38,394 nucleotides of DNA. Source: a virus. Position 1 is the first letter of the stretch. Each line of letters starts with the position of its first letter. The position numbers and the translations under genes are program-made. Shown here piece by piece: positions 1 through 38,394 of this stretch. The notes below the pieces were generated by a model. It made no database searches and was not told the origin of the DNA. It saw only the letters and a list, made by a program, of their open reading frames with translations. The stretch covers positions 1 through 38,394 of the IMG/VR virus record IMGVR_UViG_3300046000_006439. One strand, given 5' to 3'.

Positions 1-110
1 AGGCCATTGGCTGGCACCGTGAAAAAGATTCCTTACTAGGGGTCGCGTGGTGGTTTTTTTAATAGAGCCATACTCTGTCGATGGGAGTGCTGCGCAGCAT
101 AGATGGCGCA
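1..110. other. Left edge without a recognised gene
   Basis: Downstream of the last leftward gene I see no convincing coding frame or intrinsic terminator in these 110 bases. A run of seven T (plus strand, about 53-60) is present but lacks a preceding strong stem. The next gene presumably lies outside the window. Confidence 0.4.
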
Positions 111-590
111 TCACAACGCCCTCCACATCTCAACCAAAGGTTCCAAGTCCGCCTTAATTGCTTGCCTTGTCGCTGTATCCCACTGCGCCAATGGTGTCTT
201 ATCCTGCATCTCGCGCAGGTAAAGCCGTAACGCATGAGCCTTAGTCGTTGCCTCCATGACTTCGTTGATCGTCCTCTTCTGTGCCGGTGCAATACGCGGC
301 GTGATGCCGTCACCGGTCAATGCAAACGTAAGCTGCGCAGGATCGTCAATCAATCCGCGACGGCGAGCAGATGATGCGCGATTGATCAGCCTGATGATGT
401 CCTCAGTTGCACATGCAGGCAGGATGAACCCGCCGATTGCCGTGCGCGCCGCGATCTTATCGCCAATGTCGGCGCATCGGTGCATGAGGTTGACCAGCGT
501 CCCGCGCCAGTCGTTGACCTCGATGGACAGTTGGTTGATCTCAATTTCAAGCGCCTCATCGCACTCGATTAGTTCGGTTGGTTTGCTCAT
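111..590 (-). CDS. Hypothetical phage protein, 159 aa
   Basis: I do not recognise this protein. It is acidic and mostly helical in appearance, with an N-terminal stretch rich in Glu/Ile/Leu (residues about 5-30) that could form a short coiled coil, and no transmembrane segment or metal motif. Its ATG overlaps the stop codon of the upstream HTH gene (TAATG), which indicates translational coupling. It is the last gene of the early leftward operon visible here. Position after replication genes suggests an early function, but nothing in the sequence names one. Confidence 0.7.
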   Translation of the reverse strand: MSKPTELIECDEALEIEINQLSIEVNDWRGTLVNLMHRCADIGDKIAARTAIGGFILPACATEDIIRLINRASSARRRGLIDDPAQLTFALTGDGITPRIAPAQKRTINEVMEATTKAHALRLYLREMQDKTPLAQWDTATRQAIKADLEPLVEMWRAL

Positions 591-1093
591 TATTGTGGCG
601 TGTTGTTAGTTAGAACTCTGTCCCTCGCTTCCCTGCTTGATTTCGTCGCCTCATCCGAACGCATCCACCGCGATGGCGGCAGTCCGTTGATGCGAACAAT
701 CTTCCATGCCTCGTTGCTCAACGCCGCACGCGTGATTCCCATCGTCTTCGCAGTCTCAGCCATCGGCTTATTGCCATGAAGTCCAAGGTCGAGCGCATAG
801 CTTGCAGCCATGCAGCGAATCTCATTCGGCCTTGGAAACAGACAAGTCGTGATGATTGAGCGCGCCAGACTTAACGCTTTTAATCCCTCGATCTGTGGCG
901 GCGCAACTCCTGATGCTGCGAGCCGCGACGCTGTGAGTTTGTAAAACCTGACCGCCCGCTTGATCTGCGGCAATGTTGCGCCCGGCATGATTACGCTGAT
1001 GACTTCGCTCAGGATGTCGTCCGGCGTGTCCAACTCGCCCATGTCCGGCGTTTCGCTCGCTTCGTTGTATTCGGCAGGGTCGCGTGGTGTCAT
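590..1093 (-). CDS. Putative HTH DNA-binding protein, 167 aa
   Basis: The C-terminal half contains a helix-turn-helix-like stretch (MAETAKTMGITRAALSNEAW, residues about 112-131) resembling sigma region 4 or small-terminase style HTH units, followed by a basic tail. The N-terminus is acidic. I chose the ATG at 1093 because it lies just downstream of the helicase stop; an in-frame ATG at 1162 would overlap the helicase 3' end and is possible. A role as an early/late switch regulator or terminase small subunit is conceivable, but only DNA binding is supported by sequence. Confidence 0.6.
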   Translation of the reverse strand: MTPRDPAEYNEASETPDMGELDTPDDILSEVISVIMPGATLPQIKRAVRFYKLTASRLAASGVAPPQIEGLKALSLARSIITTCLFPRPNEIRCMAASYALDLGLHGNKPMAETAKTMGITRAALSNEAWKIVRINGLPPSRWMRSDEATKSSREARDRVLTNNTPQ

Positions 1094-1136
1094 GGTTGCA
1101 ACTGTTGCACGCGAAATGCCTGTGCAAAGAGTTTTT

Positions 1137-2582
1137 TCACATCGTGTCAGTCCAATCAGCATCTGAACCGAGTTCGCGAATCGTGAAGCGTGGCCCGTCA
1201 AACAGGCATCGAATTTTGTCACCGGCTGCAAACCCTCGCGCAAGCTCGACGATGATGTCACGTCGATCACGCACGATTTCAGGCGTGCTTGTGTCCTTCC
1301 CGAATCCGCGCTTTTTCTCTGGCGCGTTGGTAACATGCGCAACCTTGAGCCAGCACTCGCAATCCATCGCGAGCGACTTTGATTCTCTCACATCGCCATC
1401 TGAGTTCTCTTGAGCAACCGCGATGACCGCAACGTTGAACCGCTTCGTTGCGTCACAAAGCGTTAGGCTGATGTGTGCCAACTCCTGCTCACGACTTCCA
1501 AACTTCTGCCGCGTTCTGAGCTTGCCGATAAGGTCAACGATGAAGAGCATGAATCCAGACTCTGCCTCATGCCTGATCTGTGCCACGATGTCCTCAACGT
1601 ATCGCCCCGCGCTTGTGTCGATCTTGTAGGTTTTGCCAGTGTCGCGCCTGAGTTTGTTCACGGCGTTGGAATACGCCTCCTGCTGCTCGCGATCTTTGAA
1701 CCCGTGGCGATCAATGCCGCCGATGAGGATGCTTGTCTCTGCCGCAATCAGTCGCCCGGTGTATTGCACGCGTCCAAGCTCGTTGGTAAATACGACGGTC
1801 GGGAATCCATGACGTGCCGCGTGTGTCGAGATATTGCCAGTGAGCACGCTTTTGCCGCTCTTTGTTGGCCCCGTGACGAGCCAATACTCATTCAGTCCCA
1901 TGCCTCCGCAGTTCGCGTCCAGCGTTGCTACTCCGGTCGGGATGAGCGCCGTCTTGCCTGAGTCGATGCGCTCTTGCACGGTGATCATGTATTCGAGGTG
2001 CTCGTTGAGGCATTGATTCAGCGTTGCGGTGGTGTTCGCCATCGCTGTTCCTGAGTCGAGGAATGCCTGAACGGTTGCGCTCGCGGTGTTGATCGTGGTT
2101 TCAATCTCAACGTCAGACTCGATGCCGTGGCGCTGCAACTGTTGCAAGGCTAATGCGTGGCCGTGGATGGCTCGCCGCTGCCTGTGCAGGTCAATGACAC
2201 TCTTGGCATACACCGCGCAGTGTGACGGCGATGGGATGAAGCCATAAATCTCCATTATTGCAGCCGGTCCGCCAACACGCTCCAGTTTGCCCTGGTCGCG
2301 CAACCGGTTGTTGATCACGATTGGATCAATCGGCATGTCGTGTTCATCCATCGCTAGAATCTCCGCATAGATCGTGCGGTTGGCTTCGTGGTAAAACGAT
2401 TCTGGCGTGATCTTAGCGCGCAGAGTTGCGAGCCGTTGCGGGTCTTGCATGATGCTGGCGAGAACACCTTTCTCCGATTCCTCTGAATGTGGCAATGGGA
2501 GGTTGATACTGGCAAGGCACTCCTCCGCGCTCATCTGTTCATGGCGTTTTCTGCCGAATGGGTTTGCTTGTGTTGTGGTCAT
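1137..2582 (-). CDS. dnaB: Replicative DNA helicase, DnaB family
   Basis: At 481 aa this has the two-domain layout of DnaB: an N-terminal helical domain (about residues 30-140, with the SEKGVLASIM start typical of the family) and a RecA-like ATPase core. Walker A is GPTKSGKS at residues 238-245, and a hydrophobic strand ending in Asp (MLFIVDLIG) fits Walker B. DnaB hexamers unwind the fork ahead of the polymerase. The ATG overlaps the stop of the initiator gene (ATGA), the classic phage O/P-like pairing of initiator and helicase. Longer upstream frames were discarded because they run inside the initiator gene. Confidence 0.92.
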   Translation of the reverse strand: MTTTQANPFGRKRHEQMSAEECLASINLPLPHSEESEKGVLASIMQDPQRLATLRAKITPESFYHEANRTIYAEILAMDEHDMPIDPIVINNRLRDQGKLERVGGPAAIMEIYGFIPSPSHCAVYAKSVIDLHRQRRAIHGHALALQQLQRHGIESDVEIETTINTASATVQAFLDSGTAMANTTATLNQCLNEHLEYMITVQERIDSGKTALIPTGVATLDANCGGMGLNEYWLVTGPTKSGKSVLTGNISTHAARHGFPTVVFTNELGRVQYTGRLIAAETSILIGGIDRHGFKDREQQEAYSNAVNKLRRDTGKTYKIDTSAGRYVEDIVAQIRHEAESGFMLFIVDLIGKLRTRQKFGSREQELAHISLTLCDATKRFNVAVIAVAQENSDGDVRESKSLAMDCECWLKVAHVTNAPEKKRGFGKDTSTPEIVRDRRDIIVELARGFAAGDKIRCLFDGPRFTIRELGSDADWTDTM

Positions 2583-3403
2583 TTCTTTTCGGTGTAAGTT
2601 TGTGCGTAGGCCACAATGCCGCTCCAGTTGGAGCAGAAAGCAGCGAGGTTGCCGGTGTGTCCGACGATTGATCGAGTAAATGGCTTTGCTGCGGTTTCTT
2701 GGCACCACTCTAGCGCTTCGCGCCATGTTTCAGAGCTAAGGTCTGGGCGTGCTCTTAGAAGTGCAGACAATGATTTCGCATCCTTGCCTCCGTTCATAAC
2801 CCACTTTTCACCAAAGGCCTGAATGTAGCAGTCTGCGAAAATCTCAATGAACTGGCAATGTCTCGGATCGGTTGGTTTTTCCTTTCGCGGTTTTCTCTTT
2901 CTTGGCTTGGCAATTTCAGGAATCACTTCCGGTGACTGCGTTTCAGCAGTCGCCAATAATTCCGGTTCAACGGTTAATAACGGTTTATGTGAACTAGGTT
3001 CACTGCTTTCTGGAACGAGGTTCACTGCTTCTGGAACGAGGTTCACTGCTTGTGCATTTGCCACCTGTGAACTAGGTTCACTGCTTTGATTGTCTAACCT
3101 GTGAACCTGCTTCACTGGTTCGCTTGTGCTGTTATCGTTACAAATGTAACGCTGTGGAGTCAGTAAATAGTGAGTGTTTGCACCATTCCGAGAGTCGAAA
3201 AAGATGGCAGTTGATGACTTGAGCGCATGAAGATTATTCGCCACGGCTTTGTTTGATAGCCCTGAAATCTGCATCAAGTAGCGGTATGATGGGTTGCATT
3301 GTCCGGTGCGGTCATTGTGGCAATCGGCGAGGATCAGAAGCAGAAGCTTTTGAGTCGGTGAGGTCTTCATTGGCTTCACCATTTCAATCATGGAAAGACT
3401 CAT
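2579..3403 (-). CDS. Replication initiator, lambda O-like, winged-helix N-terminus
   Basis: The 274-aa protein begins with a phage-replication winged helix (about residues 10-80: KLLLLILADC, then SYRYLMQISGLSNKAVANNL), followed by a low-complexity linker with the duplicated peptide AVNLVPE and SSEPSS blocks, a basic KPRKRKPRKEKP stretch, and a C-terminal domain that probably contacts the helicase. The linker DNA holds a cluster of iterons, so the origin appears to be nested inside its own initiator gene as in lambda. The gene has a good Shine-Dalgarno (AGGAGG) and overlaps the previous stop by ATGA; it is followed directly by the DnaB gene. Confidence 0.85.
   Translation of the reverse strand: MSLSMIEMVKPMKTSPTQKLLLLILADCHNDRTGQCNPSYRYLMQISGLSNKAVANNLHALKSSTAIFFDSRNGANTHYLLTPQRYICNDNSTSEPVKQVHRLDNQSSEPSSQVANAQAVNLVPEAVNLVPESSEPSSHKPLLTVEPELLATAETQSPEVIPEIAKPRKRKPRKEKPTDPRHCQFIEIFADCYIQAFGEKWVMNGGKDAKSLSALLRARPDLSSETWREALEWCQETAAKPFTRSIVGHTGNLAAFCSNWSGIVAYAQTYTEKK
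2989..3120. repeat. Iteron cluster, probable replication origin
   Basis: Five related repeats lie inside the initiator gene at 2989-3008, 3012-3030, 3033-3051, 3067-3086 and 3101-3120. Two copies contain the perfect dyad GTGAAC-TAG-GTTCAC, two share GGAACGAGGTTCACTGCTT, and the fifth is a degenerate form. All share a core close to GGTTCACTGCTT. Spacing is irregular, roughly 21-34 bases. Lambda-type origins have initiator-binding iterons within the O gene, so I infer this is ori. An AT-richer stretch with GGTTAATAACGG lies at about 2970-2990. Confidence 0.7.
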
Positions 3404-3744
3404 TGGCGAACCCTCCTTTCCATTTCGTCGCGAATCTTGGATAGCAACGGCTCCCTGAGTTCGATGGTCTCAAGTATCCATGACATATACCATTCAGGAA
3501 GCTCTGAGAATGGCGCGCCCTTAAACTTTCCAAACGGCATCACTCCAGCGTCTCGATCATGCGAGTGATCGTGATGAGATGCTTTTTTGTTAGCCTCGAA
3601 GTAGGCAATAGGCACGCCGGCGCGGCGCATATCAGCAACGGCCTTGATTGCTGCCGACTGCCACTCTCCCTCGCTAGCGCCATCGTTCAGCGCCAAGGCG
3701 AGCAGTTTCATGGCTTTGGGTGGAATTTCAAATGAATGAATCAT
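3400..3744 (-). CDS. DUF2786/DUF3820-like small protein, 114 aa
   Basis: The C-terminal half carries the DUF3820 signature MPFGKFKGAPFSELPEWYMSWI (given here in part, residues about 69-90), found in many phage and bacterial proteins of unclear function. The N-terminal half (AMKLLALAL...EGEWQSAAIKA) resembles the helical DUF2786 unit. The middle contains a His/Asp-rich segment (SHHDHSHDRDAG) that could bind metal. It precedes the replication initiator and overlaps it by ATGA. The start has no Shine-Dalgarno; a CTAACC word sits 10 bases upstream. Confidence 0.7.
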   Translation of the reverse strand: MIHSFEIPPKAMKLLALALNDGASEGEWQSAAIKAVADMRRAGVPIAYFEANKKASHHDHSHDRDAGVMPFGKFKGAPFSELPEWYMSWILETIELREPLLSKIRDEMERRVRQ

Positions 3745-3762
3745 GGCGTTTATGGTTAGGTG

Positions 3763-4086
3763 TTAATCAACCACAACGCGGGATTCATCATGCCAGCGAT
3801 AGTTTCTATCGGGAGCCTTAAACGCCCTTGCCCACTCCTTGTGGGATGGGTCACGGACGCTGCCGGTTGCGCCGGTTAACCTGCAATAAAGCATGAGCCA
3901 CCCCTGCTTCATCGCTGTTGAAAATACCATCCACTCGCGCTTTGGAGTGGCGGAAGAGTTCGGCGCACTAAGGTCTGAAATCATAAGCAAAAAAGGGCGC
4001 TCCCCACGCAGCCAACGGTCGAAAGCCGGGAGACACGGCAACGCTGGCAGGTGGGGAGCATTTGGTTTCTTTGCATAGTCTCTCAC
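3763..4086 (-). CDS. Hypothetical phage protein, 107 aa
   Basis: I do not recognise this gene. It starts with GTG at 4086, 22 bases after the preceding zinc-ribbon gene stops. The protein is Trp- and Arg-rich (WMVF, GWLML, HKEWARAF, NYRWHDE) and has no membrane segment. Its place in the early operon, between small zinc-ribbon and DUF3820 proteins, suggests an accessory replication or host-takeover role, which is inference only. Confidence 0.5.
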   Translation of the reverse strand: MRDYAKKPNAPHLPALPCLPAFDRWLRGERPFLLMISDLSAPNSSATPKREWMVFSTAMKQGWLMLYCRLTGATGSVRDPSHKEWARAFKAPDRNYRWHDESRVVVD

Positions 4087-4108
4087 CGTTTCGACGCGGC
4101 ATTTCTGG

Positions 4109-4258
4109 CTACGGTGTCAAACTGGTTGCAGCGGTTGCAATCTCCGCCGCTGGCTTAGGCAGCGCGCACTTGATGCACGTTGCCCGGAGTCCAGTTCCGG
4201 CGTTGATGATGACTTGGCCGCGTCCGAGGCAGTGTTTACAGGTTTTTGAGGTGTTCAT
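4109..4258 (-). CDS. Small zinc-ribbon-like protein, 49 aa
   Basis: This short frame encodes two CxxC knuckles, CKHC at residues 7-10 and CIKC at residues 28-31, spaced as in small zinc ribbons. The first knuckle is followed by LGRG, the pattern seen in DnaJ-type zinc fingers (CxxCxGxG), so a single treble-clef or ribbon fold is likely. The ATG at 4258 sits in the context AAACCATG, which recurs at starts in this genome. Only the metal-binding knuckles are directly supported. Confidence 0.6.
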   Translation of the reverse strand: MNTSKTCKHCLGRGQVIINAGTGLRATCIKCALPKPAAEIATAATSLTP

Positions 4259-4262
4259 GGTT

Positions 4263-4505
4263 TCAGAAATCTATGTCGGCATAGATATGATCGTCGGTGC
4301 TCGCTGGAAGTAGAATGCGGTGAACTCGGGAACAGTTGCCCCTGCGTTCGGTTACTTGCTTGGCAAAAGTTGCCGCGTCCTTTCGGTTCATCGAAATAAA
4401 CACAGTGCCAGGACGACGGGATGCTAACGTCCAGATTTGGCTGCCGCAGGGGCGCTCAAAGCAGACGTAGTAGGCTTTGAATGATGATTCATCTTTGAGG
4501 ATCAT
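4263..4505 (-). CDS. Hypothetical phage protein, 80 aa
   Basis: No recognised family. The protein has a mixed alpha/beta pattern (SSFKAYYVCFERP, TVFISMNRKDAATFAKQV) and two or three cysteines without a clear metal motif. It overlaps the preceding HTH gene by ATGA (4502-4505), so the two are probably translated together. It may partner that regulator, but the sequence does not show this. Confidence 0.6.
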   Translation of the reverse strand: MILKDESSFKAYYVCFERPCGSQIWTLASRRPGTVFISMNRKDAATFAKQVTERRGNCSRVHRILLPASTDDHIYADIDF

Positions 4506-4723
4506 AAGCGTGGAAGTTTAATGCGTTTCTGGTGAAGTTTGCGAAGCAGTTGTTGCAAGCCATAACCTTGTATCATCGCCCGCTCCTGTTCCCAATTTTC
4601 CAGCGTGCGCTTGTTGATTCCAAGAACACAAGCTGCGTCTCGCTGGCTGAACTCGTTATCGGATCGCCATGATCGTAGCAAGTTGGCAAACTCCGCACTG
4701 GTTGGATGCTTTGGTGTGTCCAT
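4502..4723 (-). CDS. XRE-like HTH protein, 73 aa
   Basis: A single helix-turn-helix domain occupies most of the 73 residues: FANLLRSWRSDNEFSQRDAA followed by VLGINKRTLENWEQ, the pattern of Cro/CI-type and YgiT/MqsA-type HTH domains. The C-terminus is basic (KLHQKRIKLPRL). It lies directly after the SSB gene in the early operon. A DNA-binding regulator of early genes is the likely role; there is no dimerisation or cleavage domain, so it is not a CI-type repressor. Confidence 0.75.
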   Translation of the reverse strand: MDTPKHPTSAEFANLLRSWRSDNEFSQRDAACVLGINKRTLENWEQERAMIQGYGLQQLLRKLHQKRIKLPRL

Positions 4724-4726
4724 AGA

Positions 4727-5122
4727 TCAAAACGGAATTTCTTGATCGTCATCTTCCACGACTGCCGCCGTCGCCACCTTGCGCGGCGCCGTTGCCTGCT
4801 TCATCGGCGGCGCTTCGCTTCCGTGCATCTTGGACTCACTGGGAAAGTAAAACGTCTTGGCATTGCCAAGGATCGGCAATTGAATCTTGGCCGCGCGTTC
4901 GTCCTTCGTCGTCGGCTCCGCGACTCGGTGCGAGTTGCCGTATTGGTCCTCGCCATCGCGGTTTTCACTCATCTCAAGATTGAGGTAGAGTTTGCCGTTG
5001 GCGTGCCGCTGGATGCGCGAAGCGTCGAGGTCGATCACAAGGCAATCTTTGCCCGTTTTGCTGGTTAGACGTTGCGCGCCTTGGATGGCGAGCGCGTTGA
5101 TTGAGATGTTGTATTTAGGCAT
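4727..5122 (-). CDS. ssb: Single-stranded DNA-binding protein
   Basis: The 131-aa protein ends in DDDQEIPF, matching the acidic C-terminal tip (DDDIPF type) by which SSBs recruit replication partners. The N-terminal two thirds has the strand-rich character expected of an OB fold (YNISINALAI, CLVIDLDASRI, KLYLNLEMSE). The fold itself is not conclusive by eye, so the tail and the replication context carry the call. SSB would coat single strands at the fork and during RecT-mediated annealing. No Shine-Dalgarno precedes the ATG; the leader contains CTAAC and a C-rich ACCTCCACC stretch. Confidence 0.75.
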   Translation of the reverse strand: MPKYNISINALAIQGAQRLTSKTGKDCLVIDLDASRIQRHANGKLYLNLEMSENRDGEDQYGNSHRVAEPTTKDERAAKIQLPILGNAKTFYFPSESKMHGSEAPPMKQATAPRKVATAAVVEDDDQEIPF

Positions 5123-5144
5123 GGTTTAGGTGGAGGTGTAAGAG

Positions 5145-5345
5145 TTAGGCGTGTTGGAGTTTGGCGATGATGCGTTCGGCGTTTTGGAGTTTCACGGCTT
5201 GGAACATTAGGGTTTGTTGGCGGTCGATGAGGCGTTCGTTGAGGTCGGCGATGTCACGTTCGAGTTGGCGGTCGAGGTTGGGTAGGGTGTTCCAATCTCT
5301 CGCCGCATCTCTCATTGCCGCGTCTGTCCGTGGTGTTGGTGTCAT
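5145..5345 (-). CDS. Small coiled-coil phage protein, 66 aa
   Basis: It begins TPTPRTDAA, a start seen in a family of small phage proteins, and continues as one long amphipathic helix (LDRQLERDIADLNERLIDRQ, then LQNAERIIAKLQ) that should form a coiled coil. Its function is unknown. It overlaps the upstream membrane protein gene by ATGA. The next gene start is SSB, 23 bases downstream. Confidence 0.7.
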   Translation of the reverse strand: MTPTPRTDAAMRDAARDWNTLPNLDRQLERDIADLNERLIDRQQTLMFQAVKLQNAERIIAKLQHA

Positions 5346-5533
5346 TTCACTTCATCCTTCCATGTAAATTTGGTTTCTCCTGTCTTCTGATCAACGACCC
5401 ACGATGCCGCACCGTGGTTGATGGCGTTTTGCTGCCCTTGTTTTTTCACGCATGGCATGGGGTAGAACATCATAAGTGCAAGCATAACTATAGCGCCCAT
5501 AACGAAGCCCCTGAATAGGTCACTGTCATTCAT
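5342..5533 (-). CDS. Small membrane protein, 63 aa
   Basis: One hydrophobic segment at residues about 8-26 (RGFVMGAIVMLALMMFYP) predicts a single membrane span; the remainder is a polar tail with a VDQKTGETKFTWKDE segment. It overlaps both neighbours by a few bases (ATGA) and is preceded by a strong Shine-Dalgarno (AAGGAGG) about 9 bases upstream. Function unknown; small membrane proteins in early operons often act on host processes or superinfection, which is a guess here. Confidence 0.65.
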   Translation of the reverse strand: MNDSDLFRGFVMGAIVMLALMMFYPMPCVKKQGQQNAINHGAASWVVDQKTGETKFTWKDEVK

Positions 5534-5748
5534 ACTGTTTCCTCCTTAGTGCAGGGTTTCCATTCCGTTGAGCCGTGCTGGCGGCGGAGGTAATTGGCGG
5601 CGAGGTCTTGGTGGGAAACATATCCTGTCCATATAAGTCCGACTCCATGTTTGCCCCACATGTTCGCTGTTTGTATGCGTCCTTTATCAAAGTCCGATTT
5701 AAACTCATCCGTTGCGCCGATGTCGGCTAGTTGTTTGAGTGTTTTCAT
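5530..5748 (-). CDS. Hypothetical phage protein, 72 aa
   Basis: I do not recognise this small soluble protein. The ATG at 5748 overlaps the stop of the upstream gene (ATGA), which fixes the start; longer frames would run into that gene. It contains several Trp, Tyr and Gly residues (NMWGKHGVGLIWTGYVSHQD) consistent with a compact beta-rich domain. Confidence 0.6.
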   Translation of the reverse strand: MKTLKQLADIGATDEFKSDFDKGRIQTANMWGKHGVGLIWTGYVSHQDLAANYLRRQHGSTEWKPCTKEETV

Positions 5749-6008
5749 ACGGTTTCGAGTTTGACGTTTGCTTCGATCTTTGGTTGGACGGTGCGAATTA
5801 CTTTGACGATATGTAGAGGCTTGCACCAGTTGGCGCTCTTATCGGTTTGCAGGCAGGCGCATGAGTCCTCCCATAGTTCTTTGGTATCGCGGATGATCTC
5901 CGTTTCCGCTGCCCGCTGCGTGTTGTATGGGCCGCGAGCCTCAAAGGTTCCTATGCTTGTGCCTGTTGAGTCGGTGTCGATGATCCAGTATTGTGTTTTT
6001 AGTTTCAT
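5745..6008 (-). CDS. Hypothetical phage protein, 87 aa
   Basis: Unrecognised. The N-terminus looks like a small antiparallel sheet (TQYWIIDTDSTGTSIGTFEA), followed by a helix (RAAETEIIRDTKELWED) and a C-terminal strand (IVKVIRTVQPKIEANVKLET). A Shine-Dalgarno GGAGG lies about 12 bases before the ATG. It follows the RusA-like gene and overlaps the next gene by ATGA. Confidence 0.65.
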   Translation of the reverse strand: MKLKTQYWIIDTDSTGTSIGTFEARGPYNTQRAAETEIIRDTKELWEDSCACLQTDKSANWCKPLHIVKVIRTVQPKIEANVKLETV

Positions 6009-6014
6009 AATTCG

Positions 6015-6380
6015 TTATTCCTCCGTGATGGTGATTTCAATTCGTGGGTTGCTACTGTCTTTTTCAAAGGTCGGACGTTCCGGCCAGAGTCCTTTATCGT
6101 TCGCGATGATTCCAGCATCAGCGATCCCATCACAGACGCTCTTGAGGCTAGCCATAAAGTTATCAGCATCTCGCGAGCGGTTATGTTTAAAGAACGCATT
6201 CACCTCCATCTTGGCCTTTACCCATCCAGGCGGACGGCGAAGGTTTAGCGCCTCAACTGCTGCGAGATGCGCTGTCTTGCGCGACGCCCTGACTAGCTTG
6301 GCTTTCTCGGCCCAATGCACGCGAGCGTTCGGGCTGAGTTTGCGGACGGGAATTGGCAGGATGATTGTGATTGATGTCAT
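6015..6380 (-). CDS. RusA-like Holliday junction resolvase
   Basis: At 121 aa this matches the size and layout of RusA endonucleases: an N-terminal strand region (ITIILPIPVRKLSPNAR), an internal helix, and the signature DADNFMASLKSVCDGIADAG with the acidic residues that bind Mg2+, followed by NDKG. RusA dimers resolve Holliday junctions, which helps phage recombination and packaging. The ATG overlaps the stop of the helicase-methyltransferase gene (ATGA), so I use 6380 as start. The gene fits beside RecT, the RecB-like nuclease and SSB. Confidence 0.85.
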   Translation of the reverse strand: MTSITIILPIPVRKLSPNARVHWAEKAKLVRASRKTAHLAAVEALNLRRPPGWVKAKMEVNAFFKHNRSRDADNFMASLKSVCDGIADAGIIANDKGLWPERPTFEKDSSNPRIEITITEE

Positions 6381-8581
6381 GCAAATAGCGCCAGATCGGT
6401 TTGCGACTTCGCGTTTTTCAAATTCTCGCACGACTGCTTGAAGTAGCTCTCCTTGAGTTCAGCGCCGATAAATTGACGATCTAATTCCAGCGCGCTAACT
6501 CCCTCGCTGCCGATGCCGGTAAAGGGTGAAAACACCACATCGCCTTCATTACTCCAAAGCGTAATTGCCCGCTCGATAACGTCCAGTTGCAATGGGCAAA
6601 TGTGCCGCTCGTCCTTGTGATCCCTTGCGCCGTTGCGATTCAAGACGCGGCCTTGATCGACGGTCATCCAGACAGGCGATGCCACTTCCTGCCACCAGTC
6701 CACCGGATAGCGCGCAGGGTCTTTCGTGACTGGCTTTGGATTCTCGCCAGGAGCGCGAAACACTAGTAGGTAATCAGCGCAACCAACGCGGGAATCGCAG
6801 GAGTCGGCCTTTAGCGTCTTGTAGAGCAGCCCGTGCGCCTTCGTGCGTTGCATCTCGGTCACGGGTGATTTCCAAATGCAAATGCGCGAATGAAAAAGGA
6901 ACCCGTGCCGCCAGAATGCGCGGATGATTTCGCCGCTAAAGTCCTGAAACTGGATCGCGCCGTGCTTCCATTTCGTCGCCAGCAAATCAACGCAATGGAC
7001 CGCAACCTCACGCCCAGGAACCATGATGCGAGCAAGCTCCGCAATCAGTAGTTCAAAATGCGCCGTGAACTCGTTCATGTCCGCGCAGTTGCCCATGTCT
7101 TGCAGGTCGTCGGAGTAGGTGAACAAGTCCGCGAACGGTGGAGAGAAAACGCTGAAATCAATCGAGTGGTCTGGAATGGATCGCGCAACGCGGACGCAAT
7201 CGCCGTGATGAACTGTCCAGTTTTTCCCTGTCGCTGTGGTGATGTCTTCCTTCATGTGTGTGAGTTTCTGCGTGTTCTCTTTGAATGCCTCTGATGCCAT
7301 TTTCATTTGCTCCTGCATGTTGCGGTGTTGTTCGATCTTGCGTTTGATGGTTTGAAGGATTGCGCCCTCCGTCGCTGCTTGAACTACCAGCGCATTGACT
7401 GGCTTTGTCTGTCCAAAGCGGTATGATCGGCGGAGCGCTTGGTAGAAGTCCTCAAATGAGTAGTTGAGTCCGACGAATGCCACGTTGCTGCAATGCTGCC
7501 AATTCATGCCATAACCAAAGATGCCACTCTTTGAAATCAGCACCCGAACCGCGCCAGAAACGAAATCATCTGCCGCCTTCTCTTTCTTCTTGGCGCTATC
7601 ACTGCCGCGAATCTCTACCGCGTCGGGAATGGCTTTCGCGAGTTGATCCGCTTCATCATTCGTGTTGCACCAGACTACCCACGACTCGGTTGATTCGTTC
7701 ACTTCCGTTGCAACGGCTGCAACACGCGCAGGTGAAGTAAGACGCATCTCCTTGTGCATCGTGGTTGCCGATAGCGTGGCGTGGCGGAATAGCTGGTCAT
7801 CACTGCCAGTTGTTTCGTCCACTTCCACAATCTGCGTGCGGAGATTCAGCGGCGGCAGGATATAGCCAGCGTCATCGAATCCGATGTCTGATGGCTTACC
7901 GATGCACGCGGCCCAACTCGCCACCCATTCCCAGAATTGCTTCTCAGCGTGCTTTTTCAAGCGCCAATCGCCAGTGTTGAACGTGTCATTGATGAAGAAC
8001 GTTGCGAGCATCTGAGCGGGTGAGCAGACTCCGAGGAAGTCGGCATGTTGCCCGAACTCGGTGTAATCGTTAGGCGATGGCGTAGCCGTGCAGCATAGGC
8101 GGTATGGCGTATCCTTGAAACGATCCGTGAGAGCGCGCCGGGTCTTGCCTGTGAAGTTTTTCAGAATGCTGGATTCATCCAGAACTACGCCAGCAACCTC
8201 GACATCTGCGAAGTGTTCCAGCTTATCGTAATTCGTGATGTAGATGCCAGCGTTGACCATCTCCGCGCCAGACTCCACGACCTGCGCCGCGAGTCCGAAC
8301 TTGCTAGACTCTTGCGCCGTCTGATGCGCTACCGCCAGCGGCGTGAGAATCAGCACCTTGCCCGATGTCTGATTGACCACTTGATGCGCCCATTCAAGCT
8401 GCTGCAAAGTCTTGCCAAGTCCGCAGTCTTCAAAGAGTGCAGCCTTGCCAGTTCTCACAGCCCATTTGATAACGTGCGACTGCCAGTCGAAGGCAGGAAC
8501 GGTGATGTCATGCGGCTCAAAGCCGGATGTTTTGCTTGATCGGTTTTTCCCGATGATGAATTCGTTGTATGTGTCTTGCAT
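6377..8581 (-). CDS. SNF2-type helicase fused to DNA methyltransferase, 734 aa
   Basis: Residues about 25-420 form a superfamily 2 motor of the SNF2 kind: motif I GLGKT (residues 54-58), an LDESS motif II (134-138), TATP motif III (165-168), and motif VI ALRRSYRFGQ (382-391). A helical linker (about 410-445) leads to an amino-methyltransferase with the catalytic SPPF motif at 480-483 and the SAM-binding motif FSPFTGIGSEGVSAL near 684-698. The order SPPF before the SAM motif is the beta class, which makes N4-methylcytosine or N6-methyladenine. No nuclease domain is visible, so this is probably a self-modifying, anti-restriction or replication-linked enzyme rather than a full restriction system. 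Confidence 0.88.
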   Translation of the reverse strand: MQDTYNEFIIGKNRSSKTSGFEPHDITVPAFDWQSHVIKWAVRTGKAALFEDCGLGKTLQQLEWAHQVVNQTSGKVLILTPLAVAHQTAQESSKFGLAAQVVESGAEMVNAGIYITNYDKLEHFADVEVAGVVLDESSILKNFTGKTRRALTDRFKDTPYRLCCTATPSPNDYTEFGQHADFLGVCSPAQMLATFFINDTFNTGDWRLKKHAEKQFWEWVASWAACIGKPSDIGFDDAGYILPPLNLRTQIVEVDETTGSDDQLFRHATLSATTMHKEMRLTSPARVAAVATEVNESTESWVVWCNTNDEADQLAKAIPDAVEIRGSDSAKKKEKAADDFVSGAVRVLISKSGIFGYGMNWQHCSNVAFVGLNYSFEDFYQALRRSYRFGQTKPVNALVVQAATEGAILQTIKRKIEQHRNMQEQMKMASEAFKENTQKLTHMKEDITTATGKNWTVHHGDCVRVARSIPDHSIDFSVFSPPFADLFTYSDDLQDMGNCADMNEFTAHFELLIAELARIMVPGREVAVHCVDLLATKWKHGAIQFQDFSGEIIRAFWRHGFLFHSRICIWKSPVTEMQRTKAHGLLYKTLKADSCDSRVGCADYLLVFRAPGENPKPVTKDPARYPVDWWQEVASPVWMTVDQGRVLNRNGARDHKDERHICPLQLDVIERAITLWSNEGDVVFSPFTGIGSEGVSALELDRQFIGAELKESYFKQSCENLKNAKSQTDLALFA

Positions 8582-8596
8582 GTGGTGTGCCCTTTG

Positions 8597-9766
8597 TTAT
8601 CCCAGCGTCAATTTTGTTACTTCCGTCGATCCTTTGCTCGTTTCTGTTACGTCCCGCAGCACTTCCGCCGCGATTGCTTCTAGCGCCTTCCCCTTCTCTC
8701 CTGTTGCCGTTTTGAGCAGTCCATTCAGCGCTCCCAATGCAATGCTGCATTCAGCGGTGAAAGCCTCCGCAGTGACGCCTTGCGCTGCCGCACGGCTAAA
8801 CACCGTGGCAACGTCCGAGATTGAGCGCTTGCCCTTCTTTTCGCGGATGCCGTAGCCTGCAATTTCGCCCGCCTCGACTCGCGCCTTGAAGCTGGCGCCG
8901 ATGGTGTGTGCGTAGCGTTTGACCATCGCCAGCCCCTTGAATAGCGCTGCGTGTCGCTCTGGCGTTAGAGCGCAAGCACGCGCCCACATTGCCGCCATTT
9001 GCGTCTCGTCATCCATGCCCGCGATGGTGGCAGGGTCGATAACTTCGATGGCTTGCAACTGCGCGTCTCGGAAGGTTTCGCAGACTGAGTTGGCCTTGCA
9101 ATAGTTGCAATGCTTGCCCGCCTTTCGGTCGTCTGGCGTTGCAGCGGTTGCAGCGTCGAGCGTTTGAAAAAGCCAGTCGCCGCAGATCGCCAACTCGGCC
9201 TCGCCATAATCCGCCACCGTTGGCCTGCCCTTCCACGGCTGGACGAGAGCAACGCGGACAGATTGCAGGTTGTGACGGCGTGCAACCATGACGGCGAGGC
9301 TTGCCAACTGCGGATTGTCGAGGGCGCGCGTATGATCGCCATGCAGCGCCTTGAAGTCCACCAGCAGGCCACGATTGCCCTGGATATAAAGGCGGTCGAA
9401 TTGCCCTGTGAACACAAAATCAGCGCGGGAATCTTGGCGAACGATTGCCACGTTGCCGAGCGTGGTCATGCCGTAACGCAATTCACGATAGCCCTCGTAT
9501 GTCTCAGCAGGCATGAGCCATTCATCGCGCAGTCTGTCGCATTGATCGCTGCACATCTCAGCGGTCTGGACGATGTTATAAGGCGATTTATCGTCATCTT
9601 CCTCGCCGGCGAGGATCGCGTGAACCTCGTTGCCAAGGTCTGCGTCTTTAGTATCTTCCTCGCGTTTAGGCGCGGCTCGCTCCATTTGCACCGATGCCGG
9701 GCAGTGGTGGATTCGCTCGATGCGGCTGGCGGATGGGATGAGCGGGAATGGATTTGTGTAGCTCAT
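8597..9766 (-). CDS. PD-(D/E)XK nuclease, RecB-like (DUF2800 type)
   Basis: The 389-aa protein starts with SASRIERIHHCPASVQMER, the typical Cys-containing entry of RecB-like phage nucleases, has the catalytic core pieces GQFDRLYI and LLVDFKAL (Asp and D-x-K), and a C-x2-C-x6-C cluster (CNYCKANSVC, near residue 218) that with the N-terminal Cys would hold an iron-sulfur cluster. Such nucleases resect DNA ends for the annealing protein. The stop/start overlap with RecT (base 9766) supports a two-component exonuclease-annealase recombination module. Confidence 0.88.
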   Translation of the reverse strand: MSYTNPFPLIPSASRIERIHHCPASVQMERAAPKREEDTKDADLGNEVHAILAGEEDDDKSPYNIVQTAEMCSDQCDRLRDEWLMPAETYEGYRELRYGMTTLGNVAIVRQDSRADFVFTGQFDRLYIQGNRGLLVDFKALHGDHTRALDNPQLASLAVMVARRHNLQSVRVALVQPWKGRPTVADYGEAELAICGDWLFQTLDAATAATPDDRKAGKHCNYCKANSVCETFRDAQLQAIEVIDPATIAGMDDETQMAAMWARACALTPERHAALFKGLAMVKRYAHTIGASFKARVEAGEIAGYGIREKKGKRSISDVATVFSRAAAQGVTAEAFTAECSIALGALNGLLKTATGEKGKALEAIAAEVLRDVTETSKGSTEVTKLTLG

Positions 9767-10629
9767 TACTTCACGCCTCCCTTCATCGCTTCCAGTTGGC
9801 TCCGCATCCCGATCACCTGCCGCAACTCATCGTCAGTTGCGTCATCAGGATTGTTTCGCACATCGTCGAGCACGCCGTTATCAAGGAGCGCTTGATTGAT
9901 CTGCGTCCACTCCGTCTTGGACGACTTGAGCCACGCTTTAACCGCGTCCAATGCGGTTGTGGAGTCATCAGGAATTAGGGATGGTGCCTCGTTGAAAACC
10001 TCCGCCGACTGCCCAACAATCGGCGTAGGTGAGGCACCATTCTTAGCGGTGGTCCGCTGAGATTTGAAAAGTGATGATTCGGATGCGGATGGCGTGACGT
10101 CGCGCATTGGTGGCGTGTCGCGTGCCTCATCTTCGTCGGTGATGCCGCTGAATCCGAACGCAACGCGAGCGCCCTGGATGGTGGCCTTGTGGCGTAGCAT
10201 TCGATGCTTCATCTTCCACGGGTCAGTGTTGCGCTGGCATTCGTCCAGATACTCCGTGACGCGGGTTGGATGCGTGCGGTCTTTGCGATGAATGATCGAC
10301 GTGCAAGCGATGAGCTTCTCGCCTTCGTGAATCCATTCGTAATCAATGCCGTCGAACTGCGGATGGTTGTTCATAATGTTCAGCCAGCCGTCGATTGAAA
10401 CAACCGGAACGATGCCGCCGCCCTTGGCAGGGAATGCGTAAATTTCCTTGGTGAGCGGGTTCAGGCCGTATTCGTTCGACACGATGACAAGCGCCATCAT
10501 CTCGTCATTTGTTGCGCCCTTGAACGCGGTATTCTTGAGCGTTTCGAGCAGTTTGGCTGGATCGACAGAGAAGCGCGAGGCCATGACGGCGAGCGCGGAT
10601 GCTTTTGGTGTGGTGATTTCGTTTGTCAT
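9766..10629 (-). CDS. recT: RecT/Bet-family annealing recombinase
   Basis: The 287-aa protein has the Bet/RecT core at residues about 15-180: helices leading into NEYGLNPLTKEIYAFPAKGG, then VPVVSIDGWLNIMNNHPQFDG and the WKMKHRMLRHKATIQGARVA block. These proteins anneal complementary single strands during phage recombination. The C-terminal third (about 190-287) is less conserved, with a helical tail. It is paired with a RecB-like nuclease downstream and SSB further along, a standard phage recombination set. The leader has CTAACC 12 bases upstream and no clear Shine-Dalgarno. Confidence 0.92.
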   Translation of the reverse strand: MTNEITTPKASALAVMASRFSVDPAKLLETLKNTAFKGATNDEMMALVIVSNEYGLNPLTKEIYAFPAKGGGIVPVVSIDGWLNIMNNHPQFDGIDYEWIHEGEKLIACTSIIHRKDRTHPTRVTEYLDECQRNTDPWKMKHRMLRHKATIQGARVAFGFSGITDEDEARDTPPMRDVTPSASESSLFKSQRTTAKNGASPTPIVGQSAEVFNEAPSLIPDDSTTALDAVKAWLKSSKTEWTQINQALLDNGVLDDVRNNPDDATDDELRQVIGMRSQLEAMKGGVK

Positions 10630-10922
10630 TTTGTTTCGTTGGTTAGGTTTGAGATTGCTTTAAATATTGCCAGTGACTTAGCTGCTGATTTGAAGGAGTC
10701 GAGCTGTTGGCGATCAGCGGCTCGCCACGCCCTGCAATATAAGATATACTTTTCGGGTTTTTTACTGCGTGATACCTGCTTCGTTACTCGCACCTTCTCG
10801 CGATTGGCCTCTCTATATGCCCTGTCCCATGAAATCACCTTCTCGCGATTGGCATCACGCCAAACCTTTTGACCTGCCGAGACCTTCTCGCGATTGGCAT
10901 CGCGGTATGCTTTAGTGCTCAT
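10626..10922 (-). CDS. Repeat protein with ANREKV units, 98 aa
   Basis: The N-terminal half consists of about three 15-residue units with the core YR(D/E)ANREKV, at residues about 6-47, each predicted helical and strongly charged; the corresponding DNA repeat (accttctcgcgattggc on the plus strand) appears near 10791, 10831 and 10882. Similar units occur at the N-termini of some phage HNH nucleases and HNH-like proteins, but no HNH motif is present here. The C-terminal half is basic and helical. The function is unknown; nucleic-acid binding is plausible from composition. Confidence 0.7.
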   Translation of the reverse strand: MSTKAYRDANREKVSAGQKVWRDANREKVISWDRAYREANREKVRVTKQVSRSKKPEKYILYCRAWRAADRQQLDSFKSAAKSLAIFKAISNLTNETK

Positions 10923-10924
10923 GG

Positions 10925-11491
10925 TTAGTCTTGCAGCGCTTGAGCGATTCTGAGGAGTTCCTTCGCGGTCATCTCGACTCCAACTCTGAAGATGACCGTG
11001 TGCCTGCGCGTGATGCTGTAAGGTGCGTCAATAACCTTTGGCTCAGGTGCTTTAGTTGCCCTCGACTCAAGCCATGCGCGCTGTTCGGGAAGCTCGCGAA
11101 CGTGACCCTTGGCGAATACCTGCGTCACCTGTTCACGGGTCATGTTTTTTGCCTCAACCATCAGCGTATCGGCCTGCCCATCCTTGATGACCATGACCTC
11201 AACAGGCATGGAAAGAAGACGGTCTTGTTCCGAAACGCTCAAGCGCTGGATTGCCACGACTGCCGGATAGTCGGCGAGAAGGAGCGCCGGGTTGAGTTGA
11301 TTTCGCCCGATGCGCTCAAGTTGAGCCAGCACATCGGCAGGGATGCCGCTTTGCTCCGCAATGTCCGGCAGTCGGTCGCCCCGGTTGAGCATTTCAACCA
11401 ACTTCGCGCCAGCCAGTCGGAGTGATTGAATGCCCTGGGTGACTAGGTTTTTGAGTTCGTTGCAGTGGATTGTCAGTGTGTCGTTTTTCAT
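10925..11491 (-). CDS. Hypothetical early phage protein, 188 aa
   Basis: No confident family. Residues about 30-70 (EMLNRGDRLPDIAEQSGIPADVLAQLERIG) look helical and partly HTH-like. The C-terminal third is basic with VIFRVGVEMTAKELLRIAQ. It begins in the AACACCACATG context that recurs at several starts in this genome and has no Shine-Dalgarno. It sits upstream of the recombination genes. Confidence 0.65.
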   Translation of the reverse strand: MKNDTLTIHCNELKNLVTQGIQSLRLAGAKLVEMLNRGDRLPDIAEQSGIPADVLAQLERIGRNQLNPALLLADYPAVVAIQRLSVSEQDRLLSMPVEVMVIKDGQADTLMVEAKNMTREQVTQVFAKGHVRELPEQRAWLESRATKAPEPKVIDAPYSITRRHTVIFRVGVEMTAKELLRIAQALQD

Positions 11492-11613
11492 GTGGTGTTC
11501 TTTTCTGTTTCTGGTTTTGAGTGATTCCCGCCCGCCGCTCTTTGCCTCTGAAATTTGTATCGTTGGCGTTTAGATCGCTGGCGCGGTGTTGGCTTTTCAG
11601 CGCGGGAAATTGG

Positions 11614-11874
11614 TTAGGCGAGGAGCGCCCTGATTCGTGTGAGCGCGGTCATCGGCTCGTAGTGATAGTCTGGCGTGAAGCCTTTAGCCTCGATGTCGTG
11701 ACATTCGGCGGCGAAGTCTGGACTTGCGGAAGTCCTCCATCCGCCAAGGAAAAGCCGGACCTCGAAATGATCGCAGTGAGCAACCCATCCGCACATGATA
11801 TGCGCTCTCTCTTTCGGCGTTTCCATCGCGAGTTGCATGATGGCGAGGCAGGTGTTTTTGAAGGATTCGGTCAT
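11614..11874 (-). CDS. Hypothetical phage protein, 86 aa
   Basis: Unrecognised soluble protein with His, Cys and Trp residues (CGWVAHCDHFEVRLFLGGWR) that could bind metal but form no standard motif. I start at the ATG at 11874, five bases after the upstream stop. It is followed by a 122-base stretch (11492-11613) in which I see no further gene. Confidence 0.6.
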   Translation of the reverse strand: MTESFKNTCLAIMQLAMETPKERAHIMCGWVAHCDHFEVRLFLGGWRTSASPDFAAECHDIEAKGFTPDYHYEPMTALTRIRALLA

Positions 11875-11878
11875 AGTG

Positions 11879-12262
11879 TTACAGTTTGCAGCGTTTGTGG
11901 TTAGGAGCGTCCTCGCTGATCTTTTTCGCCCACCGCACGGCGGATGATGGGCCGATTTTGACCCGCCCACCGGATGCCGTGTCAATGAGGAGCGAGAGGT
12001 GCTTCAAGCCGTCGCTCAGGTATTCCTTGAGCACCAGTCGCCCGGTGATCGTCCCTTCAGTGTGAAGAAGCACATCAATCAGCGGGTGACCGATTGCTTC
12101 CTTCGGGTTGTGCTTCCACATGCCCTTGCTGCGCATCACTGCGAGGTCTTGGCACATGGAGTCAAACATGGCGACGAATACCAGCATTGGCGCATCGTCC
12201 GGCGATTGCAGCTTCATGGACTGCACGACTCCGTGTTTGTTTTTGCGATACATCACACTCAT
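11879..12262 (-). CDS. Hypothetical phage protein, 127 aa
   Basis: Not recognised. The ATG at 12262 overlaps the stop of the excisionase-like gene (ATGA) and begins MSVMYRKNKHG. The middle is a mixed alpha/beta region (APMLVFVAMFDSMCQDLAVM); the C-terminus is strongly basic (KKISEDAPNHKRCKL). Being translated with the HTH gene, it could act in the same regulatory decision, but this is inference. Confidence 0.65.
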   Translation of the reverse strand: MSVMYRKNKHGVVQSMKLQSPDDAPMLVFVAMFDSMCQDLAVMRSKGMWKHNPKEAIGHPLIDVLLHTEGTITGRLVLKEYLSDGLKHLSLLIDTASGGRVKIGPSSAVRWAKKISEDAPNHKRCKL

Positions 12263-12447
12263 GGTTGGATCTCCTTCCCGAACATGCGGCTTGCCCACTT
12301 GCGGGCATCCTTGGTTAGAATGCGCCAGCCCTTCGCGCCTTCGATCTTCTGCGCGGGCAGGTAGCCTTTGCCGATGTGCAAGCGGATCGTTTGAGGATCG
12401 CGCCCGACAAGCTCCGATATGGTTTTGATGGTGAGTGTTTCGCTCAT
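12259..12447 (-). CDS. MerR/excisionase-like HTH protein, 62 aa
   Basis: This short protein is almost entirely one winged-helix domain of the MerR/Xis kind: LTIKTISELVGRDPQTIRLH forms the HTH, and the wing region GWRILTKDARKWA follows. Phage excisionases of this type bend attachment-site DNA with the integrase. It lies in the leftward early operon, close to the integrase and att region but on the opposite strand. A directionality factor or a small early regulator are both possible. Confidence 0.7.
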   Translation of the reverse strand: MSETLTIKTISELVGRDPQTIRLHIGKGYLPAQKIEGAKGWRILTKDARKWASRMFGKEIQP

Positions 12448-12632
12448 GGGTTGATCCTTTCGCGTTGCAACCGTTGCATTTTTCCAACCTCAACACCGGC
12501 GTTATAGCCAGCAGACCTCGCTGCGGCGATGTTGTGCCAGTTCACGCGGTCGGCGTGCATCGCGTAAAGCGTCGCTGCAACAGTTGCAGTCAGCGTTCCG
12601 CAGAGAAAACAGAGTATGTTTGCAATGTTCAC
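12444..12632 (-). CDS. Small membrane protein, 62 aa
   Basis: A hydrophobic N-terminal segment (residues 2-24, NIANILCFLCGTLTATVAAT) predicts one membrane span or an uncleaved signal anchor; the rest is polar. It starts with GTG at 12632, overlaps the preceding stop by four bases, and has an AGGAGG Shine-Dalgarno about 10 bases upstream. Function unknown. Confidence 0.6.
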   Translation of the reverse strand: MNIANILCFLCGTLTATVAATLYAMHADRVNWHNIAAARSAGYNAGVEVGKMQRLQRERINP

Positions 12633-12814
12633 TGGAACGCATCCTCCTTTTTAGATTCTAATTTTACCATAAGCCCAGCGACTGGAGATTTAATTTCCAT
12701 CTTGCGACGGATCGCGGCAGTAAAAAACTCACTCGGAGTGAGTGAGTTTTGCTTGCAACACCGCATCAATAAGGCGTGCTGCTTGTTGGTCAGCTTGATG
12801 ATTTCTTCGGGCAT
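12629..12814 (-). CDS. First early leftward gene, 61 aa, RHH/HTH-like
   Basis: The protein is small, with helices KLTNKQHALLMRCCKQ and a LTPSEFFTAAIRRKME unit whose pattern resembles the helix pair of ribbon-helix-helix proteins. It is the first gene after the divergent control region. Its coding DNA contains an 11-bp perfect inverted repeat (12724-12750). The leader contains CTAACCC and ACGCCACA but no Shine-Dalgarno. It could be the leftward regulator counterpart to the rightward RHH gene. Confidence 0.6.
   Translation of the reverse strand: MPEEIIKLTNKQHALLMRCCKQNSLTPSEFFTAAIRRKMEIKSPVAGLMVKLESKKEDAFQ
12724..12750 (-). promoter_or_regulatory. Inverted repeat inside first early gene; attenuator or operator
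   Basis: AAAACTCACTC and GAGTGAGTTTT form a perfect 11-bp dyad around a 5-base loop. Read on the minus strand the stem is followed by two more T, giving six T in all. This resembles an intrinsic terminator with a GC-poor stem or an operator palindrome near the start of the leftward operon. Confidence 0.4.
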
Positions 12815-12997
12815 AGGTTTGTGGCGTGGGTTAGTTTCGAGTTAAGGCTGCATTGGTTGCAACGGCGAAATCTTATACGTTCAAAATTATACGTCAATTT
12901 ATTTGTTGATTATTTTTTGCAACGGTTGATTGTGGGCAATAACAGTTAGTTAGACGCACACTAAAACCTCAACAATAGAAACCCACCCCCCACCACT
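12815..12997. promoter_or_regulatory. Divergent control region with TTATACGT direct repeats
   Basis: This AT-rich 183-base segment separates the leftward early operon from the rightward regulator gene. It holds two direct repeats of TTATACGT (12873-12880 and 12887-12894, 14 bases apart), whose complements give ACGTATAA words resembling -10 elements, with a TTGACG nearby on the minus strand at sub-optimal spacing. A GTTGCAAC palindrome lies at 12856-12863 and tandem GTTAG words at 12945-12953. Divergent promoters with an operator are expected here; exact promoters cannot be fixed by eye. Confidence 0.5.
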
Positions 12998-13270
12998 ATG
13001 AGAACGCACAAAGCCGTCGGAGTATCTGTCCCACAGGAAATGTATGATCACATCAATCGCCTGGCCGAAAGCGAAGGATTGAAACGCTCCGCGTGGGTCC
13101 AGCAACAGATGATCAAAATCATCAAAGAGCACATCAAGGGCATCACCACTGAGGAGATTATGGGGACGCCCGAGCGAGAACCAAAGGCGAAATTGACGCC
13201 CGCTCAACGTGTAGCCTTGGCAAAACTTGAGCTTTCAAAGCGCTCGCATCGCTCAAAAAGGGCGAAATAA
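12998..13270 (+). CDS. Ribbon-helix-helix regulator, CopG/Arc type, 90 aa
   Basis: The N-terminal 45 residues follow the ribbon-helix-helix pattern: a strand (KAVGVSVPQ), helix one (EMYDHINRLAESEG) and helix two (KRSAWVQQQMIKIIKEH). The C-terminal half is basic and probably disordered (KLTPAQRVALAKLE, then a KRSHRSKRAK tail). RHH dimers bind short direct or inverted repeats, so the TTATACGT pair just upstream is a natural operator candidate. Facing away from the early operon at the control region, this is the best candidate for the lysogeny or early repressor in the window. Confidence 0.75.
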   Translation: MRTHKAVGVSVPQEMYDHINRLAESEGLKRSAWVQQQMIKIIKEHIKGITTEEIMGTPEREPKAKLTPAQRVALAKLELSKRSHRSKRAK

Positions 13271-13290
13271 AGGCCAACTCGGGCATTTTG

Positions 13291-13310
13291 TCAGCGCCCG
13301 CAGATTGACC
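13291..13310 (+). repeat. Left arm-type integrase site candidate
   Basis: TCAGCGCCCGCAGATTGACC occurs here, about 45 bases before the att core, and again with one change at 13479-13498 on the other side. Paired copies flanking the core in direct orientation, beside an integrase gene, fit arm-type binding sites. Confidence 0.55.
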
Positions 13311-13345
13311 ACAAAGTGACTTAACTCGTTGATTCTCAAATGCCT

Positions 13346-13408
13346 CTTACTAGACTCAAAATCTTGTGCCTGAAAGGGCGTGTCGGTTCGAATCCGACCA
13401 CCGGCACC
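13346..13408 (+). other. attP core: 3' part of tRNA-Leu (CAA)
   Basis: The segment contains an anticodon arm with loop CTCAAAA (13355-13361, anticodon CAA at 13357-13359), a long variable arm, a T arm with stem GTCGG / CCGAC around TTCGAAT (13382-13398), an acceptor 3' strand CACCGGC (13399-13405), then A and CC. The expected 5' half (a GCCGGTG acceptor strand and D arm) is absent. A tRNA fragment from the anticodon to the 3' end is what phages carry to rebuild the target tRNA when integrating, so this is attP. Confidence 0.85.
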
Positions 13409-13478
13409 CGTTGCAACGTTGGTTTAGCAATGGTTTGACGATGATTCACCCGCTATATGGCTAACGTGTCAAAATTCA

Positions 13479-13500
13479 TCAGCGCCCGCAAATTGACCGC
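13479..13500 (+). repeat. Right arm-type integrase site candidate
   Basis: A second copy of the TCAGCGCCCGCA(G/A)ATTGACC word lies 70 bases after the core. It shares ATTGACCGC with the four tandem 11-mers downstream, suggesting all are variants of one protein-binding site. Confidence 0.55.
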
Positions 13501-13535
13501 AACCCCTCCTAGGGCGGATCAAAAACAAAATCTGG

Positions 13536-13579
13536 ATTGACCGCAGATTGACCGCAGATTGACCGCAGATTGACCGCAG
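13536..13579 (+). repeat. Four tandem 11-bp repeats before the integrase
   Basis: ATTGACCGCAG is repeated four times without gaps and a partial fifth copy begins at 13580. The 11-bp period is close to one helical turn, so bound proteins would sit on one face of the DNA. The repeat shares its core with the two longer arm-type copies. Integrase arm-domain or accessory-factor binding is inferred. Confidence 0.6.
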
Positions 13580-13599
13580 ATTTGAAACCGAAAACAACC

Positions 13600-14679
13600 A
13601 TGAGCACCACCGATCCCGTCATTTTTGAAGGTCGCCGCGTTTCGCTATTCCAAGACGGATCGCGAGGCTGGCGCATCCGTAGCCGTTCCGCGCATCTCAA
13701 GATTGACATGATCCTTGGTCACGGCCCAGAGTCGTGGGCGCGAAAAAGAGCGCGTGAGGTGCTGGAATCCGGCGAGCATAAAAAGGCGACTGTGAGCAAG
13801 GGGACGCTGAAAGAGTTGGTTGCAGCGTATGAGGCGATGCCCAAACGCGCCGGCAAGGCGGCATCCAAGATCGCCGTTTACCGTTTGACCTCCTGCGTTC
13901 GCCTCGTCCTGGCTCGCGAGCTTGATTCCGTGAAGGTGTCGGAGATCAACGCAGCATTCTGGATGGCATACATCGCCAAACGCCAAGGATTGGAAGTTGC
14001 CGACATCGCCACAAGGCGCGTCGAGAATACCGCGATCAATGCCGCCATGCGTTGCGCTGCCTCGATCTTCATCCCGCGCCTGCGTCCAGCTTTCGCCGGC
14101 GCTGGTATCATCATCGCGCCCGACGCTACGGTGATTCAGTGGCTCCCCACGATTCGCGGAGACAAGCCGGAGGTCGTGGACATGGAGACGGCATGGAGAG
14201 CAATGGAGCGCGGCCCGCTCTGGCTTGCTCTTGGCCTTGCGCGGTTCGCGGGATTGCGCAGGGATGAGGTAGAGCACGCAACAGCGGCGTGGATACAGGT
14301 TGACGGCGCGGCGGTGTATGTCGTGCTCCAAGACCGGCCAAACGAGGGATGGCTCTCAAAGACTGGCAGGAAGTATCGCGCCCTTGTCATTGACCCAGAC
14401 CTTGCCGCAACTCTCCGCGCCTGCCCTCCCGGTTACATCGTCCAGCCTGCCGCCGTTGATCGCTCCAAATGGTTCGCGCAGATCCCGCAGCGATGGATGC
14501 GCCAATTCACCACCGCTCGCCAGCCCTTGCACCGCCTGCGCGGCTTGTATGCTGATGCCGTTGCTAGTCTAACGAGCGATGCGATCACGGCGCGACTGGC
14601 AGGAGTTAAAGCGGCAAGCGAGGCGTTAGGGCATACCAGCACGAAAACCACCGAAAACCACTATTTGACCGCTCAGTGA
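13600..14679 (+). CDS. int: Tyrosine integrase, 359 aa
   Basis: All catalytic residues of a tyrosine recombinase are visible: Arg in FAGLRRDE (R220), Lys in KTGRKYR (K254), HxxR in PLHRLRGL (H311, R314), His in LGHTSTKT (H345) and the nucleophile in ENHYL (Y355). The N-terminal 60 residues likely bind arm sites and residues about 65-160 form the core-binding domain. I start at the ATG at 13600 (context AACAACCATG); an upstream in-frame TTG lies inside the arm repeats. It inserts the phage at tRNA-Leu through the adjacent attP. Confidence 0.95.
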   Translation: MSTTDPVIFEGRRVSLFQDGSRGWRIRSRSAHLKIDMILGHGPESWARKRAREVLESGEHKKATVSKGTLKELVAAYEAMPKRAGKAASKIAVYRLTSCVRLVLARELDSVKVSEINAAFWMAYIAKRQGLEVADIATRRVENTAINAAMRCAASIFIPRLRPAFAGAGIIIAPDATVIQWLPTIRGDKPEVVDMETAWRAMERGPLWLALGLARFAGLRRDEVEHATAAWIQVDGAAVYVVLQDRPNEGWLSKTGRKYRALVIDPDLAATLRACPPGYIVQPAAVDRSKWFAQIPQRWMRQFTTARQPLHRLRGLYADAVASLTSDAITARLAGVKAASEALGHTSTKTTENHYLTAQ

Positions 14680-14708
14680 AAATAAATGCAGAAAAGAATG
14701 ATTTCCGT

Positions 14709-14736
14709 TTGACAGGTTTCAAAGAGCCGCTAGACT
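14709..14736 (+). promoter_or_regulatory. Sigma70-type promoter for the plus-strand cassette
   Basis: TTGACA (14709-14714), a 16-base spacer and TAGACT (14731-14736, four of six matches to TATAAT) precede four small rightward genes. The first ATG is 37 bases after the -10 element. A separate promoter so placed is typical of moron genes expressed in the lysogen. Confidence 0.6.
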
Positions 14737-14772
14737 CCGGTTGTCAAAGCAAACAAAACGCCACACGCCACC

Positions 14773-15000
14773 ATGAAAACAACAGAAACAACTCAAGCAA
14801 AACTTGCCGCTCTTTATGCCCGCGTTACCCTTGAGACGTTGATAGAGTCATTTGAGGCAACCGACTCAATGCACAATCCAGAAATCCCAACAGTTCGCGG
14901 TTGGATGATGGATGAAATGGAGCGCCGCAATCCAGAGGCTTTTGAGAATTGGATGATGGATGAAAAATGCCCACCTGCTCGCCAATACTTTCTGAACTAA
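14773..15000 (+). CDS. Small cargo protein, 75 aa
   Basis: Unrecognised acidic protein, helical in its first half (KLAALYARVTLETLIESFEA) and with a near-repeat WMMDEMERR / WMMDEKCPP. It starts in the context ACGCCACCATG after a good promoter. It is the first gene of a four-gene rightward cassette that runs against the surrounding leftward operons, so a lysogen-expressed accessory role is plausible. Confidence 0.6.
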   Translation: MKTTETTQAKLAALYARVTLETLIESFEATDSMHNPEIPTVRGWMMDEMERRNPEAFENWMMDEKCPPARQYFLN

Positions 15001-15050
15001 TCAACTCACAGGGGCGCGGCTGTAACGCGCAACAATAAACGAAAACCACT

Positions 15051-15251
15051 ATGAAGACATTAAAACTTGGCCGCACAGACACGGCGGCATATACCTTTGT
15101 GGCAGTCGCCGGATTGCATGAGATTGAAAAGACCATCTCCGCACCCGACCAGAAAACCGCACGCCGCGAATTTTGGGAATCACTTACAGACGGCCAGCGC
15201 GACTCTACCGAGTCAGTTGAGCTTCTCGACGTTGAACGCTTTAACCTATGA
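15051..15251 (+). CDS. Small cargo protein, 66 aa
   Basis: A small mixed alpha/beta protein (AAYTFVAVAGLHEIEKTI, then QKTARREFWESLTDGQRDS) of unknown function. It starts 50 bases after the preceding stop in the context AACCACTATG and overlaps the next gene by ATGA, so the two are probably translated together. No motif points to a role. Confidence 0.6.
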   Translation: MKTLKLGRTDTAAYTFVAVAGLHEIEKTISAPDQKTARREFWESLTDGQRDSTESVELLDVERFNL

Positions 15252-15424
15252 CCTCCAAACGCGGCGGCAAACGCGAAGGCGCGGGAAGAAAGCCCGCTGC
15301 CGATCCCGCAAGGCATCGCGGTATCCGTTGCACTGATGGCGGGTGGCAATGGCTCAAGCAGCAAGCGGCAAAGGCTGGTGCGTCCAGCGTTGGAAAATGG
15401 GCGGATATGAAAGGGAAACCATGA
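15248..15424 (+). CDS. Basic GRKP-type small phage protein, 58 aa
   Basis: The sequence opens with a Lys/Arg/Gly-rich stretch (KRGGKREGAGRKP) and then a short helical domain (WQWLKQQAAKAG). Proteins with this GAGRKP-type start followed by a small helical domain are common in phages; they resemble AT-hook-like or RHH-like DNA-associated proteins, but their role is not known to me. Both ends overlap neighbours by ATGA, which supports the gene being real despite its size. Confidence 0.6.
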   Translation: MTSKRGGKREGAGRKPAADPARHRGIRCTDGGWQWLKQQAAKAGASSVGKWADMKGKP

Positions 15425-15708
15425 AAACACTCTACGCACTCGCGGGCATTTCCTGCGCTATCATTCCTGCCGCCTGCGCGATTGCGTGCGGCGGCAACGC
15501 TTACCTCATCGCAGGCTTTGCGCTCACGCTTATTGGAGGCGGCGGTGTCGGATGGCTACTCAATGAGTGCGCTAACCGTGACGGCGTTGCCACTTTTGAA
15601 GCGTCTCCGACAGTTGCGGAGAGTCTCCATCGTTCAAAATACACGCGCAGTCCGCGTGTTCGCAGCATACCCACGTCACGCCCGCTTCGTGATGGACTCC
15701 CAGCGTAG
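15421..15708 (+). CDS. Small membrane protein, 95 aa
   Basis: Two hydrophobic segments, residues about 4-20 (LYALAGISCAIIPAACAIA) and 27-45 (AYLIAGFALTLIGGGGVGW), suggest two membrane spans, with a polar, Ser/Arg-rich C-terminal half. The start overlaps the preceding stop (ATGA). The last 137 bases overlap, in the opposite direction, a minus-strand gene at 15572-15784. Either both are real or the C-terminal half here is non-essential read-through. Confidence 0.5.
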   Translation: MKTLYALAGISCAIIPAACAIACGGNAYLIAGFALTLIGGGGVGWLLNECANRDGVATFEASPTVAESLHRSKYTRSPRVRSIPTSRPLRDGLPA

Positions 15709-15784
15709 CAACCTTACGCTTTTTGCAGCGAGCGGTGGCGGTGAAATGCGCGGCGATGCGCTCAAATTCGGATAGGTCAGACAT
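15572..15784 (-). CDS. Small Cys/His-rich protein, 70 aa
   Basis: The ATG at 15784 overlaps the stop of the small membrane protein gene. Cysteines and histidines are clustered (ARCKKRK, GVHHEAG, WVCCEHADCACIL), which suggests a small zinc-binding domain. It is the last leftward gene of the lysis/accessory operon and overlaps convergently with the plus-strand cassette. Function unknown. Confidence 0.55.
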   Translation of the reverse strand: MSDLSEFERIAAHFTATARCKKRKVATLGVHHEAGVTWVCCEHADCACILNDGDSPQLSETLQKWQRRHG

Positions 15785-15872
15785 GCAAGCAGTCCGGCCA
15801 ATGGTCGAAATGGCAGAGCATGACAATGACGGCAGCAAAGCCGATAATCGTGCAGATGGTTTCAGCGTTCAT
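15777..15872 (-). CDS. Tiny membrane protein after endolysin, 31 aa
   Basis: This 31-residue frame starts at 15872 just after the endolysin stop and encodes one hydrophobic helix (ICTIIGFAAVIVMLCHF). It overlaps the next gene by eight bases. Size, position and composition fit an accessory lysis or spanin-like peptide, but no lipobox is visible. It is a candidate gene supported mainly by its neat fit between neighbours. Confidence 0.45.
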   Translation of the reverse strand: MNAETICTIIGFAAVIVMLCHFDHWPDCLHV

Positions 15873-15878
15873 AGTTGG

Positions 15879-16496
15879 TTAGAATACATCAGCGCCAGCG
15901 GATTTACGGCGGCGCATTTCTGCGAGCATCTCGCTTTCTTTCATGCCTTTTGCCCAAACTGGGCGGAGTTGGAAATGAGGTTGATCTTGGATGCTCGACC
16001 AGTCGCCGCCCCACTCAAAGCCAAGTGCTTTACCGAGTTGTCCAACGGTTTTATAGGCGGGTGATTCGTCGATATATTTACCATCAGTCGAGAACACGCC
16101 GACATCAAAAGCAACGCCGAAATTGTGGTTGGAGTAGCCTCCGCGAGCATTGGTCACGACTTTGCCGGATGACGAGCGTCCTTGAGCATAAAGCGAGTTT
16201 TGCTCGTCGTATGTCCGCAAGCCGGATATGACTTTGATCTTGATGCCTTTGGTGGATGCGGATTGCACAAGTTGACGGGCTTTATCGCGGAGTCGTGGAT
16301 GCAATGTTGAGATCACGCGTTCGCTGCGATCGTCCACCAGTCCGGCTTCTGGCGTTGGGTCAGGCTTTGGTTGTGGGATCGGTTGCTTTGGCGGCAACGC
16401 CTTATCCAGCGCGGCGAGCGTTACGTTGCCAGGCTCTCCGTCAGGCAGCACGCCAAGACGGGTCTGGATAAGGATTGTGAATGCTTTCGGTGTCAT
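15879..16496 (-). CDS. Endolysin, M15 peptidase (VanY/L,D-peptidase type)
   Basis: The 205-aa protein has an N-terminal segment resembling a short peptidoglycan-binding unit (residues 1-33), a Pro-rich linker (PPKQPIPQPKPDPTPE, 35-50) and an M15 zinc peptidase. Zinc ligands are H124 and D131 in SNHNFGVAFD and H174 in DQPHFQL, with the SGLRTYDEQ motif preceding. M15 endolysins cut peptide cross-links in peptidoglycan. The start overlaps the previous stop by ATGA (16493-16496). No signal peptide is present, so release should depend on a holin. Confidence 0.9.
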   Translation of the reverse strand: MTPKAFTILIQTRLGVLPDGEPGNVTLAALDKALPPKQPIPQPKPDPTPEAGLVDDRSERVISTLHPRLRDKARQLVQSASTKGIKIKVISGLRTYDEQNSLYAQGRSSSGKVVTNARGGYSNHNFGVAFDVGVFSTDGKYIDESPAYKTVGQLGKALGFEWGGDWSSIQDQPHFQLRPVWAKGMKESEMLAEMRRRKSAGADVF

Positions 16497-17143
16497 GGTC
16501 TGTCGTCGTCTAACTTGTTGTGGTATTGCGCGTCGAGCAGGATATTCACACATGCGCCGATGTGGGCGAGATGCGATTGCCCGCTTTCCTCGTCGTTGTC
16601 TTGGCGCTCATGCCATGCGGCAAGATGTCGCTGAATGGCTGAGATGTAGGTGGACGCGCAGACTTTGGTTTTGCGCCAGTTCCACGGCCCGTATTTGTTC
16701 GCGCCGAGTCCATGAACCCATGCGATAGCCAGCAACGCACGCGGTGGAAGTAGCCACATCGGAGACTTGGTCTTGCCAATCGCGCCTTTTGGATCTGTGC
16801 CGATGAGCGCCGGCGTCGACGCTTCCACGACCTCGAAATGAATCGGGATGCCGCGCCATTTCGCAAGCGCAACCTCGGCACTTGCGCCCTTGCTTTTCTC
16901 CCATCCCGCGAGCGCATAGAGCGCATCGGCGCGCATCACTGCGGCAATGTCTCGATCCATTGCGTCGCGCAGAAACTCAATCGTCACTTCGGACTTGTCA
17001 GGATCGAAACCAAGCTCGCGATCCATGTCGGCGGGACTAATGACTTCCCAATCGCGCTCAAGATCGTTTCGCGCCTGATCGAATGCGTCGAAATTGTAGC
17101 GAGGATAACCCGTCATTGGACCCGCGATGTAGATGGAGGGCAT
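16493..17143 (-). CDS. DUF4406 + MazG-like (DUF5664) nucleotide-metabolism fusion
   Basis: Residues 1 to about 105 begin MPSIYIAGPMTGYPRYNFDA, the signature of DUF4406, related to nucleoside 2-deoxyribosyltransferases. Residues about 115-216 match the DUF5664 family, described as dATP/dGTP diphosphohydrolase-like, with KYGPWNWR, the helix IQRHLAAWHERQDNDEESGQ and HLAHIGACVNILL, whose Glu/Asp residues would bind metal. The fusion presumably adjusts the nucleotide pool during infection. There is no PurZ or Z-specific polymerase gene in the window, so a 2-aminoadenine genome is not supported. Confidence 0.8.
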   Translation of the reverse strand: MPSIYIAGPMTGYPRYNFDAFDQARNDLERDWEVISPADMDRELGFDPDKSEVTIEFLRDAMDRDIAAVMRADALYALAGWEKSKGASAEVALAKWRGIPIHFEVVEASTPALIGTDPKGAIGKTKSPMWLLPPRALLAIAWVHGLGANKYGPWNWRKTKVCASTYISAIQRHLAAWHERQDNDEESGQSHLAHIGACVNILLDAQYHNKLDDDRP

Positions 17144-18111
17144 CAGTAAACCCTCCCGTCGATGATCTTGTGATTGGCAACAAAGTAATCATCCGAGTGG
17201 TTGATCTCAACGGTTGCAAATCCATGATTCCATCGGTTCGTGATAGCGTAATCTGGCGAGAGGTCACACAAGCATCCGAGGCTCCAATTATTCGTGAGTT
17301 TCTTCTGCAATCCGGTTGCTTCGATGTTTTCGGATGTCTTGTGGAAGTGTCCACACATCGCCGTCTCGTCGAGCTTGAGCCATAGCCAGCGCGCAGGATT
17401 CACGCCACCGCCCTTTGGCAGCTCATGCCCGTGGATGACAGGAAGCTTGCCGAGGCGTGTGATTTGCAACGACTCAACAAGCTCAATGCCCATGTCATCG
17501 AATTTCAAGAACGATTGTATTTTGAACTCTGGAATACCGAGAACAACTGGCGCATTCTTTGTTAGGTATCGTTCAACCCGCGTCTCATGGTTGCCGATTT
17601 TGTAGAGGATGCGCGCCTTCGGGAATTGAGCGCGGAGATAGAAAAGGAACTGGCGCAGCGAATCCAACTCCTCCGACATCAGCCTGCGTGGATCTTTCGA
17701 GTGATCAGATGCCGCATAAAAGTCTCCAACATCTCCATTGAGCAGGATGATGGTTGGATTCTGTTTCTTCCCGTGCTCGATGGCAGTCTTAAGCGCCTTA
17801 ACGTCATGGTAAGGAATATGAATATCAGACAGAATCAGAATGCGATTCTTGCCGCTGATGACGAAATCTTCACGCGGAGTTGCGAGCGTTTTCGGCATGA
17901 TATTCTTCTGCCATCCGAGCGGACGGACTGCGCTTTTGTCTGCCGCCTTGCGATCTCCAAACGCTCCGCGAAGAGTGCGGATGACGTTTCTAGCGCTCTC
18001 GGAGTTTGGGAAAACCTTAGGCTGCTCCTTGTTCATCGCCCGCGCAATCGTGCGGTTTTCGGCGTCGGGAAAGCGCGTGATGTAGTCCCTTGCGATCTGT
18101 ATTTTTGTCAT
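17143..18111 (-). CDS. Calcineurin-like metallophosphoesterase, 322 aa
   Basis: The core motifs of the metallophosphatase fold are in order: DIH (residues 96-98), GD at 126-127, GNHE, GHE and GHFH towards the C-terminus. The first 80 residues form a helical, partly basic N-terminal extension with a possible HTH. The start is the ATG at 18111, three bases after a CTAAC word that overlaps the preceding stop. Phage members may act on nucleotides, RNA or protein phosphates; the substrate cannot be read from sequence. Confidence 0.88.
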   Translation of the reverse strand: MTKIQIARDYITRFPDAENRTIARAMNKEQPKVFPNSESARNVIRTLRGAFGDRKAADKSAVRPLGWQKNIMPKTLATPREDFVISGKNRILILSDIHIPYHDVKALKTAIEHGKKQNPTIILLNGDVGDFYAASDHSKDPRRLMSEELDSLRQFLFYLRAQFPKARILYKIGNHETRVERYLTKNAPVVLGIPEFKIQSFLKFDDMGIELVESLQITRLGKLPVIHGHELPKGGGVNPARWLWLKLDETAMCGHFHKTSENIEATGLQKKLTNNWSLGCLCDLSPDYAITNRWNHGFATVEINHSDDYFVANHKIIDGRVY

Positions 18112-18115
18112 GTGG

Positions 18116-18358
18116 TTAGGAGTCTGTTTTGCGGTATCCCTGCTTCCAAAGGGCATTGCCCATGATTCGTCCGGCGTGTAAAACTTTTGCCTCTTCCCAT
18201 TCGGGCGCGATGTGGTGAATTATTTCGTGACACACGACTTCCAGCCGTTTCTTGCCCGTTAGACGCGGGTCAATTTCAATCGTGCCATCGTTCCAGCAAA
18301 GACCATGAGCGCCGTGCCTGCCGAGTTTCCGCTCTGTGATGGTTGGCGCTTTCGGCAT
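18116..18358 (-). CDS. Small HExxH metalloprotease-like protein, 80 aa
   Basis: Residues 44-48 read HEIIH within VVCHEIIHHIAPEWEEAK, a zinc-metalloprotease motif on a predicted helix. At 80 residues it is a minimal protein similar in outline to small SprT-like or phage-encoded HExxH proteins; the third ligand is uncertain (a Glu in PEWEEAK is the obvious candidate). It starts in the CACCACATG context. Its substrate is unknown. Confidence 0.7.
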   Translation of the reverse strand: MPKAPTITERKLGRHGAHGLCWNDGTIEIDPRLTGKKRLEVVCHEIIHHIAPEWEEAKVLHAGRIMGNALWKQGYRKTDS

Positions 18359-18371
18359 GTGGTGCAGTTGA

Positions 18372-18473
18372 TTATTCCTCGCGGTTTTCGAGTCCTTGAA
18401 GCGCGAGATAAAACGCCATCAGCGTGAACAGTATCGTTGCAACTGCTGCAATAATTGAGCCGATTAGGATCAT
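18372..18473 (-). CDS. Tiny membrane protein, 33 aa
   Basis: This short frame starts in the AACACCACATG context shared with other genes and encodes a single membrane helix (ILIGSIIAAVATILFTLMAF) with a short charged tail ending ENREE. It lies between the holin candidate and the protease-like gene and could be a lysis accessory peptide. Support is its composition, start context and position. Confidence 0.5.
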   Translation of the reverse strand: MILIGSIIAAVATILFTLMAFYLALQGLENREE

Positions 18474-18500
18474 GTGGTGTTCTTCGTGTGGTGTGAGGTT

Positions 18501-18731
18501 TTAGCCTTTGTAACTGTTGTTGGCGATGCCGTCATCAGCGAGATCACCGATTCGGTTTGTGGTGTCCTTGATGACGCTAGCACCCGCGAACGCGAGCGCG
18601 GCATATCCTGCGTATTGCATTGGAAGCATTCCAATGACCGGAAGCGATGCCGCACCCGTGACAATGGATGCGGTTTTTGTCAGGAGAGATAACCAGAGCA
18701 TGAATTTCTTTTTCATATCGTCTTGCGTCAT
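18501..18731 (-). CDS. Holin candidate, 76 aa
   Basis: The protein begins with a charged MTQDDMKKK stretch, has a hydrophobic region at about residues 10-50 that can form two short spans (MLWLSLLTKTASIVTG and MQYAGYAALAFAGASVI), and ends in a polar tail. Size and topology are those of small phage holins. It overlaps the preceding gene by ATGA and is upstream of the endolysin in the same operon. Confidence 0.6.
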   Translation of the reverse strand: MTQDDMKKKFMLWLSLLTKTASIVTGAASLPVIGMLPMQYAGYAALAFAGASVIKDTTNRIGDLADDGIANNSYKG

Positions 18732-18976
18732 TTGTCAAAACAATCAGCGGCTGCAAGATCACTGTAAATGGTCGAGGGATTGATTGCGCTGGACTTCATG
18801 GCGCGGATGACTGCGATCTCTACGTCATGCCTCGCAACAGTGGATGTAACCCAAACACCCCACGACATCAGCGCCACCGTCTGCGCTGAGATGAGCGCCA
18901 CACATGCGCCTGCCATGATTTTGTGAACCATTCCCACGCGCATGATTGCGTTGCCGTTTTCATCGATGATGCTCAT
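18728..18976 (-). CDS. Single-span membrane protein, lysis-associated, 82 aa
   Basis: A polar N-terminus is followed by one strong membrane segment (residues about 20-47, IMAGACVALISAQTVALMSW) and a polar helix containing VARHDVEIAVIRAMK. This is the layout of several phage lysis accessory proteins (antiholin or i-spanin like), and it is coupled by ATGA to the holin candidate. The assignment to a specific role is uncertain. Confidence 0.55.
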   Translation of the reverse strand: MSIIDENGNAIMRVGMVHKIMAGACVALISAQTVALMSWGVWVTSTVARHDVEIAVIRAMKSSAINPSTIYSDLAAADCFDK

Positions 18977-19422
18977 GTGAGGATTTCGGTTTTGCGCGCT
19001 CCGCTGATGATTCCGGCAGATGCCAGCGCTGTTAGGCCGTCAATGATTCGTTGATCGTCGGCGCGCACGGTCGCTGTCCACATGGTCAGCTCTTTGTCGA
19101 GCATCCTGATTCCAATGTTCGCGCTTGTGATGATTCCGGCTTTTTCTTCGGTGGTGAACTCGGCCCAGAACTCAGCTTTGGACGGCCATGCTTTCACGGC
19201 AGGCGGCAGCGCTTCAACCTGCCATCCGTAATGCACGGTGCAGGCAGCGGCGTCGATTGTCTCGGTGCCAGTGAGTCGATGTGTGAGCGGGTCGAACGCG
19301 GGCGCATCGTCACGCGTCACGTTCATGGTGAGGTAGTCGGATGACAAGCCAGATACGGTATCATCATCGCTGCGAGGATATGCGCAAAGCTCCTGCGTGG
19401 TTGTGTTGAAAAGCAACTTCAT
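18973..19422 (-). CDS. Tail-tip accessory protein, 149 aa
   Basis: The C-terminal half (AEFTTEEKAGIITSANIGIR through TALASAGIISGARKTEILT) matches the pattern of short proteins found after tail fibres, with a helical domain ending in (A/G)GIxxxARxxxIL. The N-terminal half is strand-like and could bind the fibre. It follows the LamG-type protein with an ATGA overlap. Such proteins are thought to be structural or fibre-assembly proteins. Confidence 0.55.
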   Translation of the reverse strand: MKLLFNTTTQELCAYPRSDDDTVSGLSSDYLTMNVTRDDAPAFDPLTHRLTGTETIDAAACTVHYGWQVEALPPAVKAWPSKAEFWAEFTTEEKAGIITSANIGIRMLDKELTMWTATVRADDQRIIDGLTALASAGIISGARKTEILT

Positions 19423-20150
19423 GAGTCGGGATGGGCTGCGGTTGGGATGGTATTAGCGCGGGCAACGCCTTTAGTGATGCGGAGATCGTCGATATAACCT
19501 TTACCGAATGCACCACTGACGGATGCATAATTCATTCTTAGTTCTTGATTGGCGCCAATGGTTACCGAAGAACCGTAGGTGCCTTGGGATGTGCCGTTGA
19601 TGAACAGTTCACAAGTGCTGCCGCTGCGTCGAGCCATGATAAATTGCCATGCGTCATTTTTCCCCGACCATGAAGCGATCACCATATTCACGCCACCGTT
19701 GCCAAAGTATAAAGAGCCACTGATTAGGGTCACATAAAAAGTATTTCCTTGCAGCGCAACACCGCATCCGTCGGGGTCTGTTGAGTCGCTTTTCAGCCAA
19801 AACTCGACAGTGAAATCTGTGCCTGTGCCGAATGAGAAATCAGCGGAGGAGGCGCATGATCCGTAATCATCTGTGCCGTCGGTCAGAAGCGATGCCGTGC
19901 CGAACTTGGGCGTCGTGGTGCTGAGTGCCGCGCCGCTGTTCAGAGTGATCGCGCGGGCGTAACTCGATGAGTCTGTTGTCGTCGTGGCTCCATTTGTGCC
20001 ATCGAAATGGGCGAGTAGAACAACGCTGGCAAAATCGGGATCACTGCCGCCACCCGCGACGACAAATAAATATGGGTTGATGATGAACCCGAACGCGGGA
20101 CAAGCCGCAGCAAGCCATACGATTGCGATGATATGAGAAAGTGTTTTCAT
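19419..20150 (-). CDS. LamG/concanavalin-like surface protein with signal peptide
   Basis: Residues 1-21 form a Sec signal peptide (MKTLSHIIAIVWLAAACPAF, cleavage near AFG|F). Residues about 40-243 are a LamG-3 type jelly-roll: VVLLAHFDGTNG, FTVEFWLKS, WQFIMARRSGSTCELFINGT and FGKGYIDDLRITKGVAR are characteristic. Such domains bind glycans and are frequent in phage fibres and receptor-binding proteins. An exported version in a virion operon is unusual: the protein may be attached to the host surface, or to virions after export. Confidence 0.85.
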   Translation of the reverse strand: MKTLSHIIAIVWLAAACPAFGFIINPYLFVVAGGGSDPDFASVVLLAHFDGTNGATTTTDSSSYARAITLNSGAALSTTTPKFGTASLLTDGTDDYGSCASSADFSFGTGTDFTVEFWLKSDSTDPDGCGVALQGNTFYVTLISGSLYFGNGGVNMVIASWSGKNDAWQFIMARRSGSTCELFINGTSQGTYGSSVTIGANQELRMNYASVSGAFGKGYIDDLRITKGVARANTIPTAAHPDS

Positions 20151-21961
20151 CGTGTGCCAATGATCCAGACCTTGACGCCTTCTCCGGTGTTGTCGGTAGT
20201 GGTGCCGACTTGATCAATGAATAGCTCGATCAGCGCGTCGTCTGCGAGTGCAGTGTCGGTCAGTGTGTGCGCTGTTGCAGCGGTGGTGCTGGTTGTTTCG
20301 CTCGCGTCCACGCTGAGTTTGTTGGTCGTCATCACGGTGGTGCCAGATTCGTGCAGATCCACAATGACGATTGCTCCCGTTGAGGCTTTGGTCAGACTGC
20401 ATCGCAGGCTGGTGATCGTCATTGCAAAGGGCATCCTGAAGGTCACCTTCGGAGTCGTGCTGCTGGCGGTGTTGTCGCTGGTTTCATCCGAGAGGGCAAT
20501 GCCGATCTCGACTTTGGTTGCGCTAACCAAACGTGTGTCACTTCCCTGCACGGCGACACTGGCAGCAGTCTCACCATCAGTGGCAAGCTCGACGCTGCCG
20601 CGTGCAGAGGTCGTTGCGGCAGCGACGAGTGTTCCCGTGAGTGATCCATCGGCGAGGTCGGTGAGGTCGGCATCGAGTGTTTGATATGTGCTCGATGCCG
20701 TAGCCGAGAGCAGATAATCCGTGATCGTTGCAGACTGCGTTGCCAGCGTGCCAAGTCCTAGCGTGGTGCGCTGAGCGGCGGCGTCAGCGTCATCGAGCAA
20801 AGCGCGGCCAGCCGTGGTGGTGGTCAGGGCAGCGATGCTGGTAAGGTCACTGTCGAGCGGCTGGTAGGTGCTCGATGCGGTAGCGCTCGTCAGATACGCC
20901 GCAAGACTCTGGTCGCCCGTGTTGGTGCCGCTGAGATTCGCAACCGCACCGTTGGCAAGCATTGCGTTGCTGATTGCGCCATTGGCTATTGCAGTGGCGT
21001 TGCCAGTCGATGTTACGGGTCCGGTGAGGTTTGCATTTGTCGTCACCGTTGCAGCATTGCCGCTGGTGTTTTGGTTGAGCGTTGGAAAGTCTGTCAATCC
21101 TGCCGCGCTGCCCGTGGTTGTTAAAATGACGCCAGTTCCAGACTCGTCAGACAAGACGCCGATGAGTTGCGCCGAGGTAGTCGCTGCAAACTGCGCGAGC
21201 GTGCCACTGGTGAGCGCGTCGCCACCGCCGCTGATGGTCTGCCAGGTGTTGTCACCACGCAAGTATTTGGTGGTAATGGAGGATCCACTGCCGAGTCGTG
21301 CTGCGGCGACGGTGCCAGATGAAATATTGTCGGCGTTGAGGCTGGTGAGACTTGCACCGCTGCCAGCCGTGGTGAGGATGGTGCCCGCGACGCTGCCGCC
21401 CGCCAGATTAGCGGTGCCCATAGTTAGACTGCCTCCCGCTGTGGTGGAGATGCTGCCTGCGTTTTGCCCCGGTGTGCCATACATGTTCAGACTGCCGCCG
21501 TTGCCGCCATGTTGAGCGTCAGCATCAGCACCTTGCAGCAACAAAGACCCACCCACGCCGCCGTGCCAAGGTGAGGCACTGGCACCGCCAAAGAAACGAA
21601 GCGAGCCGTCACTGTATCGAGTGACGCCCGCCGACTGTCCGACAACATCGCCATCCGTGCCGATTTGTCCGGTGAAGGTTGGAGATGCTTTAGGTGCCTT
21701 CAAATCAAGCGCAGATTGCAAATCTGTCTGCGCGCTCAACGTGCCGCTAATGCTGCCCCATGCCGCCGATGCGGTGAAGCCTGTGATTGTTGCGCCAGTC
21801 GCGTTGATCGTTGCACCGCTCGCGATGGTTAGAGTCTTGCCGCTGCCGATGGTTAGGCTTTCCGTGATCGTGCTGCCGTTGATGTTCTTGAGAACGGCTT
21901 TAGTCTGCGCGGTGGCGATGGTTGCCGCGAAGATGGCGGCGAGAATGATGATGTGCTTCAT
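20147..21961 (-). CDS. Large fibre-like protein with signal peptide, 604 aa
   Basis: The N-terminus (MKHIIILAAIFAATIATAQT) is a typical Sec signal peptide with a cleavage site near ATA|QT. The rest is Ala/Thr/Ser/Gly-rich, repetitive and strand-forming, with blocks such as LTIGSGKTLTIASGATINAT and repeated motifs of the kind ATASSTYQ(P/T)LD(S/A)DLT, which look like phage tail-fibre shaft repeats. The C-terminal ~110 residues (IGIALSDETSDNTASSTTPK onwards) form a separate, probably globular head that may be receptor-binding. It is the longest gene in the fibre cluster. Confidence 0.8.
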   Translation of the reverse strand: MKHIIILAAIFAATIATAQTKAVLKNINGSTITESLTIGSGKTLTIASGATINATGATITGFTASAAWGSISGTLSAQTDLQSALDLKAPKASPTFTGQIGTDGDVVGQSAGVTRYSDGSLRFFGGASASPWHGGVGGSLLLQGADADAQHGGNGGSLNMYGTPGQNAGSISTTAGGSLTMGTANLAGGSVAGTILTTAGSGASLTSLNADNISSGTVAAARLGSGSSITTKYLRGDNTWQTISGGGDALTSGTLAQFAATTSAQLIGVLSDESGTGVILTTTGSAAGLTDFPTLNQNTSGNAATVTTNANLTGPVTSTGNATAIANGAISNAMLANGAVANLSGTNTGDQSLAAYLTSATASSTYQPLDSDLTSIAALTTTTAGRALLDDADAAAQRTTLGLGTLATQSATITDYLLSATASSTYQTLDADLTDLADGSLTGTLVAAATTSARGSVELATDGETAASVAVQGSDTRLVSATKVEIGIALSDETSDNTASSTTPKVTFRMPFAMTITSLRCSLTKASTGAIVIVDLHESGTTVMTTNKLSVDASETTSTTAATAHTLTDTALADDALIELFIDQVGTTTDNTGEGVKVWIIGTR

Positions 21962-21966
21962 GGTGA

Positions 21967-22659
21967 TTATCGGAGGCGCTTCCAAACTTGCTCGTTCGTG
22001 GTCGTGGCGTAGTCGTCTGGTCGCACAATACCGTTGTCCGCATCCTCTGCTGTTGTGCCTGTGGTTAGAATCCAGTCTTGAATCTCGGATGAGATTTTGA
22101 GGATCACGTAAAGGTTGGATTTTCCACTTGTGGTTATGGCATCGAGGCATGTTGACGTTCCACCAGTGAGCGCGGTGATTAGCGGCTTCCAGACTGGCAC
22201 ATTTTGCTCCAAGTATTCAGCCCCACCGTCGATTACTTCGACGCTCGCAGGCTCTGGCGCGACTGATGGGCGGATGATCTGAGCGCCAACTACAGTGTCC
22301 GAAATGGCAGGAGATGATGCCTCGCCGGATGCCCACCAATGAACCTCGACACTTGCCGCGATTGCTAGCACGGTGGCAGTCGTGAACGCCGTAGTCAGTG
22401 GCGTTGTATTGAGAATTAGAGTGCCGGTATAGTAGCCCGTTGCCGCCCCCGGCGCCGTGAATGACGTGCAAGTTGCCAGCGTCGTTCCCGCCCTTTCGAG
22501 GTAGAGGGCAAGGCCGAATCCAGTCGGTAAAAGCTCATCTGTGCCGTCGCGGTGAAAGTGAATGCGAATCGGTTCGCGACTCCGCCATTTGAGCGCGATT
22601 TCATCCACGCCGTTTGTCGGCACTAGCTGGTTAGTCGCAAGGTCAAAAGTGAAGTCCAC
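21967..22659 (-). CDS. Probable baseplate/fibre attachment protein, 230 aa
   Basis: The protein starts with GTG at 22659, 13 bases after a TTTTGACA word. Its N-terminal half (WRSREPIRIHFHRDGTDELL, LYLERAGTTLATCTSF) has the beta-rich profile of BppU-like N-terminal domains that attach fibres to a baseplate. The middle is Ala/Thr-rich. I cannot name a family, but position directly before the large signal-bearing fibre supports an adaptor role. Confidence 0.5.
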   Translation of the reverse strand: MDFTFDLATNQLVPTNGVDEIALKWRSREPIRIHFHRDGTDELLPTGFGLALYLERAGTTLATCTSFTAPGAATGYYTGTLILNTTPLTTAFTTATVLAIAASVEVHWWASGEASSPAISDTVVGAQIIRPSVAPEPASVEVIDGGAEYLEQNVPVWKPLITALTGGTSTCLDAITTSGKSNLYVILKISSEIQDWILTTGTTAEDADNGIVRPDDYATTTNEQVWKRLR

Positions 22660-22674
22660 GAATCGCGGCGGATG

Positions 22675-23262
22675 TCAAAACAGGCGAAACTCTCTCCGCC
22701 CCCACTGAGCCGCCATCGCCTCCGCTATTCCAGCCATTGTTCGTGAGCGCTCCTTCCACCTGTCCGCGCTGGGTGGCATTTTCCAGATTCTTTGCTCGCG
22801 CCCCCCCACTATATTTGTTGGAGTCAGTTTCGGCAGATTTTTGAGCCAGAGGCAGGTTGCCTTTGTCTCGCCGTGTCCAAACTGCCAAGGCTGAATGATT
22901 TGATCGGGCTTCCTGATTCGACTGCTGATGATGCTGATTGGGTTTTCCAACGCAATGCTGGCAATATTTGCACCCAGTAATAATCTGACAAATTCCAAAG
23001 CCTCATCTTGCACTCCGCTCTCTCGTTTTGCGGGAAAGTGGCGAGCGCCAGAAACCGCTAGATGCGTGCAAGGCGGATGTGCAATCATCACATCCCATCC
23101 ATCGCCCATCACGTTAAGCACATCGGTTTGGTGGTGGTTGCCTGGCTTTTCACTAGGCAGTAGATCGCATGACCATGCATCCCATCCGCGCCGAGCGAAT
23201 GCATCGCGAACGGTGCCGGAATATTCACACGCTATCAGTATTCTGCCGATTTTGTTTTTCAT
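22675..23262 (-). CDS. Cytosine-methyltransferase-like protein, 195 aa
   Basis: The protein begins with a SAM-binding-type start (RILIACEYSGTVRDAFARRG) and has the PPC motif in MIAHPPCTHLAVSGAR, comparable to the catalytic Pro-Cys of C5-cytosine methyltransferases, then ALENPISII, and RKPDQIIQPWQFGH. This short family, without a separate target-recognition domain, is common in phage genomes and its modification is not clear. I start at the ATG at 23262; an upstream GTG at 23325 would overlap the dioxygenase gene. Confidence 0.75.
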   Translation of the reverse strand: MKNKIGRILIACEYSGTVRDAFARRGWDAWSCDLLPSEKPGNHHQTDVLNVMGDGWDVMIAHPPCTHLAVSGARHFPAKRESGVQDEALEFVRLLLGANIASIALENPISIISSRIRKPDQIIQPWQFGHGETKATCLWLKNLPKLTPTNIVGGREQRIWKMPPSADRWKERSRTMAGIAEAMAAQWGRREFRLF

Positions 23263-23300
23263 GCAAAATAACAAAGCGCAACCGTTGCAACCGTCAACAA

Positions 23301-23864
23301 CTATCTCGTCGGCCCATGAATCCACGTCACCAACGAATGCCTAATTCCTCGCGTGACTGGTTGCGCTTGATGCGTCAGCGCCGAACGGAAAAAGAGCACG
23401 TCGCCAGCGTTGCGAAAGTAAGTGTCAGGAATTGGATCGCCGCGAAGCTCAAACTTGCCGCCGTCGTATGCGCTCGCCTCGGTTAGTTGCATAACCATTG
23501 TCAGCTTGCGGTCCATCGGCTTTTTGATGCGCGCTGAACTGTCCTCGTGCCATCCGTAATGCTCAAGGTCTTTGGAGTCGTATTCGGTGAACTGCCACTC
23601 GACGGATGAGTGTTGGAGATCCAAACCGAACGACTGATTTGCGAGCAATGCCTTTGCATCAAGTCTGCGGAAAAGCCAGAGAAGGTCGAGATCGCCATAG
23701 TCCAGCCATCGAACGGTTGATTTGCGTAACTGCGGATTAAGCGCGGACGTTCCGCCGTGACCAGTTGTTGCGGGTCGCGCCTCATAGCGTTTCTGCGCGT
23801 GCTTAACAACCATCTTGCACTCTTTCGGAGTGAGGACAGCGGGACAGTGGAACCAATCAATCAT
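23301..23864 (-). CDS. 2OG-Fe(II) dioxygenase, prolyl 4-hydroxylase type
   Basis: The 187-aa protein has the full ligand set of the prolyl 4-hydroxylase family: HxD at H106/D108 (GWHEDSS), distal H165 (ALTHQAQPV) and R175 ten residues later (TRGIRHSL), which binds 2-oxoglutarate. The strands RKLTMVMQL and AYDGGKFEL match the double-stranded beta-helix of PKHD-type enzymes. The ATG overlaps the stop of the third collagen-like gene (ATGA), so both are translated together. I infer it hydroxylates Y-position prolines of the neighbouring collagen-like chains. Other protein or nucleic acid targets are possible. Confidence 0.9.
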
Positions 23865-24730
23865 GGTGGTGGTGTGTTGATCGCGGATGCCCAGAAGGCG
23901 TCGTTGCGTTTTTTCTGCGTAGCGGTGAACTCAGGGAATCGGCGCGGCTCGATGTGATTCGGTGCCGCGCTTATGGTTGCCGCCCCTGTCAAAAGCTGCG
24001 CTTGTTTGCGAGCGGTTTTGATGACGATCATGTTGCCAACAATGGACGCACCTAACAACATGCTGCGACATGGGACGGCGGATGTTACGAGGATGGAATC
24101 GAGATGGACGGCGGCGAGAAAGCGCGGGTGCATCACAACGGTTGCGGTGGTTGAGCCTTTCGGAATTGACCATTCAACGACCTCGACAAAGCGCATTTCG
24201 GGCTGCTCGATGACGTGCAATCCGACGATCTCGGTTCCGCTTTGGACGATGGCGAGTTTTGCTCCCGGCGGTCCCGGCGCGCCACCCGTCCCCATTGATC
24301 CATCTGCGCCTGCTGGCCCCTTGTCTCCCGGCGGCCCCGGCCCTGCTGGCGGTCCCGGCGGCCCCGGCCCTCCGGGCGGTCCCATTGGTCCCTGTGGTCC
24401 ATTGTTTCCGGCTGGTCCCGGTGGCCCCGGCGTCAATGGTCCAACTGGTCCGCGTGCGCCCGGTCCTCCGGGTGGTCCCGGTGACGTTTGCGCTGGTCCT
24501 GTTGCGCCAGTTGGTCCCGTTGGTCCTTGTGCGCCGCCGTCTCCCGGTGGTCCGGGTGCGTATAGATCGGCGTCTATGTATCCCGCATTGTTAGACGTAA
24601 ACTCGCCCGATGTTATACCGCCGCCGACTTGCTTCATCAGCCACGTTCCAGCATCCCGCAAATCGGAGGCGAGCGCTAGCCCGCCGCTGCGCTTGAACCT
24701 GTAAACGGCTTTTTGTTTCTGTGCTTTCAC
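23861..24730 (-). CDS. Collagen-like fibre chain C, 289 aa
   Basis: An N-terminal domain (residues 1-56) leads to a Gly-X-Y tract of about 100 residues (57 to about 157) with about eight GPP triplets and a few phase breaks such as GPAQTSPG and GPLTPG. The C-terminal domain (from about LAIVQSGTE) is homologous to that of the two upstream chains and ends near [15 protein letters not shown]. No signal peptide. Codon use for the repeats favours GGT/GGC CC(N). It overlaps chain B and the dioxygenase by ATGA. Likely a trimeric tail-fibre component. Confidence 0.9.
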
Positions 24731-25560
24731 GAATGGGCGAGAGAGTAAAAGTCGTCATTCTTCCGCTTTTGATCTGGCGTGTAATCGCGATAAAACCAGT
24801 TGCCGCAACCTCTGCGAATGCCCGCAACGGTGACGGTTCCGGCCCTGCCTTGAGAGTCGATGACGGCGCGATTGCCTTTGATATATGCGCCACAACCAGT
24901 GAGCGAGCATGACATCACGCGCAGGCTGTCCGGCTCAATTGTTCCACGAAAAAGCGCAGGTATTGGAATGCTTTTCGTGGTTGCGCTGAACGTTAGACGC
25001 TCGACGAAATAAGGGCGCGGTGATTCGGTGGCGATCATGCCGACGTGCCAACCTTCCGCCACGGTGACGATGGCATATTTATCTCCGGGCGGTCCCGGCG
25101 GTCCCTGTGGGCCATCCGGTCCCGGCGCGCCAGTGTCTCCCGGTTCTCCCGGTGGTCCCTGTGGACCTCCATCCGGTCCCGGCGATCCGACTGGTCCGGG
25201 CGGTCCGGGAATGCCCGGAATGCCATCAGGCCCGGTCGGCATCGGTCCCGGTGGTCCCGGTGTTGTCTGTGCCGGTCCCGGCGGCCCCGGCGTTGTGCTT
25301 GGCGGTCCGGCTGGTCCTGCCGCGCCTGCTGGTCCTGTTGGTCCGGGTGACCCCGCCATGCCCGCCGCTCCATCTGGTCCGGGTGGATGGCTGCCCGTGA
25401 GGTCAATGTATGTGCTGCCATCAGCGCGCTCTTGAAATCCCGGCTCGTTCGCGAATGAGATTTTGTAACCCAAGACGCGTCCCATAAACCGAATGTAATC
25501 GGAGAGTTGAGAGGCTTTGAGCACGCCTGATTTCGGCAGCATGTATCTGACTGGTGTCAT
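24727..25560 (-). CDS. Collagen-like fibre chain B, 277 aa
   Basis: The start at 25560 overlaps the stop of chain A (ATGA). Residues 1-56 form an N-terminal domain ([20 protein letters not shown]), about residues 58-163 a Gly-X-Y tract with about seven GPP triplets and breaks [16 protein letters not shown] and GPMPTG. The C-terminal domain ([20 protein letters not shown] onwards) is shared with its paralogues and ends [17 protein letters not shown]. Triplet collagen chains with their own folding domains are known phage fibre elements; the C-domain probably nucleates trimers. Confidence 0.9.
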
Positions 25561-26417
25561 GCGTGAGCCTCCGCGTAAAAAGCAGCATTGCGCGCCATTT
25601 GCTCCGCCGTGTATCGCGGCCATGATGCGCCCACAAAGCCGCGACGAATGCCCGTGACGGTAAAGACCGCTTCGAGCATTGCGCGCGCTTCTGTGACGAT
25701 ATACGGCCCGCGCATGATGGCAGTGATGCGCGCAGGCTTGTTAGTCGTGACGCTTTCAATCTGCGCGGTTCCCGGCTCAATAACGGCGAGAAACTGCGCG
25801 TCGATTGGGATGTGACTTGTTCCCTTCGTGATGCGCGCTTTGATGTGGTCGCGAAAAAGGCACTCGCCGGACTCAATCGCGGCGAATCCATAAACGCCTT
25901 GATGGTTGGCCACGATGGCGGTCTTTGTCGGGTCGCCATCAGGTCCGGGCAATCCGTCAAGCGAAACGCCAGGTGATCCAGTCGCTCCCGTTGGCCCAAC
26001 GTCGCCCTCCCAAGTGTTCACTCCCGGCGGTCCCGGCACTACTGGTCCCGCTGGTCCGGGCGGCCCCGGCACTGTGCTTGGCGGCCCCGGATCGGTTGGC
26101 GTTGGTCCCGGCGGCCCCGGCGCGCCCGGATCACCCTCCGGGCCATCTGGCCCCGGCGTGAGCGCTCCCGGCGGTCCATCTGGACCAGTTGGTCCCGTGA
26201 CCCCGGTCGCGCCCGTTGCGCCCGGCGCTCCATTGTTTGTGAGCTTCCAGAAAACCGAACCGTCGGCGCGGACCTCGGCGCGGGTGACGCCCTTTGCCTC
26301 AATATCGAATTGAGCATGAACGCGAGCACCAATCCACGCCATCCAGTCGCGCAAGTCACGCATGGTGGCGACTCCGCGAAATCTCCTGATGCGATACGTT
26401 GGCGCGACTCGTCCCAT
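25557..26417 (-). CDS. Collagen-like fibre chain A, 286 aa
   Basis: An N-terminal domain (residues 1-60, with [18 protein letters not shown]) precedes a Gly-X-Y tract (about 63-163) with about five GPP triplets and breaks [22 protein letters not shown] and GPVVPG. The C-terminal domain starts [20 protein letters not shown] and ends [17 protein letters not shown], aligning with those of chains B and C (IRRG and RNxxFYAxAH blocks). It starts four bases after the preceding gene. The first of three tandem duplicates, it is probably the ancestral-position chain. Confidence 0.9.
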
Positions 26418-26421
26418 TTGG

Positions 26422-27297
26422 TTATTCTGGCAGAATCTTGTGTTGGTATTCGTAGGTCACCGAAATGAACCAGAGGTTCTTTCCCGGTATCTGTTCGGTC
26501 GTCACGTTTGCGCGCCTCCATCCAAACGGCCAGTTGTAACGCACGGCTCCCGATGTCCAGAATACAAAGTCAGTGAGCGTCGGCGCATTCGCTGGCGTGA
26601 AGTTGCCCGGAATACCTCCCCACGGCGGCGTGGTGGTTGTGACGAATGAATCAACGACGGTGATCTTTGGAATGGTGAACTCCGTGTTTGGGTAGGAGTA
26701 TCCCGGCCATCCGAGAATTGTTTCTCCAATCGCGTTCGTCTGGTCCGCCATTTCCCAGTTCACGGAAGGCTGAATGGTGACTTGGTTTCCGTTCACTCGG
26801 CGGGTCAGTGGCTTGTCTCCGAGCAGTCCGCGAAGTTGAAGATTCAGGATGTTGAATCCGGCAACCTCCGAGACTTCTTTCGTGCGATCCACGATATACA
26901 TGTTCGGGAAACTATCATCATTCGGGATGCCTGCACCGCGCGCGAGTAGCGGATGCTCCGTGTCCATCGTGGTTGCGATGGTCAGATTGACGTTGTCGAA
27001 TCCCTCCGACGGCGAGTTTTCCGAACGACTGAACACGCGCAGGGATTCGTTGGAGTTTTTGAACCCCTTATATTCTGCCGAGTAAATCCATGCCGCACCG
27101 ACGTCCTCTTGCCGAACATCCACGGCTTTCATCTTGGAATAGCCTGGCAATGCGGAACCAACGACAACAAAGCCGTCGCTGGCGCTGTCGATTGAATAGC
27201 TGCACGAATCGAAATCATTGCCGCGCAGACTGAATTTCAGCCCGCCGATTTGCTCTTCTAAAGCGCCATGCGCGATGTGAGTTGGAGGTGTTGCCAT
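26422..27297 (-). CDS. Tail protein, distal-tail candidate, 291 aa
   Basis: The gene lies directly between the tape measure and the collagen-like fibres, where the distal tail/hub proteins occur. It is beta-rich and soluble, with many Trp, Tyr and Asn residues (WIYSAEYKGFKNSN, NILNLQLRGLLGDK, VTYEYQHKILPE). I cannot match it to a named family. The start shares a base with the tape measure stop (TAATG-type overlap). A role at the tail tip as fibre anchor is inferred from position. Confidence 0.6.
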   Translation of the reverse strand: MATPPTHIAHGALEEQIGGLKFSLRGNDFDSCSYSIDSASDGFVVVGSALPGYSKMKAVDVRQEDVGAAWIYSAEYKGFKNSNESLRVFSRSENSPSEGFDNVNLTIATTMDTEHPLLARGAGIPNDDSFPNMYIVDRTKEVSEVAGFNILNLQLRGLLGDKPLTRRVNGNQVTIQPSVNWEMADQTNAIGETILGWPGYSYPNTEFTIPKITVVDSFVTTTTPPWGGIPGNFTPANAPTLTDFVFWTSGAVRYNWPFGWRRANVTTEQIPGKNLWFISVTYEYQHKILPE

Positions 27298-29300
27298 TAT
27301 GCGAGTGCTTTCTCAAAGATTTCAACCGTCTTGTCAGAGTAGGCTTTGAACAGTGTTGCGAGTTCAGATTCGCCGCTCGCTTTAGGCGCATCTGTGGCGG
27401 GTGTCTTTGCGCCGATGTCGCCGCGCGGCGCGAGTCGTGACGGACTCATGCTGTCCATTCCCATGAACTCATTGACTCGGCTATTTGCGCGCTCGCGGGC
27501 GTCGTTCCTGCGTGACTCAGCACGGCGGAAACCTGCGCCGATTGTATCCACGCCATCGCCTTGATCTTGCGAATAGCCATGAATCTTCCGCCGTCCATTG
27601 CCGTCTTTGCGCCCATCAACACGCTCTTTGGCGCTAACCAACTGCTCCGCCTTCTTCGCGGCGTCAGCGTAGGCTAGTCCGGTGTCCGCAACGATGCGCG
27701 CCGTCTCTTCTTGCACGTCGCGCTCATGCTCAAGTTGCTTTGCTTTCTTGTCGTGTCCGCTGGCTTGCGCATTGAGGATGGCAAGCTCAAGATCGAGCAT
27801 TTGAAGCGCGCTTCTGGAGTGGTCCTCCCTATCTTTGGCCTGCTTGAGCAATCGCTCATCCTCATCGACCTGCTTCTGTGTCTCCAGTTTTATTTGCTTT
27901 TCAAGATCACCAATGCGCAGCAGCACGCCCTCGCGCTCCGTCTTGAGCCTAATCACACGCTCCTCATCCCCAAAGATGGAAGCATAATCAATCTCGTTGT
28001 CGAGTTTGTCGAGTTTTTTAATCTCCCGCTGTTGCTGCATTTTTGGGCTTAGCGACGAGTTTAGTGTGCGCTCAGCGGACTGGTCTAACTGCTCTTGCAG
28101 TTTGGCCAACTCCTCCGCTTGCTTTGCAGAGGCAACGGCGGACTGTTCGGCGCTTGCGTTAGCCGCATCCTGTTTGGCGACATACAAATCTAGCGCGTTG
28201 TTTAATTCGTCGCGCTGCTTGGCCCACTCTTTATCTTGAGCCGCAGCCCTTGTGATCGAATCAGTGGCTTTGTCAGTTTCAGCTTTTTGCCTTGAAATTA
28301 CGTCGGCTAGTTTTTTCGACTTCTCAATGAGCGCGTCTTCTTGCTGCCAGTAGTTAGCTGCGAAAAGGTTAGCAAAGGACTGAAGCAGGCTATCCCCAGA
28401 GCCGCCAACGGCGCTGTTTAGGTCGTCAAACTGCCTTGACCACCTATTGGCAAAGTCGCCAGCAAAAGACCCCAATTCCTCGAACCTTTCACTGAGTGAC
28501 CCCATACTCTCCGTTGCGGTGTCCAGCGGGCCAATCATCTCTTCCGCAATCCCAGCGCCAAACGCCGCCATACTCATTTGCGCAGCATCGCTAAAATTGT
28601 CAATCTTCCCCTGAAGCCCAACAATAGCCCTCGGCACAGTGCGCGAAAAACCATCAACAACCAACGTGATGAATGATTCCACAGGAATGCCCATCTTCTG
28701 GATTGCCTCGGTGTCGGCGGTGCCAAATGTGCCTTTCAAGATGGCGCGAATCTGCGGCACTCGCTCTGCGATCTGGTTGATTTCCTCCGCTGAAACCTTG
28801 CCCTTGCTGGCGATTTGCGAGAGCGCTAGAATCACGCCGTCCATATCACCCTTCCCCTTACCAACTGCCGCGAGCGCATTACCCATCTCCTCGATTGCCT
28901 TTTTGCTTACGCTTGCGCTGATTCCGGCTGATCGAAGTCGAATATCACCTTCGACCGTTTGTTGAAATCCAAGTCCAGGGAGTTTAGCAAGGTCTTGTAA
29001 TTCCGATATACGTTGAGCGGCACCGCTGGCGCTTCCCTCGATTACCTCCATGCCAATCCTCATGGAATCAAACGAAATTGTGGCCTTGGCAATCTCGATA
29101 GGTATAGCCTTGATTGATGATGTAATGGAATTGAAGATTCCAACTCCAGCGCCAACTCCAACTCCAGATGCAACACTCTTTCCAATGCTAGCCAGCGCGC
29201 CCTTCATGCGAGCGCTCGCCTTGTCCACAATCGCGGCAGCGCCAGCAGCGCCCGCTTGCAGTTTGCCATTATTCCAGCCGAGTTCGATTGATGCGCTCAT
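27297..29300 (-). CDS. Tail tape measure protein, 667 aa
   Basis: The N-terminal part has the conserved tape-measure block (residues about 70-200, ATISFDSMRIGMEVIEGSAS through KGKGDMDGVILALSQIASKG and EEINQIAERVPQIRAIL). A glycine/alanine/valine-rich hydrophobic stretch lies at about 45-65 (SVASGVGVGAGVGIFNSI). Long charged coiled-coil regions follow (about 330-560). The 667-residue length suggests a tail near 100 nm by the usual ~0.15 nm per residue. It follows the frameshifted chaperone genes, the standard order. A CTAAC word lies three bases before the ATG. Confidence 0.93.
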   Translation of the reverse strand: MSASIELGWNNGKLQAGAAGAAAIVDKASARMKGALASIGKSVASGVGVGAGVGIFNSITSSIKAIPIEIAKATISFDSMRIGMEVIEGSASGAAQRISELQDLAKLPGLGFQQTVEGDIRLRSAGISASVSKKAIEEMGNALAAVGKGKGDMDGVILALSQIASKGKVSAEEINQIAERVPQIRAILKGTFGTADTEAIQKMGIPVESFITLVVDGFSRTVPRAIVGLQGKIDNFSDAAQMSMAAFGAGIAEEMIGPLDTATESMGSLSERFEELGSFAGDFANRWSRQFDDLNSAVGGSGDSLLQSFANLFAANYWQQEDALIEKSKKLADVISRQKAETDKATDSITRAAAQDKEWAKQRDELNNALDLYVAKQDAANASAEQSAVASAKQAEELAKLQEQLDQSAERTLNSSLSPKMQQQREIKKLDKLDNEIDYASIFGDEERVIRLKTEREGVLLRIGDLEKQIKLETQKQVDEDERLLKQAKDREDHSRSALQMLDLELAILNAQASGHDKKAKQLEHERDVQEETARIVADTGLAYADAAKKAEQLVSAKERVDGRKDGNGRRKIHGYSQDQGDGVDTIGAGFRRAESRRNDARERANSRVNEFMGMDSMSPSRLAPRGDIGAKTPATDAPKASGESELATLFKAYSDKTVEIFEKALA

Positions 29301-29318
29301 TTAGTTAGACTCTGCGTG

Positions 29319-30094
29319 TCAAAGGCCAAAGGATTTCAAGACGCGATTCCACCAACGCCCTTCTGCGTTAGCTTCGGTTTGCGGCCATCGCATGTCTGAT
29401 CCTGATTCGATGAGGAACTGATGGACGTATGCCCACCCGCGCTCTTGCGGTAAATGGTAGCGGATGAACTCTTCACTTTTGAGCGATGGGTTTGCCCTTG
29501 AAACGAGCGACACATAAGCCGCCGCGATGCAAGGGCGTGCTAGTTTTTTGAGCGTTGCTCGCTTGAGTTTTCGGAAGGTTTCGGAACGGCTCGCGTCTTT
29601 TGCGCGCTGCGAAAGATGTCGTAGAATAGTGACACCGCCATTGCCTGCTCGCTGTTCGCCACGTTGTCACGACTCCATGCGCGGATCTTCTCTTCGATGA
29701 TGAGCGCCCGCTCTTGAGCCGTGCGCCGAACCCATGCGCCATCCTCGTCGATGGTCATCGAGGGAATCGAGAGCCATTCACGCGGATCGTGAGCGCAGAA
29801 CCAAATCACGCGCAGGGCATCCATGACCATCGACTGCGGAGTGCGGATGATTTCGTGAAGCTGCGGATCGCCCATGATTTCACGGTGACGCTGCCAGTCC
29901 CCTTCCCTGTCGATGGCGAAGGGCGCGAGTTGTTGAGACTTCCAGAAAAATGGAACGACTCCGAACGCTGCGTCAACGTCGCTCGCGTGACGGTCTGCGG
30001 CGGTTGTGTCGTCGTCCAGAATCATCACTGGCGCGCTGATGCCTTTGGATGTTCCATCTTCTTCAATCGTGAGGTTTTCTTCGTGTTCAATCAT
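29319..30094 (-). CDS. Tail assembly chaperone GT-type fusion by -1 frameshift
   Basis: Translation of the 184-aa G-like frame that slips -1 at A AAA AAC (29543-29549) continues for 74 codons to a TGA at 29319, giving a 258-aa fusion. The extension contains LVSRANPSLKSEEFIRYHLP and ends NRVLKSFGL. This follows the lambda G/GT logic, where a minority of long product with a shared N-terminus chaperones tape measure assembly. The short alternative GTG start in the -1 frame at 29513 is likely not used. The tape measure gene follows 19 bases later. Confidence 0.85.
29540..30094 (-). CDS. Tail assembly chaperone, G-like, 184 aa
   Basis: This is the unshifted product, ending at TAG immediately after the slippery heptamer. 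It is acidic at the N-terminus (IEHEENLTIEEDGTSKG) with a helical core (DPREWLSIPSM, SEQAMAVSLFYDIFRSAQ). The position between the tail tube and tape measure and the frameshift signal at its end identify it as the tail chaperone; sequence similarity alone would not. It overlaps its upstream gene by ATGA. Confidence 0.75.
   Translation of the reverse strand: MIEHEENLTIEEDGTSKGISAPVMILDDDTTAADRHASDVDAAFGVVPFFWKSQQLAPFAIDREGDWQRHREIMGDPQLHEIIRTPQSMVMDALRVIWFCAHDPREWLSIPSMTIDEDGAWVRRTAQERALIIEEKIRAWSRDNVANSEQAMAVSLFYDIFRSAQKTRAVPKPSENSSEQRSKN
29543..29549 (-). promoter_or_regulatory. Programmed -1 frameshift slippery heptamer
   Basis: A AAA AAC sits in the correct reading phase (TC[A AAA AAC] TAG) directly before the stop of the G-like frame. 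Six bases downstream is an inverted repeat GCCCTTG / CAAGGGC (29530-29536 and 29494-29500) with a 29-base loop, at the spacing expected for a stimulatory stem. All three parts of a bacterial -1 frameshift signal are present. Confidence 0.85.
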
Positions 30095-30894
30095 ACAATT
30101 CCAAGGTGTTTTTTCACGCGATCCATTGCCGCGCCTTTCGAGTTTGAGCTAACTAACGATGCGCGTCCGGTGCCGGGGGCGCGGATGAGTACAAGCGGTT
30201 TTTTGTTTTCCATCAAATCGCGGATGGCGTCACGGTTTGAAAGTCCCTGCATCATCCACAAAAGTGGATGTTCTGGCGTGTGTTCCGCGAGTCTGCCAGA
30301 GCGGTATGCTTGCGCGAGATCGGAAACCACTGGCGGCGGGAATCCGTAGCCGACTGCGGGAAAGCAAAAGAGCGCGTTCGGTGATTGGCCTTCGATGCGG
30401 AGAATAGGACAACCAAGGGCGGCGAGGCTTGCGGCGAGCTTGAGTGAGCGTGTGCCGAATGCTGCGGGCGCGGTTTTCGATGAGAGCGGCAGCGGCGATT
30501 TAACCAACGCCCATCGTTCCGCGCCTTTGACCTTCGCGAGAACGCATTCATCGCCCGTCTTTGCCCATTCTGCCAGCGTGTCAGCGGCTTTGCAGGCTCG
30601 CAAGACATCCAACGCGGGATGATGTGGATCAGCGTCTTGCAATGCTCCTGTGCGGATAAGGGAAAGCGTCGTGCGTGTGTTGTGAGACGGCAACGGATCG
30701 TCTGCCAGAGTCTCCGCGCCGATGGCTTGCCACGGGACGGAATCCATACCGAGCATGAGTGTTCGCCAGCCTCTGCCGCTGATCTTGTCCACGCTTACAT
30801 CGAGCCTGATGTCGATTCCTAAAACGGACAACGCCGCTCCTAGTTCTACGGACGTTGTGCGAGAGTAGGCCGGAGCGGCGTTGGTGGTCTTCAT
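30091..30894 (-). CDS. Unknown tail-region protein, 267 aa
   Basis: I do not recognise this protein. It is located between the tail tube candidate and the chaperone genes. Its N-terminal domain (TTSVELGAALSVLGIDIRLD) and the middle (LSSKTAPAAFGTRSLKLAAS) look globular, and a C-terminal helical tail (DLMENKKPLVLIRAPG onwards) is basic. I start at the ATG at 30894, 17 bases after the tube gene ends; a longer frame would overlap that gene. Ordinary tail modules seldom have an extra gene here. Confidence 0.6.
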   Translation of the reverse strand: MKTTNAAPAYSRTTSVELGAALSVLGIDIRLDVSVDKISGRGWRTLMLGMDSVPWQAIGAETLADDPLPSHNTRTTLSLIRTGALQDADPHHPALDVLRACKAADTLAEWAKTGDECVLAKVKGAERWALVKSPLPLSSKTAPAAFGTRSLKLAASLAALGCPILRIEGQSPNALFCFPAVGYGFPPPVVSDLAQAYRSGRLAEHTPEHPLLWMMQGLSNRDAIRDLMENKKPLVLIRAPGTGRASLVSSNSKGAAMDRVKKHLGIV

Positions 30895-30911
30895 GCTGGG
30901 AGTGCGGTTGT

Positions 30912-31307
30912 TTACGCGGTGACCACAAACGGAGCGTGGGTAATGTTGTATGAGGCTTTCACATCCTCGTCGAGTCCCCATGAATCCTCGACATCATCGA
31001 GCATCATGGTTCCGACGGCAGGATCAAAGCCGCGCCGCTCGGTGGCGTAGTTGGCGAGCGAGACAACGCGAGTTCCTGGGTGTTGGTCGCCAAGTCCGGC
31101 AGCGGTCACGATGAAGGCCGTGAACGAGATGGAAACCATCGCGTTAAAATACTCGCGGCGGCGAAGGTTGCCGTGGCGGTTTTTGCGGTCACGTGTTTCA
31201 CGCGATGCCTTGAATTTGAAGTCCTGAACGTCGAGATTACTCTCGTCTTGGATGTCGTTCAGCGTGTCGGCTGAGCCGTGAATGTTGACTGTGGATGGGG
31301 CGGCCAT
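30912..31307 (-). CDS. Candidate major tail/tube protein, 131 aa
   Basis: The order (after a tail-terminator-like gene, before chaperones and tape measure) is that of the major tail protein. The sequence suits it: VQDFKFKASRETRDRKNRHG, then a strand AMVSISFTAFIVTAAGLG, then VVSLANYATERRGFD and a C-terminal strand DVKASYNITHAPFVVTA. No other gene in the tail module is a better tube candidate. 131 aa is at the small end for tube proteins. The leader has CTAAC 17 bases before the ATG. Confidence 0.55.
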   Translation of the reverse strand: MAAPSTVNIHGSADTLNDIQDESNLDVQDFKFKASRETRDRKNRHGNLRRREYFNAMVSISFTAFIVTAAGLGDQHPGTRVVSLANYATERRGFDPAVGTMMLDDVEDSWGLDEDVKASYNITHAPFVVTA

Positions 31308-31340
31308 ATTTTAGAGCGTTAAATGTTAGGCGAGAGCCGA

Positions 31341-31829
31341 TTAAGACGATGCGCCGGAGACGTGACCGGGTGCGCGAAAGAAAATGGTGGTGCCGCTTTT
31401 CACGACTCCAACGACGGTCAAATACCATCCCGCTGTCAGGTCGGCAGACGGAGCAATGCCGCCGGCGGTTGCGGAGGAAAGGAGAATGTTGTTTGGGGTT
31501 AGGCCAGATGCGGCAATCACAAGGGCGGGGTCGTAGGTGACGATCACGACAGGTTGACCGGATGACGCGCTAGAAACTGCGATTCCGTCCACAACTCGCA
31601 AAGCGGCGGCACCATTGGCGTCGCTCAACTTGGCCTTGCCGATGCCGTTGCCATCGAGGTCGGCGGCGTCGAGATAGCAGAGTTGACCGGCTGCGATGGT
31701 TGCGCCTGCGGTGGCGTATTTGTAAACGGCGGACGAACTCGGCACGACTGCGGAGGCAATAACGGTGATGTCAGCGGCAAAGCCAAGCGTCGAGAGGGCG
31801 AGGAAAAGGACGAGTAGAAGGTGTTTCAT
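31341..31829 (-). CDS. Decoration-like protein with Sec signal peptide, 162 aa
   Basis: Residues 1-18 are a classic signal peptide (MKHLLLVLFLALSTLGFA, cleavage FA|AD). The mature part begins ADITVIASAVVPSSSAV, just as cytoplasmic phage decoration proteins of this kind usually begin after Met, and continues GATIAAGQLCYLDAADLDGN, then LRVVDGIAVSSASSGQPVVI and ATAGGIAPSADLTAGWYL. These are hallmarks of a phage capsid-decoration-like family. The export signal is the odd element: an ordinary capsid subunit would stay in the cytoplasm. Confidence 0.8.
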   Translation of the reverse strand: MKHLLLVLFLALSTLGFAADITVIASAVVPSSSAVYKYATAGATIAAGQLCYLDAADLDGNGIGKAKLSDANGAAALRVVDGIAVSSASSGQPVVIVTYDPALVIAASGLTPNNILLSSATAGGIAPSADLTAGWYLTVVGVVKSGTTIFFRAPGHVSGASS

Positions 31830-31853
31830 ATCAAAACGCGGAGGTTGTCAAAA

Positions 31854-32324
31854 TCACGATGCCGAGAGTTCATCCGTGCGGATGCCGATAACTATATCAG
31901 CGCGGCGAGCGCGGACGCCCTGCTTGTCGTCAATAGCTTGCGAGGCATCGCTCAAACGGTAGTGCCGCACGCTGTAACCGGTGCGGACTGCGAGCGTTTG
32001 CGCGGCGAGCCAGGTGAGAAATGCGGCTTTGTCAGCTAGAATGAATCGGAGGCTTGCAGCCCATGCGCTTTCGTCGCTGATGGTTGCGGTTGCTGCGGCA
32101 ACTTGCAACTCCACGCTAATGGTTAAATCCATCCGTTTGGGATGCGGGATGCCGACGCTAGACGTGACGAAAACAACGCGAGGAAATGCTTGCTCAACGA
32201 TGGTCGGACCAACGACGAACGGCAGCGCGGTGGAGTCTGGCAGGCTTAAATCAGCCCGGCGGGTGGTCGCGTAGTTGGCGATCAGTTGAGGAATCAGTGT
32301 TTCAGTGTTCGGCGGCAGCGGCAT
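31854..32324 (-). CDS. Tail terminator-like protein (gpU type), 156 aa
   Basis: The protein is of typical size for gpU-like terminators, with an N-terminal helix (NTETLIPQLIANYA), strands AFPRVVFVTSSVGIP and RMDLTISVELQVAAAT, a helix (DESAWAASLRFILADKAAFL) and a final strand ADIVIGIRTDELSA. Tail terminators cap the tail tube and connect it to the head. Position between the completion protein and tube gene agrees. The start lies 14 bases after a TTTTGACG word. Confidence 0.6.
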   Translation of the reverse strand: MPLPPNTETLIPQLIANYATTRRADLSLPDSTALPFVVGPTIVEQAFPRVVFVTSSVGIPHPKRMDLTISVELQVAAATATISDESAWAASLRFILADKAAFLTWLAAQTLAVRTGYSVRHYRLSDASQAIDDKQGVRARRADIVIGIRTDELSAS

Positions 32325-32346
32325 TTATTCGGCCGACGCGTCAAAA

Positions 32347-33171
32347 TCAGGCGGCATTGATCGCCTGTTGGAGCTTCTTTTCCAGCTTGCGCACAACAAA
32401 TGGCACCTGCCGCTCAATCGCGTTGATACGGTATGAAAGCGCGTAGTTCATGCGGCGTTGCATTTCGCTTGTGGCGTATGCTTCAAGATTCAAGCGGAAG
32501 AAATGCGACTTTGCACCGCGCTTGTCTGTGACGGTTGCGCCGGACGTGTTCTTTTGGTTCTTGATCCATGCAGGAACGCCTGGAATCTTGCCAAGTTTGA
32601 AACCTGCGGCTGTTGGAATCATGGATGCCAACATGCCGACTCGCTTCACTTTCGCGACTCGCCACTTCTTGAGCGCATCAGGATTTGAAACGGTGAAGGA
32701 TGGATATTTGCCAGCAACGCGGCCCGTGTTTGGCGCTCTGCGGACTTTCGCCTCTGCGCCTCCATCAAACGCCTTGGCTGGCGTTGCTGCCCATGCAATC
32801 AAACCCGGAACGCGAGCGGCGATGCTATTCATTCGCACGATGTCGCCTTTGAGTGATGCGGTGCGGTAGCCTTTCGCCATGTTGGCGTTGATCTTGGCTA
32901 TCTCCTGCCAAACCGTGAACGATGTTCGATAAACCTTCGCAATGTCGGCGGTGACTCGCTTAACGCCTTGGAGTTGCGCGGCCTTTCCCTTCGTTCCCTG
33001 CGATGACGGCGGCGTTATTTGAAGCAATCCAGGCGTTGATCCTCGCGAATTGCTCACAAGCAACCGCACGTTATCAGTCAGGAACTTGTCCAACTCCACA
33101 TCAGTCTTGCCGGGAAACGAACGAATTGCATCGTAGAGTTTATCGGTGTTGAAAACTGAAGTGACGGTCAT
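32347..33171 (-). CDS. Tail completion/minor tail protein (gpZ-like), 274 aa
   Basis: This basic protein sits where HK97-gp10/gpZ-like proteins lie, between the connector and tail-terminator genes. It carries long helical stretches (DAIRSFPGKTDVELDKFLTD at the start, ERQVPFVVRKLEKKLQQAIN at the end) and a central basic segment. It overlaps the connector by ATGA. The family call rests mainly on order and composition. Confidence 0.5.
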   Translation of the reverse strand: MTVTSVFNTDKLYDAIRSFPGKTDVELDKFLTDNVRLLVSNSRGSTPGLLQITPPSSQGTKGKAAQLQGVKRVTADIAKVYRTSFTVWQEIAKINANMAKGYRTASLKGDIVRMNSIAARVPGLIAWAATPAKAFDGGAEAKVRRAPNTGRVAGKYPSFTVSNPDALKKWRVAKVKRVGMLASMIPTAAGFKLGKIPGVPAWIKNQKNTSGATVTDKRGAKSHFFRLNLEAYATSEMQRRMNYALSYRINAIERQVPFVVRKLEKKLQQAINAA

Positions 33172-33491
33172 CGCGCAATCCTCAATCCAATTGTGATCGT
33201 AACGGAATCAGCGGCAGCGCGGGTGACGGTATAATCAACGCCATCAATCGTGACCGTCTTGTTTTGCAGCGTCTTTTGCGCTGGCTTTGTGATCGCTTTG
33301 AACTGCCCTTTGTTGCAAACGAGCGTTGCATTGACACCAATGATCATGCCGTCCATTTCCAAGTCGTGATCACCTTCAAACTCGTTTAGAATGCCGCTGT
33401 ATGCTTTGCCGTCCATCGTCCAAGTCGTAACGCCAAACATGGATTCGGCATCAGAAAAGCACTGGTCGTTGAAAGCGTCGAATTGGTTCAC
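33168..33491 (-). CDS. Head-tail connector candidate, 107 aa
   Basis: It starts with GTG at 33491, preceded by TTTTGACA rather than a Shine-Dalgarno. The short strand-rich sequence (AYSGILNEFEGDHDLEMDGM, TVTIDGVDYTVTRAAADSVT) resembles the FII-type head-tail joining proteins (about 110-120 aa) at this position after the coat gene. No direct signature is present. Confidence 0.5.
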   Translation of the reverse strand: MNQFDAFNDQCFSDAESMFGVTTWTMDGKAYSGILNEFEGDHDLEMDGMIIGVNATLVCNKGQFKAITKPAQKTLQNKTVTIDGVDYTVTRAAADSVTITIGLRIAR

Positions 33492-33506
33492 GAATGGCGC
33501 GAAATG

Positions 33507-33539
33507 TCAAAACAAAAGCGGCACCCTTTCGGATGCCGC
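33507..33539 (-). terminator. Intrinsic terminator/hairpin after the coat gene
   Basis: On the minus-strand transcript GCGGCAUCC and GGGUGCCGC pair (nine pairs including one G-U) around a GAAA tetraloop, followed by UUUUGUUUUGACA. It sits between the coat gene stop (33570) and the next gene, where a partial terminator would make coat mRNA more abundant than downstream messages. A tetraloop hairpin may also stabilise the coat message. Confidence 0.6.
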
Positions 33540-33569
33540 CCACTTCACACCACATGAAGAAACTGTTTG

Positions 33570-34745
33570 TTAGCCTAGAACGGTTGCGATCAACTCGGGC
33601 TTCCAGACCTTCGCCTGATAGTAGCAGACGATCTCCATCAGGTTCATTCCATAGCCCTTGTAGAGTGCCACCTCGAACACGAGGCCAGAATTCACGTCAG
33701 CGACGGTCATGCGGTCAGTTGCGGCGTCTCCGCCGTCTGGCATGGCTGGCGGGCGCATGGCAAGCTCGATGGCAGAGCGATGGCAAAGGATGTTGCCGGT
33801 GTAGCTTGCCGCGAGAGTGAGTGCGCGAGTGCTGGCTCCCGTGGCTTTCCGTAAGCCGCTCTTGTTGAGAACCAGCGTTGCGGCGGTGGATGCGTCGGCG
33901 ACTCCGGTCTTAACGATGTAAACGTTCGCGGTGTCGTTGGCGATGCTCAATGCGTCGCCCGCAACAATGGTTCCGGTGCCAACGGAGGCCGTGAGCGTGA
34001 TGCTTGTGTCGCCCACAATGAATCCGGCGGCAGCGCTGGTTGGAGAGCTGGCGAGAGTGCCTTTCGTGTGGCTCGCAACGCCCGCGCTCTGTTTGATCTG
34101 CACGCCGTCGATGTCGAGCAAGATGCCATTGCGGAGAGTGTCGGCGCTGCCGTTCTCGTTCACCTTGTAGATGTGCGAGAGCGTTTTCAGGTTGGTAGCC
34201 GCGCCAGTCGAGATGATCAGCGAGCGCTGGCCGTCGTTTGGAGCGCCGTTGTCGGTCAGGATTTGATTGGCCTGGGGAATCAGCGCGTGGCTGGACGCAA
34301 AAGGCGTGGTGCCAGCGGTGCCGACTGCGCGGCTCGATCCATTCTTGGCAACGGTGCCGACGTGCGATTCGATGGCGTTGACAATCTTACGGATTGCCTG
34401 CGCGAGCGTGTTCTTCACGAAGTTTTCACGGCCCACGGTGCTTTCAAGCTGGCGGACGGTTTCACCCTTGAGCGGGATGTTGACGCGAGCCACTTGGCCG
34501 AGGGTCATTTCTTCCAAGGTGGAAGTCATGTCATCACCAGCTGGAACGGTCATCGCTGGCGTGTGGTCGGTGTTGAGCGTTGGCTCGCCGCCGACAAAAG
34601 ACTTAACGGTGCCGCCGAGGGAAACGCCCTCGCTGCCAGAGTTGACGATGACGGAGGTGGCGAAGCCGACTGGCTCGCGAAGAACGATGTCGCGTGCCTG
34701 ATAAATGAGTTCAGTGAATCCAGTGAGGGTCTGAGAGTTTGCCAT
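33570..34745 (-). CDS. Major capsid protein, P22-like coat
   Basis: The 391-aa protein follows the P22 gp5-like pattern: an N-arm region (FTELIYQARDIVLREPVGFA), a long helix (VRQLESTVGRENFVKNTLAQ ... IRKIVNAIESHVG), then LRNGILLDIDGVQIKQSAGV, an inserted Ig/I-domain-like segment (about 240-305, TSITLTASVGTGTIVAGDAL, DTANVYIVKTG) and a C-terminal part ending in LMEIVCYYQAKVWKPELIAT. It should form the HK97-fold shell. It is the dominant virion product, and the leader has two overlapping CTAAC words seven bases before ATG. Confidence 0.8.
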   Translation of the reverse strand: MANSQTLTGFTELIYQARDIVLREPVGFATSVIVNSGSEGVSLGGTVKSFVGGEPTLNTDHTPAMTVPAGDDMTSTLEEMTLGQVARVNIPLKGETVRQLESTVGRENFVKNTLAQAIRKIVNAIESHVGTVAKNGSSRAVGTAGTTPFASSHALIPQANQILTDNGAPNDGQRSLIISTGAATNLKTLSHIYKVNENGSADTLRNGILLDIDGVQIKQSAGVASHTKGTLASSPTSAAAGFIVGDTSITLTASVGTGTIVAGDALSIANDTANVYIVKTGVADASTAATLVLNKSGLRKATGASTRALTLAASYTGNILCHRSAIELAMRPPAMPDGGDAATDRMTVADVNSGLVFEVALYKGYGMNLMEIVCYYQAKVWKPELIATVLG

Positions 34746-34791
34746 ATATTTGGTTAGTTAGGGGATTGTTGGTGTTGCAACTGTTGCAGTT

Positions 34792-35211
34792 TTAGTCGGT
34801 GACTTTGCCACCTGAGGAAATGAATGCTCCGCGTGCGGAGTGGTCGAGTTTATCGAAATCGGCGCGGGCGAGCGTTTGATCTCCGCCTTCCTTGGCCTGC
34901 GGATCACGCTTGATTGGATCAACGCCAGCGGATGCGAGGCGTTCAAGCACTTGAGCCTCAACAGCAGCCTCAGCGGCAACTGCGCGAGCGTCGGCGGCGA
35001 TGGTTGCGGCTTCAGCAGCAGCAAGCGCGGTGGCGTTTTCTGCAACGGTTGCATTCAGAGCGTCGAGCGATGCGGACAATTCGGCGTTGATGATTGTTGC
35101 GCTGGCAAGCTCAGCCTGCGCCTCTTGCAGCACAGCAGCAGCTGAAGCGCCGGACGTTTGAGCGTCGAGAAGCGCGGCTTTCAGATTGGCGATTTCTTTG
35201 GATTGAAACAT
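34792..35211 (-). CDS. Scaffold candidate, coiled coil, 139 aa
   Basis: Residues about 5-95 are almost pure Ala/Glu/Leu coiled coil (ANLKAALLDAQTSGASAAAV through ATALAAAEAATIAADARAVA), the composition of phage scaffolds. The C-terminus (LARADFDKLDHSARGAFISS, GGKVTD) is a short motif found in many small phage head proteins near the coat gene. Its place between protease and coat supports a scaffold or assembly role. Confidence 0.65.
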   Translation of the reverse strand: MFQSKEIANLKAALLDAQTSGASAAAVLQEAQAELASATIINAELSASLDALNATVAENATALAAAEAATIAADARAVAAEAAVEAQVLERLASAGVDPIKRDPQAKEGGDQTLARADFDKLDHSARGAFISSGGKVTD

Positions 35212-35243
35212 GATGTTGATTAGGTTTGGGTTGTCAAAATTGG

Positions 35244-36071
35244 TTACTGCATCAGCAGTTTGGTGACGTATTCGTCGAGCGTTTCGCCGGTGAGTTCATC
35301 CACAAGTCCGAGCGCGAAACCTTCCGATGCGTCGAACCATTGGCCCTGCATCGTGGAATCTTCGACTTGCGGGCGGCGCTCATTCACTGCGGCCTTGAAG
35401 TTGGTATAGAGGCTATCGACTTTCGTTTGCAGCATGGCGCGCTCATCGTCTGCCAGCGGCTTGTAATCTGCGCCAACGGTCTTCCACTTGCCGCCTTGCA
35501 TTACATTCACCTTCACGCCCTGCGCGTCGAGTCTGCGGCTTTGGTCGATCATCGCGAGGTAAACGCCGATGCTGCCGACGATGGCAGATGGAGCGGCGGC
35601 GATGTGATCACATGCGGAGGCGAGGTAATAGCCCGCCGAACAAGCCTGCGTATTCACGAACGCGTGAACCTCTTTCGCTTCACAGAGTGCGAGGATGCGA
35701 GAATACGTTTCAGCAACGCCCACAACGCTGCCGCCTGGACTCGCGATATCGAGCACGATCTTCTCAGCACTTGAATGCAGAGCGAGAGCGAGAGCAGAAT
35801 CAACGTCGCACAAATCAACGCCTCCATAGCAATCCATTTCCATGGAGCCGATTCGCTTATCAATCGCGCCGTCGATCTTGATAACCACGACGTTGCCTAT
35901 TTGCTCATAAATGTTGGACACTCGGTTAGACGGTTCTTTTGGCACCATCGCGGGCATAACGTCCGACTCCATGCGCGCCAGTAATGCCGACTCAAAACTT
36001 GCCCGCGTTGGAGCGTGAAGCATCAATGGCTGGCAGAAGAGTTTGGCGAAAAGGTGCGGGTAGGACTTCAT
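35244..36071 (-). CDS. Head maturation protease, S49 (gpC/SppA-like)
   Basis: The S49 signature is clear: IVLDIASPGGSVVG (residues 105-118), the catalytic Ser145 in TQACSAGYYLASACDHIAAA, the GSIGVY motif (166-171) and a Lys pair in QGGKWKTVGADYKPL with K197 at the 52-residue spacing from Ser145 typical of SppA enzymes. Length 275 aa matches the protease domain of lambda gpC. It processes the head during maturation. The start overlaps the portal stop by ATGA. Confidence 0.9.
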   Translation of the reverse strand: MKSYPHLFAKLFCQPLMLHAPTRASFESALLARMESDVMPAMVPKEPSNRVSNIYEQIGNVVVIKIDGAIDKRIGSMEMDCYGGVDLCDVDSALALALHSSAEKIVLDIASPGGSVVGVAETYSRILALCEAKEVHAFVNTQACSAGYYLASACDHIAAAPSAIVGSIGVYLAMIDQSRRLDAQGVKVNVMQGGKWKTVGADYKPLADDERAMLQTKVDSLYTNFKAAVNERRPQVEDSTMQGQWFDASEGFALGLVDELTGETLDEYVTKLLMQ

Positions 36072-37531
36072 GCGTTCGGGTCTGATTGGTTCACGGTGAC
36101 GACGTTCTGGCTGCCCGGCGTTGGTTCATAAAGCAGGCTGAAATCCACGCCCCATTCGACGCACTTTTTCTGTGTCCGGGCGAGGAAGCGAATGTGGTCG
36201 TCCATCTCCTGATCGGCATCGAGTCCCTGCTCTTCGAGGAAGCGCGGAATGCTCATGCCTGCGTTGCGCGTGAGAGTCTTGAACGCCGTTGCCATGCGTC
36301 CAACGTCCACGGTGATCTTGCGAGGACCACGGAATACAAGCTTTGAATACCAGAGCGGATCTTTCGGTGCGGCTAGTCTGCCGTCCTTGATTGCTTTGGA
36401 AACCTTCCAGATGATTTCGCGCCTAACTAGTTTATACGATATGGTATCAAACATCATATCGAAGGCACTCTGCGCATCCTCTGCGTCGTAACGTGCAGCG
36501 GTTCCGCCTGCTTTTGCCATGTCCCACATCACCGAAAACGGCACGTCATAGCCAACGCTCATTTGATGAAAAAGCATTTCAATGAATGCCATCACATTCG
36601 CGCCTGGATGCTGCGACGAGTGAAGCTGCATCTCGCCATTTTCGCCAAGATAGTTGATCATCCCGCCGCCGAAAACCTTTTCGAGCGCTTGAATGTCGGA
36701 TGAGTTGCCAGTCTCGCCGCCCGCGTTTGCAATCTTGTTGATTGCGCCCTTCTTGCTGCGCTTTGCTGTGCCTTTAACGCTCACGGCGAGCGCAGAGTGT
36801 AGCTTTGCGGTTCCCGTGACGAGCGCGTTAAGGTCGAGTGCGTCGATGCCCTGATTCAAGCCAGAGTATCCCCACGGCATCCCACGATGACCGCGAGCAC
36901 GGCGGCGGCGGTGAATGTGAATCATCGAATCAGCAGGAACGAAACGATAATCACCTTGAACGTTAGACGAAAGACCGGGCAATGTGCGGATCGCGTATTC
37001 AACCGGGCGCTCAAACTCGTTTACGCGAATGCCGTCATCCCATTGCCGCGCATCGAAATCTTTTCCCCACGGTGTCTCGATCTCGAACACATCCAGCGGC
37101 TGCATGGCTGGAAAACCACTCGCGGGATGAGTGGTCATCACGGAATTATATTCGCCGTCCAAGATGATTGACTCGGCGGCGATGAGCTTCGCTTCCCATC
37201 CGTCCACGCTGCCGTCGATGGAATAAACGGCGGCGTTGTTCCACCATTCCTCCACATCGCGGCGCATTGCGTCATTGAAAACGTCGTCTTCTGATAGGCA
37301 TCGGAAGTGAATGCCGCTGCCGACTGCGTGCCGCGCAAACTTGCGGATCATGCGCGTGACGAATGAACAGTTTGCCTCAAGAGCGCGGTGCTTTTTGATG
37401 ACCTCGCGACGTGTGTATGGCGTCAACTCACGGCGGGAGTTGGTCGGAAAATTGATGAACGACGAGCGGTTAGCGCTGGTCGTTGCGGCATCGTATGCTG
37501 CGGCTCCCTGTCCTTGTGTAAGATCACTCAT
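36068..37531 (-). CDS. Portal protein, lambda family
   Basis: The 487-aa sequence shows the lambda portal pattern: an N-terminal region (RREVIKKHRALEANCSFVTR), the stem around NEFERPVEYAIRTLPGLSSN, the RRRRARGHRGMPWGYSGLNQ motif and a C-terminal segment RRFLEEQGLD-like (SIPRFLEEQGLDADQEMDDH). It forms the DNA channel at one vertex and binds the terminase and connector. It overlaps the small gpW-like gene upstream by ATGA. Confidence 0.9.
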   Translation of the reverse strand: MSDLTQGQGAAAYDAATTSANRSSFINFPTNSRRELTPYTRREVIKKHRALEANCSFVTRMIRKFARHAVGSGIHFRCLSEDDVFNDAMRRDVEEWWNNAAVYSIDGSVDGWEAKLIAAESIILDGEYNSVMTTHPASGFPAMQPLDVFEIETPWGKDFDARQWDDGIRVNEFERPVEYAIRTLPGLSSNVQGDYRFVPADSMIHIHRRRRARGHRGMPWGYSGLNQGIDALDLNALVTGTAKLHSALAVSVKGTAKRSKKGAINKIANAGGETGNSSDIQALEKVFGGGMINYLGENGEMQLHSSQHPGANVMAFIEMLFHQMSVGYDVPFSVMWDMAKAGGTAARYDAEDAQSAFDMMFDTISYKLVRREIIWKVSKAIKDGRLAAPKDPLWYSKLVFRGPRKITVDVGRMATAFKTLTRNAGMSIPRFLEEQGLDADQEMDDHIRFLARTQKKCVEWGVDFSLLYEPTPGSQNVVTVNQSDPNA

Positions 37532-37824
37532 CGGCTTAGGAGGGAAAAGTCGGCGTAGGTTGAAGAGACTTCATCGTCGTTGTCGCCGTCGCTGAGGTAG
37601 ATTTTCAGCGCATCGCGGCAGGCTTTTAGCGTCTGCGCGGCAGTCATCTCAACTGTCCGAGCGGCAGACTTGCCGTTGACGCTGGTATTTGTTAGGCTGG
37701 AAAGTGAGCCGTTCCCTGCTGCGACCTGCGCCCTCGCCGCCTTGAGCATCTTGTCCACGAAATCCGTGGATGCGTCCGCCTCCATTTCGGAGACTAGAAT
37801 CTGTGTGAACTCGGCGACGGTCAT
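37528..37824 (-). CDS. gpW-like small head protein, 98 aa
   Basis: It occupies the slot between terminase and portal where lambda gpW lies. The middle resembles a gpW-like fold with helix ARAQVAAGNGSLSSL and the strand region NGKSAARTVEMTAA. The match is not strong and the protein is longer than gpW (68 aa). A head-completion role is therefore tentative. A TTTTGACA word sits in its leader. Confidence 0.5.
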   Translation of the reverse strand: MTVAEFTQILVSEMEADASTDFVDKMLKAARAQVAAGNGSLSSLTNTSVNGKSAARTVEMTAAQTLKACRDALKIYLSDGDNDDEVSSTYADFSLLSR

Positions 37825-37852
37825 TTAATCGCCGCGCATGTCAAAACGCAAA

Positions 37853-37883
37853 CGAGCCTCGCGGGTAAAAGCCGCGAGGCTCG
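37853..37883 (-). terminator. Strong hairpin before the gpW-like gene
   Basis: A perfect 12-bp stem (CGAGCCTCGCGG / CCGCGAGGCTCG) with a 7-base loop lies between the terminase-side genes and the gpW-like gene. On the minus strand it is followed by TTTGCGTTTTGACA, T-rich but not a pure U-tract. A partial terminator, processing site or RNA-stability element is possible. Confidence 0.5.
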
Positions 37884-37975
37884 CGCATGAACACAAAAAC
37901 AACGGAACGATTGGCGGGTGGTGTCAAAAAGCCGAACGTGCGCTGCGCCAAACGCAAGCGTTGGCGAGCTATTTG

Positions 37976-38152
37976 TTAGTCCCAATAGGTCATACACTCG
38001 TCGGCATCAGCTTCCGGCGTGGCTGGATCTTCCTCCCAGACGTTTGGGTTACTCTCGACGTGCGCATCGTATTCAGAGAGCGCGATTGCGGCATCCACTT
38101 GCAGGCTGCCCATGTGTTGCAGGAAGCGTGTTTTGTATTCGGGTTCGTTCAT
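37976..38152 (-). CDS. Small acidic phage protein, 58 aa
   Basis: The ATG at 38152 starts MNEPEYKTRF, followed by a helix with HMGSLQVDAAIALSEYDAHV and an acidic C-terminus (EEDPATPEADADE) ending in CMTYWD. A TTG at 38206 would add 18 residues with a hydrophobic stretch (LIAVGFFALLVLM) and is possible as an alternative start. Function unknown. Confidence 0.45.
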   Translation of the reverse strand: MNEPEYKTRFLQHMGSLQVDAAIALSEYDAHVESNPNVWEEDPATPEADADECMTYWD

Positions 38153-38269
38153 AAGGACTAACAAGGCGAAGAAGCCGACAGCGATCAGCCTCTTCTTTGA
38201 TTTCAATCCGCCGTGCGCTGCGGCTTTTCTTGGTCGTTCGGCTCGCTATCGTTGCACCCGTTGCAACTG

Positions 38270-38394
38270 TCAACCAGCATTTTCCTCCATCCATTTGTCC
38301 CGCGCATCCGCCAGCGCTGATTCAACGGTGCCGCGCAAGACTTCGTGCATCTTCTCGGTATCGGCTAGATGGTTAGGACCGATGCAAACCCAAA
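38270..38394 (-). CDS. C-terminal part of a gene running off the right edge
   Basis: An open frame of 40 codons enters from the window edge (WVCIGPNHLADTEKMHEVLR) and ends at TGA 38270, with a helical, charged tail (SALADARDKWMEENAG). In the order of related phages the terminase large subunit or a small gene after it lies here. The fragment is too short to name. Confidence 0.45.
   Translation of the reverse strand, partial: WVCIGPNHLADTEKMHEVLRGTVESALADARDKWMEENAG

Follow-up and report, generated by a model that had tools for sequence, protein, structure and literature searches.

The fusion gene and its domains

The window, a stretch of viral DNA of 38,394 nt, carries on its minus strand an ORF of 734 amino acids with an ATG start, and an ORF check of the window places its borders exactly at 6377 and 8581. 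The gene belongs to a replication/recombination cassette, in which profile searches identify RusA, a PD-(D/E)XK protein, RecT, a DnaB-like helicase and an O-like initiator. It lies between RusA (6015–6431) and the RecB-like nuclease (8597–9766), as the earlier note on this DNA had stated. The features are as follows.

6015–6431, minus strand: RusA-like Holliday junction resolvase, downstream of the fusion (Pfam and PHROG profiles)
6377–8581, minus strand: fusion ORF of SNF2 motor and beta-class methyltransferase, 734 aa (ORF, Pfam, PHROG_16 across residues 28–730)
6410–7219, minus strand: beta-class amino-methyltransferase domain, approximately residues 455–724 (Pfam, separate AlphaFold model)
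6509–6532, minus strand: methyltransferase motif I FSPFTGIG, S-adenosylmethionine site, residues 684–691 (alignment)
6614–6871, minus strand: segment at the position of a target-recognition domain, residues 571–656 (conservation equal to the core)
7133–7144, minus strand: methyltransferase motif IV SPPF, residues 480–483 (alignment)
7274–8518, minus strand: SNF2-type ATPase motor, approximately residues 22–436 (Pfam, AlphaFold model with VIA-align)
7409–7432, minus strand: motif VI RRSYRFGQ, residues 384–391 (R385, R388 and Q391 the same in 93/93 sequences)
8078–8089, minus strand: motif III TATP, residues 165–168 (alignment)
8168–8179, minus strand: motif II DESS, residues 135–138 (D135 the same in 93/93)
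8408–8422, minus strand: Walker A GLGKT, residues 54–58 (K57 the same in 93/93)
8597–9766, minus strand: PD-(D/E)XK (DUF2800) exonuclease, RecB-like, upstream of the fusion (Pfam and PHROG profiles)
9766–10629, minus strand: RecT/Bet-like single-strand annealing protein (Pfam and PHROG profiles)

Three Pfam domains score above their curated cut-offs, namely SNF2-rel_dom (residues 34–185, E 1e-9), Helicase_C (residues 295–390, E 1.7e-7) and N6_N4_Mtase (PF01555, residues 474–717, E 9.7e-14). The motor has motifs I, II, III, V and VI and two RecA lobes, and thus qualifies as SNF2-type. Beta-class methyltransferases have the consensus (S/D/N)(P/I)P(F/Y/W) and FxGxG, with motif IV before motif I. 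In the window protein motif IV (SPPF) stands ahead of motif I (FxGxG), and the order is therefore beta and not gamma. All the motifs that the earlier note had quoted for a complete motor are present, and those quoted for the methyltransferase are intact. It is thereby confirmed that the fusion consists of a complete SNF2-type motor followed by a beta-class amino-methyltransferase.

The AlphaFold model of the motor was compared with known structures using VIA-align, the fold comparisons resting on the best 50 matches. It aligns with the INO80 core with a Z score of 33.0 and an rmsd of 2.7 over 370 residues, and with the further SNF2 remodellers ISW1 (Z 31.8) and DDM1 (Z 28.3). These remodellers share the motor fold and the helicase motifs with the window protein, in which, however, no histone- or nucleosome-binding parts are recognised and the motor is joined to a methyltransferase. 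The methyltransferase domain, modelled separately, matches TTHA0409 (2zie/2zif/2zig; Z 26.7 over 227 residues), CcrM (6pbd; Z 24.1), the bdelloid N4CMT (8s9m; Z 23.0) and M.PvuII (1boo; Z 22.9). All four are alike in fold over the whole methyltransferase domain and have the beta-class motif order, but their chains of 223–350 residues leave no room for an SNF2 motor. TTHA0409, the nearest solved structure among the matches listed, is itself termed just a putative methylase.

A widespread family with paired domains

The PHROG_16 profile (phrog_16, 'DNA helicase') matches residues 28–730 with its positions 271–918 of 986 (E 2.6e-70), which is an end-to-end match across both domains, and on this profile match the window protein is assigned to the phage helicase-methyltransferase family PHROG_16. 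The earlier note had treated the fusion as an oddity. It is in fact a widespread family: at least 80% of the fusion protein is covered in 304 of 50,697 phage records, some of them already labelled 'DNA helicase/methylase'. Across the hundreds of sequenced phages that carry the pair, the gene labels range from 'hypothetical protein' to 'restriction endonuclease'. The proteins Coco12 gp66, Richie gp78, Pacc40 gp60 and S-CBS3 gp40 have the same domain order as the window protein, with both domains present end to end; for Pacc40 gp60, passages in PMC11855218 give a helicase domain followed by a methylase domain. Neither a functional or biochemical study of the family nor methylation data for any of its members were found in the open-licence PubMed Central literature, where PMC9957025 concerns another phage methylase family.

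Sequence identity to the window protein is 44–47% for the proteins of S-CBS3, FCV-3, vir525 and D. gobiensis, and 31–32% for Coco12. The window protein belongs to group 1 (SPPF, 734 aa), while the group of Coco12 has SIPF and about 100 extra residues. Motif IV reads SPPF in all 73 group 1 rows of the alignment and SIPF in all 18 rows of group 2. Since group 2 includes several mycobacteriophages that are nearly the same, locus counts are not independent. The loci from genome contigs are mostly metagenome-assembled genomes. Structure alignment A2 comprised the window protein and 90 of 320 loci, and A4 comprised 76 of those 90.

A single full-length ORF is retained in 77 of 80 related IMG/VR loci, which argues that the fusion is not a chance event, although the sets of 80 loci were chosen as best full-length matches and are therefore biased towards complete genes. 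The remaining three are one locus clipped by the end of its contig (L018) and two that stop at residue 732 and miss only the strict test (L053, L055); these three were left out of the alignment of catalytic residues. By the earlier note, degenerate catalytic motifs in relatives would have refuted its reading. They were not found: all 93 aligned sequences agree in the catalytic residues of the motor and of the methyltransferase, in the latter including S480, P482, F483 and G689. The ratio dN/dS is mostly below 0.1 in both domains, showing purifying selection on both; between the window and locus L002 it is 0.051 in the helicase and 0.005 in segment 571–656.

A search with the helicase half alone found 306 of the 50,697 records at E ≤ 1e-20, 302 of them covering 80% of the half. 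Compared with the 304 records for the full protein, this means that the helicase lineage almost never occurs without the methyltransferase. Where the two are split they lie side by side as adjacent genes, as in S-LBS1 and Ramsey. Divergence in one half tracks that in the other (r 0.953 in 91 sequences; none of 999 permutations reached this value). The pairing of the two domains is thus shown to be near-obligatory.

The domains are also shown to be swapped together, as a cassette, between near-identical phages. Over 29.6 kb the Flavobacterium phages FCOV-F2 and FCOV-F56 share 99.6% identity, yet they carry fusion genes from different groups, whose proteins have 44% and 31.7% identity to the window protein. 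Nucleotide similarity between the two phages is lost from approximately 90 nt into the fusion gene through to the stop codon, apart from one stretch of 94 nt (71%). Between mycobacteriophage Ramsey and the phage of locus L222, similarity is lost 15 nt into the first ORF and returns at the end of the second, again apart from one stretch, of 106 nt (73%).

These results bear on the suggestion that the two parts do independent jobs. On that view the SNF2 part would be the usual replication helicase of the phage, joined to or co-transcribed with an ordinary orphan methyltransferase as a matter of convenience. Split forms do exist, solitary methylases are common in phages, and the SNF2 part alone is matched by many viral proteins in BFVD. 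We nevertheless consider this reading rather unlikely, given the near-absence of the helicase lineage without its methylase, the co-divergence of the halves and their exchange as a unit. In addition, S-LBS1 and XX1924 have another annotated helicase, and matches to the SNF2 domain occur in 3 of the 126 ORFs that surround 15 close relatives.

Target recognition and relation to known systems

The earlier note had seen neither a nuclease nor a target-recognition domain. The first observation stands, in that Pfam finds no nuclease domain in the window protein, but the idea of a missing recognition domain is rejected. A segment of approximately 85 residues (571–656) occupies the place of the target-recognition domain in small beta-class enzymes, and it is as conserved as the core, which suggests that the specificity of the enzyme is fixed or relaxed. 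The segment is constant across relatives from several phyla. Uniform conservation is likewise seen in a cyanophage methylase used as a control, and may therefore be a general trait of orphan enzymes with fixed specificity rather than a peculiarity of this family. The conservation comparison left out L018, L122 and L257 among the relatives and L439 from the cyanophage control. Control pairwise identities were computed for the SHOU24-type control only, with segment borders set by eye and 6 of its 80 loci left out (L348, L351, L352, L370, L371 and L408).

A motor and a methyltransferase form the core of Type III, Type ISP, DISARM and BREX systems. Kinship with BREX, DISARM and Type ISP was a question posed by the earlier note, and the window protein proves to be a member of none of them. 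For DISARM, the match to DrmD (NF038318) scores 22.9 bits where the cut-off is 950, and the other weak matches to defence families are likewise far below their cut-offs (DpdE, 34.2 of 500 bits; ZorD, 19.4 of 1500 bits). No BREX family occurs among the 10 NCBIfam families matched at E ≤ 0.001, nor among the best 25 of 58 matching PADLOC families. Type ISP enzymes have an N-terminal nuclease, a motor and a gamma-class methyltransferase in one chain, whereas here there is no nuclease and the motif order is beta. Type III enzymes such as EcoP15I and Mbo45V also combine a beta-class methyltransferase with an SF2 motor, and their Mod subunits match the model (Z 20.5 for 4zcf, 19.0 for 7dsu). However, the pair of Mod and Res with ResIII and PD-(D/E)XK domains is not found, the window protein having no match to ResIII or to a nuclease: it is a single chain lacking the Res nuclease, its motor is SNF2, and its methyltransferase is much shorter than the Mod chains (420–612 residues).

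It might still be supposed that the protein is a stripped restriction-modification or defence enzyme, derived from Type III, Type ISP, DISARM or BREX and restricting by way of a nuclease from elsewhere. Its composition and its weak matches to DrmD, DpdE and ZorD point in this direction. Against it stand the size of the shortfall in those scores, the missing nuclease domain and the neighbouring genes, since no restriction-nuclease family occurs among the 25 commonest of 43 Pfam families in the 126 neighbouring ORFs of the 15 close relatives, and ResIII accounts for just 1 of 132 nearest neighbours. We regard this origin as very improbable.

A different parallel is fungal DNMT5, which passages of PMC7862722 describe as an SNF2 ATPase and a DNA methyltransferase in one chain, with ATP hydrolysis driving the methylation of hemimethylated DNA. 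On those passages and others in PMC10538959, DNMT5 is a precedent for SNF2 gating of methylation. DNMT5 methylates C5 and carries a RING finger, in the order methyltransferase, RING, SNF2, whereas the window protein has SNF2 first and an amino-methyltransferase (PF01555, N6/N4) second, with no RING match. The architecture is similar and the family is different. The window protein could conceivably be a viral prokaryotic counterpart, in which the motor would read the methylation or protein-bound state, ATP use would license methylation by the amino-methyltransferase, and a mark at one fixed target would be inherited in hosts of many phyla, but we think this quite unlikely.

Genomic context and proposed function

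No conserved partner gene was found, the 423 nearest neighbours falling into 337 clusters at 50% identity. RusA and PD-(D/E)XK genes, tried as partners, were detected near only 6 and 8 of 334 loci, counts that are probably too low because a single-sequence seed was used. The commonest identifiable neighbour is a C5-cytosine methylase, with 11 of the 132 nearest neighbours that remain after removal of redundancy, against 3 for each of the families that follow. It lies within 300 nt of the gene in 28 of 334 loci and anywhere in the flanks analysed in 66. MT-A70, Mom and Dam are likewise present near relatives of the fusion. The DnaN sliding clamp was rejected as a constant partner and is retained merely as a lead, since it is near the gene in just 16 of 334 loci.

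The best reading of these data is motor-coupled self-modification of the phage DNA against host restriction, to which we give a probability of roughly 55%. From its fold and motifs, the SNF2-type ATPase would be expected to travel on double-stranded DNA. Coupled to it, on a single chain or through a pair of genes, would be a beta-class amino-methyltransferase whose active site is shown by its conservation to be intact. The motif SPPF is typical of N4-cytosine enzymes, which is a trend and not a proof, and by this rule N4-cytosine is probably the base modified. The enzyme would be expressed alongside the genes for replication and recombination. Its most likely substrate would be freshly copied phage DNA, methylated ahead of restriction by the host or of packaging; the target would be fixed, short or only loosely defined. 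The motor may move DNA along past the active site or strip it of bound proteins. The earlier note had proposed processive modification by a translocating enzyme during replication, or protection against restriction; the second is the benefit best supported by context, as judged from the neighbours, the patchy presence of the gene and the exchange of alleles. Several points count against self-modification. The cassette setting fits a replication role equally; replication genes also undergo allele exchange; a second modification gene is close by in only a minority of loci; and a conserved specificity does not resemble a chase after shifting host restriction sites, and could be reconciled with this reading only if the specificity were relaxed or the target very common.

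The same setting could be read as replication-coupled marking, in which methylation behind the fork would tag the strands of the phage for the machinery with which it replicates, recombines or packages its own DNA, with the SNF2 motor reading the state of the DNA as in DNMT5 and daughter strands inheriting the methylation. The five gene types of the cassette agree with this, as do a recognition segment fixed across several phyla, like that of the constant cyanophage control, and the gating precedent in passages of PMC7862722 and PMC10538959. Of the 17 DnaN matches in 334 loci, 8 lie no more than 300 nt away, and in Alteromonas phage XX1924, where methylase and helicase are split, the DnaN gene stands between the two. 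However, the clamp is scarce overall, no hemimethylation reader is recognised, and core replication factors do not usually have their alleles swapped between near-identical phages. Such marking is possible but on balance unlikely.

Coupling between ATP-driven DNA movement and methylation has been studied in eukaryotes via DNMT5 and HELLS/DDM1, and if the motor gates methylation, the family would offer a compact, phage-borne system for it. If fixed-specificity protection from restriction is true, the target would name a defence that is common to many hosts. The exchanged alleles of related mycobacteriophages make both ideas testable with laboratory strains.

The gene and its family

The 38,394-base record carries portal, head, tail and integrase genes; its 14-38 kb part had no nucleotide relative in a near search of 50,697 phage records. 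The boundaries of the fusion ORF are exact, and its product matches the Pfam families SNF2-rel_dom, Helicase_C and N6_N4_Mtase, each above its cut-off. The gene order on the minus strand is RecT, PD-(D/E)XK (DUF2800), the fusion gene and RusA. The ORFs mentioned individually are:

6377-8581, minus strand: fusion gene, 734 aa
16493-17143, minus strand: single ORF, DUF4406 / nucleoside 2-deoxyribosyltransferase-like at residues 1-106 and dATP/dGTP diphosphohydrolase N-terminal-type at 117-215
20147-22150, minus strand, structural region: 667-aa ORF without any PHROG match

The archaeal virus vir525 also has a deoxyribosyltransferase gene, which lies downstream of its fusion gene.

The full-length protein matched 399 of the 50,697 phage records, 304 of them at ≥80% cover and none reaching 60% identity. 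In 60 rows sampled evenly across the ranking, both domains were covered without exception until identity fell to about 30%; below that, only generic helicases or methylases occurred. The match to the phage protein family PHROG_16 spans residues 28-730. A genome scan yielded at least 447 relatives among 593 candidate stretches, the best 80 of which span many bacterial phyla plus one euryarchaeal assembly. The records are variously named DNA helicase, DNA methylase, DNA helicase/methylase, restriction endonuclease or hypothetical protein. The helicase-methylase architecture is thus already known; a literature search found no study of the family's activity.

The relatives are divided here into two groups, labels coined in the present analysis. 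Group 1 (the window, S-CBS3 and the Flavobacterium FCV phages) has SPPF as motif IV in 73/73 alignment rows, and group 2 (Coco12, Richie and FCL-2) has SIPF in 18/18, together with a longer methyltransferase part. The change from P to I is an allowed variant of this motif. The earlier note held that degenerate catalytic motifs in relatives would count against a translocating methyltransferase. The motifs are intact: K57, D135, R385, R388, Q391, S480, P482, F483 and G689 are invariant in all 93 aligned sequences, and dN/dS is mostly 0-0.1 across all parts (28 disjoint close pairs). The fusion is confirmed, and it is intact and widespread.

The mycobacteriophage locus L196:6001-9510 and the similar loci L197, L198 and L216 carry an in-frame insertion of about 1 kb in a group 2 methyltransferase part. 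The L196 insertion, the only one searched, gave Hint and LAGLIDADG matches, both sub-threshold, and is therefore probably an intein. In Job42, a related gene bears the annotation ribonucleoside reductase. The relative on Escherichia fergusonii plasmid pEF06 (L098:4998-7388) is annotated in several pieces and is apparently a decaying copy.

Linkage of the two domains and exchange of alleles

The helicase and the methyltransferase are one unit. The helicase half as query found 306 records at E≤1e-20, 302 of them across 80% of the half, compared with the 304 that cover the full protein to 80%. The methylase half found 139, 138 at >80% cover; group 2 methylases are taken to be too distant for this E limit. 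Distances of the two halves correlate with r of 0.953 (91 sequences), 0.949 (group 1) and 0.696 (group 2), and 0 of 999 permutations was as high in any of the three sets. Split genes are adjacent in S-LBS1 (A50/A49) and Ramsey (gp65/66). A C5 cytosine methylase gene (L097:6383-7279) lies between split helicase and N4/N6 methylase genes on a Rhodoplanes serenus plasmid, a small ORF and an endonuclease gene separate the halves in hattifnatt9-1, and in Alteromonas phage XX1924 the halves are in reverse order with a DnaN sliding-clamp gene (L504:3365-4375) between them.

The unit is exchanged between otherwise similar genomes. The first 29.6 kb of FCOV-F2 and FCOV-F56 are 99.6% identical, with 96.6% identity as far as about 90 nt into the fusion gene, after which similarity is lost, save for a 94-nt stretch at 71%, and returns at the stop codon (97%). 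In two mycobacteriophages, equivalent places hold a split group 1 pair (Ramsey) and a fused group 2 gene (the L222 phage). The 88% similarity of these phages stops 15 nt into the first ORF and resumes where the second ends, apart from a single 106-nt stretch at 73% inside the exchanged part.

Among 78 Flavobacterium records with terminases ≥99% identical, 14 have the group 2 gene. The other 64 would have the group 1 gene. This agrees with the number of Flavobacterium records matched by each half, 71 by the group 1 methylase and 85 by the helicase, where 7 are assigned by subtraction to other Flavobacterium phages. Some genomes stand as two records. According to PMC8388691, the host of FCOV-F27 (group 1 gene) is of genetic group C, and those of FCOV-S1 and FCL-2 (group 2 gene) are of groups A and G; PMC5524643 gives group C hosts for its 30 phages. 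The matched FCV/V/VK records, tied to the latter phages by record name, have the group 1 gene. The match of gene group with host group is only suggestive, because other genes also differ.

Structure models and the putative specificity segment

When the full chain was modelled with AlphaFold on a 91-sequence alignment (mean pLDDT 83.4), its motor part resembled the nucleosome remodellers INO80 (Z 33.0, rmsd 2.7, 370 residues), ISW1 (31.8) and DDM1 (28.3). A separate model of the methyltransferase alone (pLDDT 85.7) resembles TTHA0409 (Z 26.7), CcrM (24.1), MboIIA (23.5), the bdelloid N4-cytosine enzyme (23.0) and M.PvuII (22.9). No third domain was recognised in the models. In small beta-class enzymes the recognition part sits between motifs VIII and X, and this place is filled by residues 571-656, with low confidence at 650-654.

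In the 91-sequence alignment, identity in this segment and in the catalytic core was 0.49 vs 0.53 (1,257 pairs), and in closer pairs 0.77 vs 0.77 (311 pairs) and 0.85 vs 0.84 (524 pairs). At a core identity of 0.34 the segment is at 0.15 (1,252 pairs), which are taken to be mostly comparisons of group 1 with group 2. Taken separately, groups 1A, 1B and 2 (81, 80 and 80 sequences) contained no pair in which the core was at ≥0.6 and the segment more than 0.3 lower. In the control, SHOU24-type phage beta-class methylases (75 sequences), the segment collapses to 0.29 vs a core of 0.65 (731 pairs), and to 0.26 vs 0.75 (620 pairs) in closer pairs. A cyanophage adenine methylase, taken as a second control, shows uniform conservation like the present family. 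Since the segment tracks the core inside groups, this comparison of sequences suggests that specificity is fixed or relaxed inside each group.

Neighbouring genes and function

The 126 ORFs near 15 close relatives include, among the families listed (25 of 43), DnaB_C (6), RecT (5), YqaJ (4), DUF2800 (4), a second SNF2 (3), C5 methylase (2), MT-A70 (2), Mom (1) and Dam (1). At other loci C5 methylase leads the families listed (25 of 53), with 11 of 132 nearest neighbours; PAPS_reductase-domain proteins and DUF5131 have 3 each. By iterated-profile matches in 334 partly redundant loci, C5 methylase occurs in 66 (≤300 nt in 28), RecT in 27 (≤300 nt in 3) and DnaN in 16 (≤300 nt in 8; 17 matches in all). 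A DnaN gene lies beside the fusion or one gene off at L094:3870-4988 and L092:7810-8892.

Fixed specificity and the placing of the gene in a replication cassette point to a replication-coupled mark, the chief rival explanation. The most likely function is self-protection of the phage against restriction; the DNA-modifying gene neighbours point to it, as do the gene's occurrence as an exchangeable unit and the absence of a nuclease. What the sequences show is the anatomy, conservation, linkage and exchange of the two domains. In the proposed mechanism, the motor would travel on duplex DNA using ATP, and would deliver the methyltransferase to its sites or clear its path; methylation of the phage DNA, probably at cytosine N4, would follow, at a target almost constant within a group. 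An instructive parallel is the fungal protein DNMT5, whose SNF2 ATPase, according to PMC7862722 and PMC10538959, powers the methylation of hemimethylated DNA. The value of the family lies in the question of how motor and methylation may be coupled, and in its natural allele pairs.
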